A DNA stretch of 64,000 nt, from NCBI RefSeq assembly GCF_007860175.1, contig NZ_SJPX01000005.1, forward strand, positions 310,001 to 374,000, given 5' to 3'. Source of the DNA: Rubripirellula reticaptiva. GTDB taxonomy: Bacteria; Planctomycetota; Planctomycetia; Pirellulales; Pirellulaceae. Within the stretch, counting starts at the first letter, position 1. Every line of letters begins with the position of its first letter. The notes below the pieces were generated by a model. It had not been told where the DNA came from and made no database searches. It worked only from the letters and a program-made list of their open reading frames with translations. This document shows positions 1 through 64,000 of the stretch, piece after piece. A program made the position numbers and the translations under genes.

Positions 1-460
1 CGATCATCAGACCACGCAGACTAAATTGTACTGGCGCGAGCTTTTGTGAATTGCCGGAATGGGACGACGCATTTGAATTGAGTTTGGCGTCTCCTGGATC
101 AACAACCATTGCCCCATCAACGGCATCGTTCAGAAAGTCACGTTGCCAAACGGCAAACGCGCCGATGACGCATCCGACGACTGCTGCGCTCGCGATGTTC
201 AAACCCATCGCACGATAGTCAGCAAACATTCCGCCGTACGTGTTGCCGGCTTCCCAAACTTGCCAAGGAAATCCGATTGCTGAGTTCAAGGTTGCGGGTC
301 GCCCGACCAATCCGGACCAATCGGAAGAACGGAAAAAGTAGGACAGAGCGTTCACCGCCGCCATCAACAACATGCCAATGGCCAAACCTCGCATGAACCA
401 CCGGCCAGCCGAAGCTCGCACATCGGCGAGAACGGATTCGTTCTTGGATTCGAATACCAT
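1..460 (-). CDS. Membrane protein, 3' end cut off by window edge
   Basis: Reading frame open from an ATG at 460-458 to the left edge (153 codons visible, no stop). The start is supported by a GGAGG seven bases upstream. The N-terminus (MVFESKNESVLADVR) is cytoplasmic-like, followed by a first hydrophobic segment (about residues 22-43) and, after a polar stretch, a second one (about 88-107, GLNIASAAVVGCVIGAFAV). The last visible part is polar. I do not recognise the family; it looks like a multi-pass or two-pass inner-membrane protein. It is divergent from the potassium channel at 744, with 283 bases between them that must hold both promoters. Confidence 0.7.
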   Translation of the reverse strand, partial: MVFESKNESVLADVRASAGRWFMRGLAIGMLLMAAVNALSYFFRSSDWSGLVGRPATLNSAIGFPWQVWEAGNTYGGMFADYRAMGLNIASAAVVGCVIGAFAVWQRDFLNDAVDGAMVVDPGDAKLNSNASSHSGNSQKLAPVQFSLRGLMI

Positions 461-743
461 CTGCGAACCTCCATCGATCGGAAACAAACGGCAAGTCGTG
501 AAATCGCTGCAATTAGTTTTACCCGTGCATGTTGCGGCACAGAGACAAACGGCCAAACAGTCGGCCAAAACCTATGAACTGATTCTAGCCGCCTGTACCG
601 GCGACGGCGAAACGATTGTGCAGCTCGTTCCTATCTTGTCGGTTGGCAAAACTTTACGCCGGACACTTTTGATGAATCCAGCCGCCGCTACCGCTGGTGG
701 CGGGTAGAGTTTTTCGTATTTCATCCATCCTTTTGCCAGTTAC

Positions 744-1757
744 ATGGGCGGTGCATGCACCATGACGCGAAAACACGGACTGGACAATCCGCACACTGGC
801 AAAATGCCTCGGACATTCGAACACCGTTCTCGACGAACGTTGCGAAACGGTTTCACCTTCTTTGGTGGCACCTTTCTGCTTTCGACCGCCGGGTACGTCA
901 TCGCAGGATGGTCATGGGTTGATGCAATTTACATGGTCACGATCACATTCTTCGGCGTCGGGTATGGCGAAGTCCATTCGATCAACACCGTGTGGATGAA
1001 GTGGTTCACGATGGGCGTGATCTGCGCGGGATGCTCTTCGCTGATCTATGTGATCGGCGGCATCGTTCAAATGTTAACTGAAGGCGAAATCGAAGAAATC
1101 ATGGGCATTCGACAACGATCACGCGAAATTGACTCTCTGTGCGACCACACCATCGTCTGCGGCTACGGCCGAGTCGGTCAAATGCTGGCCGCTGAACTGC
1201 GAAACCAAGGACAGTCGTTGGTGATCTTGGACTGTGATCCCGACCGAGTCGACCGAGCAATTTCCGATGGTTTCCTGGCGATGGAAGGCAACGCGGTCGA
1301 AGATGAAACGCTTCACGAAGCAGGCATCTTTCGCGCCGCAACCCTGGCCACCGTTTTGCCCGATGATGCCGCCAACGTCTTCATCACTTTGACAGCTCGC
1401 GACCTGTGCGAAACCATTTGCATCATCGCTCGCGCCGAATGTCCGACGACCGAACGCAAACTGATTCGTGGTGGCGCGACTCACGTTGTCATGCCAGCCG
1501 CCATCGGTGCAATCCGCATCGCACAACTAGCCTGCAGTTCCGACCAGTCTCGCGAAAACCTTCCCGAAGATCGCTACCGCATGCTGGACTCGCAAGGCAA
1601 AAAGGAAGCCTGCAAAGTCATCCTACCGTCGGCGCCGCACCCGTCGGACGAAAATTCCGAATCGAAAATGCAAGCTGACATCGCCGAACTCGCAGACCTT
1701 GCATCCGGGCTGGCCCAATCCATGGACAAGGTCGCTCATGATCGGTCGATCAGCTAA
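744..1757 (+). CDS. Two-helix potassium channel with RCK (TrkA-N) domain
   Basis: Predicted ion channel of the MthK/Kch type: transmembrane helix 1 (about residues 36-56), a pore helix and selectivity filter (VTITFFGVGYGEV, about 64-76), helix 2 (about 84-107), then a cytoplasmic Rossmann RCK domain starting at VCGYGRVGQ (about 133-141), with an acidic residue ending strand 2 (VILDCD), as in NAD-binding TrkA-N domains. The filter reads G-V-G-Y-G-E where canonical channels have T-V-G-Y-G-D. Start could also be the second Met at 762. Substrate K+ is inferred from the GYG filter; gating ligand is unknown. Confidence 0.85.
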   Translation: MGGACTMTRKHGLDNPHTGKMPRTFEHRSRRTLRNGFTFFGGTFLLSTAGYVIAGWSWVDAIYMVTITFFGVGYGEVHSINTVWMKWFTMGVICAGCSSLIYVIGGIVQMLTEGEIEEIMGIRQRSREIDSLCDHTIVCGYGRVGQMLAAELRNQGQSLVILDCDPDRVDRAISDGFLAMEGNAVEDETLHEAGIFRAATLATVLPDDAANVFITLTARDLCETICIIARAECPTTERKLIRGGATHVVMPAAIGAIRIAQLACSSDQSRENLPEDRYRMLDSQGKKEACKVILPSAPHPSDENSESKMQADIAELADLASGLAQSMDKVAHDRSIS

Positions 1758-1781
1758 TCCAACCCTGTCGAGACTGCGAAT

Positions 1782-1804
1782 GTAGGGTCTTTGAAAGAAC
1801 CTAC
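1782..1804 (+). terminator. Weak hairpin after the potassium channel gene
   Basis: Imperfect inverted repeat (GTAGGGTCTTT then AAAGAACCTAC, one mismatch) 25 bases after the channel stop codon, without a clear T-run. It may end the channel transcript; weak evidence only. Confidence 0.3.
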
Positions 1805-1931
1805 CCCAAAGAGTATTTTGCTTGGCATTCACGCGATCCCGGGCGGCACGGCCTGAAATGTCGAAATCGACACAATTCCGAAGGGATCGATGCATTTCAA
1901 CGAACGTCTCGCAATCGATTGCCCGATCACC

Positions 1932-2312
1932 ATGACTCGACTTTTCGCCGGAACGGCGTTTGATATCCCGCCGACTTGCGACCAATGTGGCAAATTGGAA
2001 TCCGATTGCATTTGCACGGCAGCCGAAAAAGCCGAAGCCGAACGGGCTCGCCAGCAAGCTGCCGACCGGCGCAGTCCCGAATCGCAAACCGCTGTTGTCA
2101 CAGTGCAGAAACGCAAAGGTGGTCGGCAAGCGACGGTGATCGAGGGACTGACCGCCAAGGCAAACGATTTGCCCGAACTGCTTGGAAAACTGCAAGCGGC
2201 CTGCGGCGCCGGTGGAACGGTCAAAGCAAAAGAAGACCTGATCGAGCTGCAGGGTGATCACGCAGCTACAATCCGCAAGTCGCTAACGAATCTGGGCTAC
2301 CGCGTCAAGTAG
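1932..2312 (+). CDS. yciH: SUI1/YciH-family translation factor-like protein
   Basis: About 126 residues. A Cys-rich N-terminus (CDQCGKLESDCIC, probable zinc knuckle), a charged Ala/Glu/Arg linker, then an eIF1/SUI1 domain (RKGGRQATVIEGL ... KLQAACGAGGTVK ... IELQGDH, ending in LTNLGYRVK), the typical YciH order. Bacterial YciH binds the small ribosomal subunit and affects start-codon fidelity; that role is taken from the family. I prefer the ATG at 1932 because family members start MTRLFAGT-like; an upstream in-frame ATG at 1890 would add 14 residues and has an AAGGGA upstream. Convergent with trmK. Confidence 0.85.
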   Translation: MTRLFAGTAFDIPPTCDQCGKLESDCICTAAEKAEAERARQQAADRRSPESQTAVVTVQKRKGGRQATVIEGLTAKANDLPELLGKLQAACGAGGTVKAKEDLIELQGDHAATIRKSLTNLGYRVK

Positions 2313-2364
2313 CAACCACACGATCCATCGGAGCGTCTGAGCCCCGGACATCGAGTGATTGAGT

Positions 2365-3033
2365 CTATGTGTTTACTCGCATCAAACGCTCGATCGCAGC
2401 CAAACGTTGTTCAGGTTCTTCGCCCAATCGATCAAGCTTTCGCAAGTACGTTGCTTCGTCCTTCAATCGATCGACAAAGTCCGACTGCCACCGGCGGATC
2501 AGGTGCGGCCCAAACAAAATCGCGGCCTCAAAATCTAGACCATCGTATGCCACGTCGCGGGAACCGACGGTATCCGATGAACGGCGGCTAAAACGCAAGA
2601 TTGGATAAGCCCAGTGCCCGATCGCGACTTGTTCATCAACCAAATCAAACCGGCATCGCAATCCCCAGCGGCGCAGCAGTTCTGGGCGGCGATTGGGTTG
2701 CAACAGGACAACCTCTGGAACACGATCTGGATGCGCGTCCAAGATCGATGTCATCAACTCGCCGCCCATCCCACAAATGCTAACGCTGTCAGCTTCACCC
2801 GCCGCTAAACCTGCAAAACCATCGGCAAACCGAACGTCCGCATCGTAGCCGGCAAGTGTTGCTTTCGAATTCCGAAATGGCTGTGGTTTATTCTCGATCG
2901 CAATGCCGCGTTCAATGCGTCCAGATGCTAATAACGCTTTGAGCAGATGAGCATGGTCGGATCCGATATCAGCATGCACGCGACAACGAATCTGGGACGC
3001 AACTGCTTTCAAGCGATCGTCGAGGCGAGGCAC
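2365..3033 (-). CDS. trmK: tRNA (adenine-22-N1)-methyltransferase TrmK-like
   Basis: About 222 residues, the usual length for TrmK (COG2384). Visible motifs in order: RLDDRLKAVA, the SAM-binding loop ADIGSDHAHLLKALL, the RFADGFAGL segment, ICGMGGELM, and LQPNRRPELLRRWG, which is the catalytic-region signature of the family. The enzyme methylates N1 of A22 in tRNA. No ATG fits the start: the only upstream Met lies inside the preceding gene, so I chose the GTG at 3033, just before PRLDDR. It is the last gene of the minus-strand envelope operon, 100 bases after the DUF1207 gene, and could be transcribed separately. Confidence 0.85.
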   Translation of the reverse strand: MPRLDDRLKAVASQIRCRVHADIGSDHAHLLKALLASGRIERGIAIENKPQPFRNSKATLAGYDADVRFADGFAGLAAGEADSVSICGMGGELMTSILDAHPDRVPEVVLLQPNRRPELLRRWGLRCRFDLVDEQVAIGHWAYPILRFSRRSSDTVGSRDVAYDGLDFEAAILFGPHLIRRWQSDFVDRLKDEATYLRKLDRLGEEPEQRLAAIERLMRVNT

Positions 3034-3133
3034 GGAAAACAGACCCGACAGAGGTAAAATCGGTGAAGGAATCCGGCATGAACGTCGTCCGGCCGATTCT
3101 TGGCCACCCACGGGCCGACCGCATGATAGACGA

Positions 3134-4156
3134 CTAATAGTCGAACCAAGTACCGATGCCGATGTAGTCTTCGCGGTTTTCGAAAAATTGCGATTGGCTG
3201 GTCGGGCCGCTGCCATACTGCAGACCGAATCGCCAACGCCGTCCCGACTCGGGGCCTTCGAATCCCCATCCTAATTGCAAGGTCGGGGCAATTTCAAAAT
3301 CGACGCTTTCGCGAATGTTTAAGTTGATCGCCGCAAACGGAGCACCCGATCGTAGAGTTTTCGCCTCAGGCGTTAGCTCGGCTCCCAATTGGAATTGCAT
3401 TGGTGCGGCGCCACCGTCATAGCTGAACGCCCACGCCACCTCGCCATACAACCGCGAGGTATTGGTGGGCAGGTAGCCAATGCCCCAAACCAAAGACTCG
3501 GTGACGTAGTTAACGCGTTTGAAGGTTGGATTTCGCTCGATGAATTCGTCTCCCACATGCGAGCTGATATGGAAGTACCCGAACTTCATTCGCCAAGCAC
3601 CTTCGGCAGCCGTGATCTCGGTTCCGAATCGATAGTCCATCGACTCGACATCTTCCGACTCGCGAACATTCAGCCGCGTGATCACCGCGCCTTCCAAATC
3701 CCACTGCCATCCACGCGCATCACGTTGACCGACGGTACCGTAGCGCACCAGTCCGACGCGACCGCCCACCGTTGCATCCCAATAGATGTTGTCGTCGTTA
3801 TCTAAAAAAATGACCGTTGAGATCCGCGGCTCTTGCGGACCAGCAAGGTAAGAGTGCCAGAGCAATCCGTCGGGCAGATACCGCCAATCTCGTGCGTCGG
3901 GATTCGACGAATAAGCAGATCCCGTCGCGCACTGGCAAACGTGTTCGCACTGAGCCGAGACTTGTTCTAGCACGGTCTCTGCATCATGGAACAAAAGCGG
4001 ATCATCAATGTCAACTTGCAGCGACGCATGGGCAACGTCTCCCAACAATTCATCAGCAAGAACCGACGTTCCAGCGGCAACCGACAGCACAGCGGTCAGA
4101 ACGCCACACATCAATCGCTTGCCAAAAACAGAAACAAATCTCGGCACCGCGTCCAC
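3134..4156 (-). CDS. DUF1207-like exported protein
   Basis: 340 residues from a GTG at 4156, placed one base after the stop of the upstream glycosyltransferase; an ATG at 4111 is the alternative. An N-terminal signal peptide is visible (RLMCGVLTAVLSVAAGTSVLA, cleavage before DE). The body has the LPDGLLWHSYLAGPQEPR segment that I associate with DUF1207, followed by alternating aromatic/polar strands (for example MKFGYFHISSHVGDEF, RRWRFGLQYGSG) and a C-terminal aromatic residue, consistent with an outer-membrane beta-barrel. The position at the end of an LPS-type operon fits an outer-membrane location. Biochemical function unknown. Confidence 0.75.
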   Translation of the reverse strand: MDAVPRFVSVFGKRLMCGVLTAVLSVAAGTSVLADELLGDVAHASLQVDIDDPLLFHDAETVLEQVSAQCEHVCQCATGSAYSSNPDARDWRYLPDGLLWHSYLAGPQEPRISTVIFLDNDDNIYWDATVGGRVGLVRYGTVGQRDARGWQWDLEGAVITRLNVRESEDVESMDYRFGTEITAAEGAWRMKFGYFHISSHVGDEFIERNPTFKRVNYVTESLVWGIGYLPTNTSRLYGEVAWAFSYDGGAAPMQFQLGAELTPEAKTLRSGAPFAAINLNIRESVDFEIAPTLQLGWGFEGPESGRRWRFGLQYGSGPTSQSQFFENREDYIGIGTWFDY

Positions 4157-4157
4157 C

Positions 4158-5906
4158 CTAATGAAGCTCTCGTTTTTTGACGACAGCCTGAGCTGTGCCG
4201 TTCGGCTTGATCCGCCGAGCAACGTAGACTTCGTCATTGTCACTGGCGGCGACCAACTTATAGGCAGATGAAAGAGTATCGCGCGCGAACTGTCGGTCTG
4301 CTTGACCGACCACCACGACAAGCTCCTGATGATTCAAAATCGTGCGATCCAGACCGCCTGTCCGCGCTGTTTGCAGGTGTACATGCGTTTGGATCGGCAA
4401 TTCGACTTTAGCGCCATGAGATTTTTCATCGAAGAAAACGACCAACGCATTCGGATTATCCGCTGTCAGCTTGGCGACTTTCCCGAGAACCGATCGTTCC
4501 GCTGCCACGGTTGGCACGAAACGGGCGGTCGTGAAACTAATCACTCCGGCGGCAAACGCGGCAGTAAATGCCCAGGCAGATGCCGAGAACGCTTTGTCGG
4601 TGTTCCAGTACCGCAGCACAACGGCAAGCACCGCCGCCCCGCCGATTCCTGCGGCAATCGTGACTGCCGAAACCGTTCCGCCAAACCAAACATCCAGCGA
4701 CATCACCAAGATTAACGTGAACAGCAGGATCAGCGAAGCGCGTTGGGGGAACGGCTTCAAGTAGGCGGAGATCCCGTTTTCGCGTTCGGGGCGAAGCACC
4801 GTTTGATCCAACATGCCACCGATCATCAAGCAAAGCAACGGAAGGGCCGGCAGGATATAGGTAGGCAATTTGCAGCTAGCAAGCGAAAAGAACAATAGAA
4901 TCCATCCTGCCGCCAAGAACAGAAACCCCATGTCCTTGGACCGCAAACCACGCTTTGCATCGGAGCGACCGACCAGGAAAAATCCCAGTGATGGCAACAC
5001 CAACGAAGTCGGAAACATCGCAGCCAGCAACGACGGTGCATAGAACCAAAATGGTTCCTTGTGGTTCGATCCTTGTGTGAATCGTTTTAGATTGTGTTCA
5101 AGGAAGAAGTAGTCACCAAAGGCGGGGTTCGACTTCCAAACGGCGATGTACCAAGGAATGCAAACGATGGCGATCGGCGCGCCAAAAGCAGCCCAATGTA
5201 GGAACTTTGGTCGTGTCGAATCTTGTCGTAGCCATGCGCTAACTACGACCGGAGGCCCGCACAGCAACAGCGCAACTGGGCCCTTGGTCAGCACACCCAG
5301 CGCACACGCGATGCCTGCAAACATCCACCATCCCCAATGATGGGATTCCTGGCGAACGGCGATGTAGGCCGACAACAGCGTTGTGACCACAAAGAACGAA
5401 AGAAGCGAATCAAGAATCAAGAATCGACCGGCGAAAACAAATCCACCACAAAGCAGCAAAGCGACTGAACCCAAAAATGCCGGTCGTGCTGCCAGGATTC
5501 TTTTCCCCAGAAGAAAGCTAACCAGAATCGTCGCCAGCGACGCCAAAACTGCCGGCAAACGCGCCGCCATTTCGGTGTTGCCAAAGCACTTGAAACTTAA
5601 CGCCGTCAACCAGTACATCAGCGGCGGCTTGTCCAGGTAGGGCTGGCCGGACAACGTCGGTGTGATCCAGTTCTGCGAATCGTTCATCTCGATCGCAATC
5701 TGTGCGTACCGAGTTTCGTCCGGTTCAATCAACGGGTACGACAACGAGGGCATCAGAATCGCAGCGCTCGCCGCAACCAATACCCACATCGCGATCGTCT
5801 CTTGACGCTTTGTCCATGGTTTGGACTGAATTTTAGATTCAGCGGCGATCGGAAACAGCGTCTCGTTCCACCAACATCGAATCTTTGTCTTTACAGGAGT
5901 CAGCAT
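4158..5906 (-). CDS. GT83 (ArnT-like) lipid-linked sugar transferase
   Basis: 582 residues with about 11 membrane segments. The family hallmarks are near the N-terminus: EPDETRYAQIAIEM (acidic catalytic motif of the first periplasmic loop) and YLDKPPLMYW, followed by AARLPAVLASLA and, later, the GVLTKGPVALLL segment. ArnT-like enzymes transfer a sugar from a polyprenyl-phosphate carrier to lipid A or to proteins in the periplasm; donor and acceptor here are unknown. ATG start at 5906, six bases behind the LptF/G stop, and its own stop is one base from the next gene, so it is in the middle of an operon. Paralogous to the C-terminal half of the gene at 7237-9738. Confidence 0.9.
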   Translation of the reverse strand: MLTPVKTKIRCWWNETLFPIAAESKIQSKPWTKRQETIAMWVLVAASAAILMPSLSYPLIEPDETRYAQIAIEMNDSQNWITPTLSGQPYLDKPPLMYWLTALSFKCFGNTEMAARLPAVLASLATILVSFLLGKRILAARPAFLGSVALLLCGGFVFAGRFLILDSLLSFFVVTTLLSAYIAVRQESHHWGWWMFAGIACALGVLTKGPVALLLCGPPVVVSAWLRQDSTRPKFLHWAAFGAPIAIVCIPWYIAVWKSNPAFGDYFFLEHNLKRFTQGSNHKEPFWFYAPSLLAAMFPTSLVLPSLGFFLVGRSDAKRGLRSKDMGFLFLAAGWILLFFSLASCKLPTYILPALPLLCLMIGGMLDQTVLRPERENGISAYLKPFPQRASLILLFTLILVMSLDVWFGGTVSAVTIAAGIGGAAVLAVVLRYWNTDKAFSASAWAFTAAFAAGVISFTTARFVPTVAAERSVLGKVAKLTADNPNALVVFFDEKSHGAKVELPIQTHVHLQTARTGGLDRTILNHQELVVVVGQADRQFARDTLSSAYKLVAASDNDEVYVARRIKPNGTAQAVVKKRELH

Positions 5907-5912
5907 TTAGAT

Positions 5913-7103
5913 CTAGGCCGGAAAATAAACAGTTCTTCGAATCAACAGGACTCCGATTGCGACCGACAGACCGTTCGCAATCCAGACGCCTATGGAAAGA
6001 ATTTTCCCTTCCTTTGCCATATCCAAACACAGGGCAAAGATCGGGTAGTAAACCAACAGAGTGGGGAGGAACACGATGCCAAACGTGGTCATCGTGTCCG
6101 CCGTTTTCATTCGAATCGCTAGGGGAATCCCAAGCAGCGCCATCGCCAGACAGGTGAACCCGCTGGACCACCGACGATGGACTTCGGTATCAATCCGTCG
6201 CAGACGTTTGTGGCTTCTCGCAACCGCGTCCAGGCGGGCCTGTGCGGCGGAGTCGCATATGGTGTCGCATCGAGAGCCCAGGACGCTGAAACCGACCCGC
6301 ACCGCGACTTCACTTTCGCGTTGGTGAATGTCCAATTTTTGTTTGACCGTTGCCGATGCAAAGTCCGACATCGGCATGTGCGATGGGTTTGCCGTCAGCA
6401 CGTCGTAGGCTGGCCGGTTGGACAGCGGAATCGTGTGTACAAGCGTGTCGGGAAAATGGAAGGAAGCCTTCCCACCGACACTCGCCGATCCATCCGTCAC
6501 GCTTAATGTCAACGCTTCGGCGTCGTCATCGTAAGACAACGTGGCGCTGCGAGCATTGATCGAGACCGATTCATTGTTGGCGCGGCGCAGGTTGATCACG
6601 GGATCAACCAACGTCTTGCCCTGGACGTCGCGAACGTTCAGCGACATTGATCCGTGTTGAAAGCTTCGGTCGCGTTGAAGAACACCATAAGCGACTCGTT
6701 CGACCGACGACATCACGACCTTTTGAATGCCGTGAAAGCCCCAAGTGAACGCTGTGTTGATCAATCCAACCGTCGCCAAACTCAGCACGGTGGTGATCAC
6801 AATCGCAGGCAGCATTGCCGGAATCGGCGAAATGCCGACCGATTGCATCGCGGTAAACTCGTTATCGGCCGACATCCGGCCATACACGCAGCACACACTA
6901 AACAGAGCGGTGCCAGGCACCGCTACTGCCAACGCGTTAGGTGCTGCGTAGGGAATCAACTGCAATACGCCCGCGACCCCTAAACCTTGCTCGAGTGCTT
7001 CACGGGCTACCCCGATGAACATGACCAAGACCGTCAGCGCAACCAGCGCGACAGAGAACATCTTCAGGATATCCATCCCGATTCGTATTTGGATCGTGGT
7101 CAC
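5913..7103 (-). CDS. LptF/LptG (YjgP/YjgQ) family permease
   Basis: 396 residues starting at GTG 7103 with AGGTGA upstream. Layout fits LptF/LptG: two N-terminal membrane helices around FSVALVALTVLVMF and ALAVAVPGTALFSV, a third near AMLPAIVITTVLSLATV, a periplasmic beta-jellyroll portion (about residues 130-290), then three C-terminal helices (TCLAMALLGIPLAIR ... IVFLPTLLVYYPIFAL). The conserved GRMSADNEFTAM segment corresponds to the coupling region facing the LptB ATPase. In the Lpt machine two such permeases extract lipopolysaccharide from the inner membrane; only one is encoded here, so the partner and LptB must lie elsewhere. Operon with two glycosyltransferases. Confidence 0.85.
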   Translation of the reverse strand: MTTIQIRIGMDILKMFSVALVALTVLVMFIGVAREALEQGLGVAGVLQLIPYAAPNALAVAVPGTALFSVCCVYGRMSADNEFTAMQSVGISPIPAMLPAIVITTVLSLATVGLINTAFTWGFHGIQKVVMSSVERVAYGVLQRDRSFQHGSMSLNVRDVQGKTLVDPVINLRRANNESVSINARSATLSYDDDAEALTLSVTDGSASVGGKASFHFPDTLVHTIPLSNRPAYDVLTANPSHMPMSDFASATVKQKLDIHQRESEVAVRVGFSVLGSRCDTICDSAAQARLDAVARSHKRLRRIDTEVHRRWSSGFTCLAMALLGIPLAIRMKTADTMTTFGIVFLPTLLVYYPIFALCLDMAKEGKILSIGVWIANGLSVAIGVLLIRRTVYFPA

Positions 7104-7236
7104 TTTTGCGTCACCTGTACTTCGGAGCTCGAATCAACAGGTTTGGTACCAAAGTCGTTTGCGTCAGGGCCACCCCACCCTGGCAGGCAGCAACCGAGGA
7201 AGTGCTCGATCAGCCTGTCTGACAAACGTGAAAGCG

Positions 7237-9738
7237 TCATCGCGACACCCCGACCGTGTGACGAGCGGCAACCTGCGAGACAGGTTTTGTGGCTTCGATT
7301 GGCGGTGTGACTTCGACGATATAGCCAGGACCACGTTTGCCGAGTGAAACAATTTTGGTGCCGACCGGCATGCTTTGTCGCAGCAAGGCTTGGTCGACTC
7401 GATTCTGGATTACCAGCAGCGTACCGGGGTTGTTGCGAACATATTCGGCGAGTTTCACGTCGCGAACATTATCGAAATTCGGGATGTCGCTGCGACTAAG
7501 GTAAAACGGCACCTCTGAAAACTCATGCGACACCGTGGCCATTGGCCGAGTCGCAATGGATTGGGTTGCCAGGCCGCCCATTGAGAAGGCAATTTGTCGC
7601 TCTAGCGGTGATCCACTACCGAATAAAGTTTGATCGCGACTGTAGGCCGGGACCATTTGGTGCATCACCATGATCGCGAACAAAAATGCGGCGGCCGACG
7701 ATGATGCCCAGGCCAATTTGGACTGGTGACGATCGTTGATCAACAAGATCGCCATCACCAACATGCCGGCCCACATCATCGCCCAAAGGTAGATTGTCGA
7801 CGGTACGTCGATGCCCATCGTGATCACAAACATGACAAAGCCGACGCCGCCCAAACACGTGGCGACCGTGGCTCCGCGAGCAGACCAGAAAATCGCGAAC
7901 CAGTGTTCGGTTTGCGACTGAGTCTGCCGCATCATTTGGTCCAGGTAATGTCCGACCATCAACGCCAGCGCCGGTGCGGCCGGCAGCACGTAGGTCGGCA
8001 ACTTGCAACTTGAACACGAAAAGAACGCAAAACACCAAGCGGTCCACAACAACAAAAATCCGATCGCGAGCGGACGCTGACTCTGAGCGGCGGATTTCTT
8101 GGCAAACAAAAATCGGGCATAAGGTATCGTCAGGAACGACCATGGGTGTCCCGCGACCAACAACACTGGCACGAAGTACCAAATCGGTTGAGAGTGAAAT
8201 TCACCGGCGAAACGACCGAAGTTGTGAACCCAAAAGAACTGCATCAAGAAGTCTGGATCTTGCCGCGACACGGCAATCAACCACGGCATCGCAATCAACG
8301 CAACAACGCCGCCAACGATCCCATAGTGCCACCATCGTGGCTTGGCGTGCCCTTCGGACAACCACGCCATCGCGAAGACAGGCGGAAGCCAAAGAATTAG
8401 CGCGACGGGTCCCTTGGTCATGAAACCGAGTCCACAAGCAATCGCCGAGACGAGCCACCAACCTAGCTTGACCTTGCCGCCACGAATCGACTCGTACGCG
8501 GCGAACATCGACGTGCAGATCATCAGTGTCAGGACACCATCAAGCAACAAGTATCGACTGGTGAAGGCAAACCCAACCGACAGCATCAAGACACCGCCAG
8601 CGAACAGACCAATTTGCCGGCCGAACCAACGTGTGCCAAAAAACATCGTGCTTGCCAGTGTCGCAAGTGCTGCCAAGGCAGGCACCAAACGAGCGGCCGA
8701 TTCGGACATGCCGAATAATTTGAAACTTGCCGCACATAACCAATACAGCAACGGTGGCTTGTCGTAATAAGTTTGAAAATTCAATTGCGGAAGAACCCAA
8801 TTTCCGGTCGCCAACATCTCGCGAGGAATCTCGGCGTAACGGGTCTCGTCACGATCGATCAACGGATATCCAAGGTTCGTCAGCAAGAACAAGGCTGCGA
8901 CGACTAACAACGCCAATTGAAGCCAGCCAGCTTGGCGATCGCCGAGGATATTATTGGTGGATGCGACCGGGGCAGCCGTGCCGGCAATCCGTGGTTTGTC
9001 ATCGCTATGACTTGTCGCGGAACCCGGAAATTGAACCGAGTTCCACCAGTAACGCGCCATGCTGGTCAAGACGCGAGGGATGTGCGCGATCGAAACGGTG
9101 CTGTTGCCTTCGGTTCGTAATCGATGCGAAACACCGACTTCGACCAGGCTCAGGCCGCGTTGGTTGACTTGGGTCAGCAGTTCTGAATTGACCAAGAATC
9201 CGTTGCCGGAAATGGTCAGGCTGCGAATCACGTCGCGATGGAACAACTTCATGGCGCAATCGACGTCGCGAACACCTGTCTGCAACAAGATTCGCACCAT
9301 TTGGTTGTAGACTCGCGAATACAAGCAACGCAGCGCCGTGTCTTTGCGATCGATGCGGTATCCGCAGACGACGTCGTAGCGTTTCGACAGCAAGACGAAC
9401 CGATCCAGTTCCGTCAGGTCGAACTGGCAGTCCGCGTCGGTGAACATCACCAGTTCTTTTTCGGCGGCCGAGAATCCAGTTCGAAGTGCGGCGCCGTATC
9501 CCTGGTTCGGATTGTGAGAAATCAAGCGAACGGCCGGATGCTCCACCGCGCAAGCTCGGACCAAATCGGCGGTTCCGTCAGTGCTACCATCGTCGACAAC
9601 GATAATTTCATAATCGTCGGAGACCAGTCGTAGCGCCGCGTCCGCTTCCTCGATCGCCTGAACGATCACCTCGCATTCATTCCATGCGGGCAAAATCAGC
9701 GAAATCGAGGATTCTTGAGGGTCGTTCTGGGGGTGCAT
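7237..9738 (-). CDS. Fusion: GT2 polyprenyl-phosphate sugar transferase + GT83 transferase
   Basis: 833 residues in one frame. Residues 1-250 are a GT2 domain of the DPM1/ArnC type: LILPAWNECEVIVQ, IIVVDDGSTDGTAD, NQGYGAALRTGF, FTDADCQFD (DxD metal site) and the VDCAMKLFHRDV segment. After a short linker (about 250-275) a complete GT83 domain follows, with RDETRYAEIPREM and YYDKPPLLYWLCAA and about 11 membrane helices. The front half should charge a polyprenyl phosphate with a sugar on the cytoplasmic face; the rear half should transfer that sugar outside. Usually these are two proteins. ATG at 9738; first gene of the minus-strand cluster, 133 bases ahead of LptF/G. Confidence 0.9.
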   Translation of the reverse strand: MHPQNDPQESSISLILPAWNECEVIVQAIEEADAALRLVSDDYEIIVVDDGSTDGTADLVRACAVEHPAVRLISHNPNQGYGAALRTGFSAAEKELVMFTDADCQFDLTELDRFVLLSKRYDVVCGYRIDRKDTALRCLYSRVYNQMVRILLQTGVRDVDCAMKLFHRDVIRSLTISGNGFLVNSELLTQVNQRGLSLVEVGVSHRLRTEGNSTVSIAHIPRVLTSMARYWWNSVQFPGSATSHSDDKPRIAGTAAPVASTNNILGDRQAGWLQLALLVVAALFLLTNLGYPLIDRDETRYAEIPREMLATGNWVLPQLNFQTYYDKPPLLYWLCAASFKLFGMSESAARLVPALAALATLASTMFFGTRWFGRQIGLFAGGVLMLSVGFAFTSRYLLLDGVLTLMICTSMFAAYESIRGGKVKLGWWLVSAIACGLGFMTKGPVALILWLPPVFAMAWLSEGHAKPRWWHYGIVGGVVALIAMPWLIAVSRQDPDFLMQFFWVHNFGRFAGEFHSQPIWYFVPVLLVAGHPWSFLTIPYARFLFAKKSAAQSQRPLAIGFLLLWTAWCFAFFSCSSCKLPTYVLPAAPALALMVGHYLDQMMRQTQSQTEHWFAIFWSARGATVATCLGGVGFVMFVITMGIDVPSTIYLWAMMWAGMLVMAILLINDRHQSKLAWASSSAAAFLFAIMVMHQMVPAYSRDQTLFGSGSPLERQIAFSMGGLATQSIATRPMATVSHEFSEVPFYLSRSDIPNFDNVRDVKLAEYVRNNPGTLLVIQNRVDQALLRQSMPVGTKIVSLGKRGPGYIVEVTPPIEATKPVSQVAARHTVGVSR

Positions 9739-9916
9739 CCTTGCACTTTCCTGTCACAGGGGGGTGATCCACGTGCGCTGACAGTAAGAGACTGTGGGAC
9801 GCCGAGCAATACCAACTTCTAACCAGATAGTAGGAACCATCTCGATGCCCGCAACTCCGATAGGTTAGGTTACAATGGACTACCCTGCCTAATGACTTGT
9901 TTTGCGAGCATTCTTG

Positions 9917-12900
9917 ATGCCCTCCCGCCCACTTTTCGTTAACAGCGGTGCGCTCGCTCGACGGGCCTTGCTGTTTGCGATTTCAACATTTGTCGTTCAG
10001 ACGCTACTTTGCCCAGCTTCACAAGCCGGCGAGGCGGCGACACCCGACCAAATCGAGTTTTTCGAGCGAGAAGTCCGTCCGGTTTTGGCCGAACACTGCT
10101 ATTCGTGTCACAGTGCGGGTTCGAAGACGCTGCAGGCGGGGCTAGCCTTGGACAGTCGCGCGGCAATGCTAGCAGGCGGCGATTCGGGCGAATCGATCGT
10201 TCCGGGCGATCCAGATTCAAGCGTTCTGATCGAAGCGATTCGATACGAGTCGTACGAAATGCCGCCTAAGGGCAAACTGGCGGACGAGCAGATCAAAGCT
10301 CTTGAACAATGGGTCGCGATGGGGGCCCCCTGGCCTGACGAAGCCGCGCCAACGGCGGAAATGAGTCGTCCGAGTTTTGACTTGCAACAACGGGCAGCCG
10401 AACATTGGGCTTGGCGACCGATCACATCGCCAAAAGTTCCAAGCGTCTCGGACGTGTCCTGGCCCAAAGCCGACATCGACAATTTTGTCCTCGCGAAACT
10501 TGACGCGGTCAAACTTTCCCCTGCCGAACCAGCGGACCGATCCGCGATGCTGCGCCGACTGTATTTCGACTTGATCGGTTTGCCGCCGACGCCGGACGAA
10601 GCGGCCGAATTTATGGCCGACACGTCGCCCGCTGCGACCGATCGATTGGTCGATAAGCTGCTCAATTCACCGCACTTTGGCGAGCGTTGGGGACGGCACT
10701 GGTTGGATCTGGTTCGGTACGCGGAATCGCGAGGCCATGAGTTTGATGAAGACGCGAAGGACGCATTCCAATACCGCGACTACGTCATTCGCGCGTTTAA
10801 CGCCGATGTGCCTTATGACCAATTTGTTCGCGAACATATTGCCGGCGATTTGCTAGACACGCCGCGACTGAACCCCGAACAGGGATTCGACGAGTCGGTG
10901 CTGGGAACCGGGTTTTGGCACCTGGGTGAGTGGGTGCATTCGCCGGTGGATATTCGAAAAGATGAATCGGACCGATTCGACAACATGATCGACGTGATGT
11001 CGAAGACGTTTCTCGGTGTGACGGTAGCCTGCGCTCGATGTCACGACCACAAATTCGACGCGATCTCGACAGCCGACTATTACTCGTTGTCGGGTTTTTT
11101 GCAGAGCAGCGACTTTCGGCACGTTCGCTTTGAATCTCATCACCACAATCAACAAATCGCAGGCGATCTCGCCAAACTCGACGCCGAATATCGACGTGCA
11201 ATTACCCAGACTCTTGCTCGAGCGGGCGTGGCCATGCCGGCGCTCGATCCGATCCCAAGTGAACTCGCCGAATCCGTCGTGGTGAACTTCGGAAAGATCG
11301 ACGACCGAGATTTCATGCAGAACGGTTTCACGTTCGGTGATCGGCCACGACATGCTGGCGATGCCTACGTCGAATCGGTGGACGGTGAACCGAAACTGAA
11401 ATTCGCCGACAGCGATGCGGCCGCTAGTGACACTTTCTGGAATGGTTTGACGTCGGTTTCAGACAAGCCTGTCATGCATCGCAGCAAATTGGACGAAACG
11501 CTTCGCAGTGGTCGCACTTTGCGCACCCCGACCTTTGAATTGACCGCCGGCCGAGTTTTCTGCCGCGTTCGTGGACAAGGGCAAGTGTTCGCTTGCGTTG
11601 ACTCTCACCGCTTTGTCGCTGGACCGCTGCACGGAAGCACGATTGCTAACTTTGACACGCACAGAGAAGGCAGCACGCCGTGGCTGGAACTGAACTTGGA
11701 CCGGTACATCGGGCATCGTGTTGAACTCGAATTCACACCAGCGAAAGACGCGACCGTCGAAGTTTCGGTAATCATGCAAGGTGCCACAAAAGAGACTCGT
11801 AAACGGTGGGATCAACATGCCGAAAAAGTATCGGCCGCAGTCGCCAAGTTCGCCAAGTCAGCCCATGAAGTTTTGCAGCAAGCCCCGCAAGAACTGATCG
11901 GTTCGTGGGCCGACCAACGGGCACAATTGCGATCACGCGTGAAGGTTCAATCGCAGACCGCCATGTCGATGATGGACGGCACGGGCGAAGACGATCACGT
12001 GCTGATCCGAGGCAACTCGTCGAAGCCCGGCGAAATCGAACCACGTCACTTCTTGACCGCCATTGCCGGCGACGAGCCGATGAAAATCGCGGTTGGCAGC
12101 GGGCGTCGCGAATTGGCCGATGCGATCAATGCAGCCGACAATCCGTTGACCTCGCGAGTCATCGTGAACCGAATCTGGCACCACTTGATGGGCCGCGGCA
12201 TCGTGCCAACGACGGACGACTTTGGCGTGCTGGGGCAACCACCAACGCACCCGGAATTGCTAGACCATTTGGCAACCACTTTTAGTAACGACGGACGAAG
12301 CATCAAGCGAGCCATCCGGCGAATTGTTTTGTCATCGACCTACGCAATGTCCAGCACGCCTGATCCGGCGGCGGTCGAAGCGGATCCAAAGAATCTGAAT
12401 TGGCACCACCGTCCGCCACGCCGACTCGAAGGCGAATCAATTCGCGATGCTCTGTTGGCGATTTCGGGACAACTGGATCCGAAACCGTTCGGCAGCCCGG
12501 TGCCGATCTATCTGACTTCGTTTATGGATGGCCGTGGACGCCCCGGCAAGAGCGGTCCGATGGACGGCGATCGACGGCGATCGATCTACATCGCCGTGCG
12601 TCGAAATTTCTTGCCTCCATTCATGCTCGCTTTCGACACGCCGACACCGTTCAGCACGATGGGACGCCGCACGGTGTCGAACGTACCGGCGCAAGCGTTG
12701 ATTCTGATGAATGATCCGTTGGTGGTTGAACTGAGTAAAAAGTGGGCTGAAACCGTCATGTCGAGACACGATTCAATGGACGACCGAATCGCCGACTTGT
12801 ACCAGTCTGCCTTTGCGCGGCAACCGACATCCGCCGAACAAAAAATTGCAACTCGGTTCATTGGCGATGAACAAGAGTTGCCACAGCGATGGGCCGATCT

Positions 12901-12946
12901 GGCTCATGCGCTCGTCAACACAAAGGAGTTCATTTTCCTAAGATGA
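9917..12946 (+). CDS. PSD1 planctomycete cytochrome c (PSCyt1-DUF1549-DUF1553), copy 1
   Basis: 1,009 residues from ATG 9917 (a TTG at 9902 would add five). Signal peptide (ALLFAISTFVVQTLLCPASQA). Planctomycete-type cytochrome c domain with one heme motif HCYSCH (about residues 60-65) and the usual YEMPPKGKLADEQ tail. Then DUF1549 (about 150-360; DNFVLAKLDA, LRRLYFDLIGLPPTPDE, FGERWGRHWLDL, ACARCHDHKFDAI, which holds a second CxxCH), an inserted beta-rich segment (about 440-620) and DUF1553 (about 715-985; [33 protein letters not shown]). Exported; the exact role is not established, but such proteins are found with DUF1501 partners. Its stop overlaps the next start. Confidence 0.93.
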   Translation: MPSRPLFVNSGALARRALLFAISTFVVQTLLCPASQAGEAATPDQIEFFEREVRPVLAEHCYSCHSAGSKTLQAGLALDSRAAMLAGGDSGESIVPGDPDSSVLIEAIRYESYEMPPKGKLADEQIKALEQWVAMGAPWPDEAAPTAEMSRPSFDLQQRAAEHWAWRPITSPKVPSVSDVSWPKADIDNFVLAKLDAVKLSPAEPADRSAMLRRLYFDLIGLPPTPDEAAEFMADTSPAATDRLVDKLLNSPHFGERWGRHWLDLVRYAESRGHEFDEDAKDAFQYRDYVIRAFNADVPYDQFVREHIAGDLLDTPRLNPEQGFDESVLGTGFWHLGEWVHSPVDIRKDESDRFDNMIDVMSKTFLGVTVACARCHDHKFDAISTADYYSLSGFLQSSDFRHVRFESHHHNQQIAGDLAKLDAEYRRAITQTLARAGVAMPALDPIPSELAESVVVNFGKIDDRDFMQNGFTFGDRPRHAGDAYVESVDGEPKLKFADSDAAASDTFWNGLTSVSDKPVMHRSKLDETLRSGRTLRTPTFELTAGRVFCRVRGQGQVFACVDSHRFVAGPLHGSTIANFDTHREGSTPWLELNLDRYIGHRVELEFTPAKDATVEVSVIMQGATKETRKRWDQHAEKVSAAVAKFAKSAHEVLQQAPQELIGSWADQRAQLRSRVKVQSQTAMSMMDGTGEDDHVLIRGNSSKPGEIEPRHFLTAIAGDEPMKIAVGSGRRELADAINAADNPLTSRVIVNRIWHHLMGRGIVPTTDDFGVLGQPPTHPELLDHLATTFSNDGRSIKRAIRRIVLSSTYAMSSTPDPAAVEADPKNLNWHHRPPRRLEGESIRDALLAISGQLDPKPFGSPVPIYLTSFMDGRGRPGKSGPMDGDRRRSIYIAVRRNFLPPFMLAFDTPTPFSTMGRRTVSNVPAQALILMNDPLVVELSKKWAETVMSRHDSMDDRIADLYQSAFARQPTSAEQKIATRFIGDEQELPQRWADLAHALVNTKEFIFLR

Positions 12947-14394
12947 AAAATCCATTCCCAAATAACGGCTCGTACCCATGCGGTCGGTTTCAGTCGGCGC
13001 CGACGACTCGCCGCCAAATGCTAACAAACTGCGCCAGCGGATTCGGTGCCATCGCTTTGGCGGGACTGCAATCCGACGCCGCCTTTGCATCCGTTTCTGG
13101 TCAACCGTTGCACGGCCCACACCATGCGGTGCGTGCCAAGAACGTGATCTTTTTGTACATGGATGGTGGACCGTCCCAGATCGACACGTTTGATCCCAAA
13201 CCGATGCTCGCCAAGTTTGACGGCAAAGATCCTAGCAAATTGTTTAACGTCGAACCCACCCAGTTCAACAACAACGGAAACGTGTTGGCGAGTCCGTGGA
13301 AGTTCAACCAGTACGGCGAGTCCGGCATCCCAGTCAGCGACCTGTTTCCGCATGTGGCAACGTGCGTGGACGAGTTGGCGGTCATGCGTTCGATGGTTTC
13401 CGAGTTCCCCGAGCACACGTTTGCGAATTACTTTTTGCACAGCGGCAGTGGGCTGCAAGGCCGGCCGAGCATGGGAGCTTGGGTCAATTACGGACTGGGC
13501 AGCGAGTGCCAGAACTTGCCTGGTTTTGTCGTCATCAACGGCGGCTTGATTCCGCCGGGTGGGCTGGACTGTTTCGGCAGTGGATTTCTGCCGGCCAGTT
13601 ATCAGGGATCGATCTTCAAGCCATCGGGCAGCGGCGTGGCCAACATCGATCCGACCGAAAAGATCGCCGGTCGGCAACGCCAGAAACTGGATTTGATTGC
13701 CAAGCTTGACGGTTTCGCCGTCGACAACTTCGGAGCTCACGACAGTCTTGATTCGGCGATCCGGAACTACGAACTCGCGTACGCGATGCAAATGGCTGTA
13801 CCGGAGGTGATGTCGCTGGCCGACGAACCTGGCTATCTGCAGAAACAGTACGGCATGGAATCCGAGTACGAACCGACACGTACTTATGCGGCACAGTGTC
13901 TATTGGCGCGACGTATGATCGAACGTGGTGTTCGGTTCGTCGAACTGACCTGCCCCAGTGTCGGTGGTGACCGATGGGATCAGCACAGCAACCTAAAACA
14001 GGGTCACGAGAATAACGCGCGTGCGGTCGACCAACCGATCGCTGCACTGCTGAAGGATCTTCGCGCGCGCGGATTGCTAGACGAAACGCTTGTCGTCTGG
14101 GCGGGCGAGTTTGGACGCACTCCATTTGCGCAAGGCAAGAACGGTCGCGATCACAATCCGTTCGGGTTCACGATCTGGATGGCAGGTGGCGGAGTCAAAC
14201 CGGGAACGATCTACGGTGCCACCGACGAATTTGGATACAAAGCCGTCGAGAATCGTACCGAGATCCATGACCTACACGCCACGATGTTGCACTTGATGGG
14301 CGTCGATCACACTCGATCGACGCTCCGGTTCAGCGGTCGCGACATGCGTTTGACCGATGTGAAGGGGCATGTCATCCACGACGTGATCGCCTAA
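12943..14394 (+). CDS. DUF1501 (sulfatase-fold) Tat-exported protein, copy 1
   Basis: 483 residues. Start at ATG 12943, sharing ATGA with the stop of the PSD1 gene, so the two are translationally coupled. The N-terminus has a twin-arginine segment (TTRRQML) followed by a hydrophobic stretch and Ala-rich cleavage region. The body shows DUF1501 landmarks: VIFLYMDGGPSQIDTFDPK, SMGAWVNYGLGS, GRTPFAQGKNGRDHNP, GATDEFGYKAVEN and HDLHATMLHLMGVDH. The fold is related to alkaline phosphatase/sulfatase; the DGG and DH..H positions could bind metal. Co-export with the PSD1 cytochrome is inferred from the pairing, which recurs at 22478-26736. Confidence 0.93.
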   Translation: MKNPFPNNGSYPCGRFQSAPTTRRQMLTNCASGFGAIALAGLQSDAAFASVSGQPLHGPHHAVRAKNVIFLYMDGGPSQIDTFDPKPMLAKFDGKDPSKLFNVEPTQFNNNGNVLASPWKFNQYGESGIPVSDLFPHVATCVDELAVMRSMVSEFPEHTFANYFLHSGSGLQGRPSMGAWVNYGLGSECQNLPGFVVINGGLIPPGGLDCFGSGFLPASYQGSIFKPSGSGVANIDPTEKIAGRQRQKLDLIAKLDGFAVDNFGAHDSLDSAIRNYELAYAMQMAVPEVMSLADEPGYLQKQYGMESEYEPTRTYAAQCLLARRMIERGVRFVELTCPSVGGDRWDQHSNLKQGHENNARAVDQPIAALLKDLRARGLLDETLVVWAGEFGRTPFAQGKNGRDHNPFGFTIWMAGGGVKPGTIYGATDEFGYKAVENRTEIHDLHATMLHLMGVDHTRSTLRFSGRDMRLTDVKGHVIHDVIA

Positions 14395-14445
14395 TGGGAA
14401 ACCACGTCGCGGTTGGACAGATTGACTAAGCCCATTGCCTTTCGG

Positions 14446-15642
14446 CTAAGCAGCACGCCGAACAGCGGCAGCCATGCCGACCGTTGGTAACTGATGAATC
14501 ATGCGGACTTCATCGACGTTACAAGGCACGACATCACTGGTTCGCAGCGACTTGGCGATTTTCGATTCCAGTGTCGGTGCCAGCGATTGTCCGATGGATT
14601 CAGACAACATCGATGGATTCAACAGGTTTGCGAGCGTCGCCAACGCAGATGCCTTGCAAGCGACCGACCAACCACCTTGATAGAAGCACGACCGGATCGC
14701 TCGCAATCGTTTGCCGCGTCCCATCGACGGGGTATCGCAGGGAACCGAATCCTCTTCGCTTAGGATGCTCGATTGCTCGGCCAACTCACATCGCCAACCG
14801 GCCGCGCGGATCATCAATTCGTAAGCGTAGGTCGCATCCAATTCATTCCGCAGGTCGCACGTTTCGGTGACCGAACGAATCACTTCGCGGCGCCAAAACG
14901 ATGCCGACAGGTACGCGCCAATGACCTTCCGGCTTTTGGCCGATGCTTGGTTCTGAGTGCTCGCGTTTGCTTTGCAAAGTCGGCCTGCCGTGTCTGACCA
15001 ACCGGCCGCTAAGATTTGCTGATCGAGTGCGCTTCGAATCACCGGAGCAACCACACCGGCGTCGTAGATCTCGAACTTCTCGATCGCCGAGTCCGTCCAT
15101 CCTTCGGTGGCTTGCAAGCCACCAGCCAGAACGTGTACGAATCGACCGTTGGCCGCCAGGGCTCCGGCCGCAACCAGATCCACGACGCTGTTCGACGCAC
15201 CCGTGATGAAGCGAACCTCGCCGTCCAATTCAAATGGATCGTCGTAATGACCATCGTGGCAGACGAGAATCTCGGCTGCTTCGGGTTGGTTTTCCAAAAC
15301 GCTGATCAAGGTTTTCTCGAACGTCGCCAAATCGCGACCAACGGGAACCACAATCGATAAACGCGGAATAGGAGGGAATTTTGTCACCAATACCGTCCAA
15401 CAAGAGATGCTGAAGTAAGTCCGCCAAAATCGGCTTTCGAGGCGTTCAATCGGGTGGATCCCAATAAAACGCGGTCTGGAGGTAGTTTTCGGGTACTGCG
15501 ACACACAGAATTGAGCCGTTCGGTGTCCAGTGAAGGGAATCACGGGAACTTTGGCTCGGCCCCTTTGAATCGGTTCGCTAACCGGCACAATTTGACGCTC
15601 GCACAGTTTCACGCCCTCCTCGATCGAAAGCTTTTCTGACAT
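14446..15642 (-). CDS. GT2-like glycosyltransferase, start uncertain
   Basis: The certain part begins at KFPPIPRLSIVVPVGRDLATFEK and runs to the end (about 310 residues). IVVPVG, EILVCHDGHYDD and the VHVLAGGLQATEGW segment resemble the nucleotide-binding half of GT2 enzymes, but the usual DxD is replaced by LAGG, so the metal site may be missing. The frame is open further upstream to an ATG at 15642 that overlaps the start of the divergent reductase gene; the extra 85 residues look less typical. TTG 15390 or GTG 15387 would give the compact protein. I list the ATG because its codon choice does not exclude it. Convergent with the DUF1501 gene. Confidence 0.7.
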   Translation of the reverse strand: MSEKLSIEEGVKLCERQIVPVSEPIQRGRAKVPVIPFTGHRTAQFCVSQYPKTTSRPRFIGIHPIERLESRFWRTYFSISCWTVLVTKFPPIPRLSIVVPVGRDLATFEKTLISVLENQPEAAEILVCHDGHYDDPFELDGEVRFITGASNSVVDLVAAGALAANGRFVHVLAGGLQATEGWTDSAIEKFEIYDAGVVAPVIRSALDQQILAAGWSDTAGRLCKANASTQNQASAKSRKVIGAYLSASFWRREVIRSVTETCDLRNELDATYAYELMIRAAGWRCELAEQSSILSEEDSVPCDTPSMGRGKRLRAIRSCFYQGGWSVACKASALATLANLLNPSMLSESIGQSLAPTLESKIAKSLRTSDVVPCNVDEVRMIHQLPTVGMAAAVRRAA

Positions 15643-16627
15643 GCACACTCGCTCCCTCGGCGCCCACGGGCCAGCGGTATCGGAAATCGGCTTTGGCGCA
15701 TGGGCGATCGGCGGCGGTTGGGGCGACCAAAATGACGAGACATCGTTAAAAGCTCTCAACCAGGCGATCGATCGCGGCGTCAACTTCATCGATACCGCGG
15801 CGGGCTACGGCGACGGACACAGCGAGCGGCTGATTGCAAAAGCATTGAAGAACCGCAGCGAAAGCGTCTTTGTCGCCACCAAGACGCCGCCGGCCGACGG
15901 TCCGTGGCCCCCCAGCCCGTACTGTCGTTGGCAGGATCGATACTCGGCCGCCTACCTGCGCGACAACGTTCACCAGCGGCTGAACAACCTTGGCACCGAT
16001 CGAATTGATCTGCTGCAGTTACACACTTGGACGCGAGCCTGGAACGATGACCCGCAGCCCCTGTTGGTGCTTCGCCAAATGCGCGAAGAAGGCAAAATTG
16101 GACTGATCGGCGTCAGCACTCCCGAACAAGACCAATCTTGTGTGATTCAACTGATGCGAGACGGTCTGGTCGATGTCGTGCAGGTCATCTTCAACCTGTT
16201 CGAACAAGAACCGGCGGCTCAGATCTTGCCAGTCGCAGCCGAAACAGGCACAGGAGTCATCGTGCGAGTCTCGCTGGACGAGGGTGCGCTGGCCGGCAAG
16301 TACTCCGGCGAGCACTCGTTCCCTGACGATGATTTTCGCACTCGATACTTCGAAGGCGACCGCATGCAGCGGACGGTGGACCGAGTCGAAAAGATTCGAG
16401 CGGACTTGAAAGCGTTCGGGTTGCAGGACCAGTACTCGCCGGCCGACGTGGCTCTGAAGTTCGTGCTGGCACGGCCAGAGGTCAGCACGGTGATCGCCGG
16501 TATGCGATCGGTTGCCCAAGTGGACCAGAACACACGGACCAGCCAACTGAAAGATCTGCCCGACGATTTGCTGATCCAACTGCGGCGCCATCAATGGCAC
16601 CGCGGCGTGTGGTACAGCGGAAAGTAA
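15641..16627 (+). CDS. Aldo/keto reductase
   Basis: 328 residues, normal for the family. The catalytic tetrad is visible: D51 and Y56 in FIDTAAGYGDGHSE, K81 in VATKTPP, and H128 in LLQLHTWTRAW. The C-terminal part has the NADPH-binding VALKFVLARPEVSTVIAGM segment. It should reduce a carbonyl on a sugar or aldehyde substrate using NADPH; substrate not predictable. The ATG at 15641 overlaps the opposite-strand ATG of the glycosyltransferase in a single CATG. The downstream end is 13 bases from the 3' end of the RNase P RNA, which comes from the other strand. Confidence 0.92.
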   Translation: MHTRSLGAHGPAVSEIGFGAWAIGGGWGDQNDETSLKALNQAIDRGVNFIDTAAGYGDGHSERLIAKALKNRSESVFVATKTPPADGPWPPSPYCRWQDRYSAAYLRDNVHQRLNNLGTDRIDLLQLHTWTRAWNDDPQPLLVLRQMREEGKIGLIGVSTPEQDQSCVIQLMRDGLVDVVQVIFNLFEQEPAAQILPVAAETGTGVIVRVSLDEGALAGKYSGEHSFPDDDFRTRYFEGDRMQRTVDRVEKIRADLKAFGLQDQYSPADVALKFVLARPEVSTVIAGMRSVAQVDQNTRTSQLKDLPDDLLIQLRRHQWHRGVWYSGK

Positions 16628-16640
16628 TGAGGATAAAAAC

Positions 16641-17023
16641 GGCGAGTGGGTTTGTAAGCCGGGTTCTGTAACGAAAGTTTGCACTTTCGCCAACGATCAT
16701 TTATCTGTGCACGACGATTGCTCGCCGCCTCAATTGCGACCTACCCGAATGATGGAACGCGACGGACCGCCGCTTCATTCTGTTTGGTCTAGCTCCGGAT
16801 GGGGTTTACCGAGCCGATCGTGTCACCACGAACGCTGGTGCGCTCTTACCGCACCGTTTCAGCCTTACCACGCACGCTCGAAAGCGCCGTTCGGCGGTCT
16901 ACTCTCTGTTGCACTTTCCCTAACCTCACGGCCGGTCGACGTTATCGACCATCCTGTCCTGCGGAGCCCGGACTTTCCTCCAGTGATAACTCGTACCACC
17001 AGCGATCGTCCCACCCACTCACC
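16641..17023 (-). ncRNA. rnpB: RNase P RNA, bacterial class A
   Basis: Read on the minus strand, the 5' conserved region GAGGAAAGTCCGGGCTCC (16979-16962) and the 3' conserved region ACAGAACCCGGCTTACAAAC are both present at the expected ends of a 383-base element. The termini pair as an 11-bp P1 helix: GGTGAGTGGGT at the 5' end with ACCCACTCGCC at the 3' end, followed by TTTTT that would act as terminator. Inner conserved pieces such as AGGGTGCAAC-like AGTGCAACAGAGAG and GTAAACCCCATCCGGAGC are also seen. It is the catalytic RNA that trims tRNA 5' leaders. Open frames across this stretch are not genes. Confidence 0.95.
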
Positions 17024-17111
17024 GAATCCCTAGGTTATCGGTTTTGACGATTAGGTGTTAGGGACCGGGTGACAGGACCGGGTGATCGAGAGCTTTCTCC
17101 GTTCCAGCTTT

Positions 17112-18281
17112 TTACAGCTTGCCGCCTTCGTGAGCGGTGAAGTCGGCGAACACTGGCAAATGGCTGGTGACGGCTTCCGCTTCGATCGGGTTCATATCCT
17201 GAGCTCGGGCGTAATCGTAGACGCCCGACCGACCCAAGAATTCGCTCGCCGAAACGTTGTCGATCAACAGGTTACAGGTGTGGTAGCGGCTGTAGATATC
17301 CGTTGGACGTCCGACCACCGCCGCTCGCATCGAGCCGCCGCCCATGGTGGGGATCAAGTACGCGTCGTCGGCTTGAAACAGCCCCAGCATGATGACGTCA
17401 TCCTCGCCGCGACCGTCGCCGCGGACCGACTTCATGATGCCGGGCAGCAAAGCGACTTCGCTTTGAGCGCGTGCCAAGTCGACTCGCACATTCACCAGCG
17501 AAAACGTCCAAGCAATCTGGGAGTCCGGCTTGGCGGCTCGGAAGGTTGCCACCAACGGATCGTAAGTCATTTGGTTCTGCGGATCTTCGACCGTATAAGT
17601 TTGCCGGCGGTCGACCAAGACTTGGTTGGTGTCAAAGATGAACGCCAACTGTTCTTGGCGGCCATTGGGTCCCGACGAATCGCCAATCACATAGTCGTAG
17701 CGGTTCTGGTAGTTCGAGCCGACTTGACCGCCGTTGATGATTTCGACCAATCGCGGAATCAAGTCTCGTTCGATCGACGCGATCTGCTGCAGCGCGATGA
17801 CGTCGAACTGGCGAACGACCGCGGCAACGTGCTTTCGGACCGTCAAATTGCTTAACTTTGTCGGACCAAAACCGTCCAGGGCCCACGACGCAACCTTGAT
17901 GCTGCGGTAACGAGGCGGCGCAGATGGCGTCTGGGCGGACGGCAGCGAGGTCTTGGGCGGCGAAAAATCTTGGATTCCTTCGACCGCAAAGCCGGAACTT
18001 GACCGCGACGTCAGTGTGATTGGATTGGCGGGACTGCCAAAATTGGTGAACTCGGTTTCGGGGACCGATCGATTGGGATCAATCTCGACGCGTTCGTCGA
18101 TGTAAGGTGCCTCGATGTAGTTAACGAATTGGCCGTCACTTTGCGGCACATCCTTGGCAAGCACACTGACTCGGTCCAATCCTGCGATTTCATAATGATT
18201 GAAAAAATACCATCCTCCGCCGGCCACTAACAGGACGACGGCAGCGACTTGGATTGGGCTTCCACCTTGAGAATCTGACAT
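17112..18281 (-). CDS. Membrane-anchored endonuclease/exonuclease/phosphatase-fold protein
   Basis: 389 residues. One N-terminal membrane helix (about residues 10-27, VAAVVLLVAGGGWYFFNHY), a low-complexity Ser/Pro region to about residue 125, then a DNase I-like domain: IKVASWALDGFG (usually KVxSWNI/L), VVRQFDVIALQQI (the usual E of the QE motif is replaced by Q), YDYVIGDSSGP, QLAFIFDT, WTFSLVNVRVD, VIMLGLFQADD and the C-terminal SHLPVFADF (SDHLPV-like). Several catalytic positions differ from active nucleases (no clear NxH, no D/N in GDFN), so activity is doubtful. Planctomycete homologues of this kind are annotated as endonuclease/phosphatase family. ATG at 18281. Confidence 0.75.
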   Translation of the reverse strand: MSDSQGGSPIQVAAVVLLVAGGGWYFFNHYEIAGLDRVSVLAKDVPQSDGQFVNYIEAPYIDERVEIDPNRSVPETEFTNFGSPANPITLTSRSSSGFAVEGIQDFSPPKTSLPSAQTPSAPPRYRSIKVASWALDGFGPTKLSNLTVRKHVAAVVRQFDVIALQQIASIERDLIPRLVEIINGGQVGSNYQNRYDYVIGDSSGPNGRQEQLAFIFDTNQVLVDRRQTYTVEDPQNQMTYDPLVATFRAAKPDSQIAWTFSLVNVRVDLARAQSEVALLPGIMKSVRGDGRGEDDVIMLGLFQADDAYLIPTMGGGSMRAAVVGRPTDIYSRYHTCNLLIDNVSASEFLGRSGVYDYARAQDMNPIEAEAVTSHLPVFADFTAHEGGKL

Positions 18282-18645
18282 GACGGCGTACTAACGTCGG
18301 TGGGCTAAAGGATTAAAACATGGTCCTTGATCAGCATCGAACCGAAACGGACTCCGCCATCAACTCGGCAGATCAAATGCATGCAAATCGACAAAACCAG
18401 GTGAGCTCAACCGTCGCGAAAAGCCGCTGTCGTCATGGCCGCTAGAATCCGAGCGACTAAATCGGCCGGCCCAGCCGGTTCTGCTGGCACTGCCGGTCAC
18501 AGGACTTGGCACTGACAGGGTGACGCACCACTCGGATTTCGGCGACGACAGTGGCCTTCTTCCGCTGGGCGTGGGAGCGGCGACTTGCTATTTTGACGGC
18601 AGCAATTTTGCCTCTTCCTACCCTTCAATTCCATAGACGGTTCTC
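18282..18645. other. Intergenic, divergent promoter region
   Basis: 364 bases between the divergent endonuclease-fold gene and odhB. It should hold both promoters. I see a TTGACG near 18591 but no good -10 at the right distance, some GC-rich short inverted repeats around CCGGC near 18480-18500, and no open frame worth calling. Confidence 0.4.
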
Positions 18646-19947
18646 GTGAGCGAAACGATCCAGGTCGAAGTCCCCACCGTTGGCGAATCCATCAGCGAAG
18701 TTCAAATTGGCCAATGGCTCAAGGCCGAAGGCGATTGGGTCGCGTCGGGTGAAGATCTCGTAGAAATTGAAACCGAAAAGGCATCGGTCCAAATTCCGGC
18801 TCCATCGTCGGGGTTCTTGGAAAGCATCGCCAAACAAAGCGAAGAGTTTGCGGTGATCGGCGAAGTCATCGCAACAATCCGAGTCGCCGAGCAACCGGCC
18901 GGCGGATCGGCTCCTGCCGCAGCACCGCCTGCGGCCGCCGCGGCGCCAGCTCCCCAGGCTGCGCCTGTACCAAGTTCCGCACCAAGTCCTGCATCATCCG
19001 GCACCGGAACTGCCGCCGCGTTTGTGATGCCCGCCGCTCAGCGTTTGCTCGACACCCACGGGCTCCGTGCGGCTGACGTTCCCGCGACGGGACCCGGTGG
19101 ACGGTTGCTCAAGGAAGACGTCCAGGCGTTCGTCCAAAACCGACCAGCCGCTGCACCACCTGCCGCAGCACCAGCGAAACCGCCGACCGCGGTGGCCGCA
19201 CCGCGCCGCGAATCCGCTGCATCGTTGGTGACCGACGGGCCAGCCCACCGAACCGAGGAAGTCAAACCGCTGTCGATGCTTCGCCGCACGATTGCAACTC
19301 GTTTGGTCGAGGCCCAGCAGACCGCCGCGTTGTTGACGACGTTCAACGAAGTCGACATGTCGCCGACCATGCAAATTCGCAAGGAATACAAAGACCGCTT
19401 TGTCGAACGTCACGGCGTCAAACTGGGCTTCATGTCCTTCTTTGCCAAAGCGGCCGTCGAAGCACTACGCAAGTTTCCAGCCGTCAACGCGGAAATCCGT
19501 GATGGCAACGCGATCTATCGAAACTATCAAGACATTGGCGTCGCCATCGGCGGCGGCAAAGGATTGGTGGTGCCGATCTTGCGCAATGTCGAACGGATGT
19601 CGTTCGCCGACATCGAAGGCACGATCGCTGGGTTTGCAAAACAGGCCAGCGAAAATCGCCTACAACCCGAAGACTTGATGGGTGGCACCTTCACCATCTC
19701 TAACGGTGGTGTCTACGGATCGCTGTTGTCGACGCCAATCGTCAATCCGCCACAAAGCGGCATCCTGGGTCTGCACTCGATCCAAGATCGTCCCGTTGCA
19801 ATCGACGGACAAGTCGTGATCCGGCCGATGATGTACATCGCACTGACCTACGATCACCGCATTGTTGATGGCCGCGAAGCAGTCGGCTTCCTAAAAACGA
19901 TCAAAGAAGTGATCGAAGAACCCGCACGGTTGTTCTTGGAACTGTAA
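18646..19947 (+). CDS. odhB: 2-oxoglutarate dehydrogenase E2 (dihydrolipoyl succinyltransferase)
   Basis: 433 residues starting at GTG 18646. Lipoyl domain (residues 1-80) with lysine in [11 protein letters not shown], an Ala/Pro-rich swinging linker (about 88-125), the peripheral-subunit-binding domain ([17 protein letters not shown] ... [11 protein letters not shown], about 128-165), another Ala/Pro linker, and the catalytic domain ending in [15 protein letters not shown] (His and Asp of the HxxxDG active site) and [10 protein letters not shown]. This matches succinyl-transferring E2 (SucB/OdhB), which passes succinyl groups to CoA in the TCA cycle. E1 and E3 genes are not adjacent. Pyruvate-type E2 is less likely given the short length and the C-terminal sequence. 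Confidence 0.9.
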
Positions 19948-19959
19948 GACAATGCACTT

Positions 19960-20012
19960 TTCGTAGTACGGGCTGCCCGCCTGCATTTCGGGCTAGCAGC
20001 CTGAGCTACGAA
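19960..20012. repeat. REP-like inverted repeat between convergent genes
   Basis: TTCGTAG and CTACGAA flank an inner pair GCTGCCC / GGGCTAGCAGC around GCCTGCATTTC. It lies between odhB and the DUF255 fusion gene and covers the latter's stop codon (20006-20008). It looks like a short dispersed palindromic unit that may also end transcription from both sides. Confidence 0.5.
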
Positions 20013-22423
20013 TGATCAACAACTTCGATCTCAAAAACCGCGTCCGTGGTTTGCGGCGCGATACAGCGACTTGCATCACACGCCTGCGACCGTAACGTGA
20101 ACGTCAACGGCTGTTTCCCAAGCGGTGCATCACCCGCTATTTGCACCGTGGCTCGGAATGTGACTTCGCCCTGGTACAGAACCAAGTTCTGCTTCAGCAC
20201 TTCATCAAGTTTCCTCGTCCCCTTCGGCGTGGCAATCTTCGCATCAAAGAACGGCTCGGCGGATGAAATGTCCAGCGTCGTCGACTGAACGAAATCGACG
20301 CCAGGATTGTCTCCGTACAAGTGCCAACCAGGTTCGATCGACAAGCGAATTGCGAAGTCGACCGTTTCGCCGCGCCCAACCCGAATTTGTGAAGCAAATA
20401 ACTCGCCCACGATCGCGTTAGCAGTAAATCGCAAATCCGCATCGCTGAGTGAATCGTTCACGGTGACTCCAGCGGCCGAAGCTACAGCCGCGCCAGTTTC
20501 TAGCTGCATCGCCAGCGCGACCAGCAACTCATCTGCGTTGCCGGCAGACGCCCAGAGCGATCCGGCCAACCCTTCGATGGTTCGATTGGCAGCCTCGCGG
20601 TACTTTGCATCACCCGTCAAAGTCGCCAGTTCCAGCATCACTCGAGCAGCGATGCCGTTGCCGGACGGCAGATTACCGCCGCCGCCAAGATTCTTCGACC
20701 GAATCACAAAATCATTCTGTTCGTTTCCAGCGGCGTGATTCGCAGATCTTGAGGTAAAGAAAAACCCGCCCGCCTGTTCGTCTTGAAAGTCGGCCAACAT
20801 TCGATCAGCAAGATCAATCGCAGCGTCCAAGTACTTTGCTTCTTCGGTGGCACGATGCAATTCCAACAGCGCGGCCGCCATGAAGGCATGATCATTCAAG
20901 TATCCATCCAGCTTTGATTGACCGCCGCGTGAAGTCCGCTGCAAACGACCATCAATGATCATCGACCCCAATACAAAATCCGCCGCCCGTCGCGCCGCCT
21001 CGACATAGTCAGGACGTTCCAACGTACGTCCGGCATAGGCAAGCGATTCGATCATTAGCCCGTTCCAAGCCGCCAACACCTTGTCATCCAAGTGCGGATA
21101 GAGTCGCTTTTGCCGTTCCGCCAACAACTTCGAACGCATTGCGGACAAACGCACCTCTAATTCACTCTCGTCAAGCTTTGCCGCGGCCGCGAATTGCGAA
21201 ATCGGCTTTGGCAGATGCAGAATGTTGCTAGTCGACTGCTCCCCACTGGCTTCATCGTGAAAGTTACCATCGGCTAAAACGCCATAGACGCCGGCGAACA
21301 CATCCGCGTCGTCTTTTCCAAGTACCGATACGATTTCGTCTCGCGTCCAAACGTAGTACTTGCCCTCCGTGGCATCACTTTCCGAATCAATCGCCGAATA
21401 GAAGCCTCCTTCGGGCGAGGTCATTTCGCGACTCAACCATTCGACAATCCCATCAACCGCTGCCAAATACGAATCGTCTTCGGAGAGCAAATAGCCATCA
21501 GTGTAGGCGCGCATCAGTTGCGCATTGTCGTACAGCATCTTTTCAAAGTGCGGCAGCAACCATTTTGCGTCGGTTGAATACCGATGAAAGCCACCGCCAA
21601 TTTGATCGTGGACACCGCCACGCGACATTTTCGTCAGAGTTGTGTTGATCATCTTTAGCACCGCAGCGTCCGGTTCTCGGCGGTGCTGATCGACTAACAA
21701 AGCCAGCGCCGAATGAGGCGGAAATTTTGGCGCGCCGCCAAATCCGCCTTCCACCGAATCGAAACGAGACTTCAATGCCTCGATCGCAACGCTGATCAAC
21801 TCTTTCGACGCAGGCTTGGTACTGTCCGGCGACTGACCGGCGCGGCTGATCATGTCCGTGATCGCACCGGCTTGCTTCATCACTTCGTCATTTCGCGTTT
21901 TCCAGATGCCGGACAACTGCGACAAGATTCGCTTGAACGAATCGTGAGAGAAGTAGGTGCCCGCCATCCACGCCTTGCCATCTGGAGTCAACCAAACCGA
22001 GTTCGGCCAACCTCCGCTGCCTCTTGTGACAAGCTGGGTTGCGATCATGAACTGTTGATCAAGATCCGGCCGTTCTTCGCGATCCACTTTAATGCAGACG
22101 TAGTTCGCATTCATAACCTCCGCCACATCCTCGCGTTCGAACGATTCTCGTTCCATCACGTGGCACCAGTAACACGTTGAATAACCGATCGAAAGAAAAA
22201 CTGGTTTGTTCTCCTTCTTTGCTTTCGCAAAAGCTTCCGGCCCCCACGGATACCAATCGACCGGGTTATGCGCGTGCTGCAACAAGTACGGACTGGTTTC
22301 GTCGATCAACTTGTTGGTGTGCTTGTGCATCGTCGCATCTTCTTGCGAAAAGGAAAACGATCCTTGCCCAATCGCAAACAGCAAAACAACCAAGCAAGCC
22401 ATCGCACGTCGAAGATTCATCAC
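20006..22423 (-). CDS. Exported DUF255 thioredoxin-like protein fused to a DsbD-alpha-like domain
   Basis: 805 residues. Signal peptide ([18 protein letters not shown]). Then DUF255 (YyaL/SSP411 type): [21 protein letters not shown], the redox motif [15 protein letters not shown] (C84, C87), [11 protein letters not shown] and [14 protein letters not shown], followed by an (alpha/alpha)-barrel-like part (for example [46 protein letters not shown]) to about residue 645. The last 150 residues resemble the periplasmic N-terminal domain of DsbD, with [10 protein letters not shown] and the cysteine pair [12 protein letters not shown]. The fusion is unusual; YyaL proteins are usually cytoplasmic and lack this tail. 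Third gene after PSD1 and DUF1501, 54 bases behind. Confidence 0.9.
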
Positions 22424-22477
22424 AGCGGGCTCTTGAGAATGCGAGTAGGGCGTTGCGAAAGATCAAACAGCAACCAC

Positions 22478-23947
22478 TCAGGCGAGAACGTCGTGAATGA
22501 CACGACCATGAACATCAGTCAGACGCCGCTGGATTCCGTTATGGTAATGCGTCAGACGTTTGTGATCGAAACCTAACAGGTGCAAGATCGTCGCGTGGAA
22601 ATCGTGGATCGTGGTGACGTTCTCGGTCGCCCGAAAACCAAACTCGTCCGTTGCGCCATAACTGTGTCCGCGTTTGACTCCTGCACCCGCCATCCAACAC
22701 GTAAACCCTAACGGGTTGTGGTCACGACCGAGCGTACCGGCCTGAAACATTGGCATTCGCCCAAACTCGGTCGCAAAAACGAGTAACGTCGAGTCCAGCA
22801 AGCCTCGCTGTTTCAAGTCACGAAGCAGACCTGCCACTGGTTGATCTAAAATCTCGCCGTGCACGTCATACTGTTCTTTCAGCTTGCTGTGCCCGTCCCA
22901 ATTGATTCGCCCACCCGACGCGTAGGCTCCGTTGAAGATCTGAACAAACCGCACTCCGTTTTCGACAAGCCGCCGAGCCAGAATGCAGTTATTGGCGAAC
23001 GCGGCCTTATCTTTGTTGGCACTATCAGCGCCGTATAATTTCCGAATGTGCTCAGGTTCGGTTGAAAGATCAACGACGTCGGGAACGTGCAACTGCATCC
23101 GTGCGGCAAGCTCGTAACTGGCAATTCTTGCCGCAAGCTGTTGATCGCCAGGAAAACGGTTTTGGTGCGATTGTTCTAAAAAACGCAGAAGCTCACGAGA
23201 CGAGCGGTCCGTTTTTGCCGAGATCGAAGCCGGTCGATCCAGAAAACGAATCGGCTTGGTCGTGCTAAGCGGCGTGCCTTGAAAAGCGGCTGGTAAGAAA
23301 CCGCTGGCCCAGTTGTTCGGCCCCGACTGAGGCATTCCGCGAGGATCTTCGATCGCCACAAACGCTGGCAAATTCTGGTTCTCGCTACCAAGCCCAAAGT
23401 TGATCCACGCCCCCATGCTTGGGAATCCGTCAAACGCAAAGCCGGTGTTCATGACGTTTTCAGCCGGCCCATGCGTGTTCGACTTGTTCGTCAACGAATG
23501 GAAGTAACAAATGTCATCAGAAAGGTCGCCGATATGTGGCACAAGATCCGAGACCATTTTCCCCGATTGACCGCGCGGGCGAAACTGCCAGAGTGGCTTC
23601 GTCAGATTGCCGTTCGGACCTTGGAATGAAACCAGCTTCTCGTTCCCCGGCAGTGGTTGCCCATCCAATCGGATCAGCTCAGGCTTGTAGTCAAAGGTGT
23701 CAACGTGGCTGAGTGCCCCCGAACAGAAGACCACGATCACGTTCTTCGCCTTGGCCGCAAAATGGGGCGAGCGAGGCAAGTACGGATTGGCGGGATCAAT
23801 TTTCGGACGGTTCGATTCCGATGCCTCTGATGCCTCTGATGCTTCGGTCATCAACGAAGCCAATGCGATCGATGCCAAACCACCGGCTGCACCGGAGATC
23901 AACTGGCGTCGGCCGATGTTGAACTGTTTTAATTGTGAATGCATCAT
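22478..23947 (-). CDS. DUF1501 Tat-exported protein, copy 2
   Basis: 489 residues. Start at ATG 23947, overlapping the TGA of the PSD1 gene (ATGA); a second ATG follows directly. Twin-arginine motif IGRRQLISG then a hydrophobic stretch. Signature segments: [70 protein letters not shown] and [18 protein letters not shown]. The DGG of copy 1 is CSG here, so one putative metal residue differs. Just after the signal a nine-base unit is repeated three times (Glu-Ala-Ser). Same order as at 9917-14394, so PSD1-DUF1501 is a module. Confidence 0.93.
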
Positions 23948-26736
23948 GGGATGTACAGGAACTCACTGGAATTGATCAACACGCGACACAGTTCGGCGAG
24001 ACTCTCGGTTTCAACGAACTGGACCAACCGTTTTGTTTCGGCTACATCCGGCGGGCGAGAGTACGCGATCGCCAGCGCACAACTCACCTGATCGCTGACC
24101 GAGTCACCGGCTTCGGCACGAACTCGATCGGCAAAAAATTTCGCTTGTTGCAACACGAACGGACTGTTCAGCAGTCCAAGTGACTGAGTTGGCGTGATCG
24201 AGCGAGTTCGCTTGGGCTGCATCTGTCCCGCATCTGGACAGTCGAACGCACCGAATACATCAACGGACTGCATGCGGATTTTGTGCGCGTAAATCATCCG
24301 CCGCCATCCACTTTCATCGAACGTTTCGATCGGCTGGTAGTCAGCTAAACCGCCACGCTGTTTGAACAGATTGAAACCAGGGCCACCGGGTTGCCGATTC
24401 AATTTTCCACTAGCTTGCAAAATGCTGTCGCGAATCGATTCGGCCTCTAACCGGCGAGGCGGATATCGCCAAAGTAATCGAGAATCGGCATCGACCGTCG
24501 TCCCAGCGGCGTAGGGCCGATTGGATTGGCGAAACGTATCCGACATGACGATCTGGCGATGCAGACTCTTGAGCGACCATCCGCCATGAACAAAGTTGGA
24601 CGCTAAAGCGTCGAGCAATTCGGGATGTGAAGGACGCGAGCCCATCTCGCCAAAATCGCTGGACGTATCCACCAGTCCTTCGCCAAAGTGGTGTTGCCAA
24701 ACTCGATTGACGATCACTCGTGATGTCAACGGATGATCTTGCCTGGTCAGGTCGCGGGCAAGTGAGACACGCCGATTGACTTCGGGTTCATCGGCTTTCA
24801 ATTGCAAGTCACCCAAGATCCTCGGGATCGCAGGCACTACTTGCTCGCGGCGATTCATGGGATCACCGCGATGCAGCAACCATGTTGGTTCTGGCGAATC
24901 ACTGAACGAAGCGGCGAAAACTTTCGGACCAGCCGTCAAACGTTTCAAGTTGGCACGCGCGGATCGAAGATTCGCGTTGGCCTTGACGATTAATTCGACT
25001 TGCTCGGGCGTCTTGCCGGACAGCGTGACGTCTTTGGCTGGCCGAGTGTCGTCTTCACGCAAGTATCGATTGCCGGTATCGGCTACGACGAGCCAATCGC
25101 CCGAACCACCGTCCAGCACCTTCAACACATAGTCTGCTGGTTGACTGCTGCCACGATCCCAAACGACTCGATCGATCGTGGTCGGTTCAGGAAAATCAAT
25201 CTGAATCCAAGCGGGGCCCTTTCTACTGGCAACCCAAGGAAACGCTTGACGACGATCGGTTAGTCCATCGATCAGATTATCGTGATGACGTGTCTGATTG
25301 GCCAGTTCGAAACTTGACGCCGATGCGGTCGCGCCCGCCGTCGCCAACGCCGCGTTAGTTTCGCCTGACCAAACTTCGAACTCGTAAAGCGAAGCCGGTC
25401 CGTTGTTGCCCGTCGCAGCGATCTCCATCCGTACGGATGAAGTGGTCACTGGGTCGATCGTTTCAGTGTGAAGCGAATCAAGCGGCGTTTCGAGCGACAA
25501 CGAGATTCGCAGTTGATCCGATTCATCCGTTAATTTTTCCAACCGATCGCGTGCTGCGGGTACTTTCGCCGCAAATTCGTCATTCGTTTTCCCCCGAAGT
25601 CTTCGCTCGCCGAAACTTAGTCCTGCAAAGATCGCTTGCATCGAGTAGTAATCGCGTTGCAGGATTGGATCAAACTTGTGGTTGTGACAGCGGGCGCAGC
25701 CAACGGTGAGTCCCAGCACACTTTGGCTGACCGTTTGAATGACCTCGTCCAGTTCATCTTGGCGAGCTTGACGCATCGCTTCATCGTCGCGACCGATCTG
25801 GCCGGGCAAGTTGGCGGGGCCGGAAACCAGAAATCCCAACGCGGCGTCTTCGCCAACGGTGTCGCCCGCAATTTGTTCGAAAACGAACTGATCATAAGGC
25901 TTGTCATGGTTCAGCGAATCGATCACCCAGTCCCGATAGGGCCACGCATTGGGCCGCGGCGAGTTGGTTTCGAAGCCGACCGTTTCAGCCCACCGAATCA
26001 CGTCGAGCCAGTGCTGCGCCCAACGTTCGCCATACGCCGGTGAATCAAGAAGCCGAGTGACGGCCTTTTCGTAGCCAGCTTCGACGCCGTCCGGGTCATC
26101 AAGGAACAGTGCTACCTGGTCCGGGGTCGGCGGCAACCCGGTGATGACCAGACTGAGTCGCCGCAGTTGCGTCGTGGGATCAGCACACGGCGAAAGCGAC
26201 AAGTCGGACTCGCCCAACCTCTTTGCGATCATTTGGTCGATCACCGACTCGAAACCGCCACCGTCGGTTGAAGCGCCGCTTACCGTTTCACTGCGGAACG
26301 TTTTGATAGGCTCAAGCGACCATAGGTTCGAATCAATGTCATCAGCGGTCGCATCCATCTGGCCTGGCCAAGGCGCACCATCGGTGACCCACTTTTTCAG
26401 CGTTTCGATTTCGGCTGCCGAAAGACGTTCACCGTCGGGTGGCATCTGCATTTCGAGATCGTTCGTGCCGGTCACCACGGCGATCAAGAAACTGTCGTCG
26501 GGATTGCCAGGAACGACCGTCGCGACGCCAACGTCACCGCCACGCAGCATCGAACTACGACGATCCAGCCGCAGGCCACTGTTTTGTTCTTCACTGCCAT
26601 GACAATGCGAGCAATGCTGGTCCAGGATCGGCTGAACGTCGCTTGTGAATTCCACCGTCTCGTTTGCGACGGCGTAGCAACAGCCGACGATGGTCATCGC
26701 GATGAAGGAGATCGATCGAATTAAAAGACCTGCCAT
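23944..26736 (-). CDS. PSD1 planctomycete cytochrome c with discoidin-like insert, copy 2
   Basis: About 930 residues from ATG 26736 (a TTG at 26748 adds four). Signal peptide, then cytochrome c domain with HCSHCH (about residues 41-46) and [19 protein letters not shown]1549 (about 160-365; [37 protein letters not shown] with another CxxCH). Residues about 415-570 look like an F5/8 type C (discoidin) carbohydrate-binding domain ([30 protein letters not shown]). DUF1553 follows ([33 protein letters not shown]). The insert differs from that of copy 1. Divergent from a sulfatase; coupled with DUF1501 downstream. Confidence 0.93.
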
Positions 26737-27073
26737 AGATTGAGGCAATCAAAAGGGAGGGAAAACAAAGCTATCAGCAGGCTTTATTTTTTGTTGGTGG
26801 GGCAGGAACCAGAGTCGATTCAAAATTCGCGTCGAGCAAGTTCGGACCAGTCGGTGCGATTGTCTCTATCAATATCTCGTGATCGAAGGGGCTAACCAGC
26901 TTAACACTACGACGGACCAACGCCAACTCTTTCTCGTTTTGTGGATATCTGAACCACCGGCTTCAGTCTTACTGAATTCTTCATTGCGTTGTTTCCTGTT
27001 TGTTTCGTCACTGTGGACTTCCTAAGATGTCCGGTTCAACGCTGACTCACTTCTATTGACTTCGGAAACAAAC
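26737..27073. other. Divergent promoter region of PSD1 operon and sulfatase
   Basis: 337 bases between the two start codons, AT-richer than the genes (TTTATTTTTTG near 26782). No convincing hairpin or paired -35/-10 boxes seen. A shared regulator binding here would co-regulate both sides. Confidence 0.4.
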
Positions 27074-28531
27074 ATGAAATGGTGCCTTTTTGTAGCCTCG
27101 ATAATTTTTGGATTTTGGGTCGGTGACTCATATTTTAGTTCAGCAGCAGATCGACCGAACGTGCTGTTCATCATCTCAGATGACCTGACTTCAACAGCAC
27201 TGTCGTGTTACGGCAACTCCGTCGTTCAAACACCAAACATCGATTCGCTTGCCGCCCGAGGCACGCGTTTCACCCGAGCCTATTGCCAAGGTACTTACTG
27301 TGGTCCGTCGCGGGCTTCGTTCATGTCAGGCTACTACCCGCATGCGACGGGTGTGTTGGGATACAAAAATCCGCGTCCTCAAATCGGCGATCGAGCGACT
27401 TGGTCCCAGCATTTCAAAAACAACGGTTATTACGCAGCGCGGGTAAGCAAAATTTTTCACATGGGCGTGCCGGGCGGAATCGAAGAACGCGGCGATGGAC
27501 GTGACCATGACGGCGGCAACGGAGCCGACGATGAACGATCGTGGACTGAGCGATTCAACAGTCCTGGACCGGAATGGAGGGCGCCCGGGGATGGCGAAAC
27601 GCTGGAAAACAATGCTGATGGCAAGAAGCCCGTCGTGGGCGGAAACACCTTCGTGGTCGTCGAAGCGGATGGTGACGACATGGTCCACAGCGATGGCAAG
27701 ACGTCGGCCAAAGCGGTCGAGCTGTTGCAACAGCATCGCGACGAACCGTTCTGGTTGGGCGTCGGCTTCGTGCGTCCGCACGTGCCATTCGTCGCACCGA
27801 GATCGTATTACTCGCCATTCAAACCGTATCAGAACATTCAGTTGCCAGAAAAACTTGTCGGTGACTGGGACGACATTCCGCGACCGGGCATCAACTACAA
27901 AACAAGCAAGAACATGAAAATGGATTTGAGACGGCAAAAGAAAGCGGTCGGCGGCTACTACGCTTCCGTCGCTTTCATGGACGCGCAAGTTGGAAAGGTT
28001 TTGGATGGACTGCGCCGCGCCGGACTTGAAGACAACACAATCGTGATCTTCACCAGTGATCATGGCTATCACCTGGGCGAACATGACTTTTGGGCCAAGG
28101 TTTCGCTGCATGAGGAATCGGCATCAGTGCCGCTGATCATCAGTGTCCCTGGCAAGCAACCCGCAACCTGCGACAGCCTCGTTGAACTGATAGACCTGTA
28201 TCCGACTCTATCGAGTCTTTGTGGTTTAGACGTTCCAACGCGTCTGCAAGGCAAGGACATTTCAAGGATGCTTGACGATCCGACCGTGACAGTGCGTGAA
28301 GCCGCGTTCAGCGTTGCGCCGTCCAGCAAAGGTTTCCTAATTCGCGAAGACCGCTGGGCGTACTTGCAATACGAAGAGGACGGCACGCGAGGCCAAGAAC
28401 TCTTTGACATGAACGCCGATCCGAAACAGTTCACGAACTTGGCGACCTCAAAAGAGCACGCCGATACCGTCACAAGACTGCAGACCAAGCTCGCAAAAAA
28501 GCTGGCCGAAGTCCGCGACAACGATCTGTAA
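27074..28531 (+). CDS. Sulfatase (iduronate-2-sulfatase-like)
   Basis: 485 residues from ATG 27074 (an in-frame TTG at 27056 is six codons upstream). Signal peptide MKWCLFVASIIFGFW then NVLFIISDDL with the metal-binding Asp pair (D36, D37). The formylglycine site is C76 in YCGPSRASFMSG (CxPSR), so a formylglycine-generating enzyme is needed. Further landmarks: FWLGVGFVRPHVPF, IVIFTSDHGYHLGEHDFWAK (second metal site) and LVELIDLYPTLSSLCGL. This order is typical of iduronate-2-sulfatase-like (S1_7-type) planctomycete enzymes acting on sulfated polysaccharides. Exported; substrate not predictable from sequence alone. Confidence 0.93.
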   Translation: MKWCLFVASIIFGFWVGDSYFSSAADRPNVLFIISDDLTSTALSCYGNSVVQTPNIDSLAARGTRFTRAYCQGTYCGPSRASFMSGYYPHATGVLGYKNPRPQIGDRATWSQHFKNNGYYAARVSKIFHMGVPGGIEERGDGRDHDGGNGADDERSWTERFNSPGPEWRAPGDGETLENNADGKKPVVGGNTFVVVEADGDDMVHSDGKTSAKAVELLQQHRDEPFWLGVGFVRPHVPFVAPRSYYSPFKPYQNIQLPEKLVGDWDDIPRPGINYKTSKNMKMDLRRQKKAVGGYYASVAFMDAQVGKVLDGLRRAGLEDNTIVIFTSDHGYHLGEHDFWAKVSLHEESASVPLIISVPGKQPATCDSLVELIDLYPTLSSLCGLDVPTRLQGKDISRMLDDPTVTVREAAFSVAPSSKGFLIREDRWAYLQYEEDGTRGQELFDMNADPKQFTNLATSKEHADTVTRLQTKLAKKLAEVRDNDL

Positions 28532-28919
28532 CAAGCGCGCGGAAATCGAAACAGGGAAAGAGAATTATTGTATGAACCATACGACGCCCCTTTCCCGATT
28601 GCTGATCACTGCAGTCTCACGGACAACTGCCGATGGCAGGGACGATAACTGGGCCGGCGTCGTCAGCTGGTGTTTGCGACGACAGCGAATTTGCAACCAC
28701 TGAGACCGTCCGAGTTTCCGCGGTTTTCGAACCAAGGAAGCGGTGGCATCTTCAACAGCATCGTCCCAGAAGCACTTGTTTCTCCGATTTGCGGACAGCG
28801 ATGTCATGCAGGGGTGGAATGCTCGAATGCGAAAGCGATACCATACACTGGTATGCAAAATTTCATTGAGGGTGAGCACCGCTTGAACGCAGATCAAGTT
28901 AAGAGGTTCCTGTTCTTTC
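28532..28919. other. Intergenic with a short palindrome upstream of the hybrid kinase
   Basis: 388 bases. Small frames on both strands cover it but none has a ribosome site or protein-like composition. At 28838-28854 a perfect inverted repeat ATACCA-TACAC-TGGTAT lies about 65 bases ahead of the kinase start and could be an operator or small hairpin. AAGAGG stands 13 bases before the kinase ATG. Confidence 0.4.
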
Positions 28920-31900
28920 ATGGTAATCGGCGTGATAGGAAAACAACATTTGGCAGCGTTCCGTTGGGCGATGGCGATAGCGTTCTTGATGGCGGCGGGA
29001 ATCTCGCAGGCTCAGAACAATTCGGCGATGCCGCTTGCCAAACAATTCGACGCCGGGCATATCGACGTGCTGGTCGACAACCTAGCTGTTGATCTGAAAC
29101 TGCTCGCGGAAGTGAACGAAGGGCTCGCCACCGCCGAAACGGCCGGCATTGACGACACTTTGAATGAGCAACGTTTCGGCGGCTTTGGATCGCGTGAGAT
29201 CACTCTCCGAGACTCGCTGAAATACTTCCTACCGATCTTGGCCGGACTCCTGATTGCGGCGTTTTTTTTTCTGGTGCGACAGCGCGAACGCAAGAAAGCA
29301 GAACGACTGTTGCGAGTCAGCGAGGAGTGCTTTCGCAAGTTGATCGAGCACGCACCCGAGGCCATCATGCTCGCAGACCCCAACGCCAACTGGGTCGCGA
29401 ACGTCAATCCGGCGGCCGAGCGGCTGTTCAAAATGTCCGCTGCCGAACTTGCCAACATCGGACCGATGGAGCTGAGCCCACCCACACAGCCAGACGGTAG
29501 GCTGTCCAGCGAGAAAGGCGAAGAGTTTCTCGCCCGAGCAATGGCGGGCGAGACGCCCGTTTTCGAGTGGACGCACCGCGACGCGGAAGGTCGCGACATC
29601 CCATGCGAAGTCCGTCTGCTGCGCATGGAGATCGGCGGACGCACGGTAGTGCGAGGCAGCATTATCGATATCACCGAGCGCAAGAAAACCGAGGCCGCCC
29701 TAGAGAAATCCCGACGACGATTCGAACAACTCGTCAGTTCCGTCGAGGGCATTGTTTGGGAAGCCGATGCGCAGACGATTGAATTCAAGTTTGTCAGCGA
29801 ACAGGCCGAGCGGTTGCTGGGTTACCCGGTCGAGAAATGGATGGAGCCGGGATTCTGGGTGAACCATATCCATCCCGCCGACCGAGCTGCCGCCACAGAA
29901 CATTGCATGACGTGCACCCGACAGGGACGGAATCACGATTTCGAATATCGCATGCTTGCGGCTGACGGTCGTGTGGTCTGGCTGCGAGACATCGCCACGG
30001 TGCTGGTCGAGCAAGGCGTGCCGAGGCTCCTGTGCGGCATTATGGTAGACATCACGGAGCAGAAGCGGGCCGAGGCGTCGCTCAGCACCGCTGCTGAGCT
30101 CACGGGCAGTTTGATCAGGTCGATGCAGGATGGATTTTGCGTGCTGGATGAAAACGGTGTGCAATCGGATGTGAACCCAGCCTTTTGCGAGATGACCGGG
30201 TTTTCGCGTGAGGAACTCATCGGGCTCAACGCTCCCTATCCCTATTGGCCACCCGAGGAATATGAGCGGATTCAAGCTGCTCTGACAGAGACCCTTGACG
30301 GCGCGGCGGCGCATTTCGAGCTGACCTTCATGCGTCGAAATGGAGAGCGTTTTCCGGTGATCGTTAGCCCATCGAGTGTAAAAAATGACACCGGCGAAAC
30401 GGTCAGTTACTGTGCGACGGTGAAGGACATCACTGAACTCAAGCGTGCGCAGTGGGAACTCGCCTCTACAACGGATCTGCTCGAGCGCACCAGTCGGATG
30501 GCAAAGGTCGGCGGCTGGGAATTAGACCTCAGAACAAAAGAATTGTTCTGGTCAACGGAAACTTTTCGCATCCATGAGATCGAACCGACCTCGCCGCCCA
30601 GCCTCGATCAGGCGATCGCCTTCTATGCCCCCGAGGCGCGGCCAATCATCGAGGCCAAAGTAAAGGCCGGAATCGAAAAGGGCACGCCGTGGGATCTCGA
30701 GTTGCCGATGAGCACCGCCACGGGCCGGAACATCTGGGTGAGGGCCCAGGCGTCCGCCGTCGAGGGCGAAGACGGGAAGGTGGTCAAACTGGTTGGCACT
30801 TTTCAAGACATCACTCTGCGCCGACACGCCCAAATCGAACGTGAAGCACTCGCGGGCAAAATGCAGGAAACGCAGAGGCTCGAAAGTCTCGGTGTCCTTG
30901 CAGGCGGCATCGCGCATGATTTCAACAACCTGTTAACGGCCATCCTTGGAAACGTTAGCGTTGCTCAGTTGAAGCTACCGTCGGATTCGTCCGTGCAAGA
31001 CTGCCTGGGAAATATTAACGAGGCATCACTGCGCGCCGCCGATCTGTGCAAGCAAATGCTCGCCTACTCGGGACGTGGTCGCTTCGAGATTCGGACGCTC
31101 GACCTTGGCGAACTTGTCGAGCAAACCACACAGATGCTGCAAATCTCGATCAACCAAAAGGCAGTGCTCCGTTTTCACCTTCAGCCAGGACTGCCTCCGG
31201 TCGACGTGGATCCCACTCAAATTCGACAAGTGATCATGAATCTGGTGATCAACGCCTCCGAAGCGATTGGCGAGACCGACGGCGTGATCAGCTTTTCCAC
31301 TGGCGCTACCCAAATCAATCGCGATTGCGCCGATGACACTCTGATGCTTCCTGATTTGCCAACAGGCGATTACGTTTGCCTCGAAGTATCCGACAGCGGT
31401 CCTGGGATGAGCGAGGAAACGCAGGCAAGAATTTTTGATCCTTTCTTCACTACAAAATTCGCGGGGCGCGGACTAGGACTTGCCGCGGTACAAGGCATCG
31501 TGCGCGGTCACAAGGGCGCGATGAGGGTCGATTCGAAATTGGGCTACGGCACCTCGTTCAAGCTTTTCTTTCCCGCATCGACGGGAACACGCGAAACCGC
31601 CGAGGAAACTGAAGAAGCCCAGGAAGCCAGCCCAGCATGGCAGGGGCAGGGCGTCGTGCTTGTGGTCGACGACGAAGAACCCGCGCGGAACACCATCGCC
31701 AGGATGATGCCTCTGTTAGGGTTCGACTATGTATTGGCCGTTGATGGCCGTGAAGCCATCACAATCTTCCGAGCGAATCCCGCGAAGTTCGCGATCGTCC
31801 TGCTCGACTTGATCATGCCGCACATTGACGGCGAACAGACTTTTAACGAACTGCGCCAAATGCGGCCGGACGTCCCCGTGGTGATCATGAGCGGTTTCAA

Positions 31901-32513
31901 TGCCCACGAGGCACTCCTGCGATTCAAAGGCAAAGGACTCGCCAGCTTCCTACAAAAACCGTTCACGATTGCCACACTGCGCACGACGATCCACGGGATT
32001 TTACACGGCAAAGAATCAGTGCCTCCACAGGACGAGAAACTGCCGCCGCGTGGCGACGAAATCCCAGACGACTCTCTCTCGAGTCCATTTCGACAATCGC
32101 GGCTTCCTGAAATATCGCAACAAAGATTGAGCGAACCTGAGACCTTCGAAGCGTCTCAAACGATTCTCGTCATTGATGACGAAAGGATGATTCGAGAGTC
32201 GACAAAAACCCTACTTCAATCGCTGGGTTATGAAGTCCTAACCGCTAGCAACGGCCAAGACGGAATTGACGTCTTCATGGAACACGTCGGCCGTGTCAGC
32301 ATGGTGTTATTAGATTTCCGACTTCCCGACATGCGCGCGGATGCCGTCTTTCAAGTATTACGTCAACATTCAAATGTTCCCGTCGTTCTATTGACGGGTT
32401 TCTTGGCGTCAGATGTCGCCGAGACGTACCAAGCCATGGGTTTTGCGGCGACGCTTGAAAAGCCGCTACCCGCGGAATCTCTTTGCAAGTTGCTTCAAGA
32501 GATTCTGGGGTAA
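28920..32513 (+). CDS. Hybrid sensor histidine kinase with four PAS domains and two receivers
   Basis: 1,197 residues. Signal-anchor/N-terminal hydrophobic stretch (about 15-31), a short exported part, a membrane helix at about 100-117 (FLPILAGLLIAAFFFLV), then four PAS/PAC units (about 132-258, 262-388, 395-515, 520-640; each ends in a DIT-type PAC motif such as GSIIDITERKK). HisKA has GGIAHDFNNLLTAILGN with the phospho-acceptor H666; the ATPase domain shows NLVINASEAIGE, DSGPGM and GRGLGLAAVQGIV. Two receivers follow: D963 (VLLDLIMPHIDGE) and D1132 (VLLDFRLPDM). The DFNN-type core suggests signalling through the attached receivers. GAG and CTC codons are more frequent than in the neighbours. 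No output domain in the same gene. Confidence 0.92.
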   Translation: MVIGVIGKQHLAAFRWAMAIAFLMAAGISQAQNNSAMPLAKQFDAGHIDVLVDNLAVDLKLLAEVNEGLATAETAGIDDTLNEQRFGGFGSREITLRDSLKYFLPILAGLLIAAFFFLVRQRERKKAERLLRVSEECFRKLIEHAPEAIMLADPNANWVANVNPAAERLFKMSAAELANIGPMELSPPTQPDGRLSSEKGEEFLARAMAGETPVFEWTHRDAEGRDIPCEVRLLRMEIGGRTVVRGSIIDITERKKTEAALEKSRRRFEQLVSSVEGIVWEADAQTIEFKFVSEQAERLLGYPVEKWMEPGFWVNHIHPADRAAATEHCMTCTRQGRNHDFEYRMLAADGRVVWLRDIATVLVEQGVPRLLCGIMVDITEQKRAEASLSTAAELTGSLIRSMQDGFCVLDENGVQSDVNPAFCEMTGFSREELIGLNAPYPYWPPEEYERIQAALTETLDGAAAHFELTFMRRNGERFPVIVSPSSVKNDTGETVSYCATVKDITELKRAQWELASTTDLLERTSRMAKVGGWELDLRTKELFWSTETFRIHEIEPTSPPSLDQAIAFYAPEARPIIEAKVKAGIEKGTPWDLELPMSTATGRNIWVRAQASAVEGEDGKVVKLVGTFQDITLRRHAQIEREALAGKMQETQRLESLGVLAGGIAHDFNNLLTAILGNVSVAQLKLPSDSSVQDCLGNINEASLRAADLCKQMLAYSGRGRFEIRTLDLGELVEQTTQMLQISINQKAVLRFHLQPGLPPVDVDPTQIRQVIMNLVINASEAIGETDGVISFSTGATQINRDCADDTLMLPDLPTGDYVCLEVSDSGPGMSEETQARIFDPFFTTKFAGRGLGLAAVQGIVRGHKGAMRVDSKLGYGTSFKLFFPASTGTRETAEETEEAQEASPAWQGQGVVLVVDDEEPARNTIARMMPLLGFDYVLAVDGREAITIFRANPAKFAIVLLDLIMPHIDGEQTFNELRQMRPDVPVVIMSGFNAHEALLRFKGKGLASFLQKPFTIATLRTTIHGILHGKESVPPQDEKLPPRGDEIPDDSLSSPFRQSRLPEISQQRLSEPETFEASQTILVIDDERMIRESTKTLLQSLGYEVLTASNGQDGIDVFMEHVGRVSMVLLDFRLPDMRADAVFQVLRQHSNVPVVLLTGFLASDVAETYQAMGFAATLEKPLPAESLCKLLQEILG

Positions 32514-32657
32514 TTCATCGAGGCGACGATGGTGCAGGGCGTGCTCAAAGCCAACGTAAGATCACGGTCACGCACCAATTAGACGCGCAACAGAACCAAA
32601 CTTCCTCTCACGTTTGCGCACGTTCGTTTTGTTAAAAAAATGCTTTAAAATTATGGA

Positions 32658-32687
32658 CAAAAAAAGCCGGCACATTGTGTGCCGGCT
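32658..32687 (-). terminator. Rho-independent terminator of the DUF1559/lipoprotein operon
   Basis: Ten-base perfect stem AGCCGGCACA / TGTGCCGGCT with a three-base loop, followed on the minus strand by seven T residues (32664-32658). It lies about 100 bases behind the lipoprotein stop. Confidence 0.88.
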
Positions 32688-32789
32688 CGAATTCGATTCA
32701 TCAAACCTTTTCGATCGAAACGATTGGATTGCAAGTCGATCGCGATGGAAAGACGAACAATCTACTCTCTCTCAAATTTGTTTGAAAAC

Positions 32790-33209
32790 TTATTGCTCGA
32801 TGAGATTGATATCGAAAACGTTGTCTTCACCAGCAACGACTTCGATCTCACTGGGGCTCATCACCAATTCCGAAGTGGGCTTTCGTCCGCGGCGTTTGGG
32901 ACGCTCGAATTTTACGTCATCTGGCCCGGCCTGTGCAAACTCGTATTCGAGTCGATGCGTTCCGGCCACAGCACCGGTCTGGTTCGGCAAGTAGTAGGCC
33001 ACAAACTTGCCTTCCGCGTTCGTCCGGGCCAGTGATGGCCGTCCCTGAATTGGAAAGAACTCGATACTGACATTGGGAACGGGCTCTCCGTCCAATTTCA
33101 AAATCCCAGTGACCTGGCCGAGAGTGGAATCCCGGCCGCTACAACCGACACTGGATGACGCGAGTGCCGCAATCATTGCGACTGAAACGATAGATTGATT
33201 TAGTTTCAC
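32790..33209 (-). CDS. Planctomycete lipoprotein with carboxypeptidase-regulatory-like domain
   Basis: 139 residues. Lipoprotein signal (MIAALASSSVGCSG; Cys 23 as lipidation site), then a small beta-sandwich: VTGILKLDGEPVPNVSIEFFP and RTNAEGKFVAYYLP are typical of carboxypeptidase-regulatory-like domains. The middle holds a basic patch (FERPKRRGRKPTSE). Such lipoproteins regularly follow DUF1559 prepilin-like genes in planctomycetes; here the gap is three bases. Role unknown; probably an envelope protein acting with the DUF1559 product. Confidence 0.85.
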   Translation of the reverse strand: MKLNQSIVSVAMIAALASSSVGCSGRDSTLGQVTGILKLDGEPVPNVSIEFFPIQGRPSLARTNAEGKFVAYYLPNQTGAVAGTHRLEYEFAQAGPDDVKFERPKRRGRKPTSELVMSPSEIEVVAGEDNVFDINLIEQ

Positions 33210-33212
33210 GGC

Positions 33213-34298
33213 TTAGAAATCCTGATCGAAGACCCAGCGGTCGGCACGACCGGTTAGGGCGGGGAAGACATTCACAAAGTCGATGCTGTCGGTGATGAAT
33301 CGCACGGACCCATCGGCAAACAAAAACTGAACTCCACCAATGTGCTGGGAACGGAAACCGTTATGCAGAGTCGTCTCCCATTGTTGGGTGTAGTTGCCAG
33401 AGTACAAACTGTTGTTCGGAAAACGGGGAACCGTAACGTTGGCGGTTTGCCCCCAGTAGCGAGGACCGCCCCACTCGAAATACCCTTTGTTGGCTGACCA
33501 CATTGCACCGTTGCCACGACCCGGACGAGCGTCGTACTGCTTGCCATCAAAGTCGTACATGTAAGCACCGTGCTCGCCGACTGCGATCGTGTTGCTTAGA
33601 CCGTCCGAAATACTGGCAAAGCGACGTTCTTGAAATCGGTTGTTCTTCATCGAAAAGAAGCCATCGTCCTGCAACCAACCATAACCCGTCCACGTCGCGG
33701 TTTCGTTGTAGTAGCGATCCCAGTCGAAGTCCGTGTCGCCGGGTCTAAAGTAGAAACCGACGGAGGCCACATATTCGGGAACCTGAACTTCATAAGAAGC
33801 TGGTGCTGTGGGATCCCATTGCCGAGTTGCGTTGCTGGTGTTCTGGAATCGCTCCTTTGGCAGTGTGCTCGATGGGCAGTTGTATCCGGGGACTTTGGTC
33901 TCGGACATTACTTTCCAATTCCTGTTGGGCAGACCCGATCCGTTCGTGTCCGAGAAATCGGTGCCCGTATAGTCCAATCGTTCCGCGGCGCTCGTCTGTT
34001 CGATCTGCGCCAAAATGGCCACCAGCCAAGAAGGGCCCGTCGTCGGCGTTGCACCGCCCGTAGGGATCGTTTGCCGGACGCTAACGTTCCCCGGTATCTG
34101 TCGAAACGTGTCGTGGTAATTGTGAACGGCGATCCCGATCTGTTTCAAGTTGTTGGAGCACTGCATGCGCCGCGCTGCCTCCCGTGCGGCCTGAACCGCT
34201 GGCAACAGTAGGCCGACGAGCACGCCGATAATCGCGATCACAACGAGCAGCTCAACGAGTGTGAACCCCCGACGTTGAGGGCCTAAGATTTTGAACAT
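33213..34298 (-). CDS. DUF1559 protein with prepilin-type N-terminus
   Basis: 361 residues. The start is ATG 34298, directly before the short basic leader and the type IV pilin-like cleavage/methylation motif RRGFTLVELLVVIAIIGVL; AGGA lies upstream. After the helix come AREAARRMQCSNNLKQIG and NYHDTFRQIPG (the typical start of DUF1559), and the C-terminal motif VQFLFADGSVRFITDSID (the H-x-D-G-type tail). The protein should be processed by a prepilin peptidase and assembled as a pseudopilin. Planctomycetes carry many copies; substrate or partner unknown. First gene of a two-gene operon with the lipoprotein. Confidence 0.92.
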   Translation of the reverse strand: MFKILGPQRRGFTLVELLVVIAIIGVLVGLLLPAVQAAREAARRMQCSNNLKQIGIAVHNYHDTFRQIPGNVSVRQTIPTGGATPTTGPSWLVAILAQIEQTSAAERLDYTGTDFSDTNGSGLPNRNWKVMSETKVPGYNCPSSTLPKERFQNTSNATRQWDPTAPASYEVQVPEYVASVGFYFRPGDTDFDWDRYYNETATWTGYGWLQDDGFFSMKNNRFQERRFASISDGLSNTIAVGEHGAYMYDFDGKQYDARPGRGNGAMWSANKGYFEWGGPRYWGQTANVTVPRFPNNSLYSGNYTQQWETTLHNGFRSQHIGGVQFLFADGSVRFITDSIDFVNVFPALTGRADRWVFDQDF

Positions 34299-34870
34299 GA
34301 GGTTTCCTAGAAAGCTTTGGGTAGAGGATCGATTGACGTCTAACTCACACAGCATGAGTACGCTGCTGGGACGTAAAGCAAGATGGATGCCGAGACTTTC
34401 TCTCACGGAAATGTGACCGACTCGGCAAACGTGCTGGTGATGCAAAGGTCGCCCTTGTTGTCCCATCGTGACCGACAAAGCCCCAACGATCCGTTTCCTT
34501 TTTTCTTGAAAATCCAGAGTCGGGCTAAAGTTACGTGCGAGGGTTTCAGTTGGTGCCGAATACCTAAGCACCGCTGCGCAAAGAAGTCGCGACCGCATGG
34601 GGGTTCCGCGTGGATGCTCTGGTCGATGGTAGAAAGTGGTCGCTATGCCCGCGGCCAAACACAAGAGCCAACAGACATTGCGACGTTCTTTGCCAACAGC
34701 GTTCGTTCACAGGGCGACATCACCGCGTTGAAGTTGCGTCGCTTATCAACAACGGTGGCTGCCGATCCTATTTGGCCAAGATTTCAAGCTTGACTTGTCA
34801 GCGAGCGGCTATTAGTTGTAGAGTTCAGGTGAACAGGCCCTTCCGATTTTCACGTATCGAGGAGGTTACG
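34299..34870. other. Intergenic, divergent; no gene supported
   Basis: 572 bases between the DUF1559 gene (minus) and the small unknown gene at 34871 (plus). Frames exist (34383-34793 plus, for instance) but their products are Arg/Ser/Pro-rich with no start signal and look like noise. The clear ribosome site GGAGG is at 34861, at the right edge. Confidence 0.5.
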
Positions 34871-35464
34871 ATGGAGCCTGAATATAGTGGCGACGATCTT
34901 TCGAAACGCCCGAGTAAAAACTCGCGATCTGAAACCCCACATTCAGACAGTAAGCGTTCCACCATGGAACGTTTCTTTGTCGGCCTTAGCGAGTGCATCT
35001 TTCACTCGAAACTGGGTGTGGTCGATGTCCAGCTTGTCGACTACGTCAGCGACATGATGATTCGGTTCATTCGAACCGATGACATCCACCGAGTCCGACG
35101 CCCTAATGGACGTCCGGCAACCGAAGTGTTTCAAATGCTTCGCGAGGCCGAACAACGCATCGGCTTAGCGCGGCGCGAAGTCCACCGGCACATCGGCGAC
35201 TTCACGCTGTTCTGGTCCGGCATGTATCCGGAAAGTTTGCGTCAGTCAAAGTCATCGGCCGTCGCAGACCAGTTCTTTGACTACTGCCAACAAGGCAAAC
35301 GTGCCTATGCGATCGCAGCCGAAATCGATGCCGGCGAAGACCGACCATCGTCGGACGTCTTGATGGCACTGAGCGATCAATTCGAAATGTGCGCTTACGG
35401 GCTACGAGAAATCCGCCGCGAACTGGAAGAAGGCAACACCGGCGACGGAATTCTGTTGGCGTAG
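34871..35464 (+). CDS. Conserved-looking helical protein of unknown function
   Basis: 197 residues. The start is ATG 34871, set by GGAGG six bases upstream; a longer frame upstream lacks any signal. Residues 1-35 are polar and disordered-looking. The rest is alpha-helical with MERFFVGLSECIFHSKLGV, a VDYVSDMMIRFI segment, and a basic/acidic pattern (RRPNGRPATEVFQMLREAE, RIGLARREVHRHIGDFTLF). No signal peptide or membrane helix. I do not recognise the family. It is followed 86 bases later by the M32 peptidase on the same strand. Probably a soluble cytoplasmic protein. Confidence 0.75.
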   Translation: MEPEYSGDDLSKRPSKNSRSETPHSDSKRSTMERFFVGLSECIFHSKLGVVDVQLVDYVSDMMIRFIRTDDIHRVRRPNGRPATEVFQMLREAEQRIGLARREVHRHIGDFTLFWSGMYPESLRQSKSSAVADQFFDYCQQGKRAYAIAAEIDAGEDRPSSDVLMALSDQFEMCAYGLREIRRELEEGNTGDGILLA

Positions 35465-35550
35465 CTGATTGCAGACAGGCGTCGAATTGGCTGAGAGGGC
35501 TAGGCCTGCGGGGGTCTGGCCTGCGGCGGAAAACTGCTATCTTTGCGTGC

Positions 35551-37074
35551 ATGAATACCAAACAAGCACGATTTGATTCCGTCTGCGAGAAAGCTCGTCA
35601 GGCGATGAAGTTGCAGACTGCCGCGGATACTTTGGAATGGGACGAACGCACCGGAATGCCATCCGGTGGCGGTGATTACCGTGCCGAACAAGTTTCCATG
35701 TTGCGAGGCATGGTTCACGAACTTCGCACCGACGCTCAGTACGGCGACGATCTTTGCCGTTTGATCGACGACGTTGCCGGCCAAGATCCCCATAGCGACG
35801 AGTCGGCGACGGTCCGCGAACTTCACCGTGATTGGGACCGCGATCGCAAGCTGCCCACGCCGCTGGTCCGCAAAACGTCGGAGGCGACGGTCAAGGGGCA
35901 ACAAGTCTGGGACGCAGCACGCAAGTCCAACGATTTTGCCAAGTTCCGTCCGTCGCTCGAAAACATCATCAGCCTGAAACGCGAAGCCGGCGAGCGTTGG
36001 AGCGAAGGTAGTGACCGAACTCCCTACGAAGCGTTGCTGGACGAATACGAACCCGACGCGTCAGTCGAGCAACTGCAAAAAATCTTTGATGATGTTCGTG
36101 TTCCGCTTGTCAAACTGATCGCCGAAATCAAAGACGCTCCGGTGCAACCGAATGTCTCGATCCTAGAACAAGATTTCTGCGTCGACGCTCAGCGTAAGTT
36201 CAGTCACCGGATTTCCAAGCTGATTGGTTTCGATTTCGATCGCGGCCGACTGGACGAAACGTCGCACCCGTTTTGCACGACGTTAGGGCCGAAAGACATT
36301 CGCATTCTGACACGGTTCGAGACGAATTGGGTGCCCAGTGGGATCTTCGGAACTCTGCACGAAACCGGGCACGGTCTGTACGAACAAGGAATGCGATACG
36401 AATGGTTCGGATTGCCGCCGGGGTCATACGTATCGCTGGGCATGCATGAATCGCAGTCCCGGTTGTGGGAAAACCAGGTCGGACGAAGCCGTGCGTTTTG
36501 GAGCCACTTGTATGAAGAAACTCAGGCGACGTTTGCGCCGCAGTTAGACAACGTAACGCTTGACGAATTCCATTTTGCCGTCAACACGATTCGCCCCAGT
36601 TTGATCCGAGTGGAAGCGGACGAGGCGACGTACAACCTGCACATCATCATTCGATTCGATCTGGAACGGCAATTGATCGAAGGCACTTTATCCGTCGCCG
36701 ACCTGCCGGCCGCCTGGAACTCGCGTTACCAGAGCGATCTTGGTATCACGCCGCCCAGCGATGCCGACGGCGTGCTGCAGGACGTCCACTGGAGTGCTGG
36801 GCTGATCGGGTATTTCCCAACTTACACTCTCGGCAACCTAGCCTCGGCTCAGCTTTATGACGCGGCTGCGGTCGAGCTTGGCGATCTGGAAGCGATGTTT
36901 GCACAGGGGAACTTCAAACCCCTGTTGGAATGGCTTGTCGAACATGTCCACCGCCATGGCCGCTGCTACAGCGGCAGCGAACTTATCCAAAAGGCGACCG
37001 GAAAGCCTCTGTCGGCGGACGCGTTGGTCGGCTACCTGCAAGGAAAACTGAGACCTCTGTACGGGTTATCCTGA
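35551..37074 (+). CDS. M32 metallocarboxypeptidase
   Basis: 507 residues, the usual length for family M32 (thermostable carboxypeptidase 1). ATG at 35551; the frame is open further upstream but without family sequence. Zinc motif HETGH (H270, E271, H274) in FGTLHETGHGLYEQG, and downstream GMHESQSRLWENQVGRS (the family ESQS motif) with NTIRPSLIRVEADEATYNLH. N-terminus: LQTAADTLEWDERTGMP. It removes C-terminal residues from peptides and works in the cytoplasm (no signal peptide). Start choice is based on where M32 similarity begins. Confidence 0.92.
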   Translation: MNTKQARFDSVCEKARQAMKLQTAADTLEWDERTGMPSGGGDYRAEQVSMLRGMVHELRTDAQYGDDLCRLIDDVAGQDPHSDESATVRELHRDWDRDRKLPTPLVRKTSEATVKGQQVWDAARKSNDFAKFRPSLENIISLKREAGERWSEGSDRTPYEALLDEYEPDASVEQLQKIFDDVRVPLVKLIAEIKDAPVQPNVSILEQDFCVDAQRKFSHRISKLIGFDFDRGRLDETSHPFCTTLGPKDIRILTRFETNWVPSGIFGTLHETGHGLYEQGMRYEWFGLPPGSYVSLGMHESQSRLWENQVGRSRAFWSHLYEETQATFAPQLDNVTLDEFHFAVNTIRPSLIRVEADEATYNLHIIIRFDLERQLIEGTLSVADLPAAWNSRYQSDLGITPPSDADGVLQDVHWSAGLIGYFPTYTLGNLASAQLYDAAAVELGDLEAMFAQGNFKPLLEWLVEHVHRHGRCYSGSELIQKATGKPLSADALVGYLQGKLRPLYGLS

Positions 37075-37171
37075 ACCTCAAAAACCCAACGTTCTGGTCC
37101 ACCGGCGTGTAGAAAGACCCCCTTGTACTGAGTTACAATGAGGGCGAATTCAATATCATTTCAGGACCGCT

Positions 37172-38908
37172 ATGACTGTTTCTAATTGCCCACGATGCGC
37201 TGAACCTATTCGTTTGCCCGTCGATCCCGAATTTAGTGGCAGTTTGATCGACGACGCCCAGGGCGAATGCCCGTGGTGCGGTGAGTCGTTCCCAATGTCT
37301 GAACTGGTTCGCAAACTGCCACCAATGTTGGTAGTCCGATCCGCCGATGGCCAGGCGATCACGCCGGCCTTGGCCGGTGCGGCAGTCGGATTGGCTGGCA
37401 TTGGAACAGGCACGGCGGCTGGGATCGTAGGCAACGCAAGCGCAGCGGTTGGCGGCGAGCTGATGGACGACGACGACCTCAGCAATCTGACCGTCGTCGA
37501 CGAACCGGGACTCAACGAAACGATCAACGATGACGATTTAGGTGTCGTTGATGCTGACGAAACAGTTTCTGATTTTGGCAGCGAAGCGGATGCGTCGTTT
37601 AGCCCCGACGACGACCTAGATTACAACCAAGACATCGAAAGCGACGAACACGCCGACGACGGCTACGACGACGTTCCCGTCGTCGACGAACAGCCGATTG
37701 AGTACCAACTTGACTCGGCCAACGAACATTCGATCAGCGCAGATTGGGATGCCGACCAAGACTCGCAGCCGATGCGAGTTTCGCCAACGCGTCGCAAGAA
37801 GAAAGGGGCTCCCTGGAAGACCGCTGTTGGCGTGATCGCGGGCGGAGCTCTGGCATTGCCGATCGCAGACGGCCTGCTAACCCTTGCCGGACGCGAATCC
37901 ATCCTTGGCATCTGGCCGTCCAAGTCGACCACGGTATCGTCCAACAATGTTCGCGTTTCGCCGCCGATGGAATTATCGGACGACAACGACCCAACCAACA
38001 GCCAACCTGAACCGGCCGGACGTTCGCTGGACATGCCGTCGACCCAGTCGAGTTCCCTGCAGGATGCGTCGAGCGCAATTTCGGACTTGATGAACGCAGC
38101 AGAAGCGACCACCACTGAATCCGAAACGTCGTTCCCTGACCCGGCGGCCGAACCCGCCGTCGCTGACTACGGAAATGTCGAAGAACCGGAAACGCCTAGC
38201 GAAGATTCTCTAGCGATGCCGGCGATGGAAACTCCTTCGTTCGACGTGCCAGTGACAGAGGAACCAGTTGCCGCAGAACCTATTGCGGAAGAACCTACCG
38301 CCGAGACTGGATTCACCGCCCAACCGAGCATCGACACACCAGAAATTGACGTATCAGCAACCGACGCGTTCTCGATGCCGCCGGCTGATTCCGTCGCCGA
38401 TGCTCCAGCGGCGACTGAGGCTCTGTCGGCATTTGCCCCCCCCGCCGAACCCATCGAGGAAACTGCAGATTCACCTGAATTGACTTCGGCCCTCGACGAA
38501 GCGAATCGCACGCTTGATGCGGTCTTAGCGATGGACGATTCTGATCCACTTCGCACCAAAGCCATGGCGGTTGCGTATCGCGAAATCTCGAAGGTCGGCG
38601 TCCTGGCCGATGCGAACAGCGATTCGGCAAAAGATTTGCTGACCCGAGTGAAACAGTCGCCGCTGCTGTCGAAGTACGAGAACGCATCGACGAAATGGTT
38701 CAGCTATCCGAATCGCGGCACCGAAGGAATCTTGGTGATCGGTAAAACGGAATCCACCGCAAGCGGACAAGGAATCCGAGTGGGCGACGAGCTTGTACTG
38801 GTCTCCCAAGGCGAACTGCCGTCGTCGGACCGAGTCATCGCGCTAGGCAAAATCAGTGGCGATGCAGCGAATACGACCGTCGAAGTCACCGTGGCCGAAT
38901 CGCTCTAG
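37172..38908 (+). CDS. Zinc-ribbon, acidic, single-helix membrane protein
   Basis: 578 residues. Two CxxC pairs at the N-terminus (CPRC and ECPWCGESF, about residues 6-39) suggest a zinc ribbon. A Gly/Ala hydrophobic stretch (about 67-93) and an Asp/Glu-rich region to about 205 follow, then RRKKKGAPWKTAVGVIAGGALALPIADGLLTL (membrane helix about 215-237), a long Pro/Glu/Ala/Ser stretch rich in EEPVAAEPIAEEP repeats, and a C-terminal domain (about 440-578) with a PDZ-like ending (GQGIRVGDELVLVSQGELPSSDRVIALGK). I recognise no named family; planctomycete proteins with this zinc-ribbon layout are common. Membrane-bound, probably with the C-terminus outside. Confidence 0.75.
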   Translation: MTVSNCPRCAEPIRLPVDPEFSGSLIDDAQGECPWCGESFPMSELVRKLPPMLVVRSADGQAITPALAGAAVGLAGIGTGTAAGIVGNASAAVGGELMDDDDLSNLTVVDEPGLNETINDDDLGVVDADETVSDFGSEADASFSPDDDLDYNQDIESDEHADDGYDDVPVVDEQPIEYQLDSANEHSISADWDADQDSQPMRVSPTRRKKKGAPWKTAVGVIAGGALALPIADGLLTLAGRESILGIWPSKSTTVSSNNVRVSPPMELSDDNDPTNSQPEPAGRSLDMPSTQSSSLQDASSAISDLMNAAEATTTESETSFPDPAAEPAVADYGNVEEPETPSEDSLAMPAMETPSFDVPVTEEPVAAEPIAEEPTAETGFTAQPSIDTPEIDVSATDAFSMPPADSVADAPAATEALSAFAPPAEPIEETADSPELTSALDEANRTLDAVLAMDDSDPLRTKAMAVAYREISKVGVLADANSDSAKDLLTRVKQSPLLSKYENASTKWFSYPNRGTEGILVIGKTESTASGQGIRVGDELVLVSQGELPSSDRVIALGKISGDAANTTVEVTVAESL

Positions 38909-38977
38909 TCACGAAACTTTCGCTTGAAGCAACCCGGCCAAGCGTCCCTTCTTCCTACGGCGTGACTAACCGCCGTC

Positions 38978-39007
38978 GCGGCCGGCATCACCCTATGCCG
39001 GGGCCGC
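38978..39007 (+). terminator. GC-rich hairpin after the zinc-ribbon gene
   Basis: GCGGCCGGCAT and ATGCCGGGGCCGC pair with a two-base bulge around a six-base loop, then GTCTTTGATTT. Likely transcription end of the gene at 37172; T-run is poor. Confidence 0.55.
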
Positions 39008-39142
39008 GTCTTTGATTTGCCGACTTTCGTTGGCTTCTTGTCCGTTTGCTTGCGCGATCGTGATTGCGTCTCCATCGGATCGCCGAAAGTCTTGACGGTG
39101 TGTCGATTTCGCTACGGGTTGCTCAACGGCAATCGAAATCGC

Positions 39143-39171
39143 TTGACGCGGCGATTTCGACAGCCTACTGT
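39143..39171 (+). promoter_or_regulatory. Sigma-70 type promoter of the GntR-ABC operon
   Basis: TTGACG (39143-39148), a 17-base spacer, and TACTGT (39166-39171), 34 bases before the GntR start. Spacing is ideal; the -10 box is 4 of 6 to TATAAT. Confidence 0.6.
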
Positions 39172-39190
39172 ACTACTTAACGCAGTACAG
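39168..39190. promoter_or_regulatory. Probable GntR operator
   Basis: CTGTACT (39168-39174) and AGTACAG (39184-39190) are a perfect seven-base inverted repeat separated by nine bases. It overlaps the -10 box and the expected transcription start, so a repressor bound here would block the promoter. The GntR-family gene starts 15 bases downstream, suggesting autoregulation. Confidence 0.65.
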
Positions 39191-39204
39191 CAGGCAAGAC
39201 ATTC

Positions 39205-39627
39205 ATGCTTCGAATTCAAATCACCACCGGTGCTAGCCAGCCGATTTACCGGCAGATCGTCGATCAAGTACGTCACGCCGTGGCGGCGGGGAAAGTTCGC
39301 GTCGGTGATGCGATGCCCAGCGTCCGAGCACTTGCGACCGACTTGGTCGTGAACCCCAACACGATCGCCAAGGCGTATTCGGCGTTGGTGCGTGATGGAG
39401 TGATCGAGAGCCAGCAGGGACGCGGTTACTTCATCGCCGAGCCCCGCCTGATCTACACGCACAAGGAACGCAAACGGCGGTTGGGCGAAGTGATGAACCC
39501 GTTTCTAGCCGAAGCCATATCGCTGGGTTTCGAACCTCAGCAGATCATCGATGAAGTCGAAAAGCGACTTCGTAAAACATTTTCCTCGCCCGAAGCCGCA
39601 CCCAAACCGAAGGATTCCGCATCGTGA
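39205..39627 (+). CDS. GntR-family (YtrA-type) transcriptional regulator
   Basis: 140 residues. Winged-helix DNA-binding domain at the N-terminus: QPIYRQIVDQVRHAVAAGKV, GDAMPSVRALATDLVVNPNTIAKAYSALVRDG and ESQQGRGYFI. The tail is short (about 60 residues) and helical, with no ligand-binding domain, which is the pattern of the YtrA subfamily regulating ABC transporters. It overlaps the next gene by four bases (GTGA). It probably represses its own operon through the inverted repeat at 39168-39190. Confidence 0.9.
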   Translation: MLRIQITTGASQPIYRQIVDQVRHAVAAGKVRVGDAMPSVRALATDLVVNPNTIAKAYSALVRDGVIESQQGRGYFIAEPRLIYTHKERKRRLGEVMNPFLAEAISLGFEPQQIIDEVEKRLRKTFSSPEAAPKPKDSAS

Positions 39628-40559
39628 TTGATCCTGTGATTCAAACGTCCCGTTTGTGCCGGTACTTCGGCAATCGTCCCATCGTGCGAGACTTGGACAT
39701 GCAGATCCCGGCGGGGCAAGTGACCGCCATGCTGGGCCTGAACGGCGCCGGCAAGACAACGACGATCCGTATTCTGATGGGGTTGCTACGGCCGACCCGC
39801 GGGACCGCGACGGTATTGGGCGAAGACGCGTCACAAATGTCGCCCGCGACTCGCGGACGGATCGGCTACATGGTCGAAGGACACTTTCTGTTTCCCTCGT
39901 TAACCGTTGATCAATGCGCATCGCTTCAGCGTGCGGGCTATGCGAGTTGGGACGACAGTCTGTTTCGCCAAATCCTCTATCACTTTGGCATCCATCTAGG
40001 ATCACGAGTCAGCGAACTTAGCCGCGGCCAGCGAGCGGGCGTGTCGCTTGCACTCGTGCTGGCCCCCGATCCGGAACTGTTGGTGCTAGACGATCCGGCA
40101 CTGGGACTAGATCCGGTCAGCCGACGGTCGCTCAACGAAACGCTCGTCGAATTCGCCAGCAATGGACAGCGAACGGTGCTATTGAGCACTCACTTGTTGG
40201 ACGACGTCGAACGCGTAGCCGACCGGGTGATGGTGTTGGTCGGCGGACGTTTGAAGGTGGATACGTCGATGGAAGACTTTGCCGCCGGTGTATCGGGCTT
40301 TGCCGTGAAGGCAAGTTCCATCGACCCCAACAAACTTGCTGCGATTCCGGGGCTGATCGAAGCTCGCCCGATCAGCGACGGGTTGCACCTGTCCGTTGCC
40401 AACTGCACAGACGAAACGCGGGCCGCGATCGATCGGCTGGCCGGTGGAACGTCCGAGCCTATCGAGCTGACCTTCGGCGACGGAGTGCTTGCGTATCTGG
40501 CTCGCGAGCGCGGCGAGTCTTCCTTCTTGAACCTTGACCGTACGGGAGCCGAGCGATGA
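39624..40559 (+). CDS. ABC transporter ATP-binding protein
   Basis: 311 residues from GTG 39624, overlapping the regulator's stop. Walker A GLNGAGKTTT (about residues 36-45), signature SELSRGQRAG (about 131-140; LSGGQ-like with R for G) and Walker B LLVLDDPALGLD (about 155-166); STHLLDD carries the switch His. It is a single-domain exporter-type ATPase, as usual in YtrB-like operons. The substrate cannot be read from the sequence. C-terminal residues about 215-311 hold an extra regulatory-like part. It overlaps the permease gene by four bases. Confidence 0.9.
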   Translation: MIDPVIQTSRLCRYFGNRPIVRDLDMQIPAGQVTAMLGLNGAGKTTTIRILMGLLRPTRGTATVLGEDASQMSPATRGRIGYMVEGHFLFPSLTVDQCASLQRAGYASWDDSLFRQILYHFGIHLGSRVSELSRGQRAGVSLALVLAPDPELLVLDDPALGLDPVSRRSLNETLVEFASNGQRTVLLSTHLLDDVERVADRVMVLVGGRLKVDTSMEDFAAGVSGFAVKASSIDPNKLAAIPGLIEARPISDGLHLSVANCTDETRAAIDRLAGGTSEPIELTFGDGVLAYLARERGESSFLNLDRTGAER

Positions 40560-42697
40560 ATCGTTGGTTTTGCATAGCGTTGTTTGTCAAAGAACTGCGA
40601 GAGACGATTCGCTGGACGCCCGTCGGCATGATCATTGTCGGCTTGTTGTGCTGGATGTCGATCCCAACGCAAACTCACAACGCAACGGGGCTGGCAGCTT
40701 CTTTGATGCTGTTGACCAGCGTTGGCTTTGGCATCATTGCGATTGGTTTGGCGTGGTTGCAGACGCTGCCCGACATGCGGACTGACTCGCGAAGTTTTTT
40801 GTTGCATCGTCCCGTAACGCAAATGGCGATCTTCAACAGCAAACTGCTCGCCGGAGCCGTCAGCTATTTTCTCGCGGTGCTGCCCCCGTTGCTGATCACC
40901 GCGTTTCGGCTGGAACTGCTCGGGCCCGAAATATTGCCGGTTGCCTGGACCGACGTGTTGCCATCCATCGCAGCGGCCCCGGTCGCCTTCATCATGTATC
41001 CGGCCGCAATGTGGGCAGCCTACCGAACCGCACGCTGGATCGGGACTAAGACATTGCCGATGTTTTTCACTGCGTCAGTCGTATTTTCTTGTATCGCGAT
41101 GCTTCGAGAGATCGACCAGCGCTGGGTTCCACTGGCTTTCGTGGTCATGCTGGCGATTGGGCTTGGCATCACGCTTCGTTCGGCTTGGTTGGCTTTTTCG
41201 GACGAAACTTATTTGCCACCGGAATCAACATCGCTGGTCCGCTGCATTGGGATCGCGATCGCCGCGACGGTGTTGGTGTCCGTGATCGCGGTGTTCGCGA
41301 TTGAGTCTCGGCCTCGCGACATCGAAAGAAAACTGATCACCTATTCACTCGCATTCGATGAGTCCGGCACGGCCTGGGAGCTGAAGAAACACTATGCCGA
41401 TAACAGCCAAATCGTCGGCGAGGAATCGAAGATCGAACGCCGGCGAGTGTCGGTGAATCAGGAACCTCCTGCTGCCTTCGAGCCTTTGCCCGAACAGTGG
41501 AAGCAAGCACGTTCAGTCACGCTGACGCCCTTCAATGAAGGATCTTGGATGAGCGCCTACACGTTGGTGGGCGACACGGTCAGCCACACTGAAAGCGGGA
41601 ATGGGATCCGATTACTGCTACACGACGGTTGGCTGTGGGGCTACAACTGGAACGCCAATTTGTCGTGGATCATAACGCCCAGCGGAATCTATTCGCCGGT
41701 CGAAACTCCTCCCGCTGCGCGTTTCGAAAAGGCAGTCGTGCTTGACAGTAGGTTGACGAACCAATCCGGCCATCGCGCCCTCAACCTCGTGGGATACCCG
41801 ATTTTGGCGGCCGACAATGGGGTCTATCAACTGGATTTCCAGAAACGTCAGATTCGCAAGATTATCGACGCACCCGTTGATCGCCTTGCCATTGCGTTGC
41901 CTGACGAAAACGATCGCAACCACGCAAACATCTGGATCCAAAGCGGGAATCGCCTAACCAGCTTTGCCGCCACTTCAACGACCGATCAACCCCTCGATTC
42001 GATATCCGATCGAGTGATCAATGCAACACAATCCTATCCGTTACCAAACCTTGCGACAGAGAAAGTGGCTGAGTACCGCGTTCCGTCACAAGACGGACGT
42101 GGATACGCCTTGATTACACCGATTGAATCAGACCAGATCATCATGTCTCAGTCGATCGATGGGATTCGCAGTCGCGTCAGTGTTGTCGACGCCGGAAGTG
42201 AAGCATCGACGATGTCGATCCTATCGATCACGCCAAGTTCAAACAGTTATCGATTCTCGCGTGAAATGATCGGTTTCCCGCCGGGACTTTGGCTTGTGAT
42301 GGTTCCCGCCAGCATGTTGATGGCACCTGAAATTTGGGAAGCTCAGTTCAACGCGATTCAGTCACAGTTTCACTACGTCATCTTTTTCTTGCTGCATTCG
42401 CTGCTTGCCGCGGTGCTTGCGAATCTGCTTTGTCGAAATCGCTATGTCGGGCGCGGTGCCCGGATTGCATGGACTCTAGCGGCAGGCTTGTTGGGCGTTG
42501 CGATGTTGTTAGCCATCGTGGCCTGCCACACCAAGCCGCTTCTCGAAGTTTGCCCTGCGTGTGCAAAGAAACGTCGAGTCGACTGTGACGATTGCGAGCA
42601 CTGTGCCGCGCCATGGCCACCGCTGCCGCGTGAAGGCATCGAAGTGATCGCGAATGAAGTGCCCGAAAAGTCAACGCGTTCGGTATCGCTTGTCTGA
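40556..42697 (+). CDS. ABC permease-like membrane protein with large external domain and Cys-rich tail
   Basis: 713 residues; ATG overlaps the ATPase stop (ATGA). The N-terminal half has about six membrane helices (for example GMIIVGLLCWMS, LMLLTSVGFGIIAIGLAWL, SYFLAVLPPLLITAF, VLPSIAAAPVAFIMY, VLVSVIAVFAIE), the outline of an ABC-2 permease. Residues about 255-590 are polar and look external, with repeat-like strands (LLHDGWLWGYNWNANLSWII). Two further helices follow (FHYVIFFLLHSLLAAVL, LAAGLLGVAMLLAIVACH) and a Cys-rich tail CPAC...DCDDCEHC that could bind a metal. Partner of the ATPase; substrate unknown. Confidence 0.8.
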   Translation: MNRWFCIALFVKELRETIRWTPVGMIIVGLLCWMSIPTQTHNATGLAASLMLLTSVGFGIIAIGLAWLQTLPDMRTDSRSFLLHRPVTQMAIFNSKLLAGAVSYFLAVLPPLLITAFRLELLGPEILPVAWTDVLPSIAAAPVAFIMYPAAMWAAYRTARWIGTKTLPMFFTASVVFSCIAMLREIDQRWVPLAFVVMLAIGLGITLRSAWLAFSDETYLPPESTSLVRCIGIAIAATVLVSVIAVFAIESRPRDIERKLITYSLAFDESGTAWELKKHYADNSQIVGEESKIERRRVSVNQEPPAAFEPLPEQWKQARSVTLTPFNEGSWMSAYTLVGDTVSHTESGNGIRLLLHDGWLWGYNWNANLSWIITPSGIYSPVETPPAARFEKAVVLDSRLTNQSGHRALNLVGYPILAADNGVYQLDFQKRQIRKIIDAPVDRLAIALPDENDRNHANIWIQSGNRLTSFAATSTTDQPLDSISDRVINATQSYPLPNLATEKVAEYRVPSQDGRGYALITPIESDQIIMSQSIDGIRSRVSVVDAGSEASTMSILSITPSSNSYRFSREMIGFPPGLWLVMVPASMLMAPEIWEAQFNAIQSQFHYVIFFLLHSLLAAVLANLLCRNRYVGRGARIAWTLAAGLLGVAMLLAIVACHTKPLLEVCPACAKKRRVDCDDCEHCAAPWPPLPREGIEVIANEVPEKSTRSVSLV

Positions 42698-42698
42698 G

Positions 42699-42715
42699 TT
42701 TCACGGGCCGTGAAA
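42699..42715 (+). terminator. Perfect hairpin after the permease gene
   Basis: TTTCACG and CGTGAAA (seven-base stem, three-base loop), one base after the stop at 42697. No T-run follows, so it may stabilise the RNA 3' end rather than terminate on its own. Confidence 0.45.
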
Positions 42716-42933
42716 CGAACGGTTCTGCCCATGTGTCGCGTCAAGCCGACAGCACATTCGTTGCAACCGGTTCGTCCGGTGAAACTCGACCCAAAAAGAT
42801 TTCCAAAGCTCGAAAGTTGACTCATGAAACATTGACCGGAAGCATGCTGCGGCGTCCACTTACACCGGACGCCGAACGGTCTTGTTTTTTCGTTCGATGC
42901 CAAAACTTGCATTCCCCTGTTTGGAAATCGTGG

Positions 42934-44658
42934 ATGTCGACACGACGCCTTTCGATCGCACTACTTGTTCTCGGTATCACCGGTGCCGCCGCTTCCGATT
43001 CGGCTAGCGCTTGCTGCTTGACCGACTGGCTGTTCGGCCGCACGGCAACGCCGTACTCGGCTGGCTATGCGCCGTACGGTGCCAGCTACACGCCGATTGG
43101 CTCGCCACAAATACTAACGACTCCGATTGGTTCGACGCCCTATTCGGCCGGTTACGCACCCAACTACCCCGCCAACTATGCGTCGGGCTACACGGCATTG
43201 CCGCTGACACCGCCGGCGTACTCGAGCGGTGTTTTCCAAGCTCAGCGCCCCGCTTATTACGACAATCCATCGGTCTACACGGGATTGCCGACCGCAGCCA
43301 ATGCGCAAGCGGCTTATAGCGTGCCGATCACCAGCAATTATCGCGGCGGCATGGCTGCATCGGCTGGCAACATCGGAGCTGCCAACACGTACCCGAACAG
43401 TGCGTATTCATCTGGCATGCCGATCAACAGTTCGTACGCCAGCCCTTACTCGGCAAATTACCAATCGGCCGCACCAGCATCGATGCTGCCGACGACGCAA
43501 GTGACACCGCTTTTCCCACCGCAACAGCAACCGGTCCGCAGTGGGCTGTCACGCTTCTTTGGCTCGATTTTCGGGACTAACTACAACAGTTCGTACTACC
43601 GTGCGCCGGTGACTTACTATCGTCCCGTCACGTCGGTTGATCCGATGTTAGGCACCACCGTAACGGTGCAACGACCTTGTACCTCAACGATCACGCAAGT
43701 CCAACGGACGCCGTACAGCAGCATGCTGGCCACTCAGCCAGCACCAATTTACGGGCAACCATCGTCGGACTGCCAGACTCAGCCCGGCATGTACGGACCA
43801 AGTGGATATTCGCAAGTGAATCCCTACGGTCAACAAGCGATCGGCGGCGTGGGTCAAGCCAGTGCGATCGGCACTTCGCCTAGCCAATTCACGGTACCAA
43901 TTCCTTCAACCGCTCCGTCCCTACCAAGCGACTACGGTTATGGGAACAGCAACCAACCAACGGTATCACCGCTGACGGGATCACCATCAGATCCGCGTCC
44001 TCAATCAGGAGCCGGCGATTTGGCACCGATCGATCAGCCGCGACTTGATTCCTATCAGCGCAGCGAGACGAGTTCGCGTCAGGACTACGACTCAGACTAC
44101 GCTCCAGCCCCGCCTAGCTATTCGGCGCCTAGCTATTCAGCACCGAATTACTTGGACCCGCAGCCGTCGGCAGCACCGACGCCTACGGAAACTCAGCCAC
44201 GCGAAGCTGCACCGAAATCGTATTGGCAGCTGCAAGACGCCGACGATTCGACAGCGATGATCCGCGCCGAAACTCAGCCACGCGCCACCGCAACAGCACC
44301 GCGTTTTTCGGCACCGCGAGACCCAGCCAGCTTGACGCTTCCCTCGTTCACCGCCGCCGAACCAATTCGTGCGCCGGGTAATGAGCCGTCGCCGTTCGAG
44401 TCTCTCGATGCTACTCGCAGTGGTGTTTCGCGAGCAAACTTCGAAGCACCACCTCTGCCGCCGGCACGATCCTATCCGCCAGCCGACGCCAACAGCGCGT
44501 CGAGCCGATCGAAATGGCAAGGCACACCAGCACGCGAAGTCGCGCTCGTACGAAACGAAACTACGCGAAACGAAAACGCAGTCCGTCCGGCTGCCGCCGC
44601 TCCGAAACCCAAAGCCGAACCGAAGCGTGATTCACGTTGGTTCACAGTCCAACCGTAA
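42934..44658 (+). CDS. Secreted Tyr/Ser/Pro-rich protein
   Basis: 574 residues from ATG 42934; the frame runs back to 42733 but those residues look non-coding. Signal peptide MSTRRLSIALLVLGITGAAASDSASA, then CCLTDWLFGR. The first half is built of Tyr-rich repeats (YSAGYAPYGASYTPIGSP, YSAGYAPNYPANYASGY, SSGMPINSSYASPYSANYQ), with one conserved-looking block (FFGSIFGTNYNSSYYRAPVT ... TVQRPCTSTITQVQRTP). The second half is Pro/Gln/Ala-rich, e.g. YSAPSYSAPNYLDPQPS. It is likely an exported, low-complexity envelope or matrix protein. I do not recognise an established family. Confidence 0.8.
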   Translation: MSTRRLSIALLVLGITGAAASDSASACCLTDWLFGRTATPYSAGYAPYGASYTPIGSPQILTTPIGSTPYSAGYAPNYPANYASGYTALPLTPPAYSSGVFQAQRPAYYDNPSVYTGLPTAANAQAAYSVPITSNYRGGMAASAGNIGAANTYPNSAYSSGMPINSSYASPYSANYQSAAPASMLPTTQVTPLFPPQQQPVRSGLSRFFGSIFGTNYNSSYYRAPVTYYRPVTSVDPMLGTTVTVQRPCTSTITQVQRTPYSSMLATQPAPIYGQPSSDCQTQPGMYGPSGYSQVNPYGQQAIGGVGQASAIGTSPSQFTVPIPSTAPSLPSDYGYGNSNQPTVSPLTGSPSDPRPQSGAGDLAPIDQPRLDSYQRSETSSRQDYDSDYAPAPPSYSAPSYSAPNYLDPQPSAAPTPTETQPREAAPKSYWQLQDADDSTAMIRAETQPRATATAPRFSAPRDPASLTLPSFTAAEPIRAPGNEPSPFESLDATRSGVSRANFEAPPLPPARSYPPADANSASSRSKWQGTPAREVALVRNETTRNENAVRPAAAAPKPKAEPKRDSRWFTVQP

Positions 44659-44689
44659 CGACCGGCTGATACTCGCCAAGTCGCAAGTC

Positions 44690-45283
44690 TTACTTGCTTG
44701 CGATGATACGAATGGCGGCCGGCAAAGCTTCGCACTCTAAGTCGAACACCTTTGCAGCCAGCGAATCTGGTGTATCGCCTGGTTTGACCGCACACCATCG
44801 CTGCAGAATGATAGGGCCGTTGTCGTAGTGGTTGTCCACATAGTGGACCGTACATCCACTGACCTGGACGCCTCGATTGATCGCCGCTGTGTGAACGCGA
44901 CTGCCGTACATCCCCGGCCCACCGAATGCGGGCAACAACGAGGGATGGATGTTGATCACGCGATTGGTAAAGTCGTCCGGGACCAAGACGTGCTTTAAAA
45001 AGCCCGCCATCACAACGATTTCCGCCCCGCACTTGCGAACAGGATCGAACATCGCCCGACAGTAATCGGCGGAATCGGGATGATCTTTTTTCAAGATCAC
45101 TTCGGTCGGAATACCGGCGTCACGCCCCACGTCGACCCCGCGCACCTTGCCGCTGCTGCTGATCACTAACCGAAGGTCGATTGGCAACGCATGCTGATCA
45201 CGATGCACGATCAAGTTTTCCAGCGTCCGACCGCCACCGCTTAGAAAGACGGCAACGGAAACAGGCTTCGCTTGCTCGCTCAC
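44690..45283 (-). CDS. purN: Phosphoribosylglycinamide formyltransferase (GART)
   Basis: 197 residues from GTG 45283, overlapping the ileS stop by GTGA, so coupled to it. PurN landmarks: [16 protein letters not shown] (phosphate-binding loop), [31 protein letters not shown] with catalytic [22 protein letters not shown] (D of the catalytic triad) and a [11 protein letters not shown] end. It formylates glycinamide ribonucleotide with 10-formyl-tetrahydrofolate in purine synthesis. The phosphate-loop reading [10 protein letters not shown] differs slightly from E. coli (SGNGSNLQAI), which also occurs in planctomycetes. Confidence 0.93.
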
Positions 45284-48200
45284 GCTTTCACCACACGAAC
45301 GTAGACCTTGCCCGATTCAGTATCGACTGGCGTGACGCCTTCAATTTCGCCGATCGACAATTTGTCGGCGAGTGTTTCACCAGCGATTAGTTTGCCGTGC
45401 TCTTCGACTGCGGCGGTCACGTCGGCTTCGTCCGTGACGATACCGACCTCAATCCGATCGGTGTACTCGCAGGCGATTTCCTTGCGTTGACTTTGGATGG
45501 TACGGATCAAGTCCTTTGCCACCCCTTCACGGCGAAGTTCGTCGGTGACTTCCGTATTCAGCACGACCACGCACTGATTTCCCTGGGCAGCCGCCCATCC
45601 ATCGCGAGCCTGCAAGCGAACCTCAATATCGTCGCTATCCAGGCGAACTTCGCCGCCCGGCAATTCGAGCGATACGAAACCGGCCGTCGAAAGCTGATGC
45701 AGAAACTCGTTGCCGTCCGCTTTTGACAAAGCTGCTTTGACAGCCGGAATTTGCTTGCCGACTTTAGGACCGAGTCGCTTGAAGTTTGGCACCACGGTGT
45801 ACTGAACGTACTGGTCGCCTTCGGTCGTGTAGTGGACCTCTTTGACGTTCAATTCTTCGCGAACCAGTTCGTCGTGGTTTTGCAACCAAGCGATCCGTTC
45901 ATCGCTGGTCAGCACGACTTCGACTCGCGACAACGGCAAACGAACTTTCAGCTTTGCTTCGGCACGCGCGGCACGCCCAAGCGACGCGATCTCGCGCAGC
46001 AGAGTCATCGACGCCGACAGATCTTCGTCGATACGATCGGTCATCTCGACCGGATAGTCGCATAAGTGGACGCTCTTGCGAGCATTGTCGCCAAACGGTG
46101 CCGCCAAATTTTGCCACAGCGTTTCAGACAGGAATGGCACGAACGGAGCGACCAATTTGGCCAATTCCAATAGCGTTTCGTACAACGTCCAATACGCGTC
46201 GGCTTTGTCTTGCGAGTTGGCATCCGAAGCCCAGAACCGATCGCGGCTTCGGCGAACGTACCAGTTACTGAGTCCATCGACCAACTCGGTAATCGCCTTG
46301 CACGCGTTGTAGTTATCGAGCGCGTCCATTTTTTCGGTCACCGTTCGGATCGTTTGATTCAGTTCCGACAGAATCCAACGATCGATCTCACTGCGCTGCG
46401 ATGCATCGCGATACGTCGGCGCACTGGCCAGCGATGCTGGCGAAAGTTGATCATCGGCACCGACCGCGGTCGTCGGATCGAATCCGTCGATCTCGGCGTA
46501 GATCGCTAGGAAGCTGAACGTGTTCCAGGTTCGCAACAGGAACTCGGGAATCGAGTCCTTGATTGCCTGTTCCTTGTACTGGATCGCGGTCCAAGGGGTT
46601 TGCTTGCTGAAGAAGAACCAGCGAAGCGCGTCGGCACCGTACTTGTCAAAAATCTCGTTTGGCTCGCGGAAGTTCTTGTCCTTCTTGGACATCTTTTTTC
46701 CGTCTTCGCCAAGCATCAGCCCCAGGACGATACAGTTGCGAAACGGGATCGGGAAATCAACATCGTCCATCGCGGCAATCGAGTTCGCCGGCGTCGGCGA
46801 AACGCCGGATTCCGTTTCGTTGATCGACGCGCCTTCACCGAACAACATCGTGCTGATCGCCAACTGGCTATAAAACCAACCACGCGTCTGGTCGAGTGCT
46901 TCGCTGATGAAGTCAGCCGGGAATTGGTCGCGGAACTGTTCGTCGTTCTGGTGTGGCCATCCCCACTGGGCGAATGGCATCGCACCGCTGTCGTACCAAC
47001 AGTCGATGACTTCGGTGACCCGTTTCATGCGAGCCCCGGCGGCGAACGGCGAATCATAGGTGACCGCATCGATGTACGGTTTGTGAACACGCAGATCGTC
47101 AACCAATTCGGGGTTGTCGGCCTTGGCCGCCAACCAAACGTCATCGCCAGTCATCCCGGGTTTGGCAAGCAGTTCGTCGTAGTTGTCGATCGCTTCGCCA
47201 CGACCGGTTTCTTCGCAGACCCAGATCGGCAGCGGCGTGCCCCAGTAGCGTTCTCGCGACAAGGCCCAGTCGACGTTGGATTCCAAAAAATTTCCGAACC
47301 GACCATCACGAATGTGTTCGGGTTGCCAACCGATCTTTGAATTGTTCTTCAACATCAGTTCGCGAAACTTGGTGGTTCGAACGAACCAACTGCGACGGGG
47401 ATACTGGATCAAAGGGTCCTCGCTAGCGCGCCAGCAGAACGGATACTCGTGCAGATACTGCTCCTGCATCAGCAGCTTTCCAGATTCCTTCAGCAACCGG
47501 ATGATTGGTTTGTCCGCATCCTTGACCCACGTGCCTTTCATCGCCGGAAACTCGTCCGTGAATTTTCCGTCCGGGCCAACCGCACACAACAGTTCGGGAC
47601 CGCTGCCTTCGGTGAACCGTTTCTGTTCGGCGACCAAAACCTCGTGGTCAACTTCGCCGAACGCCGGCGCTTGGTGGACGATGCCCGAACCAGATTCGGT
47701 CGTGACAAATTCAGCCGCGACCACGCGCCAATACAGCGACTCGGTATCGCCGCCCACGGCAAGCTTGCCGATTGGATTGCCGGTCGTTTTGACATAATCG
47801 TCAAAGGGCGGTTGATAACGACGACCGATCAGCGAAGCGCCACTGATTTGTTCGACCGGTTCGAGTTCTCGTTTCAGTTTTCCGGCGATCGTGTCAACCA
47901 ACTTGGTCGCCATCACCAACTCATTGCCGGTTTCCGGGTCACGGACGACACTGTACTGGACGTCGGTCGGATGAACCGCGGCGAACATATTGCTGGGCAG
48001 CGTCCACGGGGTGGTCGTCCAAACCACCAGCGAGCGGTTGGTCGGCTCGCCCGAATCGCTTAGCAGCGGGAACAGAACATAGACGCTGGGGTCGGCGACT
48101 TCGCGGTAGCCCTGTCCGACTTCGCCGGCCGACAGAGCGGTTCCGCCTTGGGCCCACCACCACACGATCTTGTGACCTTGGTACAGCAGTCCTCGGTCGA

Positions 48201-48708
48201 ACAGATTCTTCAGACTCCACCAAACGCTTTCGACATAGCTTTGGTGATAGGTGACGTAGGCTTCGTCCAGATCGACCCAGAAACCCAGTCGCCGAGTCAA
48301 CGTTTGCCACTGTTGCATGTAACGCCAAACACTTTGTTGGCATTTTTGGATGAACGGTTCTTCGCCATAGGCTTCGATGTCTTCTTTGGAATGGACGCCC
48401 ATTTCTTTGCCGACTTCGACTTCAACGGGCAAGCCATGCGTGTCCCAACCGGCTTTACGATTGCAACGGAATCCCTTCATCGTTTTGTAACGAGGAAAAA
48501 CATCCTTGATGCTGCGCGTCAAACAGTGCCCAGGGTGCGGCATGCCATTGGCGGTCGGCGGTCCTTCAAAGAAGACGAACGACGGCCCGTCCGCACGAGC
48601 GGCCAGCGATTGAGCGTAAATGTCATGCTCGTCCCAGAACTTCAGGACGTCTTGCTCGAGCGATGGGAAGTTCGGGCTGCCGGCAGGGGCACGAAGAGGG
48701 CTGGGCAT
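45280..48708 (-). CDS. ileS: Isoleucyl-tRNA synthetase
   Basis: 1,142 residues. Catalytic motifs: HPGH (about residues 58-61, the HIGH motif) in [13 protein letters not shown] and KMSKKDKN (about 672-679, the KMSKS loop). [12 protein letters not shown] and the editing domain follow the first motif; [28 protein letters not shown] and [13 protein letters not shown] are typical class Ia IleRS sequences. The C-terminus lacks the paired-Cys zinc end of the classic bacterial enzyme and the length is near that of the eukaryote-like (type 2) form. Upstream partner of purN; the product charges tRNA-Ile with isoleucine. Confidence 0.95.
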
Positions 48709-48856
48709 GAGTGGCTAAGAAATGGGTGATCGGGACGTGGAATTGCTAATATTTGATGAAGAACGACGCTAGGCCTGTGTCAGGATCTGGGCCTAGCGAC
48801 CATGATTGTACGGTCAAAAGTCGGCAGCGCCCGCCCCTGCTTGAATCAACTTGCCC

Positions 48857-50206
48857 ATGCTTGCTCCGTCATCCAAAACACCGCTGCCGGTCGATCTTTT
48901 TGACGCTTCGGCGTCGGCAAGACGCAAGGTGGCGGTCGGGACGATCGTCATCGCGGTAGCCGTTGCCGCAATCACGGGATCAGTCTGGGGCACCGTCGCT
49001 GCAGTCGCCTTGACCGTCATCGGCGTCGGTTACTCGGTACAGCGGTCTCTGGTCGCTCACGAAAATCAAGTTCAAAGCACGCTGCATCGCTACCGCCAGG
49101 AAGCCAACCATGCCCAAGATTGCTTGGCCAGGCTTCAGCAGGATGCCGAGCAGACGACGTCGGCGATGCAAATGATGCGAGAAGGGGTGATCCTGCTGTC
49201 GCATGACGGCCGAATTTTGTTGATCAACCCATCGGCATCCGATTTGTTGGCGGTCGCATGTGAATCCAAGGTCAAAGGTCGGTTGCTTAGCGAAATCGTG
49301 CGGATCCCCGAATTGGCAAAAGGAATCGCCGTCGCCGGTGCAAGCGATGCATCGCAAGAGCTGCTGCTAGAGATTGCTGTTCATGACTTGCTTCGCCCGG
49401 TCAAGGTTCACATCGCTCCGATCGCTTCGCAATCCGAGACTCGGTTGCTGGTGACCCTGCGAGACGAAACCGAAACGAACCAAGTCGACAAATCGCGGCG
49501 TGAATTTGTCGCCAACATTTCTCACGAACTGAAAACGCCCCTGGCCGCAATCAAGGGGTACGCCGAAACGGTCGAGTTGGCGATCAAGGATGACCCGACC
49601 GCGGCAATGCACTTCATGAGCCAGATCCAAGTTCAGTGCTTGCGTTTGGAACGGCTGATTGCCGACATGATGCAGCTGGCCCGAGCCCAAGCGGGGCGAG
49701 CTCACCTGAAAATCCAAACCGTTGAACTTGCCGAAGTGATGGCTGAGTCGATGCGTTCAAACGAACCCGTCGCCGAAGCGAAACATATTGATTTGCAGTA
49801 TGAAGCTACCGAAGTGGCGGATGTGCTGAGCGACCGTGAAGCGACTCTGACGATTGCCAACAACCTGATCGGAAACGCGATCCGCTACACCCCCAACGGC
49901 GGTAACGTTCACGTCAGCCTCCGTGACGCGGGCCGCATGGTCGCGATCGTGGTCCAGGATGACGGCGTCGGAATCTCGGCGGGCGAACAGAAACGAATTT
50001 TTGAACGCTTCTATCGAGTGCAAAATTCCCGCACGTCGCGCGACGATGGCACTACAGCGATGACTGAAGGCACCGGCATCGGGCTTTCGATCGTCAAGAA
50101 TCTGACCAACGCACTTGGCGGCGAAGTTCGACTGACCAGCCATCCGGGTAAAGGCGCACGCTTCGAAGTGCTGCTGCCCAAGTCGAACAGCGATCCGTCG
50201 AATTGA
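48857..50206 (+). CDS. PhoR-like sensor histidine kinase
   Basis: 449 residues from ATG 48857 (a TTG at 48851 gives two more). Two membrane helices at the N-terminus (about residues 25-60: VAVGTIVIAVAVAAITGSVW, VAAVALTVIGVGY), a coiled stretch, a PAS-like sensor (MREGVILLSHDGRILLINPSA), then HisKA with phospho-acceptor H223 in FVANISHELKTPLAAIKGYAE, and an ATPase domain (NNLIGNAIRYTPNGG, VQDDGVGIS, TGIGLSIVKNLTNALGG). Layout and the HELKTP motif match the PhoR type. Probably works with the regulator 325 bases downstream. Confidence 0.93.
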   Translation: MLAPSSKTPLPVDLFDASASARRKVAVGTIVIAVAVAAITGSVWGTVAAVALTVIGVGYSVQRSLVAHENQVQSTLHRYRQEANHAQDCLARLQQDAEQTTSAMQMMREGVILLSHDGRILLINPSASDLLAVACESKVKGRLLSEIVRIPELAKGIAVAGASDASQELLLEIAVHDLLRPVKVHIAPIASQSETRLLVTLRDETETNQVDKSRREFVANISHELKTPLAAIKGYAETVELAIKDDPTAAMHFMSQIQVQCLRLERLIADMMQLARAQAGRAHLKIQTVELAEVMAESMRSNEPVAEAKHIDLQYEATEVADVLSDREATLTIANNLIGNAIRYTPNGGNVHVSLRDAGRMVAIVVQDDGVGISAGEQKRIFERFYRVQNSRTSRDDGTTAMTEGTGIGLSIVKNLTNALGGEVRLTSHPGKGARFEVLLPKSNSDPSN

Positions 50207-50531
50207 ACACTAAAACCTAGCAGCCCTGGCCAGCGTCCCTGGGTGGTGGTACCACACTGCACGTTCGTGCATCCGAACAACCATGGATAGCCCCCGAATG
50301 GCAAATATGAAGGCTGGCACACGAACAATTCACGAAACCTTCACTGAAATACAGCCCTCGGTGAGGGTGCGGGAAATTGATTCTTCGTTCACCATGTGAC
50401 CTTCCGGCAGAAGAAAGATTTACAGTTCCTTTCTCATCGCTCGAGGCTCGCAAATGGAAACCGGCACCACCTTCCCGATGCCCTTCTCGCCCGCTCACAA
50501 AGCCAGCGTGATAGACCAAGCTGAAAACACC
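50207..50531. other. Gap between kinase and regulator genes
   Basis: 325 bases on the same strand. It includes an in-frame ATG at 50454 that would add 26 residues to the regulator (GAGG eight bases before it). No hairpin convincingly ends the kinase transcript. Its length suggests the regulator may have its own promoter. Confidence 0.4.
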
Positions 50532-51218
50532 ATGTCGAAAACCAAAGTACTGATCGTCGAAGACTACCGGCCACTAGCCGAGACGTTGGAATACCAACTG
50601 CAACGAGCCGGCTACGAGGTTTCGCGAGCAGCCGACGGTCGCGAAGCGATCAAGCAGGCCAAGCTGCAACTGCCCGACGTTATCTTTTTGGATGTCGATC
50701 TTCCCATTCTCAGCGGCGTCGATGTTTGCAAGCAACTTCGAGCTGATCCGACGACCAAGGACACGCTGATCTTGATGCTAAGTGCGCTGGGCGAAGAGTC
50801 CGATCAAGTCGTCGGGTTTGCCGTCGGTGCCGATGACTATGTCGTCAAACCTGTTGAAAGCTACAAAGTGTTGTTGCAGCGTTTGAAGGCTCTGCTGCGT
50901 CGACGTGAACCAGCGTTCGAAGAAAGCGACCAAGTCGAACATCACGGCGTCATGATCGACCGACGACGGTTCGTGGCCAGCATCGACGGAACCCAACTGA
51001 AGCTAACCAAGAGCGAGTTTCAGTTACTTGAAACTTTGATTCGCCAGCCTGGACGAGCCTTCGGACGAATCGAGTTGGTCGACGCCGCACTTGGCGAAGA
51101 CACGATGGTTCTTGAGCGAACGATCGACGTTCACGTCCGCGCCCTTCGCAAGAAGATGGGCGACGCAGCCGATTTCATCGAGACGGTCCGCGGCATCGGC
51201 TATCGATTCCGCGAGTAA
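50532..51218 (+). CDS. PhoB/OmpR-family response regulator
   Basis: 228 residues from the ATG at 50532; the upstream ATG at 50454 is an alternative. The receiver begins KVLIVEDYRPLAETLEY, has the phospho-acceptor D54 in VIFLDVDLPILSGVDV, and K in YVVKPV at the usual C-terminal position. The winged-helix output contains LTKSEFQLLETLIRQPGRAF and RTIDVHVRALRKKMGD with RGIGYRFRE at the end. It is the probable partner of the kinase at 48857. The target genes are not indicated by the sequence. Confidence 0.93.
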   Translation: MSKTKVLIVEDYRPLAETLEYQLQRAGYEVSRAADGREAIKQAKLQLPDVIFLDVDLPILSGVDVCKQLRADPTTKDTLILMLSALGEESDQVVGFAVGADDYVVKPVESYKVLLQRLKALLRRREPAFEESDQVEHHGVMIDRRRFVASIDGTQLKLTKSEFQLLETLIRQPGRAFGRIELVDAALGEDTMVLERTIDVHVRALRKKMGDAADFIETVRGIGYRFRE

Positions 51219-51243
51219 AGGTTGGCCGTGGACGCCATGAACG

Positions 51244-52662
51244 CTAGCTGTTAACGCCGTTTCCAACTTCGATCGCCATCGATCGGCTGGGGTGAATCAC
51301 GGGAACCATCTTCGTTCCCGGGACTTCAACCAAGACACCCTTCTGTCGCACCGTTACAGCGATGCCACCTAGGAAGAACAGGAACATGTGGACCATCGGG
51401 ATGATCAACACGTCCTGGAACATGCCGTTAGCGAAGTAGGCGATCATCGTCCCCAACAGAATCAGTCCAACAAACCGAGCTTCGGGTTTCTTGGCTGGCT
51501 CGCGAACCAGTCTCCATCCGGTACCGATCAAGCAAACGATCCAGCCGCCAAACAGCGACAGTCCCACCAGACCGGTGTCCACCAACACTGACAAAAAAAC
51601 GTTGTGTTGGTTGTACGGCCGCGCTATCTCAAGCGGCAACTCATAACTGCGGTCGCTGTGGTAAGGCGCGTTGTGACAGTAGTATCGTCCGAATCCGTGG
51701 CCAACGATCGGCTTGTCTTTGAACATTTCATAAGCGACCACGGCCAGCAACGGTCGCAAGGCCATCGACTTCTGTGCGTCCGCAGCCGACAAGTTCTTGT
51801 CGCGTTTCATCTGCACGAGTTGATCTTTAAGCCCCATCACAGACGCACCGCCAAGCAACAGAACTCCCATCAAGCCCAGCACGCGGACCCAGCGTGGCGA
51901 GTAGACCAAGGCCACCAATCCAACCGCGCCAATCCCGCCCATCCAGGCACTTCGAGTCAGCGTCGCATAGACGCCCATCAACAACACGCCAACGATCGCC
52001 GCATAAACCAACTTGGCTCGGCGTGGTGCATAGACGAAGCCAATGCTAGCCGCCGCCACCCCAACGCTAATCACAAAGCCGTTGCCCGACGGGTTCAACA
52101 GTGGCCCGCGACCGCGACCAAAGAACTCCCAAACCTCGCCGTCGACGATGTAATGCGGAAAGACAAATGCGTGATGACTGGTCACTTCCAGCACGGCGGT
52201 GATGGCGAGGTACAGACCCAGCCCAATTCCGCCCATCGTCAACAATCGAACGTCTTGCTGCCGAATCTCGACCAAGCGTGCGATCGCGTACATACCGGCT
52301 GGCATCGCGATATAGAACAACCAACGTGCCGTTGGCGAACTGCCATCCGGTACCACTCCGCTGCCGATCGTACGCACGAAAAACCATCCCACGATACCGA
52401 CGACCATCCAGTCGATTCGCGTCAGCTTAGGGAAATCTAACGCGCCGGTGCGCCAACCGATCGCCGCCACACCAAACATCGCTCCCCAAAGCACGCGATC
52501 CAAACTGATTTGGATCGGACCATTGATGGCGAAAAATGCGGGGCCAAACACCGTGCCAACGCCCAGCACCAGCATGGCGATGATGACCAGACGTGCCGAC
52601 TGCAGGACTGGAACCAACCAAACCAATGAGGCGACGCAGAACATCGCAATCAGGAATTCCAT
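51244..52662 (-). CDS. O-antigen ligase-like (Wzy_C) membrane protein
   Basis: 472 residues from ATG 52662, chosen because the family sequence starts with a first helix there (MEFLIAMFCVASLVWLVP); an upstream frame reads through the neighbouring gene. About ten membrane helices. The Wzy_C landmark is QHNVFLSVLVDTGLVGLSLFGGW, and GHGFGRYYCHNAPYHSDRS is the preceding external loop. It should polymerise or ligate polysaccharide units at the periplasmic face. Thirteen bases behind the acyltransferase, so probably one operon. Confidence 0.85.
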   Translation of the reverse strand: MEFLIAMFCVASLVWLVPVLQSARLVIIAMLVLGVGTVFGPAFFAINGPIQISLDRVLWGAMFGVAAIGWRTGALDFPKLTRIDWMVVGIVGWFFVRTIGSGVVPDGSSPTARWLFYIAMPAGMYAIARLVEIRQQDVRLLTMGGIGLGLYLAITAVLEVTSHHAFVFPHYIVDGEVWEFFGRGRGPLLNPSGNGFVISVGVAAASIGFVYAPRRAKLVYAAIVGVLLMGVYATLTRSAWMGGIGAVGLVALVYSPRWVRVLGLMGVLLLGGASVMGLKDQLVQMKRDKNLSAADAQKSMALRPLLAVVAYEMFKDKPIVGHGFGRYYCHNAPYHSDRSYELPLEIARPYNQHNVFLSVLVDTGLVGLSLFGGWIVCLIGTGWRLVREPAKKPEARFVGLILLGTMIAYFANGMFQDVLIIPMVHMFLFFLGGIAVTVRQKGVLVEVPGTKMVPVIHPSRSMAIEVGNGVNS

Positions 52663-52675
52663 GACTTTGATCCGT

Positions 52676-53824
52676 TTACGAAGCCGACGGTTGAGTCGGA
52701 GGCAGTGAAGAAGAAGAAGAAGAAGAAGAAATCGGCGACCTCTTACGCTGACTCGAAGGCGCGCGACCACCAGTCAGCAGAGCCAACGCGCGAGGTGCAA
52801 ATCGATTCAGGACGACAACCGCCCAATAGCATCCAATCAAAACGATCGGTGTCAAAATCCAGCATGAATAGTCGTGGTCGATCAAACGATCGCTAATTCG
52901 ATGGGCGACTGCTCGCAGCGGGAACTCATGCACCAAGTAAACGAAAAATGATCCGCCCGACAATCGAATGATCCAGGGCCGACGCAACCGCCAAGCGGTC
53001 GCAAACAAAGTCACGACGCCAACCAAAATCGACGCCTGATGCAGCAGCAGGTCAATCAAGTTGTGATCGTCGGCATACCAAATATCAAAATCGGCTCGAA
53101 CACCCATCCGGGCCGCAACCAAACTGGCCCACAACAGCCATCCGGTCGCGACCAATCTGCCCGACGATTGGCCGACGCCTTCGATCAAGTGAAAGTTTGA
53201 AACAGCGACGCACCCGAGCGTAAAGAACAATAGCGTTTCCATTTGCAACAATCGCCAACCAGCAACCATAGGAAACACCTGCGCATCGAATACCCAAGTG
53301 ATCATGATCGCACCAACGAAAACGTCTCGGCAAAGGCGACGCTGACAACACCAGCGAATGATCGGCGCGATTGTCACCAACACCATCAAGTCACGCAGGA
53401 ACCACAGTTGTTCGGCAGGCGGTCGCAGCAACCACATCCGAACGAATTCGGCGGCCGTCATGTCGATCGGCTTACCTTCGACGCGGCGAACCAACAACCA
53501 AAACACCATTGCCAACGATGCGACGATGAAGAACGGAATCACTACGGTACGAATTCGTGAAGCAAATTTGGTTCGATAACTTAAAAAAGTTCCGTCGTCG
53601 CTGCGAAAATAAAACAGCCCGGCGGCGAAAGCAAAGACAGGAACGGCTACTCGTGCGATTCCGCCGAACCAAAATTCTTGGGCCACCTGGTTCCAAGTCG
53701 CCACCGCAACGCTGGGCTGATCGGGAATGTCCGACTTGTAGTGGATGCCAACAACCAAGATCGTCGCCAACAAAGTGACGACCGAGAATGTCTGCTTAGC
53801 TTCGATAGACAGGTCTTTGTCCAC
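52676..53824 (-). CDS. Acyltransferase-3 family membrane protein
   Basis: 382 residues from GTG 53824; no ATG fits. Around ten membrane helices. FAAGLFYFRSDD, IPFFIVASLAMVFWLL, WFLRDLMVLVTIAPII and VYLVHEFPLR are typical of family 3 acyltransferases that put O-acyl groups on polysaccharide. The C-terminus is a low-complexity tail with eight Ser in a row encoded by a trinucleotide run (52707-52730). Followed by the O-antigen ligase-like gene, so a polysaccharide-modification role is likely. Confidence 0.85.
   Translation of the reverse strand: MDKDLSIEAKQTFSVVTLLATILVVGIHYKSDIPDQPSVAVATWNQVAQEFWFGGIARVAVPVFAFAAGLFYFRSDDGTFLSYRTKFASRIRTVVIPFFIVASLAMVFWLLVRRVEGKPIDMTAAEFVRMWLLRPPAEQLWFLRDLMVLVTIAPIIRWCCQRRLCRDVFVGAIMITWVFDAQVFPMVAGWRLLQMETLLFFTLGCVAVSNFHLIEGVGQSSGRLVATGWLLWASLVAARMGVRADFDIWYADDHNLIDLLLHQASILVGVVTLFATAWRLRRPWIIRLSGGSFFVYLVHEFPLRAVAHRISDRLIDHDYSCWILTPIVLIGCYWAVVVLNRFAPRALALLTGGRAPSSQRKRSPISSSSSSSSLPPTQPSAS
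52707..52730. repeat. Trinucleotide microsatellite (GAA)8
   Basis: Eight perfect GAA units on the plus strand, read as Ser codons on the minus strand near the C-terminus of the acyltransferase. In-frame slippage would change only the Ser count. Confidence 0.85.
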
Positions 53825-54103
53825 CAGCGAAAATCCAGTTCAACAATACGAATGATGACGAATGAAGCGACTGCAACGATAATTCGACGCAAAAACCCCA
53901 CAATCAATGAAACATGATCACCGACTATCAGAAACCTAGGTCACGCAAACGCCCAGCGCACGACTGAATGCGACCTCGGAAACGACTAATTCACGTCAGC
54001 TTGGACAGTGATTCAGTCGGTGATGTTGCCTTTGCAGTGACTTCGGTATCCTGGGAGATCGACAAGACGCCCGCGAGATCACTTCATACTGCCAGGATCA
54101 CTG

Positions 54104-55741
54104 ATGACCGCATCGCCAACCCCAAGTTTGACGTCAAGCCCCGAGTGGAAATCGCTTCAGAAGCACTTCGACGCGATCAAGAACGTTCACTTGCGTCAGA
54201 TGTTTGCCGACGATCCCCAACGCGGACGCACCATGACCGTCGAAGGATCCGGTCTGTACCTGGATTATTCCAAAAACCGCGTTACCGCCGAAACCATCAG
54301 CTTGTTGATCAGGCTAGCGGAATCGGTTGACTTGCAAGACCGCATCGAAGCGATGTTCACTGGCGAAAAGATCAACCTGACTGAAGGTCGCGCAGTCCTA
54401 CACACCGCACTGCGAGCCCCGGCCGGATCGACCGTCATGGTGGACGGCGTCAACGTGGTTCCGGAAGTCCACGCAGTGCTTGATAAGATGTCGGCGTTCT
54501 GCGACCGAGTTCGCAGCGGCGACTGGAAAGGCCACACCGGCAAACGCATCCGTAACATTGTCAATGTTGGCATCGGCGGATCGGATCTAGGACCAGTGAT
54601 GGCGTACGAGTCGCTACGGCACTTCACCCAGCGCGACATGACCTTCCGTTTCGTCAGCAACGTCGACGCAACCGACTTTGCCGAAGCCACCGTCGATTTG
54701 GATCCTGCCGAAACGTTATTCATCATCGCGTCAAAAACGTTCACGACGATCGAAACGATGACCAATGCCGACACCGCGCGAACATGGTTGATCGAAGGAA
54801 TGGGCGGCGACAAGTCAGCCATTCCGAAGCACTTTGTGGCGTTATCGACCAACGCAGAAAAGGTCTCTGCGTTCGGCATTGATACCGCGAACATGTTCGA
54901 GTTCTGGGACTGGGTCGGCGGACGCTATTCGATGGAATCGGCGATCGGACTGTCCACAATGTTGGCGATTGGGCCGCAAGCATATCGCGAAATGCTCGGC
55001 GGCTTTCACGAAATGGACGTCCACTTTCGAACCACGTCGCTGGACAAGAACCTGCCGGTTCTGATGGGCATGCTGTCGGTTTGGTATTCGAATTTCTTTG
55101 AGTGTGAAACGACTGCGGTGCTGCCTTATGAACAGTACCTGAAACGCTTTCCCGCGTATCTGCAACAGTTGACGATGGAAAGCAACGGCAAGTTCGTCAC
55201 GACGGACGGCGGCGAAGTCGATTACGAAACCGGCATGATCTACTGGGGCGAACCGGGAACGAACGGGCAACACTCGTTCTATCAATTGATCCACCAAGGC
55301 ACGCGACTGATTCCTTGTGACTTCATCGCGTTTGGCAAGTCGCTGAACCCAATCGGGCCGCACCAAGACATCCTGATCGCAAACGTGCTGGCGCAAAGCG
55401 AAGCACTGGCGTTTGGTAAAACGGCCGATGAAGTACGTGCCGAAGGAACCGAAGAGTGGTTGGTGCCGCACCGAACATTCAAGGGCAACCGTCCGTCGAA
55501 CACGATCCTGGCCGACGCAATGTCGCCGCGAATGCTCGGCCGCTTGGTTGCTCTGTACGAGCACAACGTGTTCGTGCAAAGCGTCGTCTGGAATATCGAC
55601 GCGTTTGACCAGTGGGGCGTCGAACTTGGCAAGGTTTTGGCCAAAAACATCATTCCAGAACTCAGCACATCGGCATCCGCCGAACTGAACCACGATTCAT
55701 CGACGAACGAACTGATTCGGCGATACCGTTCGATGAAGTAA
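54104..55741 (+). CDS. pgi: Glucose-6-phosphate isomerase
   Basis: 545 residues, the usual length. Signature parts: [58 protein letters not shown] (family signature 1), [30 protein letters not shown] and [11 protein letters not shown] (signature 2). It interconverts glucose-6-phosphate and fructose-6-phosphate in the cytoplasm. ATG at 54104 with AGGA upstream. Monocistronic-looking, on the plus strand between the polysaccharide genes and a minus-strand gene. Confidence 0.96.
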
Positions 55742-55775
55742 GGATTGGAGAGCGCACGAAAAGCAGGTTCGGGAT

Positions 55776-55821
55776 ATCACTCTCCCCCATGGGAGAGTCG
55801 GACGCGGAGCGGGAGGGTGAT
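55776..55821. repeat. Intergenic palindromic unit (REP-like)
   Basis: ACTCTCCC-CCAT-GGGAGAGT is a perfect hairpin (55779-55798), and the outer ATCACTCTCCC (55776-55786) also pairs with GGGAGGGTGAT (55811-55821, one mismatch). It lies in the gap between pgi and the next convergent gene and resembles short dispersed elements of Rhodopirellula-like genomes. Confidence 0.5.
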
Positions 55822-55969
55822 TTTGAGATGGACAGTGCCGGAGTGATTCCCAAAAAAGTCCCTAAGCAAAATGAAGCAAGGCCGGGGGCAGAAGCACCTT
55901 CGATTCGAAGCTGCGTCCGCCACCGGCCTTGGTTGCATTTACATTGCCAGGACTTGGCGACCTGTTTGA

Positions 55970-56992
55970 CTACCGAACCGCTGGCGCGGATGGATTAGCT
56001 GCTTGTTGTGGCGGCAAATCGACCGGCGCGACAAACTTGTCTCGCAAAATCTTCCAGTTCGCCGGTGGCTTTTCAGGAACAAAGTTGTTCATGAACACAC
56101 CGAGTGCTGCACCGATGCTGTTTCGTTTGACGTCGGTGAATTCGTACTGGTCCCACTTCGGTGCCGTCTTGAAGTCAAAGTTGGGTGCGTACATTTTCAA
56201 CGCTTGCGGCAGAAACGTGTTCGCCTCGAGTGCGATTTGAACCAATTTGTACTGAGCACGATCTTCTTGGCGTTTCGGCCAAGCTTCGATCAACACGATG
56301 CCAGCGGTTCCGGCATCGACTTGGCGAATCCAATAACGTTGTTGGATCTGAGCCGCGTCAAGATTAAAGACGAATGGCAGTGGGCTGCTGATGATGTTCT
56401 TGCCCTGCATTTCGGGCGGCAAGTCTTGGATGCGGCATTCTTCTTTACTGCGGTCCATTTCGATCAGTTGTTGACCGTTGCAGACCCAGTGTTCGCCGTA
56501 CTGTCCGGTTTGTGGTTTGTAATGTGGTTTCTCGCCGTCCATGCCGGCAAAGAAAACCAGCTGGTCGACGCGAAAGAGTCCACGGTCAGGTGCAGCGTAC
56601 TTCAACACTCCGTCTGCTCGCGTCGCATGTAAACCGGCCGGTGCGGCAAACATGTCAAAGTGCCAACGCGTGAACTTACACTCCAGCGTCTTGGTTCCTT
56701 GGCTCTGTTGCTGCCAAGCCAACAGGACTCGTTGCAGTTGTGCGTTGGCTTCAGGCGTCAGAGTGAATGGTGCCGTCGGAGCTGCATTCTGGGTCGCCGG
56801 TGCTGCTTGAGCTTGGGCTGCCGATGCAACACGAGGTTGACCGCCACCGTCGACTGGCCGCTGTGCATAGCTAGGCACATTGCCGGCCTGTTGAGCGCAG
56901 AGGGTGGAAGCCGAAACAAGAATCGCCATTCCAGTGGCAAGGGTTCGTCGCATCATCCTTGACGCAGCCTTCTTCGTTCGTGAAACACGCAA
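55970..56992 (-). CDS. Planctomycete exported protein of TIGR03009 type
   Basis: 340 residues. Signal peptide (MMRRTLATGMAILVSASTLC), an Ala/Pro/Gln-rich stretch to about residue 75, then PFTLTPEANAQLQRVLLAWQQQSQGTKTLECKFTRW-like sequence (the common start of this family), LKYAAPDRGLFRVD, WVCNGQQLIEMDR and IEAWPKRQEDRAQYKLVQI. The fold appears LolA/outer-membrane-lipoprotein-carrier-like by strand pattern. No function is known for the family. Minus strand, convergent with pgi; upstream gap leads to the WD40 gene. Family name given from memory, moderately sure. Confidence 0.75.
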   Translation of the reverse strand: MRVSRTKKAASRMMRRTLATGMAILVSASTLCAQQAGNVPSYAQRPVDGGGQPRVASAAQAQAAPATQNAAPTAPFTLTPEANAQLQRVLLAWQQQSQGTKTLECKFTRWHFDMFAAPAGLHATRADGVLKYAAPDRGLFRVDQLVFFAGMDGEKPHYKPQTGQYGEHWVCNGQQLIEMDRSKEECRIQDLPPEMQGKNIISSPLPFVFNLDAAQIQQRYWIRQVDAGTAGIVLIEAWPKRQEDRAQYKLVQIALEANTFLPQALKMYAPNFDFKTAPKWDQYEFTDVKRNSIGAALGVFMNNFVPEKPPANWKILRDKFVAPVDLPPQQAANPSAPAVR

Positions 56993-57322
56993 GCCAGACG
57001 CATCCGAGCGATCGGGCTATTCAGGACTTCTTGTACCGAAGGAGAAGTGGGGAACGAAAGAGCGATTTTGCTGCCGTTTATCCGTACGTGCTGTGGAAAC
57101 TGTCATTTTGGGCGACATCTTTCCACTCCCCTACCTCCCCCTAGCCTTCGCATCCCCCCTGCGTTTTCTCATTGGACAATCTTTTCCGATTATTCGGGTG
57201 ATGACGCTTCATGATCCGTGCCGATCTTGACGTTGGGCATATCTAGGTGCGCGGTCATTTGGCTGCGCAAGATGGTCTTCGAGAGACACAGATTCAGATC
57301 ACGAATCTCCGGGGGGAGAATC
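56993..57322. other. Intergenic, divergent; start region of WD40 gene
   Basis: 330 bases between divergent genes. A pyrimidine-rich stretch (about 57120-57160) and the ribosome site GGGGGGAG just before 57323 are all I can point to. No gene called. Confidence 0.4.
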
Positions 57323-58420
57323 ATGACGTCAAACATTTCGCGCCGACGTTGGCTTCGAACGGTAGCAATCGCAGCTTCGTCGGGCATCTACTTGCCACTT
57401 CCGAACGCGATCGCACAGCCACCGAGCGTCAAATCGTCAACGACGGAACTTCGCACCAGCGGGCCCGGCGGGTCTGGGCTGCCGATTCAAAGCCGCGTCT
57501 ATCGACTCGAAGGCGAAACCAACTCGCCGGTCGTCGTCACCGCAATCGCAGCCGATCCCCGTGGAAAGTGGCTGGCGGTATCGGGTGACGATCACATCAT
57601 TCGAATTCTTGATACGTCCACGTTTGCGATCGCGCATCAGTTGACCGGGCACCGCGACGTGATTCGAACCTTGGTCTTCGATCCGAACGGCGACAGACTG
57701 GTTTCCGCTGGCAACGACGGGCAATTGATCGTTTGGAACTGCAACGATCAGTTTGCACTCAAACAAAAGATGTCTGGCACACCAGCTCTTGCGTGTGTCC
57801 GTTTTGCACCAGACGGTCGCGAAATGGCGGCGGTCGGCTTCAATAACGAAATCTATCTGATCGGTCATCCCGATCGAACACGATCGGTTCTAAATTGCCA
57901 CTGCAACGATTTGCGTGCCGTCGCGTTTCGCGATGATAACACCGTGATCGCAGTCGCTGGACGCAGTGGTGACTTGCACCTATTCGACGTGGGTTCGGGC
58001 AACCTGACCAACGAATTTCCGATTCACAAGGGCCGCATCCACGACCTCGTCTTTCATCGCCAAAGCAACACCGTTATCAGTGTCGCCGAGGATGGTGACG
58101 TTGCGGTGTTCGATACTCGAGCCCAAAAACTGCGTCACCGCATCGAGGTAACATCGGGAAAACTGTTCACCGCTGCGATCTTGAACAGCCAAATGGTGGC
58201 GGTTGCCGGTTCCGACAATGTGATCCGAATCGTCAACACCGACGAAGGCAGAGTCGTCAAGACCCTCGATGGGCACCAGGGCAGCATCAGCACGCTGGCG
58301 GCGACAGCAGGTGCGCTCTTTTCGGGCAGCTTTGACGCGACGCTACGGCGTTGGACGATCGCCGACCTTGTGCAACGCGAGCAACGGATCGCCGAAGTTG
58401 TTCCGACCGTCGATCGCTGA
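57323..58420 (+). CDS. Tat-exported WD40-repeat protein
   Basis: 365 residues from ATG 57323, chosen because it follows GGGGGGAG and directly precedes the twin-arginine signal ISRRRWLRTVAIAASSG. Seven or so WD40-like blades follow; the clearest are HRDVIRTLVFDPNGDRLVSA, GNDGQLIVWNC, AVTFRDD-like AVAFRDDNTVIAVAG, VISVAEDGDVAVFDTRA, VAVAGSDNVIRIVNT and ALFSGSFDATLRRWTI. A soluble, folded beta-propeller outside the cytoplasm, presumably for binding partners. No enzymatic motif. Downstream lies the SdrD-type surface gene; they could work in one envelope assembly, which is inference. Confidence 0.88.
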   Translation: MTSNISRRRWLRTVAIAASSGIYLPLPNAIAQPPSVKSSTTELRTSGPGGSGLPIQSRVYRLEGETNSPVVVTAIAADPRGKWLAVSGDDHIIRILDTSTFAIAHQLTGHRDVIRTLVFDPNGDRLVSAGNDGQLIVWNCNDQFALKQKMSGTPALACVRFAPDGREMAAVGFNNEIYLIGHPDRTRSVLNCHCNDLRAVAFRDDNTVIAVAGRSGDLHLFDVGSGNLTNEFPIHKGRIHDLVFHRQSNTVISVAEDGDVAVFDTRAQKLRHRIEVTSGKLFTAAILNSQMVAVAGSDNVIRIVNTDEGRVVKTLDGHQGSISTLAATAGALFSGSFDATLRRWTIADLVQREQRIAEVVPTVDR

Positions 58421-58458
58421 CTCGGGCTGATCGTGATGAGTGAAGACCATACTTTTCT

Positions 58459-58477
58459 TTCGCACAACTTGTGCGAA
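58459..58477. promoter_or_regulatory. Perfect 19-base palindrome upstream of the surface protein
   Basis: TTCGCACAA-C-TTGTGCGAA, with nine-base arms around a single base, 30 bases ahead of the chosen start of the SdrD-repeat gene. Too short and without T-run for a terminator of the WD40 gene; looks like an operator or a leader hairpin. Confidence 0.5.
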
Positions 58478-58506
58478 TGCAAATGGGGCACACGGAGGTG
58501 CCGAGC

Positions 58507-61500
58507 GTGATTTGGAAAGCAAAACGAAAAAGCGATCGAAAACAGACCGTCCGCACCGACGCACTGAAGCGTCGGGCGATTAGCCCGGAACGACTCGAAT
58601 CGCGCCGACTGTTCGCTGCCGACCCAATCCACGTCGGCGTGGTCTACGTTGAAACCGACTACTTGGAAAGCGACCAAGACGTCGGCGGTGATTCACGTGG
58701 CGACAGGTTCATTTTGTCGTTCGGTGGCGGTGCCGAAAATACCGAACTGACCGAACTGCGCATCAACACCGACAAAGACGGCGATGGCCTAAGCATCGGT
58801 GATCCGATGTTCGACACCGAACTCGGCGGCCGCGGCAAAAACGGAGCACACGGGTTTCAGATCGTTCGCATGACATCGTCCGATGGTCGGCAAATCAATG
58901 CGACCGCCGAAGTCGAAGACGGCGGTCAAGAACTGATACTAAAGCTAACCAACTTCAAAGCCGGCGACCGACTGGAGTTCACCCTCGACGTCGACGAAGT
59001 TTTGCGCAATGCAACGGACTTGGCGATATTCAACGATCGTTTGGACGTGATCACGTCGGGACAAGAATTTCAAGACTCACTGTTTGAAGCAACGTTTGAC
59101 GCGCCGCATTTCGAGACCGCTCACGCCGACGCGATTTTTCTGAACGACTACGGTTCGCCCGATGTTGAATTTGGACTGGACCTTCCACCGGACGAAGGCA
59201 CTGGGCCGGACAGCCGTCCCAACCGTTCAGCGGCCGCCATTGGCGAAACCAACCAAACCCCCAAACCGATCGAACTGTCGGGTACCGTGTGGGTCGACGA
59301 CAACCTCGACGCGATTCGTCAGTCGAGCGAACAGACTCTATCCGGCGTCAGCATTGCGTTGTGGAAGCAAGCGGCAAACGGCAGCTATGCCGATACGGGG
59401 CTGCGCACAACGACCGACGCCAACGGCCGCTATGTGTTTGCTAAATCGCTGGGCATCCTGCCAGGCGTGTACCGCGTTGTCGAGACTCAGCCCGCCGATC
59501 TGCTTAGTGTCGCTTCGATACCAGGAACCGTATCCGGTGCAACCGTTGGTAGCTCGGAAACGAAAGACATTTTGACCGGGATCAACATTCCGCTGGGTGA
59601 TCTGTCCGCAATCAATTACGACTTTGCCGAAGCGGCTCCTGCCTCGATCGGTGGTTTTGTTTACATCGACACCAACAACAACGGCAGCCGCGATGCTGGC
59701 GAAACCGGCATCCCAGGCGTGCGTGTCCAGTTGGTGCCAATCAACACGATCGCGCCGCAGTCGACCCTCAGCGTCACGACCGACGGCAATGGCTCGTACT
59801 CGTTCACCGGATTAGCGCCGGGAAGTTATGAAGTCATCGAGGTCAGCCAGCCCGCGGGGCTAAACGACGGCCTGGATACTGCCGGCACGATCGATGGACG
59901 CACGGTGGGTTCCGCTGACAATCCCGGCGACCGAATTCACGGGATCGACTTGGGCAGCGGAAGCAACGGGATCGAATACAACTTTGGCGAAACTCCGTTC
60001 GGCTCGATCGCCGGTTCGGTCTACTTGGCCGCGCCTGGGCAGGACTGTTTCGCAGATCACGCCGCCGACGACAGCACGCCGATCCCCGGTGTCGAGGTTC
60101 TACTGCAAGACGAATTTGGAACGACGATTTCTCGTACCACCACCGGTGCGGACGGCGGCTATCAGTTCAGCGAAATCCCGAACGGCAACTACCGCATCGT
60201 CGAGTTTACGCCCAACGGACTGATCGACGGCGGTTCGCATGTCGGCCGGATCAACAACGTGACCGTTGGCACCTCAATCGACGGTGGTTTAATCTCGCAG
60301 ATCGCGATGACACCAGGTGGCGTCGGCGTGGAATACGATTTTTGCGAAGCCGCACCGGCGACTCTGTCGGGAAAGGTCTACCACGACCATGACGATGACG
60401 GCATCATCGACGCCAACGAAGAAGCAATCCCAGCGACCAAAGTAACACTCGTGAATGACGCGGGCCAAGTCGTTGCGACGACCGTCACCGACTCGGCAGG
60501 CAAGTACGAGTTTCTTAACTTGATGCCCGGCGAGTACTCGATCGTTGAGTCCCAGCCCGATGGATTCATTGATGGCAAGGACACTGCCGGAACAGTTCGC
60601 GGCGTCAAGCGTGGCACCAGCACGGGCGCCGACACATTGGCCGCGATCTACCTGAAACAGGGTGACATCGGCGTCGAATACAACTTTGGCGAAATCCGAC
60701 CGGCGTCACTATTCGGAAACGTGTTCCTCGACGTGGATGCGGATTGTGAGCGCGACGAAGACGAACTCGTGCTCGAAGGTGTTGAGATTCGATTGCTAGA
60801 TGCATCCGGCCGCGAAGTGGCGATGACGACCACTGACGCCGACGGAAATTATTCGTTCACGGACTTGGTGCCGGGGACCTACACCGTCGTTGAAACCCAG
60901 CCCGACGGATATTTTGAAGGCAACGCAAAACCGGGCAGCGAAGGCGGCACGGTGGTGGACGGCAGCCGCATCGGCAGCATCACGTTGGGATCAGGCGTCG
61001 TCGCGGTTGAATACGATTTTTGCGAACGACCACCGGCTGAGATCCGTGGCAACGTGTTCGCGGATACCGACGAAGACATGGTTTTCGATTCCAATGAATC
61101 CGGCATCCCGGGCGCACGCGTCGAACTGTACGACGCAACCGGCAAGATGATTGGTTTCACCAACACCGACTCGGCCGGTCACTATCAGTTCACGAACTTG
61201 CCGGCCGGCGACTACACGCTGCGCGAAATTCAACCGGCCGGTTGGTTGCAAGGCAGCCAAATGGCGGGCAGCAACGGCGGTGACGATTCGAAACAAGACG
61301 TGATCTCGCGAATTCCGATCGGGTGGGGCGAGCGTCTGACTCAGTACAACTTCAGCGAACTCGAATCGGCCAGCATCGCGGGAACCGTATACGTCGATGG
61401 CAACGGCGACTGCGTACGTGACGAAAACGAACCGCCTCTTGAGGGTGTAACGATCGAACTGCGCGACGCATCAGGCGACTTCGTGTCTCGCACGGTAACC

Positions 61501-63654
61501 AACTCGATGGGGCAATACAGTTTCGAAGGCCTGCGTCCCGGACGTTATCAGGTCTTTGAAGAGCAACCCGACGGATACTTCCAAGGCGGTCAAGTTCCCG
61601 GCACAGGCGATGGCGAAGTGCTCGGCGAAGACTTGTTGGGCGCGGTGTTGCGATCGGGCGATTCACTGGTGAACTACGATTTCTGCGAACTGCCGCCGGC
61701 GTCAATCGGTGGTCGAGTGTGGCAAGAATCAGACCTGAATCGGGTCTACGATGCGGGTGACGTTCCGATCCCAGGTGTGATGGTTGAATTGCTCAATCAG
61801 CAGGGCGATGTGCTCGGTCAGACCCAGACTAATGATGCAGGCCATTACCTGTTCGACCATCTTGCGCCGGGCATCTATTCGGTTCGCGAGACTCAGCCGA
61901 CCGGCCTTTTCCACGGCGGTGAAGTTGTAGGTGATGCGGGCGGACAAATTGGCGGCGACGACCTGTTGGTGGGCATCACACTCACCGGCGGAATGTCGGC
62001 GCGCAACTATGACTTCCCCGAAGTCCCACCCGCGCTAATTTCGGGGTATGTGTTCCAAGACGGCGACGCAATTCAAACCAATAACGCCCCCCTGGCGACC
62101 GAACTGCGACAATACCGCGACGGGCAATTGACGTCCGACGATACGCTGCTGGCAGGTGTGACGATTGAGCTGCGCACGTTGTTGGGTTTGCCGTTTACCG
62201 GCGACCGTGCGCTGCCAGGCGTCTACGGCGATGGCCCAATCCGAACCACGACCGACGCAAACGGATACTACGAATTCACCGGGCTGCGTCCGGGTGTCTA
62301 TCACGTCTATCAGGTCCAACCGTCCGACTTCATTGACGGTTTGGACACACCGGGCTCGACTGGCGGTGTCGCAGTGAACCCAGCCGATGCAGTGGACGAG
62401 AGCGACCGTATCGTCATCCAAACATTGTCACAGAGCGAAGCGTCAAACCCCCACGACGATGCAATTTTAAACGTCATGTTGGTTGGTGGCGGGCAAAGCA
62501 TAAACAACAACTTCAGCGAAATCGTGATTCGCCCAACGCTGATTGCGCCTCCACAGCCGACCCCCGAAGAACAACCACGTGTGTTCACGCCGATCGAAAT
62601 TTTCGATCCGCAGATTCGTGTGATGACGTTCGCCAATCCGCTGAACTTCGTGACGCCCGCAGTCGCCTATGACGAGTGGGCGGTATCGTGGCACTTAAGC
62701 GTGATCAACGGGGGTTTCCCTCGTGGGACACTCGGCGAAGACGGTTTAATCCAAGGCGTTTCATCCAAGACAACTTCACCGAACTGGATCGAAGGCGACC
62801 AGAATCAGGGCCGCTGGACGATTGCGGACAAAGACGGCAACCGAAGCTCAGCGAGTGACAAGTATTCGCTCGGCATGCAGCAGGGTATCGCCCTAGCAGG
62901 TGACTTCGACGGCGACGGATCCGACGAAGGAGTCGTATACAAAAACGGTCAATGGTTCGTCGATTTCAACGGCAACGGTAAATGGGACGCCGGCGATCTG
63001 TGGATGAAGCTGGGCACCGAACTTGATCGTCCGGTCGTCGGTGACTGGGATGGAGACGGCAAGGACGACATCGGCATCTTCGGTCGTCAATGGAATCGCG
63101 ACGAACAGAAGATCAAGAAAGATCCAGGCCTTCCCGACCCAGCCAACAAGCGCCGGCGAGAAGTCGATGCTCGATCGCTGGCACAGAAGGACACCGACCC
63201 GGGCGACGATCGTAAACGACTGCTCGTTCGCGGCGAGCAAGGATCACTGCGAGCCGATGCTGTGGATCACGTATTCAAGTACGGCGAACAAGTTGATACG
63301 CCGATCGCAGGTGACTGGAATGGCGACGGCATTGACCAAATCGCGGTCTTCCGTGGCGGCAACTGGTTGCTAGATGCTGACGGCGACGGACGTTGGACCG
63401 ATGCCGACGAACGAGTCACGTTTGGACGTCCCGGTGACGAACCAATCGTCGGCGACTTCAACGGCGACGAGATCGACGAGATAGGTGTCGTTCGTGGCGA
63501 CCTGTGGATCATCGACACCGACGGTGACCGACGGATCACCGGCAACGACACGCAAATCGTGGTGCCACGAACAAGCGAAAACAGTCAACCGGTCGTGGGC
63601 GACTTTGACGGCGACGGCACCGACGAACCAGCGTATTACGACGAATCCGCTTAA
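58507..63654 (+). CDS. Giant SdrD-B-repeat surface protein with C-terminal propeller-like repeats
   Basis: 1,715 residues. I start at GTG 58507 because GGAGG (58494-58498) stands eight bases before it; ATGs at 58477 and 58483 and a GTG at 58471 lie upstream. The N-terminus has a basic run and then ISPERLESRRLFAAD, a signature of exported planctomycete proteins. Residues about 30-255 are beta-rich. Nine SdrD-B-like (Cna-B) repeats follow, each opening with a V-D-DxDxD-type calcium-binding segment and PGVxVxL, then YxFxxLxPGxY, VxExQPxG and a YxFxE end. The last 330 residues carry FG-GAP-type repeats (GDFDGDGSDEGVVY, GDWDGDGKDDIGIFG, GDFNGDEIDEIGVV). Calcium-bound, surface exposed; role in adhesion is inference. 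Confidence 0.92.
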   Translation: MIWKAKRKSDRKQTVRTDALKRRAISPERLESRRLFAADPIHVGVVYVETDYLESDQDVGGDSRGDRFILSFGGGAENTELTELRINTDKDGDGLSIGDPMFDTELGGRGKNGAHGFQIVRMTSSDGRQINATAEVEDGGQELILKLTNFKAGDRLEFTLDVDEVLRNATDLAIFNDRLDVITSGQEFQDSLFEATFDAPHFETAHADAIFLNDYGSPDVEFGLDLPPDEGTGPDSRPNRSAAAIGETNQTPKPIELSGTVWVDDNLDAIRQSSEQTLSGVSIALWKQAANGSYADTGLRTTTDANGRYVFAKSLGILPGVYRVVETQPADLLSVASIPGTVSGATVGSSETKDILTGINIPLGDLSAINYDFAEAAPASIGGFVYIDTNNNGSRDAGETGIPGVRVQLVPINTIAPQSTLSVTTDGNGSYSFTGLAPGSYEVIEVSQPAGLNDGLDTAGTIDGRTVGSADNPGDRIHGIDLGSGSNGIEYNFGETPFGSIAGSVYLAAPGQDCFADHAADDSTPIPGVEVLLQDEFGTTISRTTTGADGGYQFSEIPNGNYRIVEFTPNGLIDGGSHVGRINNVTVGTSIDGGLISQIAMTPGGVGVEYDFCEAAPATLSGKVYHDHDDDGIIDANEEAIPATKVTLVNDAGQVVATTVTDSAGKYEFLNLMPGEYSIVESQPDGFIDGKDTAGTVRGVKRGTSTGADTLAAIYLKQGDIGVEYNFGEIRPASLFGNVFLDVDADCERDEDELVLEGVEIRLLDASGREVAMTTTDADGNYSFTDLVPGTYTVVETQPDGYFEGNAKPGSEGGTVVDGSRIGSITLGSGVVAVEYDFCERPPAEIRGNVFADTDEDMVFDSNESGIPGARVELYDATGKMIGFTNTDSAGHYQFTNLPAGDYTLREIQPAGWLQGSQMAGSNGGDDSKQDVISRIPIGWGERLTQYNFSELESASIAGTVYVDGNGDCVRDENEPPLEGVTIELRDASGDFVSRTVTNSMGQYSFEGLRPGRYQVFEEQPDGYFQGGQVPGTGDGEVLGEDLLGAVLRSGDSLVNYDFCELPPASIGGRVWQESDLNRVYDAGDVPIPGVMVELLNQQGDVLGQTQTNDAGHYLFDHLAPGIYSVRETQPTGLFHGGEVVGDAGGQIGGDDLLVGITLTGGMSARNYDFPEVPPALISGYVFQDGDAIQTNNAPLATELRQYRDGQLTSDDTLLAGVTIELRTLLGLPFTGDRALPGVYGDGPIRTTTDANGYYEFTGLRPGVYHVYQVQPSDFIDGLDTPGSTGGVAVNPADAVDESDRIVIQTLSQSEASNPHDDAILNVMLVGGGQSINNNFSEIVIRPTLIAPPQPTPEEQPRVFTPIEIFDPQIRVMTFANPLNFVTPAVAYDEWAVSWHLSVINGGFPRGTLGEDGLIQGVSSKTTSPNWIEGDQNQGRWTIADKDGNRSSASDKYSLGMQQGIALAGDFDGDGSDEGVVYKNGQWFVDFNGNGKWDAGDLWMKLGTELDRPVVGDWDGDGKDDIGIFGRQWNRDEQKIKKDPGLPDPANKRRREVDARSLAQKDTDPGDDRKRLLVRGEQGSLRADAVDHVFKYGEQVDTPIAGDWNGDGIDQIAVFRGGNWLLDADGDGRWTDADERVTFGRPGDEPIVGDFNGDEIDEIGVVRGDLWIIDTDGDRRITGNDTQIVVPRTSENSQPVVGDFDGDGTDEPAYYDESA
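59275..62525 (+). repeat. Nine tandem SdrD-B-like repeats in the surface protein
   Basis: Repeat starts near 59275, 59641, 60001, 60358, 60702, 61036, 61369, 61699 and 62032, about 330-360 bases each, with diverged bases but the same landmarks. Repeats 3, 5 and 7 carry a Cys in the first calcium segment (codons 60046, 60745, 61411) and a second Cys at the end of the last strand (60343, 61021, 61684); the others carry none. Confidence 0.85.
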
Positions 63655-63734
63655 CGGTCAAATTTGCCAGAACCGAGCGGATAGAAAATACCAAAATCGT
63701 CATTCAGGCTATTGGTCATTTCCACCAATCGCAA

Positions 63735-63751
63735 TTGGCACGCTCGTTGCA
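63735..63751 (+). promoter_or_regulatory. Sigma-54 promoter of the hsp20-like gene
   Basis: TTGGCACGCTCGTTGCA fits the sigma-54 consensus YTGGCACG-N4-TTGCW, with GG (63737-63738) and GC (63749-63750) ten bases apart. The start would fall near 63762, about 75 bases before the gene. Confidence 0.8.
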
Positions 63752-63835
63752 TTGTTTGGGCCTCTGTAGTGGCGAGTGTGCCACTTCGACAGACATCAAC
63801 TCAACGCAGTTAGCTCAGACAAAGGAGGCAAAAAC

Positions 63836-64000
63836 ATGTTGAGTACACAATGGCAACCCATGGCAGAAATGAATCGTCTCCGAAACGAAATGGACCGAGT
63901 TTTCGGGCGTCACGGAAACGGCAGCGGTAGAGCGACCGCTTTTCCGCCGCTGAATGTTTGGGAAAACGACGATAGCTTGTTCGTTGAAGCCGAACTGCCT
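63836..64000 (+). CDS. Hsp20-family small heat-shock protein, 5' part only
   Basis: Frame runs off the right edge after 55 codons. The ATG at 63836 follows AAAGGAGG, an ideal ribosome site. The visible part reads MLSTQWQPMAEMNRLRNEM, DRVFGRH, then FPPLNVWENDDSLFVEAELP, the typical start of the alpha-crystallin domain of Hsp20 proteins (VDVYETDDAYVVRADLP-like). ATP-independent holdase that keeps unfolded proteins soluble. Preceded by a sigma-54 type promoter, unusual for this family in most bacteria. Confidence 0.88.
   Translation, partial: MLSTQWQPMAEMNRLRNEMDRVFGRHGNGSGRATAFPPLNVWENDDSLFVEAELP

Follow-up and report, generated by a model that had tools for sequence, protein, structure and literature searches.

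The B domains of the staphylococcal surface proteins SdrG and SdrD need three calcium ions for their strength, and, by virtue of calcium, the B-domain fold is reported to be the mechanically strongest protein fold (excerpts of PMC6232131). In CnaB domains, an isopeptide bond is formed between the first and last strands, and disulfides within CnaA/CnaB-like stalk domains (FimP, SpaA, and CLIPPER) are already known at several sites, as described in excerpts of PMC12617251 and PMC3485203. The FimP disulfides, as these excerpts present them, link both ends of the β1–β2 loop, or a sheet and a hairpin. No description of a planctomycete SdrD-type array protein was found in the open-licence PubMed Central literature, and the array protein is not named in the excerpts of PMC7717043 used as background. 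Likewise, open PubMed Central yielded neither an optional, movable Cys pair nor an SdrD_B fold with a pair at the edge described below.

The window, that is, the whole stretch of 64,000 nucleotides that was analysed, corresponds to G000:C5:310001-374000 in a host genome of 7.85 Mb and carries a gene for a surface protein with an array of SdrD_B repeats. The gene, its repeats (R1 to R9), and its cysteines are located as follows.

58471..63654, + strand: SdrD_B array surface protein gene, 1,727 aa, with SdrD_B (PF17210) and FG-GAP_3 profile matches
59266..59637, + strand: repeat 1, no Cys, end YDFAE
59638..59997, + strand: repeat 2, no Cys, end YNFGE
59998..60354, + strand: repeat 3, Cys pair, variant loop APGQDC
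60046..60048, + strand: Cys526, loop Cys of R3
60343..60345, + strand: Cys625, last-strand Cys of R3 (YDFCE)
60355..60699, + strand: repeat 4, no Cys, end YNFGE
60700..61032, + strand: repeat 5, Cys pair, modelled
60745..60747, + strand: Cys759 of R5, column 14 (Gly of the DxNxDG calcium loop)
61021..61023, + strand: Cys851 of R5, column 106 (last strand)
61033..61365, + strand: repeat 6, no Cys, Met at column 14 and Ser at column 106, end YNFSE, modelled
61366..61695, + strand: repeat 7, Cys pair, modelled
61411..61413, + strand: Cys981 of R7, column 14
61684..61686, + strand: Cys1072 of R7, column 106
61696..62028, + strand: repeat 8, no Cys, end YDFPE
62029..62517, + strand: repeat 9, long form with insertions, no Cys, end NNFSE

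The array protein consists of a basic N-terminus (RRAISPERLESRRLFAADP), which looks like an export signal by its residues, a conserved N-terminal region, nine SdrD_B-like repeats, and an FG-GAP-like C-terminal region, in which the FG-GAP_3 match covers residues 1615-1671. The SdrD_B model (PF17210) matched nine stretches of the protein with 437.8 bits against a curated cut-off of 29.7, placing the repeats in this Pfam family. Unlike in the Sdr/MSCRAMM proteins, no LPXTG anchor was found at the C-terminus, which reads ...FDGDGTDEPAYYDESA. The whole-protein NCBIfam models for SdrC (299.6 of 1700 bits) and SdrD (293.2 of 2500 bits) stayed below their thresholds, with their best stretches lying in the B repeats. 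The protein had been described from the window alone as having 1,715 residues; the ORF runs for 1,727 aa from a GTG at 58471, and the shorter length fits a start at codon 13, which is also GTG. The range first assigned to the alternating repeats, 59641..62040, begins within R2 and extends through R8, leaving out R1 and almost the whole of R9. The original prediction was correct in counting six Cys in total, with one pair each in R3, R5, and R7 (residues 526/625, 759/851, and 981/1072), in giving the loop contexts as APGQDC (R3), DADCE (R5), and GNGDC (R7) with YDFCE at all three ends, and in describing the other repeats, whose ends are listed above, as Cys-free.

The gene immediately upstream of the array gene, at 57218-58420 (+), encodes a WD40-type protein whose N-terminus resembles a Tat signal (SRRRWLR, identified by eye). 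Beyond the WD40 gene, on the opposite strand, a protein with the planctomycete-specific domain TIGR03009 (183.6 bits) is encoded at 55970-56992 (−). Of the 70 fetched loci, with that of the window counted, 59 include a homologue of the upstream WD40-type gene. The count is one of presence on the stretch, for a kind of protein that is common, and it suggests that the WD40 gene and the array gene may form an order-wide gene pair.

At E ≤ 1e-30, a homologue of the array protein was detected in 51 of the 57 genomes drawn from the order, including the window's own, and the 6 genomes without a match at this threshold include all four genomes of family f8. Among 70 loci (counting the window's), the C-terminal region was present in 63 and the N-terminal region in 58. 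When repeat 7 was compared with 149 genomes of the phylum at 1e-12, four matched, namely the window's own genome, one genome of the same family, and two outside the order. Array relatives were also identified in records of Stieleria sedimenti, Rhodopirellula sp. SM50, and Planctomycetes bacterium TBK1r; Stieleria belongs to Pirellulaceae, in the order Pirellulales of the phylum Planctomycetota.

Cys pairing within one repeat is a rule across the relatives of this protein, far from chance. A repeat profile was built from the relatives' arrays and yielded 598 repeats, including the nine of the window, from regions that were hand-chosen from match lists; loci chosen by the end-Cys motif itself supplied only 2 of the 598. 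These repeats contain 463 Cys, 425 of which fall in two alignment columns: 219 in column 106, in the last strand (YDF-C-E), and 206 in column 14, at the Gly position of the DxNxDG loop. In the 520 repeats that have both columns (the remaining 78 lack the end column in 49 cases and the loop column in 29), both Cys were present in 195 and neither in 310, with 9 loop-only and 6 end-only repeats. These raw counts include near-identical relatives; thinning to 50%-identity clusters gave 20 both, 55 neither, 0 loop only, and 1 end only, and thinning to 60% identity gave 66, 129, 7, and 2, respectively. The proposed check of homologues showed that they share the pairing, with 15 single-column repeats among 520. 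When labels were shuffled within arrays, 191.2 ± 9.8 such discordant repeats were obtained (minimum 159 in 5,000 shuffles). Furthermore, columns 14 and 106 ranked at the top of 5,356 column pairs by corrected mutual information (z 9.3), and the pair 14-73 ranked third.

The few exceptions were also inspected. In each of the nine loop-only repeats another Cys was found, four times at column 73 and five times at column 75, and five of the six end-only repeats are R3-type, with the loop Cys lying beyond the aligned part or in column 12; repeat 6 of L036 is the one true single among the end-only repeats. Counted over the 549 complete repeats, leaving out the 49 of 598 without end columns, 306 had no Cys, 228 had two, 12 had one, and 3 had three, so that 534 carried either 0 or 2. 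A Poisson distribution of equal mean would give approximately 200 singles compared with the 12 seen, and 3 of these 12 are cut by a contig end, leaving 9 uncut singles among 549. Paired repeats occurred under all 21 family labels with counted repeats (19 coded families, Pirellulaceae, and one unlabelled record). Of the 64 genomes or records, 53 contained such repeats. The other 11 had no repeat with Cys at both columns; in five of them (G028, G029, G046, G065, and G066), a pair is placed or aligned differently.

Pairs were also found at other positions, at columns 60/90 (3 repeats), 3/50 (3), and 31/60 (1), and they seem to represent independent staples within one repeat type. They lie in repeats 3 and 7 of L105, repeat 1 of L087, repeat 5 of L107, repeat 2 of L125, and repeats 3 and 4 of L115; some of the "empty" repeats of L105 and L107 hold such a differently placed pair. 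A short-loop form, "DC...YDFCD", was observed in 11 repeats of L094, L121, and L128, where the first calcium loop is mostly deleted and the Cys pair is kept. In a structural model of an L128 stretch, the strands were predicted with high confidence to be retained.

Among the arrays sampled, the pair is restricted to one orthologous protein. Pairs were present in 62 of the 66 ORFs that share the N- or C-terminal region of the window protein and have at least three repeats each, some of these ORFs being contig fragments or additional copies from one genome; the arrays without a pair were those of G021, G039, and G053 and a contig-end fragment in G020. Ten other SdrD_B arrays (107 repeats from six genomes, not a random draw) contained no Cys whatever. 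Other long SdrD_B arrays of the same genomes, with no Cys in any detected repeat, include those at G000:C3:545000-556000 (L046) and G000:C5:46000-64000 (L047) and those of L042-L044. Outside the order, in 65 repeats from 28 loci of the same phylum, column 14 was reached by 60 repeats and was never Cys; just 2 of the 65 reach column 106, and Cys is present at other columns. One locus outside the order, L167, has SdrD_B repeats with Cys at columns 8 and 31-32 and often at column 59.

The repeats were then compared with the known domains. The B domains of staphylococcal SdrD and SdrG (PF17210; PDB 4jdz, 8vdk, and 10ps) have the same Pfam family, fold, and tandem stalk arrangement. SdrD has the same acidic loop, with the loop Cys of the array aligning with the Gly of SdrD NKNG, and it has Gly at the equivalents of both Cys columns of the planctomycete repeats. 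Judged from the aligned residues, the full set of five putative calcium ligands is present in 77 of the 195 paired repeats and in 151 of the 310 without Cys, and single ligand columns appear mostly retained. An acidic DxxD at columns 71 and 74 was found in 191 of 310 Cys-free repeats versus 17 of 195 paired repeats, and this acidic pair is possibly a calcium site that was given up. We do not claim that a calcium site was exchanged for a disulfide, because the difference did not reach significance on supported branches, where 5 contrasts gave on average 1.2 in the opposite direction, 0.4 in the same direction, and 3.3 with no difference.

With regard to isopeptide bonds, a mid-repeat Glu is present in 92% of paired and 78% of Cys-free repeats, and a last-strand Asp/Asn in 94% and 93%, respectively. 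No Lys-dominated first-strand column was found in the repeats, the maximum being 9% at column 5 (weighted, paired repeats), and therefore the isopeptide triad is incomplete. In this respect the repeats differ from CnaB-type isopeptide domains (pilins and CnaB2), and the place of their lock is probably taken by the Cys pair, which would act like the calcium and isopeptide clamps, yet the repeats are not isopeptide domains. Compared with the FimP disulfides, the planctomycete pair connects the first loop with the last strand, and it is found again and again along arrays with as many as 13 repeats.

An AlphaFold model of R5-R6-R7 predicted the SdrD B-domain fold for these repeats. As companions, this model used 120 of 289 three-repeat stretches, with S.S patterns preferred, and the second model used 44 hand-picked ones. 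In the mechanism that we propose, the array protein would be exported, and the disulfide would form outside the cytoplasm after export. The genome contains a DsbA-like gene (E 2.7e-43), and the DsbB and VKOR Pfam models gave no match in it. The sulphurs of each pair would lie within bonding distance, and the disulfide would tie the end of the last strand to the loop that follows the first strand, which is the calcium loop in SdrD/SdrG B domains; these two elements close the beta-sandwich. The bond may thereby provide a covalent lock against pulling and unfolding, at the edge that is strengthened by calcium in the staphylococcal domains and by an isopeptide bond in CnaB domains. The two Cys of one domain are present or absent jointly, as in disulfide-bonded domains, and the covariation, the parity of Cys counts, and the relocated partners strongly support the putative disulfide staple within a repeat that had been suggested from the window alone.

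The pair could instead be a mark of descent, in which repeats with and without Cys would represent two ancient types of paralogue and the two Cys would be inherited together unbonded. Many further columns do differ between the two types (e.g., 7, 8, 12, 31, and 37), and the supported tree branches offer few contrasts: in 6 independent contrasts, the second Cys changed the same way in 4.2 on average, the opposite way in 0, and showed no difference in 1.8, a co-change that falls short of significance. In the best FastTree tree, the pair state changes at least 17 times. However, over its 332 rows the joint state changes at least 24 times compared with 21 and 18 for the single columns, indicating that most changes are shared. 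Descent is also contradicted by orthologous repeats that are 80% identical outside the Cys columns and differ jointly in both Cys, by the partner at column 73 or 75 where the end Cys is missing, and by the rarity of odd Cys counts. We regard unbonded co-descent as unlikely.

It is less probable still, and in our assessment very unlikely, that the Cys link neighbouring repeats or neighbouring chains into a cross-linked fibre. Such links could be placed at the 89 junctions that have an end Cys on one side and the loop Cys of the following repeat on the other, but the two positions are close to independent across junctions (neither 110, loop only 113, both 89, and end only 84), 72 of the 195 paired repeats are flanked on either side by a repeat without Cys, and bonds between chains need no pairing inside a repeat. 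Binding of a non-calcium metal by the two thiols and the acidic loop, with the thiols not bonded to each other, would suit a loop Cys that lies among the usual calcium ligands, which are largely retained in paired repeats. Nevertheless, the seven repeats with pairs away from the loop (60/90, 3/50, and 31/60) obey the same two-Cys rule, and the pair survives the shortening of the loop in L094, L121, and L128; a metal site is considered highly improbable, the least probable of the three alternatives. A disulfide within the repeat is the reading that we prefer.

The staple had further been placed in every second domain. This pattern holds in the window array and in 17 others, and it does not hold throughout: among the 53 arrays with at least five repeats and at least two paired repeats, 18 were strictly alternating (window included), 15 were unbroken, solid runs, and 20 were mixed. 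In the 32 non-solid cores of at least four repeats, 114 changes between neighbours were counted compared with 84.4 ± 4.4 after shuffling (maximum 102 in 5,000 shuffles), in a test that treats related arrays as separate. With the Cys columns excluded, repeats two apart were more alike than neighbours in 17 of the 18 strictly alternating arrays, the window's included, and in 4 of 14 solid runs and 7 of 20 mixed arrays. The mean identity over the 18 alternating arrays was 0.62 two apart versus 0.45 for neighbours. In L040, the corresponding values were 0.89 and 0.41, and in the window array they were 0.44 and 0.39, a small margin.

Growth of the array by copying a two-domain unit, as first suggested for this gene, finds support in 16 of the 17 strictly alternating arrays other than the window's, but not in the window gene itself, whose R6 has mostly paired orthologues. 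Within the genus, 9 orthologous rows from 8 genomes were compared: 8 are paired, and that of G006 has a Cys at the end position alone. The window R6 has an identity of 0.80 to R6 of G001 and of 0.72 and 0.74 to R6 and R7 of G003, all of them paired repeats, and R6 of G002, G005, G009, G011, and G012 is also paired. Two-domain copying was therefore rejected for the window gene, where, in addition, the identity between R6 and R8 is 0.39 and R8 has counterparts in eight-repeat arrays (0.55-0.59, five genomes). Because R6 of close relatives has the pair, the alternation in the window looks like a loss from R6; most likely, the pair was lost from R6 of an array that was once paired in R5, R6, and R7. 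For other families of the order, copying of two-repeat units is the most likely source of the alternation. Taken together, we consider it very probable that one disulfide is present inside each of R3, R5, and R7 and that the alternation reflects R6 loss here and two-repeat copying elsewhere.

The Cys-pair array marks a specific surface protein that is conserved in 51 of the 57 genomes of the order. It offers hundreds of natural variants of one domain, with and without the likely staple, often adjacent in one chain and in several placements; since these variants stand side by side, the trade-off between a covalent lock and calcium can be tested by comparing neighbouring repeats. We tentatively propose, as a possibility that we hold with less than even confidence, that a stalk protein of Pirellulales made the calcium-clamped SdrD-type domain covalently stapled, with a disulfide that is optional and movable, with stapled and unstapled repeats often alternating to give two bead strengths, and with some staples outliving most of the first calcium loop. 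If true, many lineages would possess a fibre with two classes of beads of different strength.
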